Below, one piece after another: positions 1-41,901 of a stretch of 41,901 bases of DNA (its first letter is position 1; each line of letters opens with the position of its first letter). The notes under the pieces are model-generated. The model was not told the DNA's origin and made no database searches. It saw only the letters and a program-made list of their open reading frames with translations. The DNA lies in IMG/VR virus record IMGVR_UViG_3300023179_000211, positions 1 through 41,901 of that record. One strand, 5' to 3'. The DNA comes from a virus. A program made the translations under genes and the position numbers.

Positions 1-1
1 A

Positions 2-163
2 ATTCAAATTAATCCTAAGTTTTACAGGCCAGCAGAAGTAGAACTTCTTCTTGGTAGTTCGGATAAAGCTAGAAAAGAATTAAATTGGAAACCAAAAATT
101 TCATTTGATAAGCTTATCGAAAAAATGACAAAATATGATCTTGAGAATCAAAAATATTTATAA
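2..163 (+). CDS. gmd: GDP-mannose 4,6-dehydratase, C-terminal end (cut by window start)
   Basis: The last 53 codons of a gene that begins before the window; the frame is open from base 2 to a TAA at 161-163. The visible end contains FYRPAEVELLLGSSDKARKE followed by LNWKPKISFDKLIEKM, which is the characteristic C-terminus of GDP-mannose 4,6-dehydratase (short-chain dehydrogenase/reductase fold; the family makes GDP-4-keto-6-deoxymannose from GDP-mannose). The catalytic and NAD(P)-binding parts are outside the window. The next gene encodes an epimerase/reductase-like enzyme, so the two probably act in one nucleotide-deoxysugar route. The family call is strong because this tail is highly conserved. 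Confidence 0.85.
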   Translation: MQINPKFYRPAEVELLLGSSDKARKELNWKPKISFDKLIEKMTKYDLENQKYL

Positions 164-174
164 TTTTAAATATA

Positions 175-202
175 TTGACATTTGCAATAAAAATATTATA
201 AT
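175..202 (+). promoter_or_regulatory. Sigma70-like promoter, predicted leaderless
   Basis: TTGACA at 175-180 and TATAAT at 197-202 are separated by 16 bases. Only 6 bases lie between the -10 box and the ATG at 209, so transcription should start at about the start codon. No Shine-Dalgarno sequence is present in front of this gene. Confidence 0.75.
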
Positions 203-208
203 TAAATA

Positions 209-1096
209 ATGAATAAAAAGTTAAAAGTATTAATTTTAGGAAAAGGGTATATTGGTAATAGTTTATCTAATCTTTTAAAAATAAAAGACGTAGAAATTTA
301 TCATACATCTAAAGCAGAAATTGATTATTTTAACATTGATATATTAGACTCACACATCTCCTATTTAAATAAAAATCATATAGATTTTATTATAAATTGT
401 GTTGGATTTACTGGTAAACCAAACGTTGAACAATGCGAATATCATAAAGAAATGTGTTGGAAATATAATGTAAATCTTCCAATTTTGCTTACATCTATAG
501 CGAAAAAATATAATATTCCAGTAATACATATTGGAAGTGGATGTATTTATAGTAGTCAAGAACAAGCATTCTCAGAAAAAGATACGCCTAATTTTGGCCT
601 TTTTAATCAAAATAGTAGTTTTTATAGTAAAACAAAACATGCTTTTGAATTATCTTTATCTAGCATAGATTCATATATATTCAGAATAAGAATGCCATTT
701 TCCTATATTTCAAATTCTAGAAATTTAATTAATAAAATTTTACTATATGATAATTTAATCAGTTATAAAAATAGCTTAACTAATATAGAGGATTTAAATA
801 ATTTTATATATAAGTTTATTTCATTGGAAAATAAACCTGAATATGGAATATATAATGTAACAAACACCGATTATATAACAGCTAAAGAAATAGTAGAAAT
901 ACTTAAAAAATACGGTCTAGAGAATCCAAGATGGAAATTCCTAAAAGAGGAAGAAATGGGATTTAAATCACAAAGAAGCAATTGTTTTTTATCTACAGAA
1001 AAAATTAAAAATTTAAATTTAGAATTACCAAATGTTAGAATAAGTTTAGAAAAAAGTATTAAAGAATTTAAAGAAAACTATACAAATAATATTTAA
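209..1096 (+). CDS. NAD(P)-dependent nucleotide-sugar 3,5-epimerase/4-reductase-like protein
   Basis: A 295-residue extended short-chain dehydrogenase. The N-terminal Rossmann motif is GKGYIGN (about residues 11-17) and the catalytic YxxxK is YSKTK in SFYSKTKHAFE. The segment NCVGFTGKPNVEQCEYHK and the later RIRMPFSYISNSRNLINKI resemble the plant NRS/ER (UER1) type of epimerase/reductase more than bacterial Fcl or RmlD. NRS/ER enzymes finish synthesis of UDP- or dTDP-rhamnose from the 4-keto-6-deoxy sugar. Its position directly after gmd also allows a role in making GDP-fucose or GDP-rhamnose, so the substrate is open. It is the first gene of its transcription unit, behind a leaderless-type promoter. 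A sugar made here could feed the glycosyltransferases at 1451 and 12846. Confidence 0.75.
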   Translation: MNKKLKVLILGKGYIGNSLSNLLKIKDVEIYHTSKAEIDYFNIDILDSHISYLNKNHIDFIINCVGFTGKPNVEQCEYHKEMCWKYNVNLPILLTSIAKKYNIPVIHIGSGCIYSSQEQAFSEKDTPNFGLFNQNSSFYSKTKHAFELSLSSIDSYIFRIRMPFSYISNSRNLINKILLYDNLISYKNSLTNIEDLNNFIYKFISLENKPEYGIYNVTNTDYITAKEIVEILKKYGLENPRWKFLKEEEMGFKSQRSNCFLSTEKIKNLNLELPNVRISLEKSIKEFKENYTNNI

Positions 1097-1121
1097 AAAA
1101 TTATAAATTTTTTAATTTAGT

Positions 1122-1454
1122 ATGAAGAAAAATCATAAATTATGTCAATTTATAATAAAAAAATATATCAAAGGCCAAGTTAATTGGCCAAGAGAAATTA
1201 AAATAGCGCAAAAACTAATTAAAAAATTAAAAGAATTTGAATTCTGGAAAAACCTCCAAAATCTTAAAAGTCCTCCACCATCATTAGCATGGTTTCTTAA
1301 ACCAGAAGGCAAAGCTTTTATATTAAAAGAATATGAAAAATTTAAATTAAATTTAAGTCATAAAGAAATACAAATAGAAAAATATAAAATAGGAGAAGAT
1401 AAAAATATTTTACAAAAACCTAAAACATTAATAGAATTTATAAGGCAAAAATGA
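1122..1454 (+). CDS. Small basic protein of unknown function
   Basis: A 110-residue, lysine-rich protein that I do not recognise. It starts with a predicted helical basic segment (CQFIIKKYIKGQVNWPREIK), then has a PPPSLAWFL segment near residue 55 and a KPEGKAFILKEYEKFKL stretch. There are no membrane segments and no cysteine cluster. Its stop overlaps the start of the next gene by four bases (ATGA), so the two are translationally coupled. The high positive charge would fit nucleic-acid binding, but nothing specific supports that. Confidence 0.7.
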   Translation: MKKNHKLCQFIIKKYIKGQVNWPREIKIAQKLIKKLKEFEFWKNLQNLKSPPPSLAWFLKPEGKAFILKEYEKFKLNLSHKEIQIEKYKIGEDKNILQKPKTLIEFIRQK

Positions 1455-2158
1455 AAACTATTGCATTAACTTCAGCTATAAATTATAATGATTATTTAAA
1501 AATTTTTAAACAACACAATTATAATTATTTCGATAAAATATATGTTGTCACAGATACAAGTGAAGATAAAGAGTTAGAAGAAATATGTAAAGACTCTAAA
1601 TTCAAATTAATTAAAACTGATAAATTTTATACTTATCAAAATCAGCCTGCAAAATTTAATAGAGGCGCAGCATATACATATGCTATGCAAGAATTAGAAA
1701 ATCCAGAGATTATCACTATAATAGACGCAGATACATTACTTACAGAAGAATATTTTAATATATTTGAAGAGCTTAAATCTAAATCCCCATTTGATCAAAT
1801 GATCAGCGCAAGAAGATACGTACTAGAAACTTATGAAGATTATTCTAAAGTTTTTATAGATAAAGATCCTAATTATAAACTAGAAATGAGAAGTTCTGAT
1901 TGGGGCTGGGGGTACCTACAGATTTTTCATGCAAAAAGTAAATGGTTAAAAAATGGTTTAATTTATCCAGAAAATTATGACTGTGCAATATCAGATTTTA
2001 TGTTCAGAAGACAGTTTGGATGGCATATCTTTAGAGAAGATACAGAAGAGCATTATTGGGACCCACAATCACAAGTTTGTTTGCGTAAATTTCCTGTTTA
2101 TGGACTAGGGCCAAATAATATTAACTCCAGAGGAAGAACAGCTCCGGCATTTAAATAA
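1451..2158 (+). CDS. GT-A fold glycosyltransferase
   Basis: A 235-residue protein with features of family-2-like or galactosyltransferase-like GT-A enzymes. An N-terminal nucleotide-binding beta-alpha unit (MKTIALTSAINYNDYLKIF, then KIYVVTDTSEDKE) is followed by FNRGAAYTYAM and the metal-binding DxD-type motif IIDADTLL near residues 95-102. A later SSDWGWGYLQIFHA segment is typical of the acceptor-side region of such enzymes. It probably transfers a sugar from a nucleotide donor to a phage or host acceptor; donor and acceptor are unknown. It lies in one unit with the nucleotide-sugar enzyme at 209, which suggests a glycan-modifying pathway. The GT-A fold call is fairly secure; the exact family is not. 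Confidence 0.7.
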   Translation: MKTIALTSAINYNDYLKIFKQHNYNYFDKIYVVTDTSEDKELEEICKDSKFKLIKTDKFYTYQNQPAKFNRGAAYTYAMQELENPEIITIIDADTLLTEEYFNIFEELKSKSPFDQMISARRYVLETYEDYSKVFIDKDPNYKLEMRSSDWGWGYLQIFHAKSKWLKNGLIYPENYDCAISDFMFRRQFGWHIFREDTEEHYWDPQSQVCLRKFPVYGLGPNNINSRGRTAPAFK

Positions 2159-2163
2159 TTTAC

Positions 2164-2191
2164 TTGCATTTAATTAAAATAAAGATATAAT
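2164..2191 (+). promoter_or_regulatory. Sigma70-like promoter, predicted leaderless
   Basis: TTGCAT at 2164-2169 and TATAAT at 2186-2191 with 16-base spacing. The ATG at 2199 is 7 bases after the -10 box and has no Shine-Dalgarno sequence. Confidence 0.65.
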
Positions 2192-2198
2192 AAATATT

Positions 2199-3341
2199 AT
2201 GGGAAGAAAACCTAAAGAACAAGTCATGCAATCTACTGGTCCGTCTGCGTCGGATAGATTATTATCTTTTTTAAAAGATAATAAAGAAGATCATTATAAT
2301 TTTGAAGATGAGGTTTATTATAAGGTATCTACTGGTAGCTTAAATTTAGATATTGCTACAGGTGGTGGTTTATGTCCAGGTTTACATAGATTTATTGGCA
2401 TGAATGAAGGTGGTAAAACTTCAGAAGCACTTGAAGTAACCAAAAACTTTCTTAAATCAATAGAAAATTCTAGAGCTTTACTTTTCAAAGCAGAAGGAAG
2501 ACTAAGTAAAGAAATCAAAGAACGTTCTGGAATTAAATTTGTAACCGATCCTAAAGAATGGGTTGATGGAACCTGTTTTGTATTTGAATGTAATATTTTT
2601 GAAACAGTCTCAGAATTGATGAAAGATCTTATTCAATCTAATGATGAAAATAAAAGATATATGTTTATTTTGGATTCGGTTGACGGATTGATGACAAAAG
2701 GTGATGCTCAAAAAAGCATGACAGAAGCAACTAAAGTTGCTGGTGGAGCAGTTATTTCTTCAATGTTGATGAAAAAAATTTCTCTTGCACTTTCTAAACG
2801 TGGTCATATGGCTATCTTTATTAGTCAAGTTCGATCTGATATCAAACTTGATCCTTACGCAGCAAACAAAGATATTCGTCAAACAACTGCAACTGGTGGA
2901 AATGCATTATTGCATTTTGCTAATTGGATTCTCGAATTTGAACCAAAGTTTAATAAAGATCTTATTCTTGAAAAACCAAATGATAAATATGATCCAGTTA
3001 AGAATAAGATTATTGGACACAATGTTAAGATTGTTATTAAAAAATCTACAAATGAATCTACAAACTCCAAGATTCAATATCCAATCAAGTATGGTCGCAA
3101 AGATGGTTCTTCTGTTTGGAGAGAATATGAAGTTATTGATCAAATTCTAGCTTGGGAATTTGCAACAGCAAAGGGAGCATGGGTTGCTTTTTCGGATGAA
3201 ATTATTGAAGAACTTAAAAAGGTGAATCTAGAACTTAAGAAGCAGCACCAAGGAATAGATAATCTAAGATCTTATCTTGAAGAAAATAAACCAATCGTAG
3301 AATATTTCTATAACAAATTTATTAATACTCTTGCATCATGA
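2199..3341 (+). CDS. RecA/UvsX-like recombinase
   Basis: A 380-residue RecA-superfamily ATPase. The Walker A motif GMNEGGKT is at residues 67-74, preceded by the family signature STGSLNLDIATGGG (44-57). Walker B is FILDSVDGL, with Asp159. An ATP-dependent strand-exchange role in phage recombination and recombination-dependent replication is inferred from the family. Length is close to bacterial RecA (about 350) and T4 UvsX (about 390). It is first in its transcription unit and its stop overlaps the start of a PD-(D/E)XK nuclease gene (ATGA), so the two may cooperate in repair or branched-DNA processing. In the segment aligned with the RecA catalytic glutamate I read AEGRLSKE, so that glutamate is probably kept. 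Confidence 0.85.
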   Translation: MGRKPKEQVMQSTGPSASDRLLSFLKDNKEDHYNFEDEVYYKVSTGSLNLDIATGGGLCPGLHRFIGMNEGGKTSEALEVTKNFLKSIENSRALLFKAEGRLSKEIKERSGIKFVTDPKEWVDGTCFVFECNIFETVSELMKDLIQSNDENKRYMFILDSVDGLMTKGDAQKSMTEATKVAGGAVISSMLMKKISLALSKRGHMAIFISQVRSDIKLDPYAANKDIRQTTATGGNALLHFANWILEFEPKFNKDLILEKPNDKYDPVKNKIIGHNVKIVIKKSTNESTNSKIQYPIKYGRKDGSSVWREYEVIDQILAWEFATAKGAWVAFSDEIIEELKKVNLELKKQHQGIDNLRSYLEENKPIVEYFYNKFINTLAS

Positions 3342-3757
3342 GATTATTAAATATTAACGGCAAGCTCGTTAATAAAAATGTAAGAAATTATGAAATAGAT
3401 TGGTGCGGAAAATCTAGAAGTAAATTACAATTTAAATTTAAACAATTTTTTTATCCTTACTGGAAAAATCATATTGTTTATGAAGAGTTTCCAGTTTATG
3501 GAACTATGCTGAAAGTTGATATATTAAATGCAACAAAAAAGATAGCCGTTGAGATACAAGGAAATCAACATGAATCATTTAATGAGTTCTTTCATAATCA
3601 TTCTAGATTAAAATATTTAAATAGCATTAAACGAGATGTAAAAAAAGAAAAATGGCTAGAATTAAATGGATTTAAATTTCTTGAATTATATGAAAATGAT
3701 TTAAAAAATATATCGCCACAATATATAGAAGAAAAGTGTGGAATTTTAATTATTTAA
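3338..3757 (+). CDS. PD-(D/E)XK superfamily endonuclease, Vsr/DUF559-like
   Basis: A 139-residue single-domain nuclease. The pattern is that of very-short-patch-repair and DUF559-type enzymes: SKLQFKFKQFFYPYW near the N-terminus, then VYEEFPVYGTMLKVDIL (metal-binding Asp in KVDIL), KKIAVEIQGNQHES (catalytic Glu and Gln in the ExQ position), then a KKEKWLELNGFKFLELYENDL segment like the conserved DxxKxxWLxxxGxxxL helix-strand unit. It probably cuts or nicks DNA with a metal ion; the substrate is unknown. It overlaps the recombinase gene by four bases. The superfamily call is good; the subfamily is tentative. Confidence 0.7.
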   Translation: MRLLNINGKLVNKNVRNYEIDWCGKSRSKLQFKFKQFFYPYWKNHIVYEEFPVYGTMLKVDILNATKKIAVEIQGNQHESFNEFFHNHSRLKYLNSIKRDVKKEKWLELNGFKFLELYENDLKNISPQYIEEKCGILII

Positions 3758-3764
3758 GTGTAAA
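3754..3764 (+). promoter_or_regulatory. Copy of the AAGTGTAA late-type motif
   Basis: TTAAGTGTAAA overlaps the stop of the nuclease gene and lies just ahead of the 92-residue ORF. It matches the core of the motif found before the late units further right, but it lacks the AAT ending and could be a chance match in AT-rich DNA. Confidence 0.3.
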
Positions 3765-3769
3765 AGTTT

Positions 3770-4048
3770 TTGGTGACAAATAAAAAGAAAAGCTTTAAAT
3801 TACCAGATTCTATTTTAAAACAGATTGACGAATGTAGTTTCGGCGGATATATTCTTTTTAACTTTTCAAACAAAGGCGAACCGCAAGTATTTACAAAATT
3901 TGATAATCAAATAAATGCTATGGCACTTTTATATTACGTTAATACTTGGAGTCAAAGCGTGGATCAATTAAATTTAGAAGCCACCACAGATCAAATCGCT
4001 AGAAAAAATCAAGACGAAGACTTTGAAGACCCAGAAGATCAAGATTAA
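3770..4048 (+). CDS. Small acidic-tailed protein of unknown function
   Basis: About 92 residues, not recognised. The start is uncertain: TTG at 3770 or GTG at 3773, neither with a clear ribosome binding site. The body reads as one small alpha/beta unit (GGYILFNFSNKGEPQVFTKF, then a helix with YYVNTWSQSVDQLN) and ends in a very acidic tail (EDEDFEDPEDQD pattern). The order of strands and final helix resembles the 71-residue protein at 9486. It is the last gene of the recombinase unit and is followed by a new promoter for the helicase gene. The acidic tail could contact basic or DNA-binding partners, but that is speculation. Confidence 0.6.
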   Translation: MVTNKKKSFKLPDSILKQIDECSFGGYILFNFSNKGEPQVFTKFDNQINAMALLYYVNTWSQSVDQLNLEATTDQIARKNQDEDFEDPEDQD

Positions 4049-4051
4049 AAC

Positions 4052-4080
4052 TTGACTTTTAATTTTTGTTTTGGTATCAT
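4052..4080 (+). promoter_or_regulatory. Sigma70-like promoter, predicted leaderless
   Basis: TTGACT at 4052-4057 and TATCAT at 4075-4080 with 17-base spacing. The helicase ATG at 4090 follows after 9 bases, with no Shine-Dalgarno sequence. Confidence 0.6.
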
Positions 4081-4089
4081 ATATAGTAA

Positions 4090-5574
4090 ATGATTTACTC
4101 ATTACAAGTAGAACGACACGTATTAAGCGGGCTATTAAAACATCAAGATTTGTTTGCAGATATTGATGTATTTTTGACTGAAAATGATTTTTATAATGAT
4201 GTCCATTCATCAATATATACTGTATTTAAAAATATAAAACATAAGGGCGAAACAGTAGATAAAGTACTTCTTGCAGAAAAAATTAAAAATCTTGGAATAA
4301 CATTTAAAGATGAGATTAATATTTTTGATTATATTGATAACTTAAGCTTTTCTCAAATTACAGAAGAAGCGACAATGAATGCTTGTAAGGAATTAATTAA
4401 ATTAAGAATTCGAAGAGAGATATCGCAAACTGCGGATAAACTAAAAGAATATATAAATAAAAATTCAGAAGATTCAATAGATGATATTATTGGTAAGATA
4501 GATCAAATATATAACAAGAAAATTTCAGTATATTCAGAAAATGATATGCCAGTTAATATTTTCGCAGAAGTAGAAGATCTTATTGAAGAAATTGGTAATT
4601 CTCCAAAAGATGATACTGGACTAATTACCCCATATTCTGAATTTAATAGAATGTATGGCGGTTTAAAAAATGGAAATATTTACGCGATCGCAAGTAGGCC
4701 TGGACAAGGAAAATCTACATGGCTAAATGATATTTGCTTTAAAACTTCTATCAATCCTAAGAATAAAACTAAAACTCTTATTTTAGATACAGAAATGCAA
4801 ACTGTAGATATCCAATTAAGAATGGTTGCATCGTTAACTGATGTACCAGTATGGTATCTTGAAACAGGAAATTGGCGTAAAAATGAAGAGATGACTAAAA
4901 AAGTTCGAGCAGCATGGGCAAAAGTTAAAACATATGAATATTTTCACTATCATGTAGGTAATAAAAATATAGATCAAGTCTGTTCTCTTATTAGAAGATG
5001 GTATCTTTCAAAAGTCGGTAGAGGAAATCAAGCGATGATTGCTTATGATTATATTAAATTAACTGGCGAAAAGGTTAGTCAAAATTGGGCAGAGCATCAA
5101 GCCATTGGAGAAAAGATTGATAAATTAAAAAGAATATCAGAAGAAATACATTGTCCAATTATTACTGCCATGCAATTAAATAGAACTGGTGAAAATTTTA
5201 ATAGAAATTCAAACAGTGTAGTAGATGATAGTTCCGTTATTTCTCTATCAGATAGGCTTCAATGGTTCGCATCATTCGTAGCAATTTTTAGAAGAAAGAC
5301 TCTTGACGAAGTAACTCTAGATGGACAAACATTTGGAACTCATAAGTTAATTCCAACCAAAACAAGATTTCAAGGTAAAGATGCTGCCGGACACCAAGAT
5401 CTAGTTAGGAGATTAGATTCTAGTGGAAAAGAAATATGGGCGCAAAATTATCTTAATTATCAAGTGACTAATTTTAATATTGAAGAAAGAGGGTCTTTAA
5501 GAGATGTTTCCGAAAGACAAAGAGAACAGTATGAACTCACGGATCAAAATGCAAATGATGGAGAATTACTATGA
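4090..5574 (+). CDS. dnaB: DnaB-like replicative DNA helicase
   Basis: A 494-residue protein with the two-domain layout of DnaB. The N-terminal helical domain begins with YSLQVERHVLSGLLKHQDLF, the usual hexamer-forming domain start. The RecA-like motor domain has TGLITPYSEFNRMYGGLKNG leading into Walker A RPGQGKST (203-210). Walker B is in MIAYDYIKL, and a QLNRTGE motif follows about 50 residues later. It should unwind DNA 5' to 3' ahead of the phage polymerase and interact with the Toprim/primase-like protein encoded two genes downstream. Length fits the family (about 450-500). It opens a run of four overlapping genes (helicase, ThyX, primase-like, nuclease), and its stop overlaps thyX by four bases. 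Confidence 0.9.
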   Translation: MIYSLQVERHVLSGLLKHQDLFADIDVFLTENDFYNDVHSSIYTVFKNIKHKGETVDKVLLAEKIKNLGITFKDEINIFDYIDNLSFSQITEEATMNACKELIKLRIRREISQTADKLKEYINKNSEDSIDDIIGKIDQIYNKKISVYSENDMPVNIFAEVEDLIEEIGNSPKDDTGLITPYSEFNRMYGGLKNGNIYAIASRPGQGKSTWLNDICFKTSINPKNKTKTLILDTEMQTVDIQLRMVASLTDVPVWYLETGNWRKNEEMTKKVRAAWAKVKTYEYFHYHVGNKNIDQVCSLIRRWYLSKVGRGNQAMIAYDYIKLTGEKVSQNWAEHQAIGEKIDKLKRISEEIHCPIITAMQLNRTGENFNRNSNSVVDDSSVISLSDRLQWFASFVAIFRRKTLDEVTLDGQTFGTHKLIPTKTRFQGKDAAGHQDLVRRLDSSGKEIWAQNYLNYQVTNFNIEERGSLRDVSERQREQYELTDQNANDGELL

Positions 5575-6227
5575 ATGTTGAATTAATATCAATTACAAAA
5601 CCAGAAATAAAAAGTTTAGAAAAAGCAGAAGATCTTGTAGCTTACTGCGCGAGAGTCAGTAATCCATCTAACCAATTAAATATAGAGACCGCGCCAAAAC
5701 TACTAAAGTTTTTAATTAAACATAAACATTGGAGTCCATTTGAATTAGTAGATATGTGTGTTGAAATAAAAACTAGTAGAGCAATTGCAGCACAAATTTT
5801 ACGTCATAGATCTTTTTCATTCCAAGAATTTAGTCAAAGATATAGTTTAGCTAATGAATACGAAGATGTAGAGTTAAGATTACAAGGAGACAAAAACAGA
5901 CAAGTTGGTGAAAAACTTTTACCAACTAATACGGATGCATATGATAATATATCACATCTTGTTGCAGAGTCTATATCTTTAACACAGCATTGTTATGACA
6001 CAATGATAGAAAATGGAGTAGCAAAAGAAGTAGCAAGAATGATTTTGCCTTTAACAACTCAAACTACTATGTATATGAAAGGCTCTTTAAGAAGTTGGAT
6101 TCATTATATAGAACTAAGAACGGAACAGAATACCCAAAAAGAGCATCGAGAAGTCGCAGAGAGATGTAAAAAAATCTTTATTAAACAATTTCCTATTATA
6201 AGCGAGGCTTTAGAATGGAGCAAATAA
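5571..6227 (+). CDS. thyX: Flavin-dependent thymidylate synthase
   Basis: A 218-residue ThyX. The diagnostic RHRxxSxxxxSxRY motif is complete as RHRSFSFQEFSQRY at residues 78-91, and SPFELVDMCVEIK precedes it, as in the family. The C-terminal LRTEQNTQKEHREVAERC corresponds to the substrate-binding R...AQxEIR region with small changes. ThyX makes dTMP from dUMP using FAD and methylene-tetrahydrofolate and supplies thymidine for replication of this AT-rich genome. The start is ATG at 5571, overlapping the helicase stop, with GGAGA a few bases upstream. The end overlaps the next gene. Confidence 0.92.
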   Translation: MNVELISITKPEIKSLEKAEDLVAYCARVSNPSNQLNIETAPKLLKFLIKHKHWSPFELVDMCVEIKTSRAIAAQILRHRSFSFQEFSQRYSLANEYEDVELRLQGDKNRQVGEKLLPTNTDAYDNISHLVAESISLTQHCYDTMIENGVAKEVARMILPLTTQTTMYMKGSLRSWIHYIELRTEQNTQKEHREVAERCKKIFIKQFPIISEALEWSK

Positions 6228-7120
6228 GCATTTATGAAATCCTAACTGAGTTGGGATATCAACTTAAAGATTATGGTAAAGAATTTAGGGCAAAACCACT
6301 ATATAGAGATAGCGACAATGACACAGTTTTAAGGATTTATAAAGACACAGGCAAATGGTTTGATTTTAAACAAAATATTAGTGGTGATATTAACTCATTA
6401 GTAAGACTTACTTTAAAAATTGATGATCCAGAAAAGGCTCAAGAATGGTTAAAAAATAAGAACTTCCATATAAATTATAATATTGAATATACAAAGCCAG
6501 TTTTAAAATCAACACAAAAATTTGATCTTAATTTATTAGATAATCTTGAGAATGATAATTCATATTGGAATAAAAGAGGAATTAGAGATGATACTTTAAT
6601 TCAATTTAAAGGTGGAGTTGGAAAAGCTGGCAAAATGAAAAATAGGTATGTATTTCCAATATTTGACGCAAGAGCTGATATCATAGGATTCTCTGGTCGA
6701 GACGTAACCAATCTATCTAAGATAAAATGGAAACATCTAGGTGAAAAAAATGATTTTCTTTATCCATGCTTTTTGAATTCAAAGTTAATTCAAGATCAAA
6801 GAGAAGTGATTCTTGTAGAAAGCATAGGAGATATGCTAAGTTTATGGCAAGCTGGAATTAAAAATGTCCTTGTCACTTTCGGTACAAGTCTCAGCTTATC
6901 TATTTTAAATTATTGTTTAAAGATTGATGCTAAAAAAATATACATTAGTTTAAATAATGATTCTAATAAAAATAATGCTGGAAATATTGGGGCTGAAAAA
7001 AGTTACGCTAGATTAAAAAGATATTTTGACGACAAACAATTAAAAATATCTTTACCAATAAAAAAAGATTTTGGTGAAATGACGAAAGAAGAGATTTTAC
7101 AATGGAAAGCAAATCTGTAA
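6215..7120 (+). CDS. DnaG-like primase / Toprim protein with degenerate zinc domain
   Basis: A 301-residue protein with the order of phage DnaG-type primases. The N-terminal part (SIYEILTELGYQLKDYGKEF, then GKWFDFKQNISGDINSLVRL) follows the outline of the CHC2 zinc-ribbon domain, but the expected CPFH and CxxC residues are absent. A middle region (WNKRGIRDDTLIQFKGG, NRYVFPIFDARADIIGFSGR) matches the primase core. The Toprim domain has the glutamate motif VILVESIGDMLSLWQAG and a second motif ISLNNDSN, where DxD would be expected. Priming for the neighbouring helicase and polymerase is the likely role, but the substitutions leave catalytic activity open. It overlaps thyX and the next gene, so production is coupled. 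Confidence 0.75.
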   Translation: MEQISIYEILTELGYQLKDYGKEFRAKPLYRDSDNDTVLRIYKDTGKWFDFKQNISGDINSLVRLTLKIDDPEKAQEWLKNKNFHINYNIEYTKPVLKSTQKFDLNLLDNLENDNSYWNKRGIRDDTLIQFKGGVGKAGKMKNRYVFPIFDARADIIGFSGRDVTNLSKIKWKHLGEKNDFLYPCFLNSKLIQDQREVILVESIGDMLSLWQAGIKNVLVTFGTSLSLSILNYCLKIDAKKIYISLNNDSNKNNAGNIGAEKSYARLKRYFDDKQLKISLPIKKDFGEMTKEEILQWKANL

Positions 7121-8067
7121 AAGTATTATCAGCATCTAGAATTAAAACTCTCGAAACTTGTTCTTGGGTTTATTGGAATAATTATCATACTAAAGTTCCT
7201 CAAACTCAAAACGATGGGGCTCTTAGAGGTACAATCTGTCATACAATTTTTGAACTACTTTTAAATTCAAAACATAAAAATCATTTTAATAAAATAATAA
7301 AAAAGAATTCGATTAAAGGAAGTAAAGCGATTACAAGATTAGTTAAAATATTAAAGGCTAAAGTCGGATTAGATGAATCAAATTTTGATATTTTAGATCA
7401 AATGATTATGGTTGGTCTAAAACATGACTTTTTTGGCGAAAAAGATGGAAAAATTATTTCGCCAGAATATGCTTTCGAAATTAAAAATGATGATCCAAAA
7501 TATCATATTAAGGGTTTTATTGATAAGCCTATTAAATCAAAAAATAAAATGATTATAATTGACTATAAAAGCTCAAAGGCTAAATTTAGAGGAGATGATC
7601 TTGAGGCGAATATTCAAGCAATGATGTATAGTCTTGCTAGTAAAAAATTATGGCCTAAATTAAAACCTATAGTAAGATTTCTTTTTCTAAGATTTCCTAA
7701 GCAGCCTATTCAGGAACTTGAATTTACAGAAAATCAAATAAAGGGATTTGAGTATTATCTAGAACATATTAATGATTATATTAATAAATTTGATGAAAAC
7801 TCAGCCAAAGCAAATTTCGCTATAGATAACGATAAGAGTAAATGGATGTGCGGCGTAGGAAATTGGAGATGCCCCTACAGAGATTCTTATGAATATTATG
7901 TAAAATTAAATGAAAAAGGCGAAGTTTTAGAATCTAGTCTTGATAGTAAATTTAAAGATATAGAAGGATTTAAAATAGAAAAAAGAAAATACGAAGGATG
8001 TCCTAAGTTTAATATTATAAATAAAGATGAATTTTTAGACGTAAAACAAGATGAATTTTTAGATTGA
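7102..8067 (+). CDS. RecB/Cas4-type PD-(D/E)XK nuclease, possible Fe-S protein
   Basis: A 321-residue nuclease of the Cas4/AddB/RecB group. SASRIKTLETCSWVYWNNY at the N-terminus is the usual 'S.s.i..y..C...y' opening, and GALRGTICHTIFELLLN contains the motif-I His. The core is GFIDKP (Asp about residue 140), IIIDYKSSK (D-x-K about 154-156) and ANIQAMMYS (motif with Gln). Four cysteines at 20, 250, 257 and 300 are placed like the one-plus-three Fe-S ligands of Cas4/AddB. It probably resects or trims DNA ends in recombination or replication. It overlaps the primase-like gene by 19 bases. The last 13 residues are a duplicated DEFLD unit. Confidence 0.8.
   Translation: MESKSVKVLSASRIKTLETCSWVYWNNYHTKVPQTQNDGALRGTICHTIFELLLNSKHKNHFNKIIKKNSIKGSKAITRLVKILKAKVGLDESNFDILDQMIMVGLKHDFFGEKDGKIISPEYAFEIKNDDPKYHIKGFIDKPIKSKNKMIIIDYKSSKAKFRGDDLEANIQAMMYSLASKKLWPKLKPIVRFLFLRFPKQPIQELEFTENQIKGFEYYLEHINDYINKFDENSAKANFAIDNDKSKWMCGVGNWRCPYRDSYEYYVKLNEKGEVLESSLDSKFKDIEGFKIEKRKYEGCPKFNIINKDEFLDVKQDEFLD
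8026..8064 (+). repeat. 15-base direct repeat at the end of the nuclease gene
   Basis: Bases 8026-8040 and 8050-8064 are identical at 14 of 15 positions (GATGAATTTTTAGA core), giving two DEFLD units around the stop of the nuclease gene. It looks like a small slippage duplication. Confidence 0.6.
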
Positions 8068-8092
8068 TTAGTATTAAAATTTCACTTATAAT
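8064..8092 (+). promoter_or_regulatory. Sigma70-like promoter, predicted leaderless
   Basis: TTGATT at 8064-8069, overlapping the stop of the nuclease gene, and TATAAT at 8087-8092 with 17-base spacing. The ATG at 8100 follows after 7 bases, with no Shine-Dalgarno sequence. Confidence 0.65.
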
Positions 8093-8099
8093 AAATTAA

Positions 8100-8846
8100 A
8101 TGATACCATTATTCAAGTCTCATTATTCTTTAGGTAGATCAATTTTAACTTTAGAAGATAAAAATGAGCCTGATGATTATCCAGATTCTATAATACAAAT
8201 AGCAAAAGAAAATAGTTTAAAAGAAATATATCTCGTGGAGGATAACATGTCATCTTTTCTTGAAGCATATACTAATACAAAAAATAATAATATTAAATTA
8301 AACTACGGACTTAGAATTTCTGTAACTGAATCAATTAATGATAAAACAGATGAATCAAAACAAAAAACATCTAAAATAATAATATTTTTTAAAAATAAGA
8401 AAGGCCACGAAATTTTAACAAAGTTATTCAGCATAGGGGCAAAAACGGGATTTTATTATGAACCACGTTTGGACTATCAAACTATTAAAAAAAACTGGAC
8501 AGAAGACTTATTACTATGCATTCCATTCTATGATTCATTTATCTTTAATAATACTTTAAGAAATTACATATGTATTCCACAATTTGATTTTGTTAAACCA
8601 ATAATATTTATAGAAAATAATGACCTACCTTTTGATTTTATTATTAAAAATAAAATAGAAAAATATATACAAGAAAATAATTTAGAATTATATAATACTA
8701 AAAGTATTTATTATAATAAAAATAAAGATTTTAAAACATATTTAACATTTCGCTGCATTAATAATAGAAGTATTTTAAATAAACCAGAATTAGAACATAT
8801 GTCTAGTAATCAATTTTCTTTTGAAAGTTATTTGGGGGCAAAATAA
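8100..8846 (+). CDS. Separate, degenerate PHP domain of DNA polymerase III alpha subunit
   Basis: A 248-residue protein that reads as the N-terminal PHP domain of DnaE. FKSHYSLGRSILTL matches the opening 'LHxHSxYSLLDG', SIIQIAKENSLKEIYLVEDN matches 'kakelGmpAlAlTDHG', and the end (YNTKSIYYNKNKDFKTYLTF) matches the 'ATNDVHYL..eD.eahdvL' region. The metal ligands are poorly kept: HxH is KSH, TDHG is VEDN, and the GxE strand is GLR. It is therefore probably a structural domain without PHP phosphoesterase activity. The polymerase core is a separate gene at 9682, with the proofreading exonuclease gene between them. It starts directly after a leaderless-type promoter and its stop overlaps the next ATG by one base. 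Confidence 0.65.
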   Translation: MIPLFKSHYSLGRSILTLEDKNEPDDYPDSIIQIAKENSLKEIYLVEDNMSSFLEAYTNTKNNNIKLNYGLRISVTESINDKTDESKQKTSKIIIFFKNKKGHEILTKLFSIGAKTGFYYEPRLDYQTIKKNWTEDLLLCIPFYDSFIFNNTLRNYICIPQFDFVKPIIFIENNDLPFDFIIKNKIEKYIQENNLELYNTKSIYYNKNKDFKTYLTFRCINNRSILNKPELEHMSSNQFSFESYLGAK

Positions 8847-9484
8847 TGGACGAACATCTTTTAAGATATAATAAAGAAAAAAATTTAGTATTTATTGATT
8901 GCGAAACATTTAATCTTTGCTTAAATTTTTGTCATAATTTACCTTGGCAAATAGCAATGATTAAGGTAAAAGGAGATCAAAAAATTGATGAAAAAAATTT
9001 TTATTTAAAATGGCAAACGGATTTAAAGATCAGCCAAGATGCAGCAAAAATTACAAGATATGATCATAAAAAAGTTCAAAAAGAGGGACATGATCCTAAA
9101 GAGATATTTCCAACAATTAAAGATTGGCTAGATCACGCTGATTATATCATTGGTCATAATACTATTGGATTTGATTTATATATTATAAAAGAATATTATA
9201 AATTCATGGGTTGTAAATGGCAGCATTTAGTTAGTAAATTCATTGACACAAATGCCATCGCAAGGGGTATCAAGTATAATATACCATATAATCCCAAAGA
9301 AAATTTAACGGAATATCAATATAAAATATATCATACAAAAAAGAAAAATGTAAAAAGCTCTTTAACTGTTCTAGGAAAAGAAAATGGGATTGATCACGAT
9401 TATGATAAATTGCATGACGCGATAAATGATCTTGACTTAAATTTAAAAATATGGAATAAATTAAAATGGCAATTAGAGGTATAA
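8846..9484 (+). CDS. DnaQ-like 3'-5' exonuclease (DEDDh), probable proofreading subunit
   Basis: A 212-residue exonuclease with all DEDDh motifs: ExoI FIDCETF (Asp18, Glu20), ExoII IIGHNTIGFDLY (Asp near 108) and ExoIII HDAINDLDL (His and Asp near 190-195). This is the fold of the epsilon subunit and of other proofreading exonucleases. It sits between the PHP-domain gene and the polymerase core gene, so it most likely edits for this phage polymerase. The TAATG junction with the PHP gene and a GGGGG about 8 bases upstream support the start at 8846. An extra segment of about 30 residues (IPYNPKENLTEYQYKIYH) lies before ExoIII. Confidence 0.85.
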   Translation: MDEHLLRYNKEKNLVFIDCETFNLCLNFCHNLPWQIAMIKVKGDQKIDEKNFYLKWQTDLKISQDAAKITRYDHKKVQKEGHDPKEIFPTIKDWLDHADYIIGHNTIGFDLYIIKEYYKFMGCKWQHLVSKFIDTNAIARGIKYNIPYNPKENLTEYQYKIYHTKKKNVKSSLTVLGKENGIDHDYDKLHDAINDLDLNLKIWNKLKWQLEV

Positions 9485-9485
9485 T

Positions 9486-9701
9486 ATGGCATCTTTAGAC
9501 GATATATATGATATGGTACAAAAATTAGACGATTCTAATATAGAATATCTTTTAATTACCATACAAAAGGGGAAAAAAAATGGGAAAGCAGACGTTTTTT
9601 ACTCTTTAAAAGACAAAAATTCTATGAAAATATTAACTCACGGATTAAACCAATTTACAAAAGAAATAGATAAACTAGAAGATGAAGGAAAATTTGAATA
9701 A
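9486..9701 (+). CDS. Small protein in the split-polymerase operon, unknown function
   Basis: A 71-residue protein, not recognised. It has an N-terminal helix (SLDDIYDMVQKLDDSN), two or three strands (YLLITIQKG, KADVFYSL) and a C-terminal helix (ILTHGLNQFTKEIDKLE). It starts one base after the exonuclease stop, with GAGG in a suitable place upstream, and ends inside the polymerase gene (20-base overlap), so it is translated together with the exonuclease and polymerase. The arrangement makes a small replisome accessory protein plausible, but no motif proves it. Its strand-helix pattern resembles the 92-residue protein at 3770. Confidence 0.65.
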   Translation: MASLDDIYDMVQKLDDSNIEYLLITIQKGKKNGKADVFYSLKDKNSMKILTHGLNQFTKEIDKLEDEGKFE

Positions 9702-12276
9702 TACTCTAGAATATAAATCGTTTTCTTCTAAATTTGAAAACTTAGATTTAGGTTTGCATGGAGTAAGGCTTCCAGAATTTAAAATAGATTCAACTTTAAA
9801 AAGAAGTTTGAATCTTAGTGAAGATGTATCAAATTATGATTTTCTTCGCGGTCTAGCTTTAAATGGATTTAAAGATTTGAAAATAGATAAAAACTTACCA
9901 GAATATAAAAAATACGTAGATCGAGCAAAACACGAATTAGAGACATTAAAAGAGTTAGGCTTTATTGATTATATTCTGCTTGTTTGGGATGTAATTAATT
10001 TTTGTAAAACCAACGATATTCCGATAGGTTTAGGTAGAGGTTCTGCCGCAGGATCTTTAATTCTCTATCTTATTGGAGTAACTAGAATCGATCCAGTTAA
10101 ATACAATCTTTATTTTGAAAGATTTATATCAAAGATACGAGCTAAAAAACAAGTTATTGATGCAGTAACCTATTTGGATGGCAGTTTAATGTGCGACGTG
10201 GATCTTGATATTTGCTATTATAATCGCCATAAAGTATTAGAATATCTTGAAAATAAATTTAAAGGAAAAACAAGTAAAATTTTAACTCTTAATACTCTTA
10301 GCGGCAAACTTCTTATTAAAGAATGCGGAAAAATTGTTGGTGAAAAAACAGAAGAAGAAATGACCACGATATCTTCATTAATTCCAAAAGTATTCGGACA
10401 GGTAAAAGACATTACATCAGCCTATGAGGATATAATTAAATTTAAAGAATGGTGCGATGAAAATAAAGAAGTTTATCAAATCGCTTTAAAACTAAGAGAT
10501 TTAATTAAGAATAAAGGCGTACATCCATCTGGAGTTTTACTTTCATATGACGATTTAGAAAAAGTATGTCCAACAGAATTCTCTTCTGACAAAGAACCAG
10601 TTTCAAGTTTTGATATGAATTGGGTCAGTTTATTTAATATCAAACTAGATATCTTAGGGTTGAGAAGCGTATCTGTTGTAGATGATGTTTGTAAAAATAT
10701 TGGAATTAAAGTTCAAGATATCAATTTAAATGACGAATCAATCTATAGAAATCTTCAAGAACTAAAAACTCCACACGGATTATTTCAAATTGAAGCAGAT
10801 ACAAATTTTAAAGTATGCCAAAAAGTAAAACCTAAAAATTTAGAAGAATTAAGCGGTGTTCTGGCACTTGCTAGACCTGGAGCGCTGCAATTCGTTGATA
10901 AATACGCAAAGTATACAAATAGTGGCGAGTACGAAGGCATTCATCCATTTTTTGATGATATTTTAAAACAAACTGGTGGCGTTGCGCTTTATCAAGAACA
11001 ATTAATGCAAATGGCTCATAAAATTGGTTATACATTAGATGAAGCAGAAATTTTAAGAAGAATTGTCGGAAAAAAGAAAACGGACGAAATTAAAGCTTGG
11101 AAAAAAAAGATTGAATCAAAGATTAAACAAAATAAACTAGCAAAAGAAATAGGAGAAATATTGTGGAAAATCATGGAAGATTCTGCAAACTATTCATTTA
11201 ATAAATCTCATTCTTTAGCGTATGCAGCTTTAGCGGCGGTAACAATTTATCTTAAATTTAACTACCCACAGCAATTTTTCTTATCTCTTTTAAAAATGAG
11301 TAGAAATGAACCCGATCCGATAGGTGAAATATCTAAAATTCAAAAAGAAATGCATGAATTTAATATTCAACTTTTACCACCCCATATAATTAAATCTACT
11401 ATGGATTTTTCAATTGAAGAAAAAGATATAAGATTTGGTTTATTATCAATTAAGGGAATCTCTGATAAATCAATAGAAAAATTAAATAGTTTTAGAAATA
11501 AATATTCAAATAAATTTGAAATATTTCAAGCTGCAGAAGAAGCTGATTTAAATATTGGAGCATTATCAGCTTTAATTCAAGCGGGCGCATTAAGTGGATT
11601 TAATCAATCTAGAAGTAAAATTGTATTAGAAGCGCAACTTTGGAATATTTTAACTTCAAAAGAAAAAAGATATGTGATCTCATTTGCCGAAAAATTTGAT
11701 TATGATTTAATTAAAATTATTAAGCATCTCAATAAATTCACAGATGAAAAAAGTCATATTGTTATTAAAGATAATAGATTAAAAACTATTAAAAATAAAT
11801 ACGAACCTTATTTACAAATATATAATCAAAATAGCAAAAGCGAAAGTTTTGCGAATTGGTATTATGAAAAGAAACTCTTGGGCTATACATATAATAAATC
11901 TTTAAAAGAGATTTTTTCTGAAAAAAGAGAGAATTTAAATTATATTTCAGATATTATTGATATTCCAATAAATACAAAGATTGCATTTGTTGGTCAAATT
12001 GACGAAGAATTTTCTGGAGTTTCAAAAAATGAAAAAAAGACTAGATATGTTAGATTAAAAATATCAGATGAAACTGGATATATAAATGTATTAATATTTA
12101 ATGATAATATTGAAAATAATAAATTATTAAATAATAAAAGTTTTGAAGAGGGAAATATTGTTATTGTTAAAGGCTTAAAAAGAGACGATTGTATTTTTGG
12201 AGATCTAGTGGCGATTCAAGATCAACAAATTTATATGAAATTAAATGATTTAAAAAAGATTGATAAAAATAATTGA
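9682..12276 (+). CDS. dnaE: DNA polymerase III alpha subunit core (DnaE-like, lacking the PHP domain)
   Basis: An 864-residue bacterial-type replicative polymerase without its PHP domain; DnaE is normally about 1100-1200 residues. It begins where DnaE follows PHP (LHGVRLPEF, then ELETLKELGFIDYILLVWDV). The palm has IPIGLGRGSAAGSLILYLIG and FERFI, the metal-binding acidic cluster CDVDLDIC (Asp172, 174, 176) and the third acid in KLDILGL (Asp323). The fingers contain ALYQEQLMQMAHKIGYTLDEA and FNKSHSLAYA. A helix-hairpin-helix region (LLSIKGISDKSIEKL, LSALIQAGALSGF) and a C-terminal OB fold (IAFVGQIDEEF to LKRDDCIFGD) follow. An insertion of about 15 residues separates FERFI from the acidic cluster. 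All catalytic residues are present. No obvious clamp-binding QxxLF is visible near the C-terminus. Confidence 0.88.
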   Translation: MKENLNNTLEYKSFSSKFENLDLGLHGVRLPEFKIDSTLKRSLNLSEDVSNYDFLRGLALNGFKDLKIDKNLPEYKKYVDRAKHELETLKELGFIDYILLVWDVINFCKTNDIPIGLGRGSAAGSLILYLIGVTRIDPVKYNLYFERFISKIRAKKQVIDAVTYLDGSLMCDVDLDICYYNRHKVLEYLENKFKGKTSKILTLNTLSGKLLIKECGKIVGEKTEEEMTTISSLIPKVFGQVKDITSAYEDIIKFKEWCDENKEVYQIALKLRDLIKNKGVHPSGVLLSYDDLEKVCPTEFSSDKEPVSSFDMNWVSLFNIKLDILGLRSVSVVDDVCKNIGIKVQDINLNDESIYRNLQELKTPHGLFQIEADTNFKVCQKVKPKNLEELSGVLALARPGALQFVDKYAKYTNSGEYEGIHPFFDDILKQTGGVALYQEQLMQMAHKIGYTLDEAEILRRIVGKKKTDEIKAWKKKIESKIKQNKLAKEIGEILWKIMEDSANYSFNKSHSLAYAALAAVTIYLKFNYPQQFFLSLLKMSRNEPDPIGEISKIQKEMHEFNIQLLPPHIIKSTMDFSIEEKDIRFGLLSIKGISDKSIEKLNSFRNKYSNKFEIFQAAEEADLNIGALSALIQAGALSGFNQSRSKIVLEAQLWNILTSKEKRYVISFAEKFDYDLIKIIKHLNKFTDEKSHIVIKDNRLKTIKNKYEPYLQIYNQNSKSESFANWYYEKKLLGYTYNKSLKEIFSEKRENLNYISDIIDIPINTKIAFVGQIDEEFSGVSKNEKKTRYVRLKISDETGYINVLIFNDNIENNKLLNNKSFEEGNIVIVKGLKRDDCIFGDLVAIQDQQIYMKLNDLKKIDKNN

Positions 12277-12301
12277 CATTTTTTAAGATATATAGTAATA
12301 T
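12273..12301 (+). promoter_or_regulatory. Sigma70-like promoter, predicted leaderless
   Basis: TTGACA at 12273-12278, overlapping the polymerase stop, and TAATAT at 12296-12301 with 17-base spacing. The ATG at 12310 follows after 8 bases, with no Shine-Dalgarno sequence. Confidence 0.65.
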
Positions 12302-12309
12302 TAAGTAAT

Positions 12310-12843
12310 ATGATATCATTTTACAAACCTAATAGTAAAAATACCGGCACAGCCTGTAGCTTCAGCGTTAATCCTAAAGATAGTTCAATTTGGAGTTCAT
12401 TAATCAAACAGAGCGGTTGGAATGAAAAAACTAAAACTGGTTCATTTTTAGAAAATAAAAATAATCCACAAAAAAGCGCGAGAATTAAGTTTTCTCAAAC
12501 TGAAGTAGCGGGTTTATTAGAATGTTTAGATAAAAATGTTGAATTTTCAGCTTATCATTCTTCTGAACAGCAAATAACTAAAATTAAATTTGCTCCATAT
12601 ATAAAAGAGGATAAACAAGTAGGTTTTTCTTATAGCGTTCAAAAAGAAAGCAAAGATAATATTGAAAATAAACAATCCTATTTAATAGGATTTTATTTTA
12701 ATGAAGCTAGACTTTTGAAAGAGTTTTTATCATATTCTTTATCATCAATCTTTGAAGCTCAAAGAGTGGAATTAATTAAAAAAATTAAAAATTCTCCAAA
12801 AGAAAAAAAATCAGAATCACAAGAAGATAGCGAACTTTGGTAA
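12310..12843 (+). CDS. Candidate single-stranded-DNA-binding protein
   Basis: A 177-residue protein with no family that I can name firmly. Three features suggest an SSB-like role. It opens the unit directly after the polymerase gene. Its body alternates strands (ARIKFSQTEVAGLLECLDKN, VEFSAYHSSEQQITKIKF, VGFSYSVQKES) before a helix (FNEARLLKEFLSYSLSSIF), a layout like PC4/Whirly-type DNA-binding folds. The C-terminus is a lysine-rich linker followed by an acidic tip with a final aromatic (SESQEDSELW), as in SSB, T7 gp2.5 and T4 gp32. No classical OB-fold SSB gene is visible in the window. It could equally be an unrelated structural or regulatory protein. Confidence 0.4.
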   Translation: MISFYKPNSKNTGTACSFSVNPKDSSIWSSLIKQSGWNEKTKTGSFLENKNNPQKSARIKFSQTEVAGLLECLDKNVEFSAYHSSEQQITKIKFAPYIKEDKQVGFSYSVQKESKDNIENKQSYLIGFYFNEARLLKEFLSYSLSSIFEAQRVELIKKIKNSPKEKKSESQEDSELW

Positions 12844-12845
12844 TC

Positions 12846-14759
12846 GTGAGAAAGAAAAAACTCCTATATCAAAGCGATTTTTCTTTAGCTAAAACTGGTT
12901 TTGGCAGGAACGCTAGAGCACTATTAAAATATCTATATTCTACGGGTAAATATGATATCGTACATTATTGCTGTGGAATGACATGGGATCATCCAGAATT
13001 CAATAAGACTCCATGGAAATCAGTCGGCTCTCTACCCAATAATCAACAAGAATTAGAACAATTAAACAGGGATCCAAATTTAGCTAGAATGGCTAGTTAC
13101 GGAGCACATTTTTTAGATAAAGTTATAAATGAAGAAAAACCAGATGTATATTTTGCTGTTCAAGATATATGGGGAGTAGATTTCGCTATTGATAAACCTT
13201 GGTTTAATAAAATTAGTTCCGCGATATGGACCACATTAGATTCCTTACCAATACTTGATTCCGCAATTAAAAATGCTTCAAAAATTAAAAATTATTGGAT
13301 TTGGAGCAGTTTCGCCACAAAAGCTTTAAATAAACTTGGTTATAACCATGTAAAAACCGTGCATGGATCTTTAGAAGATAAAGATTTTTATAGATTATCA
13401 GATTTTGAAAGAAATCAACTAAGGAAAAAAAATAATATCCCTCAAGACGCTTTTATAATAGGTTTTGTATTTAGGAATCAGCTCAGAAAAAGTGTGCCAA
13501 ATCTTTTGCAAGGATATAACCTTTGGAAAAAACAAAATCCTGATATTAAAAATACATATCTACTTCTGCATACTCATTGGGGAGAAGGGTGGAACATACA
13601 TAAACTAGCAGTAGAAATAGGAATAAATCCACAAGAAATATTAACGACCTACGTATGTAAAAATTGCGGAGAATATGAGATAAAAAATTTTACGGGTCAA
13701 GATTTAAATTGTAAATATTGTAATGCGGAAAAAAGTCAGATAACTACAAATGTTGCCCTTGGGGTAACTGAAGTTCAATTAAATGAAATATATAATTTTA
13801 TGGACGTATATTGTCATCCTTTTACTAGTGGAGGTCAAGAAATACCTATACAAGAAGCGAAATTAACAGAATTGATCACATTAGTTACTAACTACTCTTG
13901 CGGAGAAGAGATGTGTGAAACAGAAGCTAATTCATTACCATTAGATTGGTCTGAATATAGAGAACATGGAACAGAATTTATTAAAGCTTCTACTTCGCCA
14001 GAATCAATAGCAAAACAATTAAATGTTGTATATAAAATGCCGATTCATAAAAGGCTTGAAATGGGTAAAAAAGCAAGAGAATGGACAATTAAAAATTTTG
14101 GAGTTAAAAATATTGGTAGAATTATAGAAAATTTTATAGACTCTCAACCATTGATTGATTGGGAAAAAATTCAAGAAAATACGGAAGATAAAAAAGATCC
14201 GTATTATCAAATACCAAATATTATAGATGACGCAGAATGGTTAATATTTATGTATCATAATATTTTAAAAATGAAAAATATAGATAGAAATGATTCTGGT
14301 CATCAATACTGGATGTCTGAACTAAACAAAGGGGCGAAAAGAGAAGATATCGAAAATTATTTTAGAAATGTAGCCCTACAAGAAAATAATAAATCTAAAG
14401 AAATAAAATTTGAAGATTTTTTGGATTCCAATGATAAAGGCAGAGTAATTTATATCATGCCAGAAAGCGCTGGAGATATTTTCTTAAGTACAGCTCTATT
14501 TAAATCTATTAAAAATAGATATCCAAACTATAGTCTTTACGTTGCTACAAAACCTCAATATAAAGATATTTTAGAAGGAAATCCTTATGTCCATAGATGG
14601 ATAGAATATAATCCTATAATGGATAATTTAATATGGCTAGAAGGAAATAATCAACATAATGGATATTTTGACATCGCATACTTACCCCATACTTGTACTC
14701 AGAGAAATCTAAATTATTTGCATAATGGCATAGATAAAATAGAATTTAAACTTAGTTAA
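12846..14759 (+). CDS. GT4 glycosyltransferase - DUF4214-like - GT9 N-half fusion
   Basis: About 637 residues in three parts. Residues 1-430 are a GT-B (GT4-like) glycosyltransferase: LLYQSDFSLAKTGFGRNARA at the start, IIGFVFRNQLRKSVPNLLQG, and the donor-site region VYCHPFTSGGQEIPIQEAKL. It carries an inserted zinc-ribbon-like CxxC...CxxC unit at about 271-292. Around 465-510, MYHNILKMKNIDRNDSGHQY and WMSELNKGAKREDIENYF match the DUF4214 pattern (YrnvLgR..D..G..YW...L..G). From about 530, GRVIYIMPESAGDIFLSTAL is the start of a GT9/heptosyltransferase domain, but the protein ends after its N-terminal half; the matching C-terminal half is encoded by the next gene. The start is GTG at 12846; an in-frame TTG at 12837 is the alternative. 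Confidence 0.75.
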   Translation: MRKKKLLYQSDFSLAKTGFGRNARALLKYLYSTGKYDIVHYCCGMTWDHPEFNKTPWKSVGSLPNNQQELEQLNRDPNLARMASYGAHFLDKVINEEKPDVYFAVQDIWGVDFAIDKPWFNKISSAIWTTLDSLPILDSAIKNASKIKNYWIWSSFATKALNKLGYNHVKTVHGSLEDKDFYRLSDFERNQLRKKNNIPQDAFIIGFVFRNQLRKSVPNLLQGYNLWKKQNPDIKNTYLLLHTHWGEGWNIHKLAVEIGINPQEILTTYVCKNCGEYEIKNFTGQDLNCKYCNAEKSQITTNVALGVTEVQLNEIYNFMDVYCHPFTSGGQEIPIQEAKLTELITLVTNYSCGEEMCETEANSLPLDWSEYREHGTEFIKASTSPESIAKQLNVVYKMPIHKRLEMGKKAREWTIKNFGVKNIGRIIENFIDSQPLIDWEKIQENTEDKKDPYYQIPNIIDDAEWLIFMYHNILKMKNIDRNDSGHQYWMSELNKGAKREDIENYFRNVALQENNKSKEIKFEDFLDSNDKGRVIYIMPESAGDIFLSTALFKSIKNRYPNYSLYVATKPQYKDILEGNPYVHRWIEYNPIMDNLIWLEGNNQHNGYFDIAYLPHTCTQRNLNYLHNGIDKIEFKLS

Positions 14760-14773
14760 TTTAAAATAAATAA

Positions 14774-15925
14774 ATGAGACTTCTTGATACATACGCTACA
14801 AATACAGGATCAAAGATTGATTTGCCGTTCATTTATACTAAATTTTTTCCACTTCCACTTGAAAAATTCATAACATTTCAAAGTGAAACTCCTTATGATT
14901 CAAGAAATTATTCGTATTGGCAAGAAGTAATTAATTTAATACATCCATATTTAAATAAACATAATATTCATATTGTTCAAGTTGGTACAAAAGATGAAAA
15001 GCCATTAAATGGAGTAATAAACCTTTTAGGGCAAACTAATTTAAATCAATTAGCATATGTTATTGAAAATTCAATGTTACATTTTGGTCCAGATAGTTTT
15101 TGCGTTCATCTCTCTTCGCATTTTGACAAACCAATCGTTTCTCTTTACAGTATAAGTAATCCAAATGTAGCTGGCCCTCATTTTGGCAATAAAAATAAAC
15201 ATATCCTTTTAAAAGGGTATGAAAGGATAGGAAATAAAAAACCTTCTTATTCTCAAATTGAGTTTCCAAAATCAATAAATACAATTAAACCAGAAGAAAT
15301 TGCTAGTTCTATTTTGAAACTGCTAGATATTAACCACTCGAGTTTTCCAGAAAGCGTATATTTTGGAACAGATTATAATTTAAAAAGTTTTGAAATTATA
15401 CCAGACAATGAATTAGACCCTAATTTAATACCAATTGAAAATCCCATAATAAGAATGGATTATATTTTTAACGAAGTAATTTTAGAAAAAATACTTTCTA
15501 TTAAAAAATCAATTATTTTTACAAATAAACCAATAAAAAAAGAGATTATAAAAAAATACAAACAGAATATAAATCAACTCATTTATATAATAGAAGAAGA
15601 AAATGATATAGATTTCGTAAAAATATTAAAAAATAATTCTATTAATTATATTCTTTTATCATTTTTAAAAGAAGATATATTGAATAAATATAAAATAGAT
15701 TATATGGATTACAATCTTATTATAAATAAAAAACATAAAACAAAAGAAGACGCTAAAATTTTAGATATAAAAAATCTATATTATAAATCATCAAGGATTT
15801 TACATTCTTCAAAAGGGCAATTTATATCAAAATATGATTGGTTAAATAATAGCGGAAATAAAGTTGTTGATGATCCAGATTTTTGGAAAGAAATTGATAA
15901 TTTTTATATATTTAAATTGACTTAA
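14774..15925 (+). CDS. GT9-like C-terminal half-domain plus unknown domain
   Basis: A 383-residue protein. Residues 1-190 read as the C-terminal, donor-binding half of a GT9/heptosyltransferase: HIVQVGTKDEKPLNGVINLL, then LAYVIENSMLHFGPDSFCVH and LSSHFDKPIVSLYS, which correspond to the conserved 'GdSg..HlA.alg.P.v.lfG' region. The N-terminal half lies at the end of the preceding protein, 14 bases upstream in another frame. Stops in the linker (TAA just before this ATG) rule out a single-base error as the cause. Residues 200-383 are an unrecognised lysine/isoleucine-rich domain ending in DPDFWKEIDNFYIFKL. The two proteins may assemble into one working transferase, perhaps adding sugars made by the enzymes at the left edge. 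Confidence 0.65.
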   Translation: MRLLDTYATNTGSKIDLPFIYTKFFPLPLEKFITFQSETPYDSRNYSYWQEVINLIHPYLNKHNIHIVQVGTKDEKPLNGVINLLGQTNLNQLAYVIENSMLHFGPDSFCVHLSSHFDKPIVSLYSISNPNVAGPHFGNKNKHILLKGYERIGNKKPSYSQIEFPKSINTIKPEEIASSILKLLDINHSSFPESVYFGTDYNLKSFEIIPDNELDPNLIPIENPIIRMDYIFNEVILEKILSIKKSIIFTNKPIKKEIIKKYKQNINQLIYIIEEENDIDFVKILKNNSINYILLSFLKEDILNKYKIDYMDYNLIINKKHKTKEDAKILDIKNLYYKSSRILHSSKGQFISKYDWLNNSGNKVVDDPDFWKEIDNFYIFKLT

Positions 15926-15945
15926 TATTTAATAAATGATAATAT
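15917..15945 (+). promoter_or_regulatory. Sigma70-like promoter, predicted leaderless
   Basis: TTGACT at 15917-15922, overlapping the preceding stop, and TAATAT at 15940-15945 with 17-base spacing. The ATG at 15953 follows after 7 bases, with no Shine-Dalgarno sequence. Confidence 0.6.
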
Positions 15946-15952
15946 ATTAGAT

Positions 15953-16771
15953 ATGAGTATAAAAATTAAAGACACGGAAAGTACAATTTCTATTGGAAGT
16001 TCTGAACTATCAAATATTAATCCAAAAGTTTTTGAATTAAAAAATGAAAACTTAAAGCAAATCCCGCCTTCAGTTATAACCCGAAACCAATATGGTCTTT
16101 TAGAAAATAATAATATTAATTATATATATAATGAAGATGGAACAATTAATTGGCGTAAAATGGTTAAACAAGAATACCTCGTTCCAAATCGGCAAAAAAC
16201 ACAAGAAACTGACGTATCGAAACTTGAAGATAAAGATTTGCTTATTTTGCTTGGGGGAATTAAAGAGTTAGCTCAAATTAGAGGGTATACTTCTGTGGAA
16301 TATAAAGTTGTCTCTGCGTCAGAAAATTATTTCGCTACAAGCTGTCGGATTACATGGATTCCTAATTATGAAACAAATGGCAAAGAGATTATCTTTGAAG
16401 CACTTGCAGATGCAACAAGTAATAACACTAAATCTTTCGCTAAGTTTTTTTTAGCTGCAATTGCAGAAAATAGAGCTTTTGTGCGTTGTGTGCGTAATTT
16501 TTTAAAAATAAACATTGTCTCACAAGAAGAACTTGGAGATGCAAAATTGGTAGATGATAATGGGTTTATTTCCGAAAACCCAACGTCTCCACAAAATCTT
16601 TTAGAAAAAACAATGAAAGATAAAAACATCACGTTTGATATTCTTAAAAATAAATTAATTAAAGAAAAATTTGATGGCGCAGAAAATTTTAATACAATTA
16701 CAGATATTCCTAAAGTTAAAATATTTGAATTAATAGATAGACTTAAAAAATTAAAATTAAATAATAGTTAA
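15953..16771 (+). CDS. Possible ERF/single-strand-annealing-like recombination protein
   Basis: A 272-residue protein with a weak resemblance to phage ERF/Sak-type annealing proteins. The central region has a two-strand unit (RGYTSVEYKVVSASENYFAT, SCRITWIPNYETNGKEIIFE) and then a helix FFLAAIAENRAFVRCVRNFL followed by KINIVSQEELGDA. This fits the 'AeTRA.aRAlR..L.i..v..EEl' signature of such proteins. The C-terminus (LLEKTMKDKNITFDILKNKL, then KVKIFELIDRLKKL) looks like a small helical domain. It is a one-gene unit with its own promoter and converges with the - strand cysteine-rich gene 8 bases downstream. The assignment is an inference from pattern only. Confidence 0.4.
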   Translation: MSIKIKDTESTISIGSSELSNINPKVFELKNENLKQIPPSVITRNQYGLLENNNINYIYNEDGTINWRKMVKQEYLVPNRQKTQETDVSKLEDKDLLILLGGIKELAQIRGYTSVEYKVVSASENYFATSCRITWIPNYETNGKEIIFEALADATSNNTKSFAKFFLAAIAENRAFVRCVRNFLKINIVSQEELGDAKLVDDNGFISENPTSPQNLLEKTMKDKNITFDILKNKLIKEKFDGAENFNTITDIPKVKIFELIDRLKKLKLNNS

Positions 16772-16779
16772 TATATTAT

Positions 16780-18090
16780 TTAATAAGTTCTTATACAGGC
16801 ATATACATTTTGATCTTTATAAGATTCAGCTAATTCTAATGTATCGAATTTAAATTGTAAATTGTGAGTAGTATACTTTACGCCATAATAATAAAAATCT
16901 CCTTCGCCCCCGTTTGGTAAAGTAAATTTTTCAGAAGCAACTATTTGAGTACCAGAATCTGAATAACAACAAGGACTTTTACCAGTATTTGCAGGATCAA
17001 CATAAAAAATTACTTCTCCATCTATGCTCGATATATCAGCAGCTGGCACTGCCTCCACACCAACTTTAAAAATCCATATAGAACGATAGTAATTATCAGC
17101 ATCACTAATTGTTTTAATGCCCTGTAGTAGAGGAGATGGTATATCTCTATATGGTGTACCTTCATCTTCGGCATACCCAAATGGTGCAATAAAATAAGGG
17201 AGATGTCCAATATATTCTGGAGTAGAAAAAATTTCCCAACAATCATTTTCATGATCACCACATAAATAGTGAGGCTCACTACAACGATTTGGACCTGGCA
17301 TATAAGTTTTTATTTTGTTGCCTTGAGCCATAGATAATTTTATTGAAGCAGCGCTATCTACAAGATCTTTAATTTTTTCTTTTGCAGGTTTACGAGAATA
17401 TGTAGTTTTGTCATGCGTATGACCATTAACATCATAATGAGCTTCTCCTCCACTACAATTACCCCACCAATCACATCTGCAATTCTCTGCACTCGAAGAA
17501 TTACTAATTTCCTTTGGTCCGTATTCAGAATAACCCTCTAGCTCTCCAAATACTTCTTCACATCTAACCACTCCACAAGGGCCAAGCCATGCGATAGGAT
17601 CAACGCAAGCATCATCACTAGAATTATCTGACGGGCCATTGCTATAATTATTACTTGTCGTGCGTTTGCAGTTATAAACTTCATATCCGCATTCTACCAA
17701 TCCACATTCATTTGGCATGCAAGAATAAACTATATTTTGAGATGTAGTATAATTTGAACTCCACCAACTTCCCCCATCTGGAGGACATGGACCAGAGGCT
17801 CTCCATGACTCGAAAGATGTTCCATTAGACCTGAGAGAAGACCTAACGGTAAATATAATATCGCCATTTACACTTAAAATCATGTCATGCGTTGTGGATC
17901 CGTTTTTATTAGCTTGACTACTGCTACTCGAAGAATATGAACAATTTTCATCGCAAGTATTAGACCAAGCGCTTGAGCCTCCAGAAGAACCATTAACACT
18001 TGAATCCCACTCAGTATATGGAACTAAACGCCAATCATAAAAGCCTTGATTTACAAATAAAATTACGTTAGAATTACAATAAGAGTTCAT
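16780..18090 (-). CDS. Cysteine- and serine-rich protein, possible virion surface protein
   Basis: A 436-residue protein that I do not recognise. It has 20 cysteines (about 4.6 percent), many tryptophans and tyrosines, and runs of serine/glycine (SSVNGSSGGSSAWSN). Cysteines occur in pairs such as CDENC, CGLVECGYEVYNC and CRCDWWGNC, suggesting disulfides or metal binding. No signal peptide or membrane helix is visible. The C-terminal half (SIWIFKVGVEAVPAADISSI, GEVIFYVDPANTG) looks like compact beta structure. It is on the late strand directly behind an AAGTGTAAT late-type motif, so a virion component such as a decoration or receptor-binding protein is plausible. Confidence 0.7.
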   Translation of the reverse strand: MNSYCNSNVILFVNQGFYDWRLVPYTEWDSSVNGSSGGSSAWSNTCDENCSYSSSSSSQANKNGSTTHDMILSVNGDIIFTVRSSLRSNGTSFESWRASGPCPPDGGSWWSSNYTTSQNIVYSCMPNECGLVECGYEVYNCKRTTSNNYSNGPSDNSSDDACVDPIAWLGPCGVVRCEEVFGELEGYSEYGPKEISNSSSAENCRCDWWGNCSGGEAHYDVNGHTHDKTTYSRKPAKEKIKDLVDSAASIKLSMAQGNKIKTYMPGPNRCSEPHYLCGDHENDCWEIFSTPEYIGHLPYFIAPFGYAEDEGTPYRDIPSPLLQGIKTISDADNYYRSIWIFKVGVEAVPAADISSIDGEVIFYVDPANTGKSPCCYSDSGTQIVASEKFTLPNGGEGDFYYYGVKYTTHNLQFKFDTLELAESYKDQNVYACIRTY

Positions 18091-18101
18091 ATATATAATA
18101 A

Positions 18102-18113
18102 ATTACACTTAGA
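18102..18113 (-). promoter_or_regulatory. Late-type promoter motif (TAAGTGTAAT)
   Basis: Read on the - strand, CTAAGTGTAATTTATTATAT lies 11 bases ahead of the ATG at 18090. It matches the copies before the other late units and has no TTGACA box upstream. Confidence 0.55.
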
Positions 18114-18141
18114 ATAGTAAGATATTATATATTATATAAAT

Positions 18142-18438
18142 TTAAAATTCTTTATATTTTACCAAGTTATTTCTTACAAAATATAAATTAATAAAAAATC
18201 CACAAAACGCACTTAAAATATTACTTAAAAATGGATATGTAAATCCAAATAGTGGATTTATAAAAAAACTAACACCCAAAGATATCCAAAAACTACTACA
18301 TTCATGACATAATAGAGGCTTTTGAATGTAAGGAATTTTAGCTATAAAATTTCTAAAAGGCCTAGATACTTCTGTATCGCTCCATGCGTAAGTTACTCCA
18401 AGACAAATAAAAAGATAAATTAAAAATTTATAAAACAT
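18142..18438 (-). CDS. Small membrane protein with CxxCxxFW motif (DUF1360-like)
   Basis: A 98-residue protein with an N-terminal hydrophobic segment (FYKFLIYLFICLGVTYAW), a short loop with SRPFRNFIAKI, the motif LLCHECSSFWISLGVSFF that opens a second membrane segment, and a third hydrophobic stretch (FLSNILSAFCGFFINLYF). The order 'R-P-F-R ... C-x-x-C-x-x-F-W' recalls DUF1360-type membrane proteins of bacteria and phages, whose function is not known. Three membrane passes and small size would also allow a holin-like role, but nothing else points to lysis here. Its start overlaps the stop of the preceding gene by one base (TAATG). Confidence 0.6.
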   Translation of the reverse strand: MFYKFLIYLFICLGVTYAWSDTEVSRPFRNFIAKIPYIQKPLLCHECSSFWISLGVSFFINPLFGFTYPFLSNILSAFCGFFINLYFVRNNLVKYKEF

Positions 18439-18905
18439 TATATAAAATAAACAACTAATTTATCTTGGTGATCTACTACAGAGAAAGACTTAAAAGAAAC
18501 TTTGTCAGATTCTAATTTTTTGCAAAGATTATTCCAGTCCTTTTCTGTTTTACCAATTTCGAAAATTTTTCCTCCACTATTTTTAAACATACTTTCTCTC
18601 ATCATTCTCATGTGTTCTTCCATGGGGTTAAATTGAGTCGCCTCGATTTCATTACTTTTCTCTTCAACTATTTTTTTAAATTCTTCTTCATTTAATAAAT
18701 TTTCAAAATAATTTGCGTCAGAAACAAGTTTAGATTGTAAATGATTTTTAACTCTATTTTTACAACTACAGTTTGGATTATTTCTTGAACTAGTTAAATC
18801 AGCTAAAATTTCTGGAAATTTTTCTTTTAAAGAGTTAAAAAAATTATCATTTTTTATAAAAGTATTAAAAAATACTGGAGAATTAAGCAGTTTATTAAAT
18901 GTCAT
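18438..18905 (-). CDS. Hypothetical protein with NPNCSCKNRV motif
   Basis: A 155-residue mainly helical protein, not recognised. A short cysteine motif, NPNCSCKNRVKNHL, lies near residue 45, after the segment FPEILADLTSSRNN. A charged helical middle (NEEEFKKIVEEKSNEIEATQ) and a C-terminal strand pair (VSFKSFSVVDHQDKLVVYFI) follow. It overlaps the DUF1360-like membrane protein gene by one base, so the two are coupled. No SD sequence or late motif is seen in the 38-base gap upstream, so it is probably transcribed with the tail-tube paralogue. Confidence 0.65.
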   Translation of the reverse strand: MTFNKLLNSPVFFNTFIKNDNFFNSLKEKFPEILADLTSSRNNPNCSCKNRVKNHLQSKLVSDANYFENLLNEEEFKKIVEEKSNEIEATQFNPMEEHMRMMRESMFKNSGGKIFEIGKTEKDWNNLCKKLESDKVSFKSFSVVDHQDKLVVYFI

Positions 18906-18943
18906 ATATATATTATATATTAAATATTATATATTTCAAATAA

Positions 18944-19750
18944 TTATGCGCCACTTAATATATATGTATTTAAATTCATAGTTAATTTTGCGTCATCGCT
19001 TATTGTATAACTCAATCTTGTTTGAGATTTAATTAAATCAGATAAATTTAAATTTAATAAAGTTTGATTACTTCTATATTTTTTAAAAGATAAGCTTAAA
19101 TTTGAACTTGTGATGCCAGTAAATATATTAGTAATTTTCTCCTGATTATATTCACTCATAGAAAATTCAAAATTCAAATTAATATTTATAGGATATTTAA
19201 TAATAACACTATCTGGTAAATAATTTCCTATAGTATATATAGATTCTCTCGGAATATCAATATTTAAACCAAAAGATTCTAATCTATTAAAATTTACCTC
19301 ATTTAGATTTAAATCAACATAACAATTATCTGCAATTTCAAAATTATTTAATATTTTTGGTTGATAATTAAATATACCAGATGCATTTCCTAATTCTCCT
19401 AGAATTAGACTTTGTATATTAACTTTTGGATACTCTCCAAGTCTATAACTTAAGGAATAACTAGTCAAATATCCACTTGAAAAAGTAAAATACCTGTTTC
19501 CATATTCTAATTTACCAAAAAAAGAATCTGATCCTGTATAATTTATAAATCTATCATTTGTGCTTAAAATATAGTTTAAATCTAAATTAGCTATAACTGG
19601 CTGAGAAACAAAATAATTTTTACTATTATCATCTATAAATAAAGATGGGTTAATATTATTTGAATAAGATATACTTAAATCTTGAACTCCAGATATAATA
19701 AAATTATTTAGATAAAAATTTTGATTTTCTATAGAATAAACGTTAAACAT
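18944..19750 (-). CDS. Tail tube protein paralogue
   Basis: A 268-residue, almost all-beta protein that looks homologous to the putative tail tube protein at 36848-38017. Matching segments include VIANLDLNYILSTNDRF with TVALDFSYILANLANEN, SSGYLTSYSLSYRLGEYPKV with GNGFISSYSTEASVGNFPTV, and FGLNIDIPRESIYTIGNYL with YNLSFDLGRTPIQKLGNRF, in the same order. It lacks several inserts of the longer protein and begins with a distinct FNVYSIENQNFYLNNFIISG. It could be a tail-tip-proximal ring or tube cap. It starts behind a late-type motif and is divergent from the gpM homologue. Confidence 0.65.
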   Translation of the reverse strand: MFNVYSIENQNFYLNNFIISGVQDLSISYSNNINPSLFIDDNSKNYFVSQPVIANLDLNYILSTNDRFINYTGSDSFFGKLEYGNRYFTFSSGYLTSYSLSYRLGEYPKVNIQSLILGELGNASGIFNYQPKILNNFEIADNCYVDLNLNEVNFNRLESFGLNIDIPRESIYTIGNYLPDSVIIKYPININLNFEFSMSEYNQEKITNIFTGITSSNLSLSFKKYRSNQTLLNLNLSDLIKSQTRLSYTISDDAKLTMNLNTYILSGA

Positions 19751-19758
19751 TAATTATA

Positions 19759-19782
19759 ATTACACTTCTTTTAAGTGTAAAT
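19759..19782. promoter_or_regulatory. Divergent pair of late-type promoter motifs (palindromic)
   Basis: GAAGTGTAAT on the - strand (19759-19768) faces the gene starting at 19750, and TTAAGTGTAAAT on the + strand (19771-19782) faces the gene starting at 19802. Together they form the inverted repeat ACACTT-CTTTT-AAGTGT at 19762-19778. The + strand gene also has AAGG-type Shine-Dalgarno sequences at 19789-19798. Confidence 0.6.
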
Positions 19783-19801
19783 TATATAAGGTAAAAGGTA
19801 T

Positions 19802-20350
19802 ATGGCAAGTATTTACGACACAGTTCCTACGTGGGATGCTAACGTATCATATAACAGATATGATATAGTTAAAGGTAATGATAATAAATTTTATTATTCA
19901 ATTATAAATTCAAACCTTGGGCCAGGAAATAACCCGACAACTCTATCCAATTTACAAGTTGATTGGGATGGATATATATCTTTAAACGGAGTACTATATC
20001 CAAATTTTTGGTGGAAACCATCATATAATACTAATGCGTCTTTCAAACCAAAGGTAATCATAAGTCAATTTGGTAATGGATATCAACAAAGAATAAAAGA
20101 TGGACTTAATAATAATTTAGCGGAATTATCTATCACATTTGAAAACAGAAACGAAAAAGAGACTACGTCCATATTACATTTCTTTTCTCAAAGAAATGGG
20201 CAAGAAAGTTTTATATATAATATGCCAACAATTTATTCAAAATCAACAAATAATTTAAACACAAAATTTATTTGTCCAGAATGGACATCTAATTATGTTT
20301 CATATAATAATTATTCTATTCAATGTAAATTTATGGAAGTTCCAGTTTAA
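19802..20350 (+). CDS. Lambda gpM-like minor tail protein with carbohydrate-binding-like N-terminus
   Basis: A 182-residue protein. Residues 80-182 follow the gpM family: KVIISQFGNGYQQRIKDGLN, LAELSITFENRNE, a fibre-tip HFFSQRNGQESFIY segment and the closing YSIQCKFMEVPV. The first 45 residues (TWDANVSYNRYDIVKGNDNK, FYYSIINSNLGPGNNP) look like a small CBM5/12 (ChiC)-type chitin-binding module, which is not part of lambda gpM. gpM helps to form the tail tip next to the tape measure. It starts the + strand tail-tip block and is followed two bases later by the gpL gene. Confidence 0.75.
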   Translation: MASIYDTVPTWDANVSYNRYDIVKGNDNKFYYSIINSNLGPGNNPTTLSNLQVDWDGYISLNGVLYPNFWWKPSYNTNASFKPKVIISQFGNGYQQRIKDGLNNNLAELSITFENRNEKETTSILHFFSQRNGQESFIYNMPTIYSKSTNNLNTKFICPEWTSNYVSYNNYSIQCKFMEVPV

Positions 20351-20352
20351 AT

Positions 20353-21807
20353 ATGAGTAATTTAGATAATTTAAATAAAAATCAAGTATATGATTACATA
20401 ACTAGTGGAGTAAGATCATTAAATTCTGAAATTAGTTCCTTACAACCTTCTTCACCAATCATGTTTTATGAAATTGATCTCACGGAGATTTCTCCAAAAT
20501 TAAAAAGTTTTTCTTATCAAGAAGGAAATCCAGTTAATAATGGAATTTTAAGAATTTATAATGATTATAATTTATTTAACTTATCAAATAATCCTTACGG
20601 TAAAATAAAATGGCAGGATAATTTTTATTATCCATTTCCAATTCAAGCTGAAGGATTTGAATATAATACAAATGGAGTATTACCTACGCCTAAAATTACT
20701 ATATCAAATAGTAGCCCAGATGCATCATTAAATTCTTTTTATAAATATCTTAGAATGAATATTGAATCCCTTGGCGAGATTATTGGTGCAAAATTTACTA
20801 GGTCAAAAACTTTTTTGAAATATTTAGATGGATCTAACTTTATTAATAATATTAATCCATATAATCCAGATACAGGATTATATGAATTAGAATTACCTAA
20901 AGACATTTATTTTATTGATAGAAAATCTTACGAAGACAAGTTTACCCTTCAATATCAATTGAATTCTATATTGGATATAGAAAATTTATATTTACCATCA
21001 AGATCTCTTCTGGCAAAAAAATGTACGTTCCAGTATAGAGGAGAAGGGTGCGTATATGAATATAATTCTAGATTAACATCTCTTCATAGTGGAGTTTACG
21101 CTAATGTCCAAAATCCACAATCTAATATTTATGGGCTTCAAACTGCTCCTCCTGTAGCTACAGAAAACGATCAATTATTTATATCTGATAATAATGGAAT
21201 TTTTTCATCAAAAGATAGCGCTGGAGCAAGCGCGATATATAGAATAACTGGTGGATTAGGAAATTCTGGTCAATGGATAGAGAATGCAAATTATGTTTCT
21301 GGAGATTTTGTATTTTTAGAAAAAGAAAGTCTTAAATATTATTTTGTTTGCATTCAAAATAATTTATCTACAATTTTTAACTCTCCTCCAAATACAAATT
21401 TCTGGGAAGCAGATAATTGCGCAAAAAATATAAAAAGTTGCAGATTTAGATGGTTAAAAAATCCCGCATTTCGTCCCGTAATTTGGCCAAAAGATAGAGG
21501 AGGAGAAGATCAACAGCAAACAGATGCAAGATTATTTGCTCAAAATTATACAAATGGATATCTTAGTCAAAAAAGAAGTTTTTATACAGATGAACCATTA
21601 GGAGCAGTTCAATATACTACCCAAGAAGTAGCCAATCAATTTGTTACAGGATTAAATGGTGTTCCTTTATATTTTCCGAGAAGGCCAGGATGCGAAAATC
21701 CAATGGCTGAATATGCCCATGGAATTCCTAAAGATGCAAATGGAAATTATTTAAATGGATTTCTTCCTTATGGAGGTTTTCCCGCAGTAAATAGACCAGA
21801 AGGATAA
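20353..21807 (+). CDS. Lambda gpL-like minor tail protein, probable Fe-S cluster
   Basis: A 484-residue gpL homologue. Typical segments are PIMFYEIDLTEI at the start, LGEIIGAKFTRSKTFLKYLD, LPKDIYFIDRKSYEDKFTLQ, DIENLYLPSRSLLAKKCTF and YRGEGCVYE. The cysteines in KKCTF, EGCVY and NCAKNIKSC are placed like the four that bind the [4Fe-4S] cluster in lambda gpL. Between the second and third of these lies an insertion of about 110 residues that contains WIENANYVSGDFVFLE and NSPPNTNFWEADN, again like a small carbohydrate-binding module. The protein forms the tail-tip cone with gpK, gpI and gpJ. Confidence 0.85.
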   Translation: MSNLDNLNKNQVYDYITSGVRSLNSEISSLQPSSPIMFYEIDLTEISPKLKSFSYQEGNPVNNGILRIYNDYNLFNLSNNPYGKIKWQDNFYYPFPIQAEGFEYNTNGVLPTPKITISNSSPDASLNSFYKYLRMNIESLGEIIGAKFTRSKTFLKYLDGSNFINNINPYNPDTGLYELELPKDIYFIDRKSYEDKFTLQYQLNSILDIENLYLPSRSLLAKKCTFQYRGEGCVYEYNSRLTSLHSGVYANVQNPQSNIYGLQTAPPVATENDQLFISDNNGIFSSKDSAGASAIYRITGGLGNSGQWIENANYVSGDFVFLEKESLKYYFVCIQNNLSTIFNSPPNTNFWEADNCAKNIKSCRFRWLKNPAFRPVIWPKDRGGEDQQQTDARLFAQNYTNGYLSQKRSFYTDEPLGAVQYTTQEVANQFVTGLNGVPLYFPRRPGCENPMAEYAHGIPKDANGNYLNGFLPYGGFPAVNRPEG

Positions 21808-21809
21808 AA

Positions 21810-22538
21810 ATGATTATTGATAACATTAAAAATTTAATAAAAGATCATGCAAAAAAAATTTTCCCACAAGAATGTTGTGGTTTTATTGTTGATGATTCTA
21901 AAGATATAAAAATAATAAAGTGCAAAAATATAGCGAAAAATCCTTATATAGATTTTAAAATATCTACCGCTGAATTTTTAAATATAAAAAAACAATATAA
22001 TATATTATATATATATCATAGTCATCCTATAGATCAAAATGATTTTTCTTATACAGATATAATATCATCCCATAATTTTAATATACCAATTATTTTATAT
22101 TTAATACCATCTGATATTTTTAAAATTTATAATCCTAAAATTTTTGATAAGTATTTAGATATTAGTTTTAAGTATAAAGAAAACGATTGTCTATCTTTGA
22201 TTAAAAAATATTGTTTAGATCAATTTAATAAAAATTTAAATGTAGATGAAATATATGATATTTTTGAAATTGATAGATTTAAATCAAATCTATATGATAT
22301 AACTAAAAAAATATTTATCGAAAAAGAAAATTTTCAAGAAATACTAGCAAAAGATTTAAAATTAGGAGATATATTATTATTAAAAAACGAAGAAGGATAT
22401 CCTGTTCATTTTGGAATTTATTTATCAAATAGTAGCGTTTTACATCAAACTTTATTTCAAAAATCTAAAATACATAATTTTTATGATAAAAAAGATAAAA
22501 TTATTTTAGGATTAAGAGGAGCACAGTATGATTATTAA
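21810..22538 (+). CDS. Lambda gpK-like tail tip protein: JAMM + NlpC/P60 peptidases
   Basis: A 242-residue two-domain protein. The N-terminal JAMM (Mov34-type) metalloprotease has PQECCGF with Glu21 and HSHPIDQNDFSYTD with His70, His72, Ser80 and Asp83, so the zinc site is complete. The C-terminal NlpC/P60 domain has the catalytic Cys in ENDCLSLIKKY (about 127) and the His in YPVHFGIYLSN (about 199). In lambda, gpK acts in tail-tip assembly and could cleave peptidoglycan during entry. It starts two bases after gpL and overlaps the gpI homologue by 11 bases, the same order as in lambda. Confidence 0.9.
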   Translation: MIIDNIKNLIKDHAKKIFPQECCGFIVDDSKDIKIIKCKNIAKNPYIDFKISTAEFLNIKKQYNILYIYHSHPIDQNDFSYTDIISSHNFNIPIILYLIPSDIFKIYNPKIFDKYLDISFKYKENDCLSLIKKYCLDQFNKNLNVDEIYDIFEIDRFKSNLYDITKKIFIEKENFQEILAKDLKLGDILLLKNEEGYPVHFGIYLSNSSVLHQTLFQKSKIHNFYDKKDKIILGLRGAQYDY

Positions 22539-23289
22539 TTTACATGGAAAATTAGGAGAAATTGTTGGCGAAAGATGGGATTTAGATGTTTCAAGCGTAG
22601 CAGAAGGATTAAGAGCCATTGAAGCAAATACAAAAAAATTAAGAAAATGGCTACTAGATCACGTAGAAGATTATGAATATGAAATATTAGTAGATAAAAA
22701 AAATCTTTTATCAAAAAGCTTACTAAATACATCTTCTCAACAGGAAATACAAAATTCAGAATTATTTTTAAATTTAAAAGATAAAGTAGAACATGTAGAT
22801 ATTGTACCAGTAGTAAAAGGGTCTCTTTTTGGACTTATAGCTCTTGGAGGAATACTTTTTGCGGGCGGAATCGCTCTAGCCACAGTAACGACTTTAGTAA
22901 CCGTAGGAGTAATGATGGCATTTGTTGGCCTTGGAGTTATGGCCATGGGCATAAGCACGCTATTATCAAAACCTCCACCATCTGTCCCATATACAGCTCA
23001 ACAAGTAAATCCTATAGAAGGTGGAGGAGGAGAAAGCGGAGGACCAGCCTCATATTTATTTAATGGACCAACTAATACAGTTGGTGAAGGAGGACCAATT
23101 CCAATAGGTTATGGAGAATTGACGATTGGTGGTCACGCTATATTTAGCAATTATGAAGTATTTTATAGAATATTCAAACAAGACTATAGGGATGAGACTT
23201 TACAGGCTTCAATATATGGAACAGAAAGATATTTATTGAATAGCCGAGGATTTTTAGCTTCTCAAAGTCCTATTTTAGCCGAGCCATAA
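22528..23289 (+). CDS. Lambda gpI-like tail assembly protein
   Basis: A 253-residue gpI homologue. The first 90 residues are the ubiquitin-like part (IINLHGKLGEIVGERWDLDV, SSVAEGLRAIEANTKKLRKW). A hydrophobic glycine-rich stretch follows (LFGLIALGGILFAGGIALA, VGVMMAFVGLGVMAMGIST). The conserved end is SYLFNGPTNTVGEGGPIPIG and YGELTIGGHAIFS. About 40 residues beyond the usual end (VFYRIFKQDYRDETLQ onward) are specific to this phage. gpI is needed for tail-tip assembly in lambda and is probably not retained in the virion. It overlaps gpK by 11 bases and ends one base before the gpJ gene. Confidence 0.85.
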   Translation: MIINLHGKLGEIVGERWDLDVSSVAEGLRAIEANTKKLRKWLLDHVEDYEYEILVDKKNLLSKSLLNTSSQQEIQNSELFLNLKDKVEHVDIVPVVKGSLFGLIALGGILFAGGIALATVTTLVTVGVMMAFVGLGVMAMGISTLLSKPPPSVPYTAQQVNPIEGGGGESGGPASYLFNGPTNTVGEGGPIPIGYGELTIGGHAIFSNYEVFYRIFKQDYRDETLQASIYGTERYLLNSRGFLASQSPILAEP

Positions 23290-23290
23290 A

Positions 23291-26200
23291 ATGGGTATTT
23301 CTAATAAATACGCAGAAGGATTTAGGACGATATTATATCCATTTAATATAGGATATACTTATTGTGGTTATAATTTTCCAGGAAGTCCCGCTCAAGACGC
23401 GCCTGGATGTTTATCTTTTCATTTTTCTGGAGATAAAATATCTGATAGATTAGGAACGACAGTTACTGGTGGAGTTGGCGCAAATGTAATACCATATAAT
23501 CAAACTACGGAAAGAAAAAGATATGGATGGGGGCCAAGTGGATATTATCATTTTTCTACATCAATAAGAGGGTTGAACTTTTTTACAAGCGACTTAGCTT
23601 TATCAGATGGTAGAGGAGGACCTTCTCCATTTGGATCAAATACGACTCAAAATGGAAGTTATGATATTGCTGCTCCCGCAGGAGTAATATGGACTGGAGC
23701 ATACCATAATAGATATATACATAGACCAATGAATTTTGCCATACAAGGAGGATTTAATACTGATCAAATGGCCCTTCGTAATTTAGTTAATCAAAATCAA
23801 ATAAGTCCAAAGCCGCCTAATTTAGATCAAATATACTTGGGTACATCTCAGGTAAATAATGTAAGTGATAGAGTTATTGACACAAGAGCTTTTAATACAA
23901 TTACAAATATACAAGTTTTAGATCTTTTATCCGAAGGCCCAATAGAGGGTCTTGTAACGGGGACATATATTTATAGTACTCAAGGTAAAACTACAGGAGA
24001 TATAGGTTATACTTCTGCTACATTTCAACCATTTTCTACTGAAAATAATTCTTTTCCAGAAACAAGATCAATATTTTGGAATGACACACCTTTAGCCGAT
24101 TTACAAGGAAATTTTAATTTTCAACAGGTAAATTATAAATATACATATGGAGATAAAGAAAATATTCATACAATATGGAATCCATATATTAATTTATATG
24201 AAGACCGATTTGATTATTATGGACGAAAAGTAGATGTAAATAAAATTCCTATAGAAACTTCAATTACTAAATCAATTGGAGAAAAATTATATGGTGGATA
24301 TTTAAAAGATAACCCAAACTCATCTTTAGCCGAGTATACAAAAATATTATATCCAAAAACATATTATATATATAACAAAGAAATTTCTTCCATAGATGTT
24401 AATATAGAAGTACAAGGTTTATTTGAGCAAATATTGACTGGTTCTAATGCGGGTGATATTGAATGGAAAAATATGGAATTTAAATTTGATATATATAGAT
24501 TAATGAATAACATGGACGTTATTAGATTAGATACGTCTAAGTACGCTCCATATCAGTCAAGTTATTATTCTAGCGATTCAGTTTTAATTCAAGGAAGAAT
24601 AACTACTCCAGTTATTTTTACGTATCATATTAATTTAAGACCATACGCAGAAAATTTTCCTAGATTTGATATTTTGAGTAATCAAATTGGCTGGGTAATT
24701 GATGTTCAACAAATTACTTTAGAAGGAACTAATTCAGCTCTACAATCTGCTGCAAATTTACATTCTATAACTGAATACTATTCAGATAGATTCTGCTATC
24801 CAGAGGTCGCAGGAGTTTTATCTAGATTTGATGCAAGATATTTTAGTGATGTACCTACAAGGTCATATAAAGTTAGATTATTGAAAGTAAAAATTCCTAT
24901 AAATTATGATCCCATAACTAAGACTTATAATGGTCCTTGGAATGGAAAATTTAAAGTTGGGTGGACAGATAATCCAGCGTGGTGTTTTTATGATTTACTT
25001 TCTAATAAAAAATACGGCTTAGGTAAATATATAAATTCAGATTTAATAGATAAATGGACTTTATACGAAATTGCTCAATACTGTGATCAATTAGTTTCGG
25101 ATGGAAATGGAGGACTTGAACCAAGATTTAGATGTAATTTATATATTCAAAATAAAGAAGAAGCCTATAAAGTATTAAATGATATGGCGAGTATTTTTAG
25201 AGGTATATTATATTATTCAGCTGGACAGATATTTGTAAGTCAAGATTCACCAAAAGAACCGGTTTATATATTTAATAATTCTAACGTATTAAATGGAAAC
25301 TTTGTTTATTCAGATGCCTCAAAAAAATCAAAAAAAACCGTAGCATACATAAGATTTAACGATGCTTTTGATAATTATAAACCAGGTGTAGAATACGTCG
25401 AAGATAAAGATTCTATGCTTAAGTACGGAATTAGAGAAACGGAAATAGCAGCCTTTGGTTGCACTAGTAGATCACAAGCTAGAAGATTAGGAAAATGGAT
25501 TTTGGCTACAGAAAATCAAGAAACAGAAATAGTAGATTTTAATCTTGGTTTAGAAGGCAATCTTATTAGGCCAGGAGACGTAATATGGATTTATGATCAA
25601 AATAGAAAAATAAATACATATGGCGGTAGAACTTTAGAATTAACAACTGGATACGCAATATTAGATACGCCTTATAATCAAGAAAATTTATATGCCTTAA
25701 GTGGGGTTAATAATTCCTTTCAATTTCAAATATTGACTCCAACTTATAATCTTAATTTTGGAACAAATCTTGGGAATTTATATGTAACAGGGTTTTCAGA
25801 TATCACAAATTCTGGAGTTAGCGGTATAAATTCATCTTTAATAAGAAAAAGTCAAGTACAATATGTTAACTATAATAATAATATCAAATCTTATCTTACA
25901 AGTGGATCAGGAATATATTCTAATTATATAAAATTAAACTTTCCAAATTCAATTTTAGGAATAGAATCAGGATATAATTTATATTCAAACACAATATGGA
26001 CGATAGATATATCAACTGAAAATTATGGAGGAGTTGATGGTGGGTTAAATATTAGATCAAAAATTGACAATACTTCACAAAATAAAGCTTATTTAGGATA
26101 TATATATGAACCATATTTAAATAAGGCAAAAAAATATAGAATATTAAACATTGTAGAAAAAGAAAATCAAACATTTTCTGTAAATGCTTTAGAATATAAA

Positions 26201-26728
26201 GAAAAAAAATATACAGATGTAGACAATATGAATACTTTAGATAATTTACCTACAAGAAAAGAAACTCCAAATGCTCCAGGATTAACACTAAGCGCAATAT
26301 TTAGAAGCCCAAGTTCAAATAGTTATTGTGCAACTAGTCCCTGTGATGGTAGTATTTTTACTACAAATCAAGGAGGTATTAATAGCGTAATGTATGATAT
26401 TACTCCACCAAATAATCCATCTTCAGTTTATTTATATAAAATATATTTTAAGTCTGGACAATTTGAAACAACAGATACTACAAATAGAAAATATTTGGTT
26501 AATACAATAACCCCTTCAGATTTATCCTCAAAAGGCACAACCTCAACAAATTGGATAAATGGAACAATTCCATATTTTTCAACTCCACAATATACTGGAG
26601 TCTATTATGTTAGAGTTTATGCTGAAAATTCCATAGGAGAATCTTCTAACTATACCGAAGCCAGTTTAGCCTTAAGAAATCAGGCGACGATATTTAGCGT
26701 TAATGCTTCAGGATTTAATATTGTATAA
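23291..26728 (+). CDS. Lambda gpJ-like tail tip / host-specificity protein
   Basis: A 1145-residue central tail-tip protein. The gpJ signature starts near residue 195 with RAFNTITNIQVLDLLSEGPI, EGLVTG and SIFWNDTPLADLQGNFNF. FKVGWTDNPAWCFYDLLSNK, KYGLGKY and RCNLYIQNKEEAYKVLNDMA are conserved middle segments, followed by RPGDVIWIYDQNRK. The C-terminal part (PPNNPSSVYLYKIYFKSGQF, GVYYVRVYAENSIGESSNY) is a fibronectin-type-III-like domain that may carry the receptor-binding end. The first 190 residues (with CGYNFPGSPAQDAPGCLSFH) are an extra domain not present in lambda gpJ. It determines host recognition and tail-tip closure. Confidence 0.85.
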   Translation: MGISNKYAEGFRTILYPFNIGYTYCGYNFPGSPAQDAPGCLSFHFSGDKISDRLGTTVTGGVGANVIPYNQTTERKRYGWGPSGYYHFSTSIRGLNFFTSDLALSDGRGGPSPFGSNTTQNGSYDIAAPAGVIWTGAYHNRYIHRPMNFAIQGGFNTDQMALRNLVNQNQISPKPPNLDQIYLGTSQVNNVSDRVIDTRAFNTITNIQVLDLLSEGPIEGLVTGTYIYSTQGKTTGDIGYTSATFQPFSTENNSFPETRSIFWNDTPLADLQGNFNFQQVNYKYTYGDKENIHTIWNPYINLYEDRFDYYGRKVDVNKIPIETSITKSIGEKLYGGYLKDNPNSSLAEYTKILYPKTYYIYNKEISSIDVNIEVQGLFEQILTGSNAGDIEWKNMEFKFDIYRLMNNMDVIRLDTSKYAPYQSSYYSSDSVLIQGRITTPVIFTYHINLRPYAENFPRFDILSNQIGWVIDVQQITLEGTNSALQSAANLHSITEYYSDRFCYPEVAGVLSRFDARYFSDVPTRSYKVRLLKVKIPINYDPITKTYNGPWNGKFKVGWTDNPAWCFYDLLSNKKYGLGKYINSDLIDKWTLYEIAQYCDQLVSDGNGGLEPRFRCNLYIQNKEEAYKVLNDMASIFRGILYYSAGQIFVSQDSPKEPVYIFNNSNVLNGNFVYSDASKKSKKTVAYIRFNDAFDNYKPGVEYVEDKDSMLKYGIRETEIAAFGCTSRSQARRLGKWILATENQETEIVDFNLGLEGNLIRPGDVIWIYDQNRKINTYGGRTLELTTGYAILDTPYNQENLYALSGVNNSFQFQILTPTYNLNFGTNLGNLYVTGFSDITNSGVSGINSSLIRKSQVQYVNYNNNIKSYLTSGSGIYSNYIKLNFPNSILGIESGYNLYSNTIWTIDISTENYGGVDGGLNIRSKIDNTSQNKAYLGYIYEPYLNKAKKYRILNIVEKENQTFSVNALEYKEKKYTDVDNMNTLDNLPTRKETPNAPGLTLSAIFRSPSSNSYCATSPCDGSIFTTNQGGINSVMYDITPPNNPSSVYLYKIYFKSGQFETTDTTNRKYLVNTITPSDLSSKGTTSTNWINGTIPYFSTPQYTGVYYVRVYAENSIGESSNYTEASLALRNQATIFSVNASGFNIV

Positions 26729-26729
26729 T

Positions 26730-28133
26730 ATGAAAATTAAAGATATAAATACTATAATAAAATGGCAAACAATAAGACAAAATTTTAATGGTTTAGATAT
26801 AGATATTCCATTTCCATCTTATAATATTAAAATCAAGCATAACGACACAATAATTGAAGAATTAAATAATTTAAAAGAGTATATCTATACAGAAGATCAA
26901 TACTTTTTAAATTATTTGGAAAGCAAGAAACCAAAATATTTTTCTCAAAAAAGTCAAAATAAAATTGACGCGCAATATACTTTTCATTTTGCTAAAAACT
27001 ATAAAATATACAAAGAAAAATTTAATAAATTAGGATTTTTTAAAAATATAAAATTAATAGTAGACTATAATAATACTCAAGAAATTGATTATGAATTTGA
27101 TTTAGAATATCCAGATATTGAAAATATAAACAATAATTTATTATTTAATAAAATATATAGAAGCAATGATTATTTATCTATAAAATTTTTAATAAATAAA
27201 ATCTATCTAGAAGAAAAAGAAGTGGATTCAATTTTAATAATGAGCGAAGCATATGTTAATTCTCAAAATAAAAAACTTAAAAATTTATTAGTTAAAGAAA
27301 TAAAAAAACAATGGCTAGATGTTAATGAAGAGAACGCTTTATTAACCATACCATTCGTAGAGAATGAAATAGTAGAAGTCTGTAATAATATAAATATTAA
27401 AATAATACCATTAAATCTTTTACAAACTCAAATATATGAATTTTTAAAATCTCGTGAAACAGAAGAAGACATTAATTTAATGTTTTTAGATTTTTTTAAT
27501 AATCAAGTTTTAGATTTTGGTAAAATATATAAACAACCAGTAAATATGGACACATTAATAGTATATCAAAACTATTTATATTTATTCAATAAAGAAAGTA
27601 TTTCCAACAGTTTAAGATCAATAAATATAAAAGAAGTGGTTTTTGATCAATATTACCCTTTATTAAATAAAGATAATTTAAATAAAACAATATACTTATC
27701 TTCTGATTTTTCCGAATCTAGTTCTATAAATGAACAATTTGAAATTAATAAAGATTTTATAGGATATTATAATAAAGAACAGATTAAATACTACGATTCC
27801 TTAAACGATATACAATATCTGCAAACTCAAGGTATTCAAAAATGTTCAATCGCAGAAGTAATAGAAGAAAATTCAATTTGTAATTTATACTTAGAATTTA
27901 TTACTAATTTTTATCAAAATGAAAATTTTTATATAGAAACAAGTAGTAACATCAAATTAGATAAAAAATATAGAAAAAATATAAATAACAAAGAATATAT
28001 AACTTTTCTTTTTAAATATTCTTATAATTTAAACGATATAAATCAATATTTATTAGATAACCCTAACGTTAAAAAATCTCAAATTGTTTTAAATAAAAAT
28101 ATAATTAATTTTTCCGCAAAGATATTATTGTAA
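26730..28133 (+). CDS. Unknown protein after the tail-tip genes, possible tail-fibre partner
   Basis: A 467-residue protein, not recognised. The start is set at ATG 26730, directly behind the gpJ stop; an ATG at 26703 lies inside gpJ. The protein is very rich in Asn, Ile, Lys and Tyr. It opens with NTIIKWQTIRQNFNGLDIDI and has predicted alternating strands and helices (NIKLIVDYNNTQEIDYEFDL, ILIMSEAYVNSQNKKLKNLL). There is no coiled coil, collagen-like repeat or signal peptide. Position as the last gene of the tail-tip unit suggests a peripheral tail protein that binds gpJ. It ends 3 bases from the convergent tape measure gene. Confidence 0.65.
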   Translation: MKIKDINTIIKWQTIRQNFNGLDIDIPFPSYNIKIKHNDTIIEELNNLKEYIYTEDQYFLNYLESKKPKYFSQKSQNKIDAQYTFHFAKNYKIYKEKFNKLGFFKNIKLIVDYNNTQEIDYEFDLEYPDIENINNNLLFNKIYRSNDYLSIKFLINKIYLEEKEVDSILIMSEAYVNSQNKKLKNLLVKEIKKQWLDVNEENALLTIPFVENEIVEVCNNINIKIIPLNLLQTQIYEFLKSRETEEDINLMFLDFFNNQVLDFGKIYKQPVNMDTLIVYQNYLYLFNKESISNSLRSINIKEVVFDQYYPLLNKDNLNKTIYLSSDFSESSSINEQFEINKDFIGYYNKEQIKYYDSLNDIQYLQTQGIQKCSIAEVIEENSICNLYLEFITNFYQNENFYIETSSNIKLDKKYRKNINNKEYITFLFKYSYNLNDINQYLLDNPNVKKSQIVLNKNIINFSAKILL

Positions 28134-28136
28134 TTT

Positions 28137-31100
28137 TTATTTCTTTTTATATACTTGCGAACTTAATAATCCACCAGGTCTTTGTTGCTCCATAATTGTT
28201 TGTATAACTTGACCTTTAATTTTTTCTCCTAATGCATTCATTTTCTGCTTTTCTTTATTCATTTTATCTTCTTGACTCTCTTGCTGATTAGAAGAGTTGT
28301 CTTCGTTCGTTTGATTTAAATTAACTGTAACATTAACATTATTATTAACTGGGGAAGATTGATTATTTGAATTAAACTTTATTTCTCCTCCAGAATAGCC
28401 TCCATCAGCAAATTTTTTAATTCTCCCCATATTTAAATCATCAAGAAACTTTTTACCGTAAAGACTCACGGCATCTTTTTTAACTACAAATTCTCCACCC
28501 ATTAATAAAGCTGGAACATCGTCTTTATAACTCTGTCCTCCATTTGCAAATTTTGAAATATATCCTCCCATTGCTCTTGGCATTGGAGCTCTTGGAGTTG
28601 GAGCACTATAACGCAATGGTGCAGATTTAAGATAATTTGCTCTAGAAGCAGCGCCACCTCCTAATGCAGCAGAAGAGCCATATTTTGATTGACTTAAAGC
28701 TTGGCTTCCTGCTCCTCCTGGTAAAAATGATAATCCTATTCCTGCCAATCCCATGCCAGCTTGAAGAAAGCCAGCCATAATAGATTGTTTTTTTTGCTTA
28801 TTATATTGATCACGAATTTCTTTATTTACTCTTTGATTTTCTTCATAAGCTTTTTCATTTGCATCACGAACATCTTCTACGTAAGCTAGATAATCATTAA
28901 TTTTATTAATTCTGTTATTATAAATTTGCTCCATTTCTTTTCTGACTTCATTTCTTGGATTAGAAGAATCCAAAAGAGCTCTTAAACTTAAATTAGAATC
29001 TGCCGCTAAATTTCCTCCTTTTGGCATATAAAGAGTTTGCCCAGTTTCTTTTATATATATTGGCTCAAATCCTTCTGCTTCAAAAGAATTTTTACCAAGA
29101 TAATCTAATTCTCCTCCTGAAGCTAATTTTTGAACTTTTCCTCCATGTCTAAAAAGAGATTCATAACGACTATTGTCATTATTTTTAATAGAACTCAGCG
29201 AAGTACCTAAAGATGCTGTATTTTGAGCACTTGAAAGATTGACGGATGGCGATGGTGTAGAAAAGTTTGAGTTAAATATTGGATGTGAAGCAAGAGTCAG
29301 CATAGCTATTTTTGCTATAGGATTCTGAATTTTTTCTGCGGCGCCTGCAAATGCAAGGGCTCTTGGTGATTGTGGAGTTGGTCCACCAGTTATTTTAAGA
29401 CTTGTTGCTACTCGAGGATCTGAAAGTAGGGAAGTAAGAGCTCCGCCAAAAAATCTCTTCTGTAATTTGCCTTCATTTAGCATTTGTAAATATTCTGAGC
29501 CATATTTTTTAACTGAATTTTTTCTTATAACATATTCTCCAGCACTTAACATCGCAGGAACATCATCTTTAACTCCTGACCCACCCGCTACAAATCCTCC
29601 TGATGAATAACCCTTTATTAATCCACCTTTTGACTTGCCAAATAAACCACCAAAAATACCAGCACCACCAAAAGCGCTTGTGCTACCAAAAAGTTGTCCA
29701 AATATTAAATTAGTACTAAATTCTAAAGCTAGTTGTTGTATCTTATTAGATATATTAAGCGCAAATCTTTGGAAAGCCTCTCCAGCCGTAGTTGTACCTT
29801 GAGCAAAATCAAGGAATGCAGAATTAAATTCTGTTTTCATTGTTCTTGCAGTTTCTTTTGCTCCTAATTGAGCTTCGCGAAATGCGTCTTCTCTTCTATA
29901 ATCGAATTCGTCAAAAAATGCTGCGCCAAAATCTTCAATTTTAGCAGTACCACCCAGTATTTTAGATTCTCTTGCGTTTTGTCTTCCTGCCCTATAGTCT
30001 TCTGCAAATATTAATCCTCTACGACGTTGAGATTCTAATACAATTGCTTGTTCAGAGCCCTCTAAAGCTTTAGAAAACTTGTCAAGATCTCCTCCCGTTT
30101 CAGACAATAATTGATTAACTTTTTGAATGTATTGCGCTTCAGCACTTCTTCTTTCTGTTTCATTTAATATTTGAGTTCTTAGTCCAGTTTGTAAATCTAA
30201 TATTTTCCCTGTAGTTATTCTATTTGCATTTAAGGTTTTATCTGTATCTAAAACTGTACGACTAAATTCTTGTAATGATTTTGGATCTAAATTATTTTGA
30301 AATTTCTCTAACGCCGCGCTACTTGCCGAAACATCTCCAGCCTGTTCTGCGCGTCGTAAAAGATCTTCTCTAGTATATTTTATACTTTCTTCTGCTTGTT
30401 TTGCGGTTTGTCCAATTTTAAACCCTAGTGATTCTAATAATTTAATAATTGATCCGACGCTTGCTCCCAATTGATCAAATGGTACAGTTTCTAATTCATT
30501 AGTTATTTTTTTAATTGCCTCTTGTGGGATATTTCCAGCTTCTAAAAATTTACTAGTTGCATTAATTATATTTCTTCTAGTTCCAGCTTCTATTCTAGTC
30601 TGTTTACCAGTCATTAATTTATTGAATTCTTCTTGAGTAACTCTTTTCACTTCTTCTTGACTTCTTTCTTCTGGTGGCGTATAATATCCGATTTCACCAG
30701 TTTTTGAGTCTCTTTTAGTAAATCTTTCATCTACGGCTGCTTTTAATGCTGCGTCAAATCTTTTTGGATCACTTAATATATCTGAACCTACATATGCTTG
30801 GCCTATTTCTTTTTTAAAGTTTTCTAACATTTGTGGATTTTGTCTTACTTGTATAGCTAATGAAGCACCAGAAACATTTTTTAAAGATGTTAAATTTTTT
30901 GCTAGATTTTCTATTTCTGAAGTAGTTAATCCATTTTTAGTTAATTCTAAAATTTTAGATAAATTTTCCGTATTTGAAGCATTACTTTGTAATGCGGCTT
31001 GAACTTTAGCCAACTCTTCATTCATTCTAGGAATATCTCCAGATTCAATTGCGTCTCTTAAGCCTGCCTGAAATTGATCTGGAACTTCTTTGAAAATATT

Positions 31101-34100
31101 TATCAAAGCGTCTTCTTTTTCAGCCGTAACTCTTGCTCTTTCTATATCAGTAAGAGTAGAATTGTTTAATTTATCAATACTTGATTGATATGTACTCATT
31201 GCAGCAGAAAATTCAGATAAACTATCTCTGCTATTTTCTGACTCTGCAATCGCTTCCTTTTGAGAAGCACTTAAACCATCAATATTATTTATTAATCCTA
31301 AAATTAATCCTGTGACTGCAGCTGCAGCGAAACCTTTCTTACCACCTAATCCACCGAATCCTAAAGCTGTTCCGGCAACTGTTCCAGCGACATTTAAAGT
31401 TTTTTTGGTTTTTTCATCTTCAACTTTTTCTGACATTTTAGATAAAAATGCTTGTATTATTTGCCCCGCTACAGCAGTTAAAACGTAACGAATAGTAGCG
31501 CTTTCTAATACTCCTGCGGCTATTGCAGGTACAATAAAATTAGGAATAAATCCTTTAGATGCTCCTGCAGATTTGGCTTTACTAGAAGAACCATATCTTG
31601 ATATTCCCTGAGATAATCCTAAAGGTTCATCTTTTGTATTATATACTCCAAGACCTAATGGATTATAAGTTGATGTTAATCTCGCGTCTTTACCTATTCT
31701 TATTCTTGAAGAAGGAGTTCCTCCGGATAATTCCCTATCAATTGCTTCATCTAATGCTGTAAAATTAGGTATAAATCCTTGCGAAGCTAATTTCTTAGTT
31801 ATTGGTTTTGGTAACCCTGGAATTCCTGCATTATAGGCTTTTGAAATTATTTCTCTAGCTGAATCTGAATTTACAATCCTTTTTGCGTCTGCTTTAACTA
31901 CAAATGGATTAAATGCAAATCCTGCATTGAATTGTTGAGACGGGCTTGAAGCTTCTTCAAAATCAAATGGTTTTTGATAAGTATCTTGATTAAATGCTTG
32001 CTCTAATGCTCCGGCTCCTTTTTTTACTCCTAAATTTACAGCAGCTTCGAATATAGAACCTTCTGTCCCTTTTGGAAATAAATTAATATTTTTTCTTGTA
32101 GAATTTTGTAGTAAATTAAGAAATTTTGGATCCGGATCAACATTACCAAATATTTCGGTCGCCAAGTTAATTAAAGGTTTTGCGAATAAACCATTTATTC
32201 TTGTTGAAAATTTATTTTCATCTCTTATTTTAGAGCTTTTTAAATCATCTAGAGTTCTACCTTGTATACCAATAAATTCTACCGATCTTGGATCATTTGG
32301 ATATCCTAAATTTTTAAATTGGGTACTTACAGTAAATGGCCCTTTTGATCCTGCGACACCGACTACGCCAAGTTTATCTGCTAAATATGTTGCAGGAGGT
32401 AACTCTTCTATTATCTTCGCATTTTTTAATCCTCGTATATATTTAGATCTTTCTTCTTCTGTCTTTAAAAGAGTTAAAGCTTCTCTTTGAGTGACCCTTC
32501 CTTTCATAGTTTCATTAATTAATGAAATAGCTGAAAAATTAGGAATAAATCCATTTGAAGCATAAGGATTAAATCCATATATTGAATTAAATTTATTTTT
32601 ATAGTTTTTTCCTGCTTCGCTTTGGCTAGGAGGCATGATTGCGGGCTGAGATAATCCTGGAAATTTTTTAACTTTTTCTGCACTATTGTAAGTAATCGTT
32701 CCTTCTCCAGGCATGTTCATCTTTCTAATATTTCCTGGAGTGTATCCACCAGCTAATGCACCAAAAATTTCATCTATTGAAAAATTTGGAATAAATCCAG
32801 CACTTTTAGCCCTTAATGCTCCGCCTTTTGTAGTTACCCCCTTACCTATTAAACTTCCAGCAATAGTTGTTGAAATAGCCGCAGCTCTTTCTCTCTCTAA
32901 TGTTTGTTGACGAATAATTCCTAAAATTTTATTTTCTACATCTAAAACGCTAATTTGTTTATTATATATTGCTGCAACTAATTGAGGTTCTTGAGATAAA
33001 ACTTGATTTATCTTAGATTGTATTTGAGCTCTTTGCTCTGACTGAGTATTTAAATTCAAAAGTGCCTGTAAAGACTGACTAGCAAATTTACCTAAGTTAA
33101 TTACAAGTTTTCCTAAAACAGCTGTTGCTAAAATAACTCCTGGACCACTTATAAAGTTTCCTATGCCTTCTAAAATTCCTTTAGCAATTTTGCCCCCAGT
33201 ACTTTGACTTTCTACGTCTATATTCTCTAATCCTTTATTTAAAGTTTTTAATAAATTTTCAAAAGTTGGTTGAAAAGTAATTCTTCCTATATCTGATCCT
33301 ATTTTTGTAAGATTAGTGAATGTTTTATTTATTAATGACGAAAGAGTTTGATTTAAAGCTTCATTTCTTTGTATAGCTTCATCCGTTGCTCCAGAAGCGG
33401 TTCGTAAAGCGTTACTATAAACAGAATATTCTTTTTGTAAGTCGCTCAAGGCTGCTTTTAAAATATTTATTTGGAAAACACCGCCGACAGTTTCTGCGAC
33501 TTGAGCTCGCTGAGAATCACTTAAATTGCTAAATGTTCCGGCAAGATTAGATAAAATTTTAATAGCCGGTAATGTATTTCCTTCTAAGGTTCTTACTTCA
33601 ATCCCCAATCTTTCTAATTGATCAAGCGTTTCCGTTCTTTGAATTCTAGTAAATATTGTTTTTAAAGAATTTCCAATAACCGCTCCACCTCTCGCGGTTG
33701 TTTGTTGTACGCTTGTAACTATAGCAAGTAATTGATCAAAATCTACACCTACATCTTGAGCTGAACTTCCGACTCTTTTAATAGCTTCTGCAAGATCTGC
33801 AGAACTTACAGCAAATGCTGCGTCAACATTAGCTAATTTATTAATAATAATACTAGAATCTAGAGCTGCATCACTGAAACTATTAATTGTAGCAGTTAGC
33901 GCTTCTACCGCACTAACTGTATCTAAACCGCTAAGACGAGTTAAAATTAAAGCATCTCTAGTTCTTTTTAAAGTTTCTTCTACGCCTAAACCTTGACGAG
34001 AAAATTCTGTAGCAGCTTGCGCCACAGTATCAAAAGACTGAGCAGTATTTTTAGCAATATTAAATAGTTGACTACCAAAATTTTGAAGCGTTTTATTACT

Positions 34101-34412
34101 AACATTTAATATAACATTAATATCTGTTAAAGATTTTTGAACATCAATCGTACTTTTAACTAAAGATGAAAAAGCTTTTTCTACAGAATATATTAAACCT
34201 GCGCTAGCTCCGAAGGCAATAACTCTAGCATTAGATGCATCCAATGATTTTTGGAATTCATTTGCTGCCCCAGTGATTCTACCTAATGGTTGGGTAAATG
34301 CTTTTTCATTTAATCCTTTGAATTTAAAATCGCGCGATAAAGCGCTTTGAATATCTCTTTCAAGCTGCCTTGTATCTGCACCTACTGAAATTGTAGCCGA
34401 GGTCCTTGCCAT
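28137..34412 (-). CDS. Tail tape measure protein
   Basis: A 2091-residue tape measure protein. The N-terminal 330 residues are a TP901/PhageMin-tail-type region (VIAFGASAGLIYSVEKAFSS, FDTVAQAATEFSRQGLGVEE, SVQQTTARGGAVIGNSLKTI). Hydrophobic segments near 420-450 and 960-1060 could cross the host membrane during DNA entry. Four GFIPNF motifs occur between about 539 and 959. Near the C-terminus, KDDVPAMLSAGEYVIRKNSV and KDDVPALLMGGEFVVKKDAV are two copies of the known tape-measure repeat. At roughly 0.15 nm per residue, this length suggests a tail of about 300 nm. It has an AAAGG Shine-Dalgarno sequence and a late-type motif upstream and converges with the tail-tip unit. Confidence 0.92.
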   Translation of the reverse strand: MARTSATISVGADTRQLERDIQSALSRDFKFKGLNEKAFTQPLGRITGAANEFQKSLDASNARVIAFGASAGLIYSVEKAFSSLVKSTIDVQKSLTDINVILNVSNKTLQNFGSQLFNIAKNTAQSFDTVAQAATEFSRQGLGVEETLKRTRDALILTRLSGLDTVSAVEALTATINSFSDAALDSSIIINKLANVDAAFAVSSADLAEAIKRVGSSAQDVGVDFDQLLAIVTSVQQTTARGGAVIGNSLKTIFTRIQRTETLDQLERLGIEVRTLEGNTLPAIKILSNLAGTFSNLSDSQRAQVAETVGGVFQINILKAALSDLQKEYSVYSNALRTASGATDEAIQRNEALNQTLSSLINKTFTNLTKIGSDIGRITFQPTFENLLKTLNKGLENIDVESQSTGGKIAKGILEGIGNFISGPGVILATAVLGKLVINLGKFASQSLQALLNLNTQSEQRAQIQSKINQVLSQEPQLVAAIYNKQISVLDVENKILGIIRQQTLERERAAAISTTIAGSLIGKGVTTKGGALRAKSAGFIPNFSIDEIFGALAGGYTPGNIRKMNMPGEGTITYNSAEKVKKFPGLSQPAIMPPSQSEAGKNYKNKFNSIYGFNPYASNGFIPNFSAISLINETMKGRVTQREALTLLKTEEERSKYIRGLKNAKIIEELPPATYLADKLGVVGVAGSKGPFTVSTQFKNLGYPNDPRSVEFIGIQGRTLDDLKSSKIRDENKFSTRINGLFAKPLINLATEIFGNVDPDPKFLNLLQNSTRKNINLFPKGTEGSIFEAAVNLGVKKGAGALEQAFNQDTYQKPFDFEEASSPSQQFNAGFAFNPFVVKADAKRIVNSDSAREIISKAYNAGIPGLPKPITKKLASQGFIPNFTALDEAIDRELSGGTPSSRIRIGKDARLTSTYNPLGLGVYNTKDEPLGLSQGISRYGSSSKAKSAGASKGFIPNFIVPAIAAGVLESATIRYVLTAVAGQIIQAFLSKMSEKVEDEKTKKTLNVAGTVAGTALGFGGLGGKKGFAAAAVTGLILGLINNIDGLSASQKEAIAESENSRDSLSEFSAAMSTYQSSIDKLNNSTLTDIERARVTAEKEDALINIFKEVPDQFQAGLRDAIESGDIPRMNEELAKVQAALQSNASNTENLSKILELTKNGLTTSEIENLAKNLTSLKNVSGASLAIQVRQNPQMLENFKKEIGQAYVGSDILSDPKRFDAALKAAVDERFTKRDSKTGEIGYYTPPEERSQEEVKRVTQEEFNKLMTGKQTRIEAGTRRNIINATSKFLEAGNIPQEAIKKITNELETVPFDQLGASVGSIIKLLESLGFKIGQTAKQAEESIKYTREDLLRRAEQAGDVSASSAALEKFQNNLDPKSLQEFSRTVLDTDKTLNANRITTGKILDLQTGLRTQILNETERRSAEAQYIQKVNQLLSETGGDLDKFSKALEGSEQAIVLESQRRRGLIFAEDYRAGRQNARESKILGGTAKIEDFGAAFFDEFDYRREDAFREAQLGAKETARTMKTEFNSAFLDFAQGTTTAGEAFQRFALNISNKIQQLALEFSTNLIFGQLFGSTSAFGGAGIFGGLFGKSKGGLIKGYSSGGFVAGGSGVKDDVPAMLSAGEYVIRKNSVKKYGSEYLQMLNEGKLQKRFFGGALTSLLSDPRVATSLKITGGPTPQSPRALAFAGAAEKIQNPIAKIAMLTLASHPIFNSNFSTPSPSVNLSSAQNTASLGTSLSSIKNNDNSRYESLFRHGGKVQKLASGGELDYLGKNSFEAEGFEPIYIKETGQTLYMPKGGNLAADSNLSLRALLDSSNPRNEVRKEMEQIYNNRINKINDYLAYVEDVRDANEKAYEENQRVNKEIRDQYNKQKKQSIMAGFLQAGMGLAGIGLSFLPGGAGSQALSQSKYGSSAALGGGAASRANYLKSAPLRYSAPTPRAPMPRAMGGYISKFANGGQSYKDDVPALLMGGEFVVKKDAVSLYGKKFLDDLNMGRIKKFADGGYSGGEIKFNSNNQSSPVNNNVNVTVNLNQTNEDNSSNQQESQEDKMNKEKQKMNALGEKIKGQVIQTIMEQQRPGGLLSSQVYKKK
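31536..32798 (-). repeat. Four GFIPNF-motif repeats within the tape measure gene
   Basis: The motif GFIPNF is encoded at 32781-32798, 32535-32552, 31761-31778 and 31536-31553. Each follows a small-residue context (KSAGFIPNF, ASNGFIPNF, ASQGFIPNF, ASKGFIPNF), and the 18 bases are nearly identical between copies. Confidence 0.85.
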
Positions 34413-34435
34413 GCCTTATTCCTTTACTACAATAA

Positions 34436-34447
34436 ATTACACAAAAT
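34436..34447 (-). promoter_or_regulatory. Late-type promoter motif variant before the tape measure gene
   Basis: Read on the - strand, TTTTGTGTAATTTATTGTA lies about 23 bases ahead of the ATG at 34412, followed by AAAGG. It keeps GTGTAATTTATT of the motif but lacks the leading AA. Confidence 0.5.
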
Positions 34448-34469
34448 ATACTTAATTATGATAGTTTTA

Positions 34470-35486
34470 CTATTTTATACCATGCAATTTCATCAAATCT
34501 TCCATGGTTAAATTTCCACCCTTTTTAATAGCTTCACCATGTAAACTTAGACACTTTTCATCTGCTCCAATTTTAGCAAGATCTTCTTTTTTTGCACCGA
34601 CAATTGATGTTCCAATAACTCCCTCAGAATTTTTACTATCTTTAATTTCTGTTTTATTAAGCACTTCTTCTGCATTTTTACTACTTTCAAGCCAATCAAT
34701 TAGTTTTTCTGGATCTTCATATAATTCATCAATTGGTTTATGTTTAGCTTCGGATAATGCATTTTTAAAATATCTTGAATAACTAAAAACTTCAATTTGA
34801 TAAAATGTAAGATATATTATAGGTTTACCATATAAATAATATGGACTATCTTCGCATAAATTATAAAGACTAAGATAAAAAGATGATAGGGCTACTTTTT
34901 TAAGATTTTTTTCAGAAAATTTTTTATTTACATTATTATATATTTCTATAATTTCAGATATATCTTTATTTTCCAATTCATCAAATTCATCTTCAGAAAA
35001 ATATCTTTCATTTAAATTTTTATCTCTAAATAAAGAATTATACATATAATATTCATTAATTTTTTTATTAGCATAGTCTTCGACAGTAAAACCCAACAAT
35101 TCTTTTTTCTCAGAAATTAATTCAATTAATTTAAAATTTTCATCATTAATTTGTTGGTTAATCGCTTTGATTTCTTCATTTCTAAGTAATTTTGATTTTG
35201 TAGTTTTTAGATTTGATATGTATGATTTTATATTTTTAATTTTTTCATTCTCTTCATTTGACCAAAGCTTTTCAGATATTAAATATATTTCTTTCTCTTC
35301 TTCGGTCGGTAAACCATTTTCTTTAGCTTTTTTAATGAAATCTTGCTTCTTTGAATCTATATCTCCAGAATCAAAACTTGTATTATGCTTAAAATAGATT
35401 TTATTATTTTTGTAGTATGATTCTGTATATCCTTTTAGAATATCAACGAATAATAATCTTATTATATTTTTATCTATAGTTTCCAA
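34470..35486 (-). CDS. Protein in tail-assembly-chaperone position, unknown
   Basis: A 338-residue, strongly helical and charged protein, not recognised. It starts with TTG at 35486; this codon is in frame with the upstream 253-residue gene and is preceded by the tandem stops TAA TGA. Segments such as NIKSYISNLKTTKSKLLRNE and EIIEIYNNVNKKFSEKNLKK are predicted helices. The end (EDLAKIGADEKCLSLHGEAI) is less charged. The place between the tail tube and tape measure genes is that of tail assembly chaperones (lambda G and GT), and it lies directly before the tape measure gene, which supports but does not prove that role. Confidence 0.55.
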   Translation of the reverse strand: METIDKNIIRLLFVDILKGYTESYYKNNKIYFKHNTSFDSGDIDSKKQDFIKKAKENGLPTEEEKEIYLISEKLWSNEENEKIKNIKSYISNLKTTKSKLLRNEEIKAINQQINDENFKLIELISEKKELLGFTVEDYANKKINEYYMYNSLFRDKNLNERYFSEDEFDELENKDISEIIEIYNNVNKKFSEKNLKKVALSSFYLSLYNLCEDSPYYLYGKPIIYLTFYQIEVFSYSRYFKNALSEAKHKPIDELYEDPEKLIDWLESSKNAEEVLNKTEIKDSKNSEGVIGTSIVGAKKEDLAKIGADEKCLSLHGEAIKKGGNLTMEDLMKLHGIK

Positions 35487-35489
35487 TCA

Positions 35490-36251
35490 TTATTTCTCCA
35501 ATTTTTTATTATCTTTATTAATAGCCTCAAGAAGCTTAGAGAATTCTTCTTGAGTTGCAGCTCTACCTATATACCAAAAACTAATTAAATACAATAGTTT
35601 TTGCAATGCAATTTTTTCAATACCCATTTCAGATTCTTCAATTTCATCATATTTTTGCAATTTCTCTTCATAAGATCCTTCTCCAAAAAGTTCTTTAAGT
35701 TTTTTATTTTCTCCCTCTATCAAACTAAGTTGGAGCACCCACCACATAATAGTTTTATTTCTAGCTCTATTTTCTGCAGTTTGTTCAAATAGATTCGCTT
35801 GAGCCATTTCATATTTTTGAATCATTTCTCTAGTCTCTGTCATTTTTTCGATAATCTGACTTAATTCAGACTTTTCTTCTTCTGTCCTTAAAGATTCTTG
35901 TTTTAAAGATAATTTTTGAAAATCGACCTGTAAAGTCAAAAAATTATTATAAAGATCATTATATTCTTTTTGCTCTTCTTCGCTTAAGACCCCTCCATCA
36001 TTATTAAATCTTTTAGCTAATAACGCGCGAGTCAAAAGTCCAGCTTTGATACCTTCAGACAATCTAACTCCATAGAAAAGCTCTGCTTCATCAAATAAAC
36101 TACGGGTTGGTTTTTTAATAGCAAGTTTTATTGGAACAGTGCTCTTAACTTTAGAAGTCACCTTAACCTCTTCTCCTTTTTCATTAGTAGAAACATCTAC
36201 TTTTTCTATTTCTTTCTCATGGTAGACATCAAATTCAAACATTGTTTTCAT
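35490..36251 (-). CDS. Putative tail assembly chaperone-like protein
   Basis: A 253-residue, mostly helical protein. It begins with a small beta unit (FEFDVYHEKEIEKVDVS, VPIKLAIKKPTRS) followed by FDEAELFYGVRLSEGIKAGL and long charged helices with heptad-like spacing (LQVDFQKLSLKQESLRTEEE). A tryptophan-rich patch (IMWWVLQLSLIEG) precedes the last helices. The N-terminal half, with its modification of a 'PTR' turn and helix, resembles chaperones encoded just upstream of tape measure genes in other long-tailed phages, but I cannot name a family. It overlaps the preceding gene by four bases and ends 3 bases before the next TTG start. Confidence 0.5.
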   Translation of the reverse strand: MKTMFEFDVYHEKEIEKVDVSTNEKGEEVKVTSKVKSTVPIKLAIKKPTRSLFDEAELFYGVRLSEGIKAGLLTRALLAKRFNNDGGVLSEEEQKEYNDLYNNFLTLQVDFQKLSLKQESLRTEEEKSELSQIIEKMTETREMIQKYEMAQANLFEQTAENRARNKTIMWWVLQLSLIEGENKKLKELFGEGSYEEKLQKYDEIEESEMGIEKIALQKLLYLISFWYIGRAATQEEFSKLLEAINKDNKKLEK

Positions 36252-36523
36252 ATTTTTTCTCCATTAATTTCAATTATATTATTTATATATTTTTTTATTT
36301 TCCCATAATAAACTATACCACCAATTGTTTTAATAAATTGATGTTTTTTGACTTCATCCCAATTCTTATAATTTCTAATAAAATTAGGATTTTTGAAAAT
36401 AGTTAAACTTGGCTTTAATATCCCAAAATTGTCTTTTAAGGTTTTTTGTATACTTTGAACAGAAAGATTTCCTTCAATTATTTGATCTACGCTAAAATTA
36501 TAATTTATTTTTTTAGTTTTCAT
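36248..36523 (-). CDS. Small protein between tail tube and chaperone-position genes
   Basis: A 91-residue protein, not recognised. It contains NYNFSVDQIIEGNLSVQSIQ followed by LKPSLTIFKNPNFIRNYKNW and a C-terminal IGGIVYYGKIKKYINNIIEI. It overlaps both neighbours by four bases (ATGA junctions), so it is translated as part of a coupled set of small tail genes behind the late-type motif at 36784. Confidence 0.6.
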   Translation of the reverse strand: MKTKKINYNFSVDQIIEGNLSVQSIQKTLKDNFGILKPSLTIFKNPNFIRNYKNWDEVKKHQFIKTIGGIVYYGKIKKYINNIIEINGEKI

Positions 36524-36744
36524 TTGAAAGTTATATTTAATTTACTAAAATTCTCTTCTATTTCTCTTATTGCATCATTTGCATTATCAAGTACTCTTTT
36601 ACGTATTTTTTGATAAATTTCATCATTTATATTATAACCAGAATCACTTAAATCTTCAAGAATAAAAAAGAAATTTTTATATATATTTGTAATTTTTCTC
36701 TTTATTTGAAAAAGAGTAATATCTTTTATAGGATCATTTTCCAT
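36520..36744 (-). CDS. Small helical protein downstream of the tail tube gene
   Basis: A 74-residue helical protein, not recognised (DITLFQIKRKITNIYKNFFF, IYQKIRKRVLDNANDAIREI). It is the first gene after the terminator that follows the tail tube gene and has its own late-type motif 39 bases upstream, with several AGGT/AAGG boxes between (AAAGGTAAAAAG nearest to the ATG). It overlaps the next gene by four bases. Confidence 0.6.
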   Translation of the reverse strand: MENDPIKDITLFQIKRKITNIYKNFFFILEDLSDSGYNINDEIYQKIRKRVLDNANDAIREIEENFSKLNITFK

Positions 36745-36783
36745 AATCTTTTTACCTTTATTTTAACCTTTAACCTAAAATAC

Positions 36784-36793
36784 ATTACACTAA
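36784..36793 (-). promoter_or_regulatory. Late-type promoter motif (TTAGTGTAAT)
   Basis: On the - strand, TTTAGTGTAATGTATTTTAGG starts directly behind the hairpin terminator and leads into a 39-base leader with Shine-Dalgarno-like AAAGGT before the ATG at 36744. It would restart transcription after the terminator. Confidence 0.55.
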
Positions 36794-36794
36794 A

Positions 36795-36824
36795 AAATAA
36801 CCCCCGCATTTGCGGGGGCTATTT
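36795..36824. terminator. Strong bidirectional hairpin terminator after the tail tube gene
   Basis: CCCCCGC at 36801-36807 pairs with GCGGGGG at 36812-36818 around a four-base loop, and the stem is extended by flanking A-T pairs. On the - strand it is followed by TTATTTTTTAG, a U-rich tail, and it lies 24 bases beyond the tail tube stop. It is by far the most GC-rich stretch of the region. The + strand side also has a T-rich tail, but no + strand gene ends here. Confidence 0.9.
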
Positions 36825-36847
36825 TATTTAATAATATTTCTTATATA

Positions 36848-38017
36848 TTAAACCATTCCACTTATGTATACTCCGCGAAGAGTATCTTGTGGGCCTGCAA
36901 CTTGAGAACTAAATGTCAAGGTTACTGTTTTGTTAGATCCAATATCAGAACTAAATTCTTGAGTGTCTAGTTTTGCTCCTTTTAATTTGAATTGAGCAAT
37001 AGTTCGTTGAGCTGCTGCATTACATGTTGGCTCTTTAATAGTAATTGTTGGGGTATAAGTCGTAGAATCATCACATAGTAAGTCTGCTAAATTTCCAGCA
37101 GTCATATCTGTAACTTGCGCATCAACTTTTAAATTAACAGCTAATGGGAAATCGATAGGCCTACTAAATGCAAATCTATTTCCTAGTTTTTGAATTGGTG
37201 TACGACCTAAATCAAAACTTAAATTATAACTTTGAACGTTCATAGTTGTTGTATCAACTCCTCCGCCAGATATTTGAGGAATTGACAACGTAATATCTCC
37301 TGGGCGAAGAGCGGTGATCCCACTAGCAGTACTTGTTCCCATATTTGAGACTGCATTTGGTAATTGATAAAAGCATGAAACGACATTTCCATTTGCTGGA
37401 TTTATAGCTGGAACATAATTTCCGCTTAATCCTTTTTGGAAATTCATATTTAATCCTTCAACGTTAACTGTTACTGTTGGGAAATTACCAACAGATGCTT
37501 CTGTTGAATATGAACTAATAAATCCATTGCCAATTCCAATAACACCATTGCTTCCAGATGTTGCGTCTGTATATAATATAGCATCATTGCCTTCTGGTAC
37601 AGTACGAATAAAATAATTTCTTTCGTCTTGAGTACCATTTAAAAATCCAGATATTGCAGAAACTTCGCTTGGACTTCCAGAAGTTGAAATTGTAAATCCT
37701 AAATTATTTTCATTAGCTAAATTAGCTAAAATATAACTAAAATCAAGAGCGACTGTTGGGTTATTTAATATAACACGATCAACTGCGGCGAGTTGACCAA
37801 ATTGATTTAGATCAGTACGATCTACTTTAAAACTATAATTCGCAGTTTGAATTCTTTGAAGTTGTTTTACTAAATTTCCACTTGCTGCTGGCCATCCGTT
37901 TGCGGCATTTTCATCATTTGTTTTTGTACCATTTACTAGAGTGAAATGAAAACCAGTTGCTGGTGATGGGCCAGCATATAAACCTTCAGATTGATAAATT
38001 ATTCTATTTCTTGGCAT
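36848..38017 (-). CDS. Major tail tube protein
   Basis: A 389-residue beta-rich protein in the canonical tail tube position, between neck genes and chaperone/tape measure genes. Base composition is less AT-rich than its neighbours and Asn, Gly, Ala and Thr are frequent, as expected for an abundant virion protein. The body has two halves with similar beta pattern: VALDFSYILANLANENN with GNGFISSYSTEASVGNFPTV, and ITLSIPQISGGGVDTTTMNV with PIDFPLAVNLKVDAQVTDM. The C-terminus (KTVTLTFSSQVAGPQDTLRG) ends the fold. It has a GGAG Shine-Dalgarno sequence, its own late-type motif and the only strong terminator of the window, which together suggest very high, separately controlled expression. The shorter protein at 18944 is a paralogue. 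Confidence 0.75.
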   Translation of the reverse strand: MPRNRIIYQSEGLYAGPSPATGFHFTLVNGTKTNDENAANGWPAASGNLVKQLQRIQTANYSFKVDRTDLNQFGQLAAVDRVILNNPTVALDFSYILANLANENNLGFTISTSGSPSEVSAISGFLNGTQDERNYFIRTVPEGNDAILYTDATSGSNGVIGIGNGFISSYSTEASVGNFPTVTVNVEGLNMNFQKGLSGNYVPAINPANGNVVSCFYQLPNAVSNMGTSTASGITALRPGDITLSIPQISGGGVDTTTMNVQSYNLSFDLGRTPIQKLGNRFAFSRPIDFPLAVNLKVDAQVTDMTAGNLADLLCDDSTTYTPTITIKEPTCNAAAQRTIAQFKLKGAKLDTQEFSSDIGSNKTVTLTFSSQVAGPQDTLRGVYISGMV

Positions 38018-38041
38018 ATTATTTATTCTCCATTTATTGGT

Positions 38042-38053
38042 ATTACACTTATT
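38042..38053 (-). promoter_or_regulatory. Late-type promoter motif (ATAAGTGTAAT) of the tail tube gene
   Basis: On the - strand, AATAAGTGTAATACCAATAAA lies 24 bases ahead of the ATG at 38017, followed by TGGAGAATAA as Shine-Dalgarno sequence. Confidence 0.6.
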
Positions 38054-38054
38054 T

Positions 38055-38924
38055 TTAGCTCCTTGGATATCTATTTTTAATTATTTCAAAATCAATAAAT
38101 GCCGAATATACTTGACGGTTTAGACTATTTGTTCCTTGCAATAATCTTGTATCTGTTTTACTGACATTTACATCATTAATATAAGAATAATCATAATCTG
38201 GTATTTTGCTAGATACATGTTTTATGTAATTAAAAGATCCCTCTGGATCAGAAACGCTTCCTAAAGAATTAAAAGGCATATCTTCTTGATATAATAATGG
38301 GATATTTTCTCTTACAGTATCTTTAATTATACTAGTTACCGCATCAAGAGCAAAAACACTATCCGCTAGAATAATTGCTCTTACATTACTTATAGTTTGA
38401 TCCATTCCTCCAAATGCAAGAGGTTTATTTTTCCCTCCTTGATATTTTAAATATATAATAGGATAAGTATCAGAATTATAGGCTAATCCAGTTGGATTTT
38501 GATATGTTTTTGGATTAATTTGATAAGCAGTTTCAAATAATAAAAATTCTTCAGGCTTACTAGTTAAATATATATTAAAATCTTTTACAGCGTAATTTCC
38601 ACTTAATGTTATAGTTGGATTATTAATTGGAGATGTAAAATACAATTGCCCTTCTTGGGCATTTATACCAGTTAAATTTGATTCTCCAGGCACTGTAAAA
38701 GTTCCATTTATATATACTCCACTAATTATATTGGCTCCAGGGACAGAACAATCAATAACCATTTGTTTGAATGGCGCGCCATATGTATAAAAACCATGAT
38801 ACATATTCTGCACAGGATAAAAGGCACTTTGAAAATTTGTATACCCTTGACCTTTAGTTAAAATTTTATTATCTAACCAAAAAAGCATACTAGTCATCAA
38901 AATATTATCGTATTGTGGGAGCAT
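38055..38924 (-). CDS. Neck / tail terminator-position protein
   Basis: A 289-residue protein, not recognised by motif. It has N-terminal FWLDNKILTKGQGYTNFQSA, a central beta-rich domain (GVYINGTFTVPGESNLTGIN, NPTITLSGNYAVKDFNIYLT), and a C-terminal helical/strand part ending RQVYSAFIDFEIIKNRYP. It lies immediately upstream of the tail tube gene, where tail terminator or tail completion proteins usually are. The C-terminal segment with NVRAIILADSVFALDAVTSI would fit an alpha/beta terminator fold with an inserted beta domain, but that is a guess from position. Confidence 0.55.
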   Translation of the reverse strand: MLPQYDNILMTSMLFWLDNKILTKGQGYTNFQSAFYPVQNMYHGFYTYGAPFKQMVIDCSVPGANIISGVYINGTFTVPGESNLTGINAQEGQLYFTSPINNPTITLSGNYAVKDFNIYLTSKPEEFLLFETAYQINPKTYQNPTGLAYNSDTYPIIYLKYQGGKNKPLAFGGMDQTISNVRAIILADSVFALDAVTSIIKDTVRENIPLLYQEDMPFNSLGSVSDPEGSFNYIKHVSSKIPDYDYSYINDVNVSKTDTRLLQGTNSLNRQVYSAFIDFEIIKNRYPRS

Positions 38925-38925
38925 G

Positions 38926-39516
38926 TTATTTTAAACCTTTAATAAATTGATTATATAATTCACTCATATATTTTACTGGTCTATAAGCGAGAGATCTAAC
39001 TTTATTTTTTGATTGTATTCCTTTTTTAGATCTGCTATTTTTAAAAAATTTACCATAAACATAATATCCAAATCCTGATATGCCATCTTCAATTCCCTTA
39101 ACCCAACTTACCCCTCCTTCGAATGGCAAAGGCGTCACCATTTTTATTTCATCCAAAGAAGGAGTATTAACGTTGAATTTTAATTCAAGTTTTTGTTCAT
39201 CAAAAATCATTTTTTTTTCTAAAAATGTATTATTTTTAACTAGATCTGTTAATTCTTTAACAGGCCTTCTATTAATATCGAAACCAATAAAAGCAAATAA
39301 ATTTTCTTTTCCCGCAAGTGTGTCACTTAAATTTTCTCCTTCTGGTCCCTCGTTTAATTCTTTAGATACTGGATGATTTTCGATTTCTTCTACATATTTA
39401 GATTTACTTTCTTCTAAAATTTGCTTAGCTAAAATTAATCCATCTCGCTGAATTGCTTTTTTATAACTACTTGATAGTTCTTTTTTTATTTGATTATAAT
39501 TAATTTTAGAAGCCAT
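38926..39516 (-). CDS. Neck protein, HK97 gp10/tail completion-like position
   Basis: A 196-residue protein. It begins with a long amphipathic helix (YNQIKKELSSSYKKAIQRDG), continues with LAGKENLFAFIGFDINRRPV and a beta region, and ends with a basic segment (KFFKNSRSKKGIQSKNKVRS) and a helix YMSELYNQFIKGLK. The order long helix, small beta sheet, basic tail resembles gp10-type neck proteins, which join head and tail. It is one of four compactly spaced genes (gaps of 1-2 bases) between the fibre-like gene and the tail tube gene. Confidence 0.5.
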   Translation of the reverse strand: MASKINYNQIKKELSSSYKKAIQRDGLILAKQILEESKSKYVEEIENHPVSKELNEGPEGENLSDTLAGKENLFAFIGFDINRRPVKELTDLVKNNTFLEKKMIFDEQKLELKFNVNTPSLDEIKMVTPLPFEGGVSWVKGIEDGISGFGYYVYGKFFKNSRSKKGIQSKNKVRSLAYRPVKYMSELYNQFIKGLK

Positions 39517-39517
39517 A

Positions 39518-39958
39518 TTATTTTGCCTGTTCTAATCCATATACATAATATTTTTTATCAAGATATGTTTTAATAATATCTTCGGTAATAACATTCCAAG
39601 ATTTTCCATCAAATTCTATTTTTAACGTTCTTCCTTCTGCAATGAAATCTCTTGCTGGTTGTTTAACTTTTAATGTTACATCTCCTCTTGCAAATATTAA
39701 TTTTAACTCACTATTAACGGAATCAACATCTCTAGAATTATTGTAATATATTCTCCCTTTATATATTCCCGTTACTGGAATATAACTATAATTTATAGAG
39801 TCCGAAGATTCTCCATAACCATATAAAGTTGTATTTTGAACTTGATTAATTACTTGGATTGGTTCTTTATGTACTATAAATTCTCTTGAAAAATAATCAA
39901 AAAACTGATCATATTCATTAGAAAATCCTGCCGCTATATCTGATGGAATATAACTCAT
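39518..39958 (-). CDS. Head closure / stopper-position protein
   Basis: A 146-residue protein. An N-terminal helix (IPSDIAAGFSNEYDQFFDYF) is followed by IVHKEPIQVINQVQ, then a small beta barrel-like region (YIPVTGIYKGRIYYNN, ELKLIFARGDVTLKVKQP, RTLKIEFDGKSWNVITED). The size and beta layout fit head closure (SPP1 gp16-like) proteins, which plug the connector until the tail joins. The call depends on gene order: connector-like gene before it and gp10-like gene after it. Confidence 0.5.
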   Translation of the reverse strand: MSYIPSDIAAGFSNEYDQFFDYFSREFIVHKEPIQVINQVQNTTLYGYGESSDSINYSYIPVTGIYKGRIYYNNSRDVDSVNSELKLIFARGDVTLKVKQPARDFIAEGRTLKIEFDGKSWNVITEDIIKTYLDKKYYVYGLEQAK

Positions 39959-39960
39959 AT

Positions 39961-40470
39961 CTAATCTGCATAGTAAATTGTTCTAATATTATATAAAGCA
40001 CTTCTATCCGCTTTATAATTCCCAAAGATAATATCATCCCCAGCAACTTGTAATGGAGTAACAATATATCTAAGATAATCAGAAGCCAAGTTTTGAAGTT
40101 CATCGTATTCTTGTTTACGGATATTATAAAAATTTCTTAATACTTCATTTTTATTTAATTTTTGAACATTAGCAATATCATCTTTTATAGAAACGTAATC
40201 TGTGATCGCTAAACTGCCAGTACTTTTAATTTTAAGATCAAAAAAATATACAGAATACATTTTTTTAAATATATATTTTTCTATATCAGATAAATTTGGA
40301 CTAATTTCTAAAGTAGTACTATTTATTTCGTAATCTGTATTTAATAAATTAGCTAATCCTCCTATATTTCTTCTTACCCATGCGGCAATTGAGGCGATGC
40401 TAAAATCGCTTGGTTCGCCCATTTCTTCATATATTTCTTGAGCGATAGATGTGACGGTATTTATAATCAT
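39961..40470 (-). CDS. Head-tail connector/adaptor-like protein
   Basis: A 169-residue helical protein. IAQEIYEEMGEPSDFSIASI and AAWVRRNIGGLANLLNTDYE form the N-terminal helices, and DIEKYIFKKMYSVYFFDLKI continues the bundle, as in gp6/gp15-type connector adaptors that dock under the portal. The C-terminus (YDELQNLASDYLRYIVTPLQ) is another helix. It is the first gene of the neck unit, 7 bases behind a late-type motif, and has no Shine-Dalgarno sequence. Confidence 0.6.
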   Translation of the reverse strand: MIINTVTSIAQEIYEEMGEPSDFSIASIAAWVRRNIGGLANLLNTDYEINSTTLEISPNLSDIEKYIFKKMYSVYFFDLKIKSTGSLAITDYVSIKDDIANVQKLNKNEVLRNFYNIRKQEYDELQNLASDYLRYIVTPLQVAGDDIIFGNYKADRSALYNIRTIYYAD

Positions 40471-40477
40471 ACTTTAA

Positions 40478-40489
40478 ATTACACTTTAA
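40478..40489 (-). promoter_or_regulatory. Late-type promoter motif (AAAGTGTAAT) of the neck unit
   Basis: On the - strand, TTTAAAGTGTAATTTAAAGT ends directly before the ATG at 40470, only 7 bases after the motif core. It overlaps the stop of the sulfotransferase remnant. Confidence 0.55.
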
Positions 40490-40638
40490 ATATAATAATT
40501 TAAAGTAAAGTTGATAAAGATCCTTTCAATACATTTTTTAGTAACAAAAAATTCTGGATTTTGAGCTAAAATATTACAAAGTAATGTAGAGCCTGATCTA
40601 GGAAGGCCAGAAATAAAAAATACTTGCTTTTCAGACAT
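40486..40638 (-). pseudogene. Truncated sulfotransferase N-terminus
   Basis: A 50-codon open frame in the 215-base gap between the connector and fibre genes. It starts MSEKQVFFISGLPRSGSTLL and continues CNILAQNPEFFVT. This is the strand, 5'-phosphosulfate-binding loop (GLPRSGST) and first helix of a PAPS-dependent sulfotransferase. Such enzymes are usually 250-300 residues. Here the similarity stops at about residue 33, and after 17 unrelated residues a TAA follows, at the edge of the late-type motif of the next gene. It is most likely the remnant of a deleted sulfotransferase gene; a small functional peptide is unlikely. Confidence 0.75.
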
Positions 40639-40685
40639 CTTATTATAAGAATAAGATATAATATTAATTTCAAGTTAATTTTATA

Positions 40686-41901
40686 TTAATAATAACAATA
40701 TATATTAACTGTATCCCTTACTCCAGAAAAACTAGGAGTAAAAGCGGGCGTAAATAATGAACAAACTACATAATCTCCAGCGTTTATAGTTACTGGTGGA
40801 GTTATCATTCCAGTGAAATTATTGGGAATATTAATATTGTTACTTAATATACCTGTGCTTATTACCCCAGTTTGAGGTGGTATAGTAGATGTATTAATAA
40901 AATATCCAGTACAATTTAAAGTTGGCGAAATCAACGCAGTTCCAGCTATATGTTGCCATGAAGCTTTTCTTGCTATACCTGTTTCTAAAATTTGGATATA
41001 TCTTCTATTTGGTCCAGACGCATTAAAGCCTAAGTTATGTGGCGCAAAATAGTTATGCGAAGATGCACTTGGTTGATCACTAGTATGTCCAAAATTTAAT
41101 ATAAAATAATTAGATTTATTAATAACTTCTCCATTTAATAAAACTCCACTTCCATTTACTGTTGGCCTAGTAGTAAAATTTTTAGTTCCATTAATTGTTT
41201 GATTTCCAGTAGTATAAACAGGATTAAATTGATCTGTTATTACTTTTTCCCAAGCGTTATTTTTTCTTATATATAAATTATCATTTACTTTGTTATAAAT
41301 TGAACCATTATTTTCAGTTGCTGGTAAATTTGCTGTTTGAATTGAAAAATTTGCTCCACTATTTTGTGAAAGATTTATGCTTCCTCCAGAAATATTTAGT
41401 CCAGCATATGTATAAATATTTCCTCCTGGAGCACCTTGTGCTCCATAAGTATTAATAGATCCTCCAATATTAATAATGTCTGAACCATATGTATAAATAT
41501 TACCACCATAATTTGATGCATTAATACTTCCTCCTGCATTTGAAAGATTTATATATCCACCATTATTAAAGTAAATATTTCCATCTAGAAGCTTAATTCC
41601 ATCTGTTCCAATTATTACTTTATCCATCGCTAAACCACTACCAACATTAGTTGTTCTAAATAAAATATAAGTTCCTTGACCAGTATAACCTTGTCTAACT
41701 ACCCAATCTTCTGCTGCTAATAATCTTATTGCAGCTCTACTATTTGATGAGTATTGATTTAATCCAGAAATATAACCTCTTCCTTGCAAATTAAATAAAA
41801 CATCATCTTTTAAAACTCCAGAAAGACCAGTTGGAATTCCTCTTGCTCTTCTCATTAATATTTGAGGACCATTAATTCCATAAGCATCAATTGATATACC
41901 T
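40686..41901 (-). CDS. Fibre-like protein with glycine-rich beta-solenoid repeats (5' end outside window)
   Basis: The frame is open up to the window edge (GISIDAYGINGPQILM precedes the internal ATG at 41855), so the N-terminus lies outside and at least 405 residues are seen. The visible N-terminal part (GLNQYSSNSRAAIRLLAAED, TTNVGSGLAMDKVIIGTDG) is a tail-fibre-like sheet. A repeat region follows with units such as GGYINLSNAGGSINASNY, GGNIYTYGSDIINIGGSINT and GGNIYTYAGLNISGGSINLS, which should form a beta-solenoid. The end (NFGHTSDQPSASSHNYFAPH to TVNIYCYY) is a compact beta domain, a candidate receptor- or glycan-binding head. Confidence 0.65.
   Translation of the reverse strand, partial: GISIDAYGINGPQILMRRARGIPTGLSGVLKDDVLFNLQGRGYISGLNQYSSNSRAAIRLLAAEDWVVRQGYTGQGTYILFRTTNVGSGLAMDKVIIGTDGIKLLDGNIYFNNGGYINLSNAGGSINASNYGGNIYTYGSDIINIGGSINTYGAQGAPGGNIYTYAGLNISGGSINLSQNSGANFSIQTANLPATENNGSIYNKVNDNLYIRKNNAWEKVITDQFNPVYTTGNQTINGTKNFTTRPTVNGSGVLLNGEVINKSNYFILNFGHTSDQPSASSHNYFAPHNLGFNASGPNRRYIQILETGIARKASWQHIAGTALISPTLNCTGYFINTSTIPPQTGVISTGILSNNINIPNNFTGMITPPVTINAGDYVVCSLFTPAFTPSFSGVRDTVNIYCYY

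Follow-up and report, generated by a model that had tools for sequence, protein, structure and literature searches.

The PHP domain has been described as an invariable part of C-family DNA polymerases, carried on the same chain as the polymerase (PMC3666897). Much of the structure of Pol III depends on it, and PHP mutations reduce the stability and activity of that enzyme; loss of its metal ligands tracks with the presence of a separate exonuclease, and its role in the enzymes with a dead PHP is poorly understood (PMC3666897). An active PHP nuclease has nine ligands, with the motif HHDHEH[C/H]DH (PMC12926913). In E. coli, residues 1-270 of alpha are well behaved alone and bind epsilon, the C-terminal tail of epsilon is the means of binding the PHP domain, and the exonuclease adjoins the PHP in the E. 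coli complex as well as in PolC (PMC3642679). In PolC, the replicase of Gram-positive bacteria, a DEDDh exonuclease is inserted within the PHP, all on a single chain.

C-family polymerases encoded in more than one piece are also on record. In the group 2.2 jumbo phages, Pol III lacks the PHP and other domains and is cut inside the catalytic module, with the pieces encoded by distant genes alongside a family B polymerase (PMC7824862), while the intein-split DnaE of cyanobacteria is encoded by two genes. Cultured Microbacterium phages of the Krampusvirus type (Haunter gp56/gp57 and Poultress gp55/gp56) carry a PHP (345 aa) and a DnaE core (766-767 aa) as adjacent separate genes, and both pieces are annotated 'DnaE-like DNA polymerase III alpha'. 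We found no published account of a PHP/palm split in either aquatic phages or Microbacterium phages in the open-licence literature.

The locus examined here lies in a viral DNA of 41,901 nucleotides (the window, which is the whole stretch analysed). Four ORFs encoding 248, 212, 71 and 864 aa, here referred to as PHP, EXO, SML and CORE, were found where the earlier note had placed them (Table 1). The stop codon of PHP and the start codon of EXO have one base in common, an arrangement that probably couples the translation of the two genes, and SML and CORE overlap by 20 nt.

Table 1. Features of the divided polymerase locus, with positions in the window and the evidence used for each
Feature	Position	Strand	Evidence
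PHP, stand-alone pseudo-PHP, 248 aa	8100..8846	+	Pfam, phrog_405, Taq DnaE profile, AF2/Foldseek, ligands, dN/dS
TAATG stop/start overlap of the PHP and EXO genes	8844..8848	+	Sequence
EXO, DEDDh 3'-5' exonuclease, 212 aa	8846..9484	+	Pfam, phrog_192, catalytic residues, PDB match, tail length
SML, accessory protein, 71 aa	9486..9701	+	AF2; 160/356 loci
CORE, DnaE polymerase core without PHP, 864 aa	9682..12276	+	Pfam, Taq DnaE profile, invariant acids
Conserved 177-aa protein, acidic C-terminus ending in Trp	12310..12843	+	Homologue comparison

Relatives were surveyed in 356 fetched loci, each holding both PHP and core; these comprised 232 distinct PHP sequences and 241 distinct cores, the most divergent of which were about 44% identical. 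All of them had the order PHP-EXO-CORE, always as separate genes, so that the placement of the exonuclease gene between the two polymerase pieces, first seen in the window, holds throughout; a fused PHP-core gene, which was looked for as a sign that the split is an error, was present in none of the 356. Genes of the set overlap or abut in many loci. They are not always contiguous, however, as many relatives have inserts; PHP is often separated from EXO by unrelated genes, and thus strict co-translation is unnecessary. One contig (L073) has a core with 4 kb upstream, yet no PHP or exonuclease, and is possibly a rearrangement or a chimera. Each of the 17 contigs longer than 100 kb has one PHP and one DnaE core, and neither a family A or B polymerase nor a beta clamp (PF00712) was detected in these 17. 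With the PHP present and no DNA_pol_B in these contigs, the family differs from the group 2.2 jumbo phages, with which it shares a C-family polymerase in separate proteins. In a tree of the cores, from which the mislabelled rows L195, L197 and L240 and long branches were left out, the cores of this family formed a single deep clade (support 100/100). The phages with the split DnaE are a large uncultured aquatic family. The Krampusvirus-type split has a separate position in the tree (100/100) and is therefore an independent one.

The 248-aa protein matched the Pfam PHP family (2.5e-10) and columns 62-282 of phrog_405 (DNA polymerase; 2.7e-20), and the PHP profile matched Taq DnaE at 3e-12, reaching the stretch that pairs with Taq residue 253. 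Its AlphaFold (AF2) model had a pLDDT of 87. Searched with Foldseek, the model matched 3e0d best (E 6e-11, TMq 0.73) and the top 20 hits were C-family polymerases throughout, including the alpha-epsilon chimeras 4gx8 and 4gx9, and the closest folds in the PDB were the PHP domains of Pol III alpha from Taq and from E. coli. The similarity to PHP that the earlier note had proposed was thus recovered as a DnaE PHP fold. As judged from these profiles and the predicted model, a whole PHP domain makes up the protein, which corresponds to the N-terminal PHP of DnaE.

None of the nine metal ligands is kept. Sites 1-9 of the window protein are occupied by a gap or L4, K6, E19 (an unsure assignment), D48, R72, K92, F143, S202 and Y204, and the same residue classes were found in 137 distinct PHP relatives. 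The metal sites had first been described as mostly lost, which was right as to the loss but understated its extent, since 9/9 positions are gone in the relatives as well; the reported change of HxH to KSH was out of register, the second H aligning with K6. With 0/9 ligands retained, a reading as an active nuclease was rejected, and the PHP protein is predicted to be catalytically dead. The E. coli PHP is likewise degenerate, with 5/9 ligands replaced versus 9/9 in the phage family. In contrast, all nine ligands are intact in the Haunter PHP, which may therefore itself proofread; in the Krampusvirus-type phages, unlike the aquatic family, PHP and core are not separated by an exonuclease gene.

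In the 864-aa protein, Pfam matches were obtained to DNA_pol3_alpha (5.8e-56), the fingers (5.3e-35) and HhH (HHH_6; 4.6e-17), together with a weak match to the OB domain, in the order palm/thumb, fingers, HhH and OB that is found in DnaE and with three catalytic acids. The core profile aligned with Taq DnaE residues 380-951 (4.6e-107), and the match to phrog_405 runs from column 322 on, about 40 columns past the end of the PHP match. Because PHP ends at the Taq-253 segment and the core resumes about 40 profile columns later, the split falls at a domain boundary, and the profile coverage of the two proteins bears out the proposal that DnaE is divided here between PHP and palm. As had also been claimed, the polymerase acids are kept: D172, D174 and D323 were invariant in 20 representatives, and the D-x-D and K[LFM]D.LGL motifs were present in 228/228 distinct cores. 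Searched with simple regular expressions for the internal beta-clamp motif that follows HhH in DnaE, these cores showed no widespread Q.[SD][LM]F (10/228), and no convincing candidate emerged. By its sequence, the protein comprises the entire DnaE core and lacks only the PHP, and its profile match and C-terminal OB point to DnaE rather than PolC. It departs from the C-family pattern in having no N-terminal PHP on the same chain; the PHP, which is covalent in the alpha subunits of E. coli and Taq, has its own gene in 356/356 loci.

The 212-aa protein matched Pfam RNase_T (4.5e-11) and phrog_192 (DNA polymerase exonuclease subunit; 6e-24), and its best PDB match was the PolC-type exonuclease of T. 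maritima (2p1j, 3.7e-7). D18, E20, D110, H190 and D195, invariant in 21 representatives, make up the DEDDh set of a bona fide DnaQ epsilon as defined in PMC3666897, and the protein would be the proofreading subunit of the core polymerase. The phage system thus has in common with the bacterial DnaE1 Pol III alpha and epsilon (E. coli, Taq) the core domain order, the catalytic Asp residues, the PHP fold and a separate DEDDh exonuclease. However, the C-terminal tail and clamp motif of the bacterial epsilons were not found in EXO. Motif III was recognised in 218 distinct phage exonucleases; in all 218, exactly 17 residues follow its Asp, versus 76 in E. coli epsilon, and an epsilon-type tail is absent. 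Since the proteins end at this point, the epsilon-tail/PHP interface is missing.

We consider it likely that these genes encode a three-chain DnaE-type (C-family) phage replicase, with a detached, dead PHP as a structural subunit that docks again on the core. In this view the PHP module has come away from the polymerase chain and persists as a catalytically dead protein that is translated on its own and has a structural role. It would most likely re-dock on the core through non-covalent contacts with the palm/thumb face, at the position that the covalent PHP occupies in the alpha subunits of E. coli and Taq, and would stabilise the polymerase. The DEDDh exonuclease encoded between PHP and core would supply proofreading, and probably binds beside the PHP, an arrangement known from Pol III and PolC, but necessarily without an epsilon tail. 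The idea in the earlier note that the free PHP is a bridge between exonuclease and core is one that we regard as plausible.

It is rather unlikely, yet deserves to be weighed, that the PHP docks as a scaffold only and is no bridge, the exonuclease using another surface (the core, or a host or unknown phage clamp) or acting freely. The end of the exonuclease 17 residues past motif III and its nearest solved relative, a PolC-type exonuclease, are both in keeping with this, and so is the lack of a PHP-EXO excess in a coevolution analysis, which however gave no usable signal: mutual information for six genes in 147 loci, with an effective N of only 26, gave enrichments of 0.99 for PHP-CORE and 0.49 for PHP-EXO versus up to 1.98 for unrelated pairs, so that neither pair was above the control gene pairs. 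On the other hand, both the E. coli complex and PolC have the exonuclease beside the PHP (PMC3642679), and the EXO gene stands between PHP and core at every locus.

It is considerably less probable that the free PHP has left the replicase and acts elsewhere, for instance by binding the exonuclease or the Pol III of the host as a decoy, with the core working without it. Although a separate gene is able to evolve separately, the PHP has an invariant phage-specific motif (PFYDS), and jumbo phages are reported to have minimal Pol III modules that lack a PHP (PMC7824862), the PHP co-occurs strictly and in constant order with the core, still has the terminal segment by which the DnaE chain passes on towards the palm, and belongs to a domain called invariable in C-family polymerases (PMC3666897). 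Its dN/dS is low (median 0.065, maximum 0.128), like that of the core (0.077); the PHP is under purifying selection.

An ordinary fused dnaE split by a frameshift, a mis-assembly or an intein can be practically dismissed: other phages do have DnaE genes in fragments, with HNH or small ORFs in the gaps, but here many independent assemblies, with 356 loci in all, agree on the layout, unrelated genes separate the pieces, and no intein domain was found in the PHP or core protein (Pfam E<=1). The concordant loci rule out a sequencing error, and the lack of an intein model in the Pfam scan speaks against trans-splicing; in contrast to the cyanobacterial DnaE, the break is at PHP/palm. A fragmented PolC was rejected too, as the PHP is continuous, the exonuclease gene separate and the core DnaE-type.

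The 71-aa SML had no significant match in Pfam, PHROG or PDB searches. Its AF2 model (pLDDT 86) has a predicted helix-strand-strand-helix arrangement, with no fold match at E<=0.001. In the window its gene does lie between PHP and core, as noted at first, but it is not a fixed part of the locus, being detected in 160/356 loci and sitting downstream of the core in two of them (L129 and L130). Because SML is absent from or relocated in many relatives, a tetrameric replicase that includes it, as once suggested, is disfavoured; SML is an accessory protein of part of the family, and a fixed subunit, a theta-like protein or a linker was rejected on the same grounds and for want of a fold match. The 177-aa neighbour downstream of the core had no family or PDB match. 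A terminal W was present in 103/141 distinct homologues, and we regard the protein as a candidate single-strand DNA-binding protein, whose gene is probably in the same replication operon as PHP, EXO and CORE.

With a naturally separate PHP, the structural and exonuclease-recruiting roles of the domain can be measured simply by adding or omitting one subunit. Hundreds of phage contigs encode a DnaE-type polymerase together with a proofreading-type exonuclease that has no epsilon tail, and hence a different coupling interface may exist. Perhaps, and we advance this tentatively, one large aquatic phage lineage has a C-family replicase with three obligate subunits, the assembly of which requires the free dead PHP to keep the tail-less exonuclease against the polymerase. 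If true, a C-family domain that was supposed to be always fused would have been turned into a separate subunit.

The window, a 41.9-kb virus contig (G+C about 0.28), carries siphovirus-type tail genes (lambda J-like, tape measure) and a replication block encoding a UvsX-like recombinase, DnaB helicase, ThyX, a primase and a PD-(D/E)XK nuclease, followed by PHP, an exonuclease, a 71-aa protein and the DnaE core. The coordinates previously assigned to these last four ORFs exactly match those we found. One base is common to the stop codon of PHP and the start codon of the exonuclease (TAATG), and the last 20 nt of the 71-aa gene lie within the beginning of the core gene; a Shine-Dalgarno sequence ahead of the PHP start was not obvious (window 8061-8120).

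Seven viral-contig scans, one genome-contig scan and reading of the fetched loci yielded 356 loci with both PHP and core (232 distinct PHP and 241 distinct core sequences; some contigs gave several loci), the lowest core identity to the window being 44%. PHP, exonuclease and core were separate ORFs, in that order, in all 356, and no fused PHP-core gene was found among them. The split of DnaE, with PHP and exonuclease as genes of their own, which the earlier note had described, is thus confirmed and strengthened by these concordant loci, and no fused relative contradicts it. Median dN/dS values were 0.065 (PHP), 0.057 (exonuclease) and 0.077 (core). In the 17 contigs longer than 100 kb, PHP and the DnaE core each occur once per contig, and neither a family A or B polymerase nor a beta clamp was detected at E<=0.001. 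In the tree, the 29 split cores all lie beyond one branch (support 100/100, length 1.3), apart from both the bacterial and the fused phage DnaE sequences. One locus (L073) has a core with no PHP found upstream, and its contig may be rearranged or chimeric. The cores of L193 (148+731 aa) and L209 (593+393 aa) read as two ORFs each, possibly by a second split, an intron or a frameshift. Contigs carrying relatives were binned to Flavobacteriaceae, Verrucomicrobiales and others.

The 864-aa protein covers the remainder of the phrog_405 profile (columns 322-1088, 5.7e-156), with Pfam matches to DNA_pol3_alpha, finger and HHH_6. On Taq Pol III alpha, a PHP profile from 27 relatives matched residues 49-253 (3e-12), and the core profile matched residues 380-951 (4.6e-107). 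For the AlphaFold model of the 248-aa protein (pLDDT 87, pTM 0.86), the top 20 PDB matches were C-family polymerases, crystals of the E. coli alpha-epsilon chimera among them, which together with the profile bears out the protein's proposed PHP-like nature. From these spans and model matches, the break therefore lies between the PHP end and the palm start, with a short linker at most missing.

Coordinates of the split dnaE genes, junction inserts and comparison loci
Feature	Coordinates	Remark
PHP	window 8100-8846	248 aa
Exonuclease	window 8846-9484	212 aa
71-aa protein	window 9486-9701	
DnaE core	window 9682-12276	864 aa
Conserved gene 3' of core	window 12310-12843	relative e.g. L016:8631-9176
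LAGLIDADG endonuclease genes	L184:5561-6763; L212:5189-5968	PHP-exonuclease or exonuclease-core junction
HNH endonuclease gene	L183:4135-5049	PHP-exonuclease or exonuclease-core junction
Clp-protease-like gene	L226:5330-5998	between exonuclease and core
173-aa family, function unassigned	L015:4624-5145 and 45 other loci (46 in all)	between PHP and exonuclease
Haunter (Microbacterium phage) split DnaE	L239:2968-6316	PHP/palm split
Poultress (Microbacterium phage) split DnaE	L248:1836-5187	PHP/palm split

In the polymerase core the acids D172, D174 and D323 never vary, and the exonuclease retains D18, E20, D110, H190 and D195. The nine PHP ligands (PMC3666897) were checked by aligning 137 distinct family sequences with DnaE of E. 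coli and with four PHPs, from phages or bacteria, whose sites are intact; none is reliably retained. K/R occupies site 2 in 133 of the 137 and K occupies site 6 in 135, while sites 5 (R/K), 7 (F) and 8 (S/T) carry the residues given in all; site 9 is mostly Y/F. Site 3 is mostly acidic, though aligned beside a gap and unsure in assignment, and site 4 aligns with acidic or amide residues (window D48, adjoining E47). The loss of metal sites noted earlier is total rather than partial, and the HxH-to-KSH reading is out of register with this alignment. The basic residues replacing metals are reminiscent of E. coli Arg10 and Arg203, which sit in PHP metal positions (PMC3666897).

Bacterial C-family surveys count PHP within the polymerase chain (PMC3919608; PMC12926913), and in the open-licence literature we found no account of a phage whose DnaE core is accompanied by a separate gene for a dead PHP. 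The minimal Pol III of group 2.2 jumbo phages is split differently, beside a family B polymerase, and lacks the PHP (PMC7824862) that the present family has. In the cultured phages Haunter and Poultress, DnaE is likewise split into two adjoining genes (345 + 766-767 aa), but with no exonuclease gene between them and, in Haunter, with 9/9 PHP ligands intact. Their cores branch away from the split family; their split is independent, and their PHP could be a trans-acting proofreader. Three records filed as phage (L235, OQ572403.1; L233, MT837297.1; L234, MT836213.1) appear to carry bacterial chromosomal dnaE regions, L235 having consecutive ORFs like lpxB, rnhB, dnaE and accA.

Relatives carry varied inserted genes, a cupin gene included, at the PHP-exonuclease junction and less often at the exonuclease-core junction. 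Phages KLEB27-3, phiT1, phiST and Cuke have dnaE broken at other positions, in some with an HNH gene at the break. These fit a history in which mobile endonucleases would break dnaE and the pieces then become fixed as separate subunits; the tree is unrooted and compatible with other histories. In Alicyclobacillus phage KKP_3916 (L195), DnaE appears to be spread over at least 4 ORFs (422, 158, 201 and 321+ aa) annotated as hypothetical proteins.

The gene after the core had no family or PDB match. Among 141 distinct homologues, 103 end in Trp behind an acidic tail (the window's own product in DSELW), a feature of some phage single-strand DNA-binding proteins too; the product is thus a candidate member of a new SSB family.

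The 71-aa gene, detected in 160 of the 356 loci and relocated downstream of the core in two (L129, L130), encodes a predicted helix-strand-strand-helix fold with no match to its predicted structure. The protein is accessory, and the tetrameric replicase once suggested is disfavoured.

The exonuclease ends 17 residues past motif III in 218/218 sequences, versus 76 in E. coli epsilon, and its closest solved relative is a PolC-type exonuclease; it would be the natural proofreader, but by these features it falls outside the published definition of epsilon. E. coli Pol III has PHP as a major structural element, and PHP mutation reduces its stability and activity (PMC3666897); alpha residues 1-270 form a well-behaved fragment that binds epsilon, the tail of which wraps round PHP (PMC3642679). 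Mutual information over 147 loci (effective N 26) gave enrichments of 0.99 for PHP-core and 0.49 for PHP-exonuclease, against up to 1.98 for unrelated gene pairs, and so favoured neither contact. Since the PHP gene has long been kept, always with the core except on one doubtful contig, its product most likely docks on the core as a subunit. It may plausibly bridge exonuclease and core, holding the exonuclease, if at all, through a face unlike the known epsilon face.
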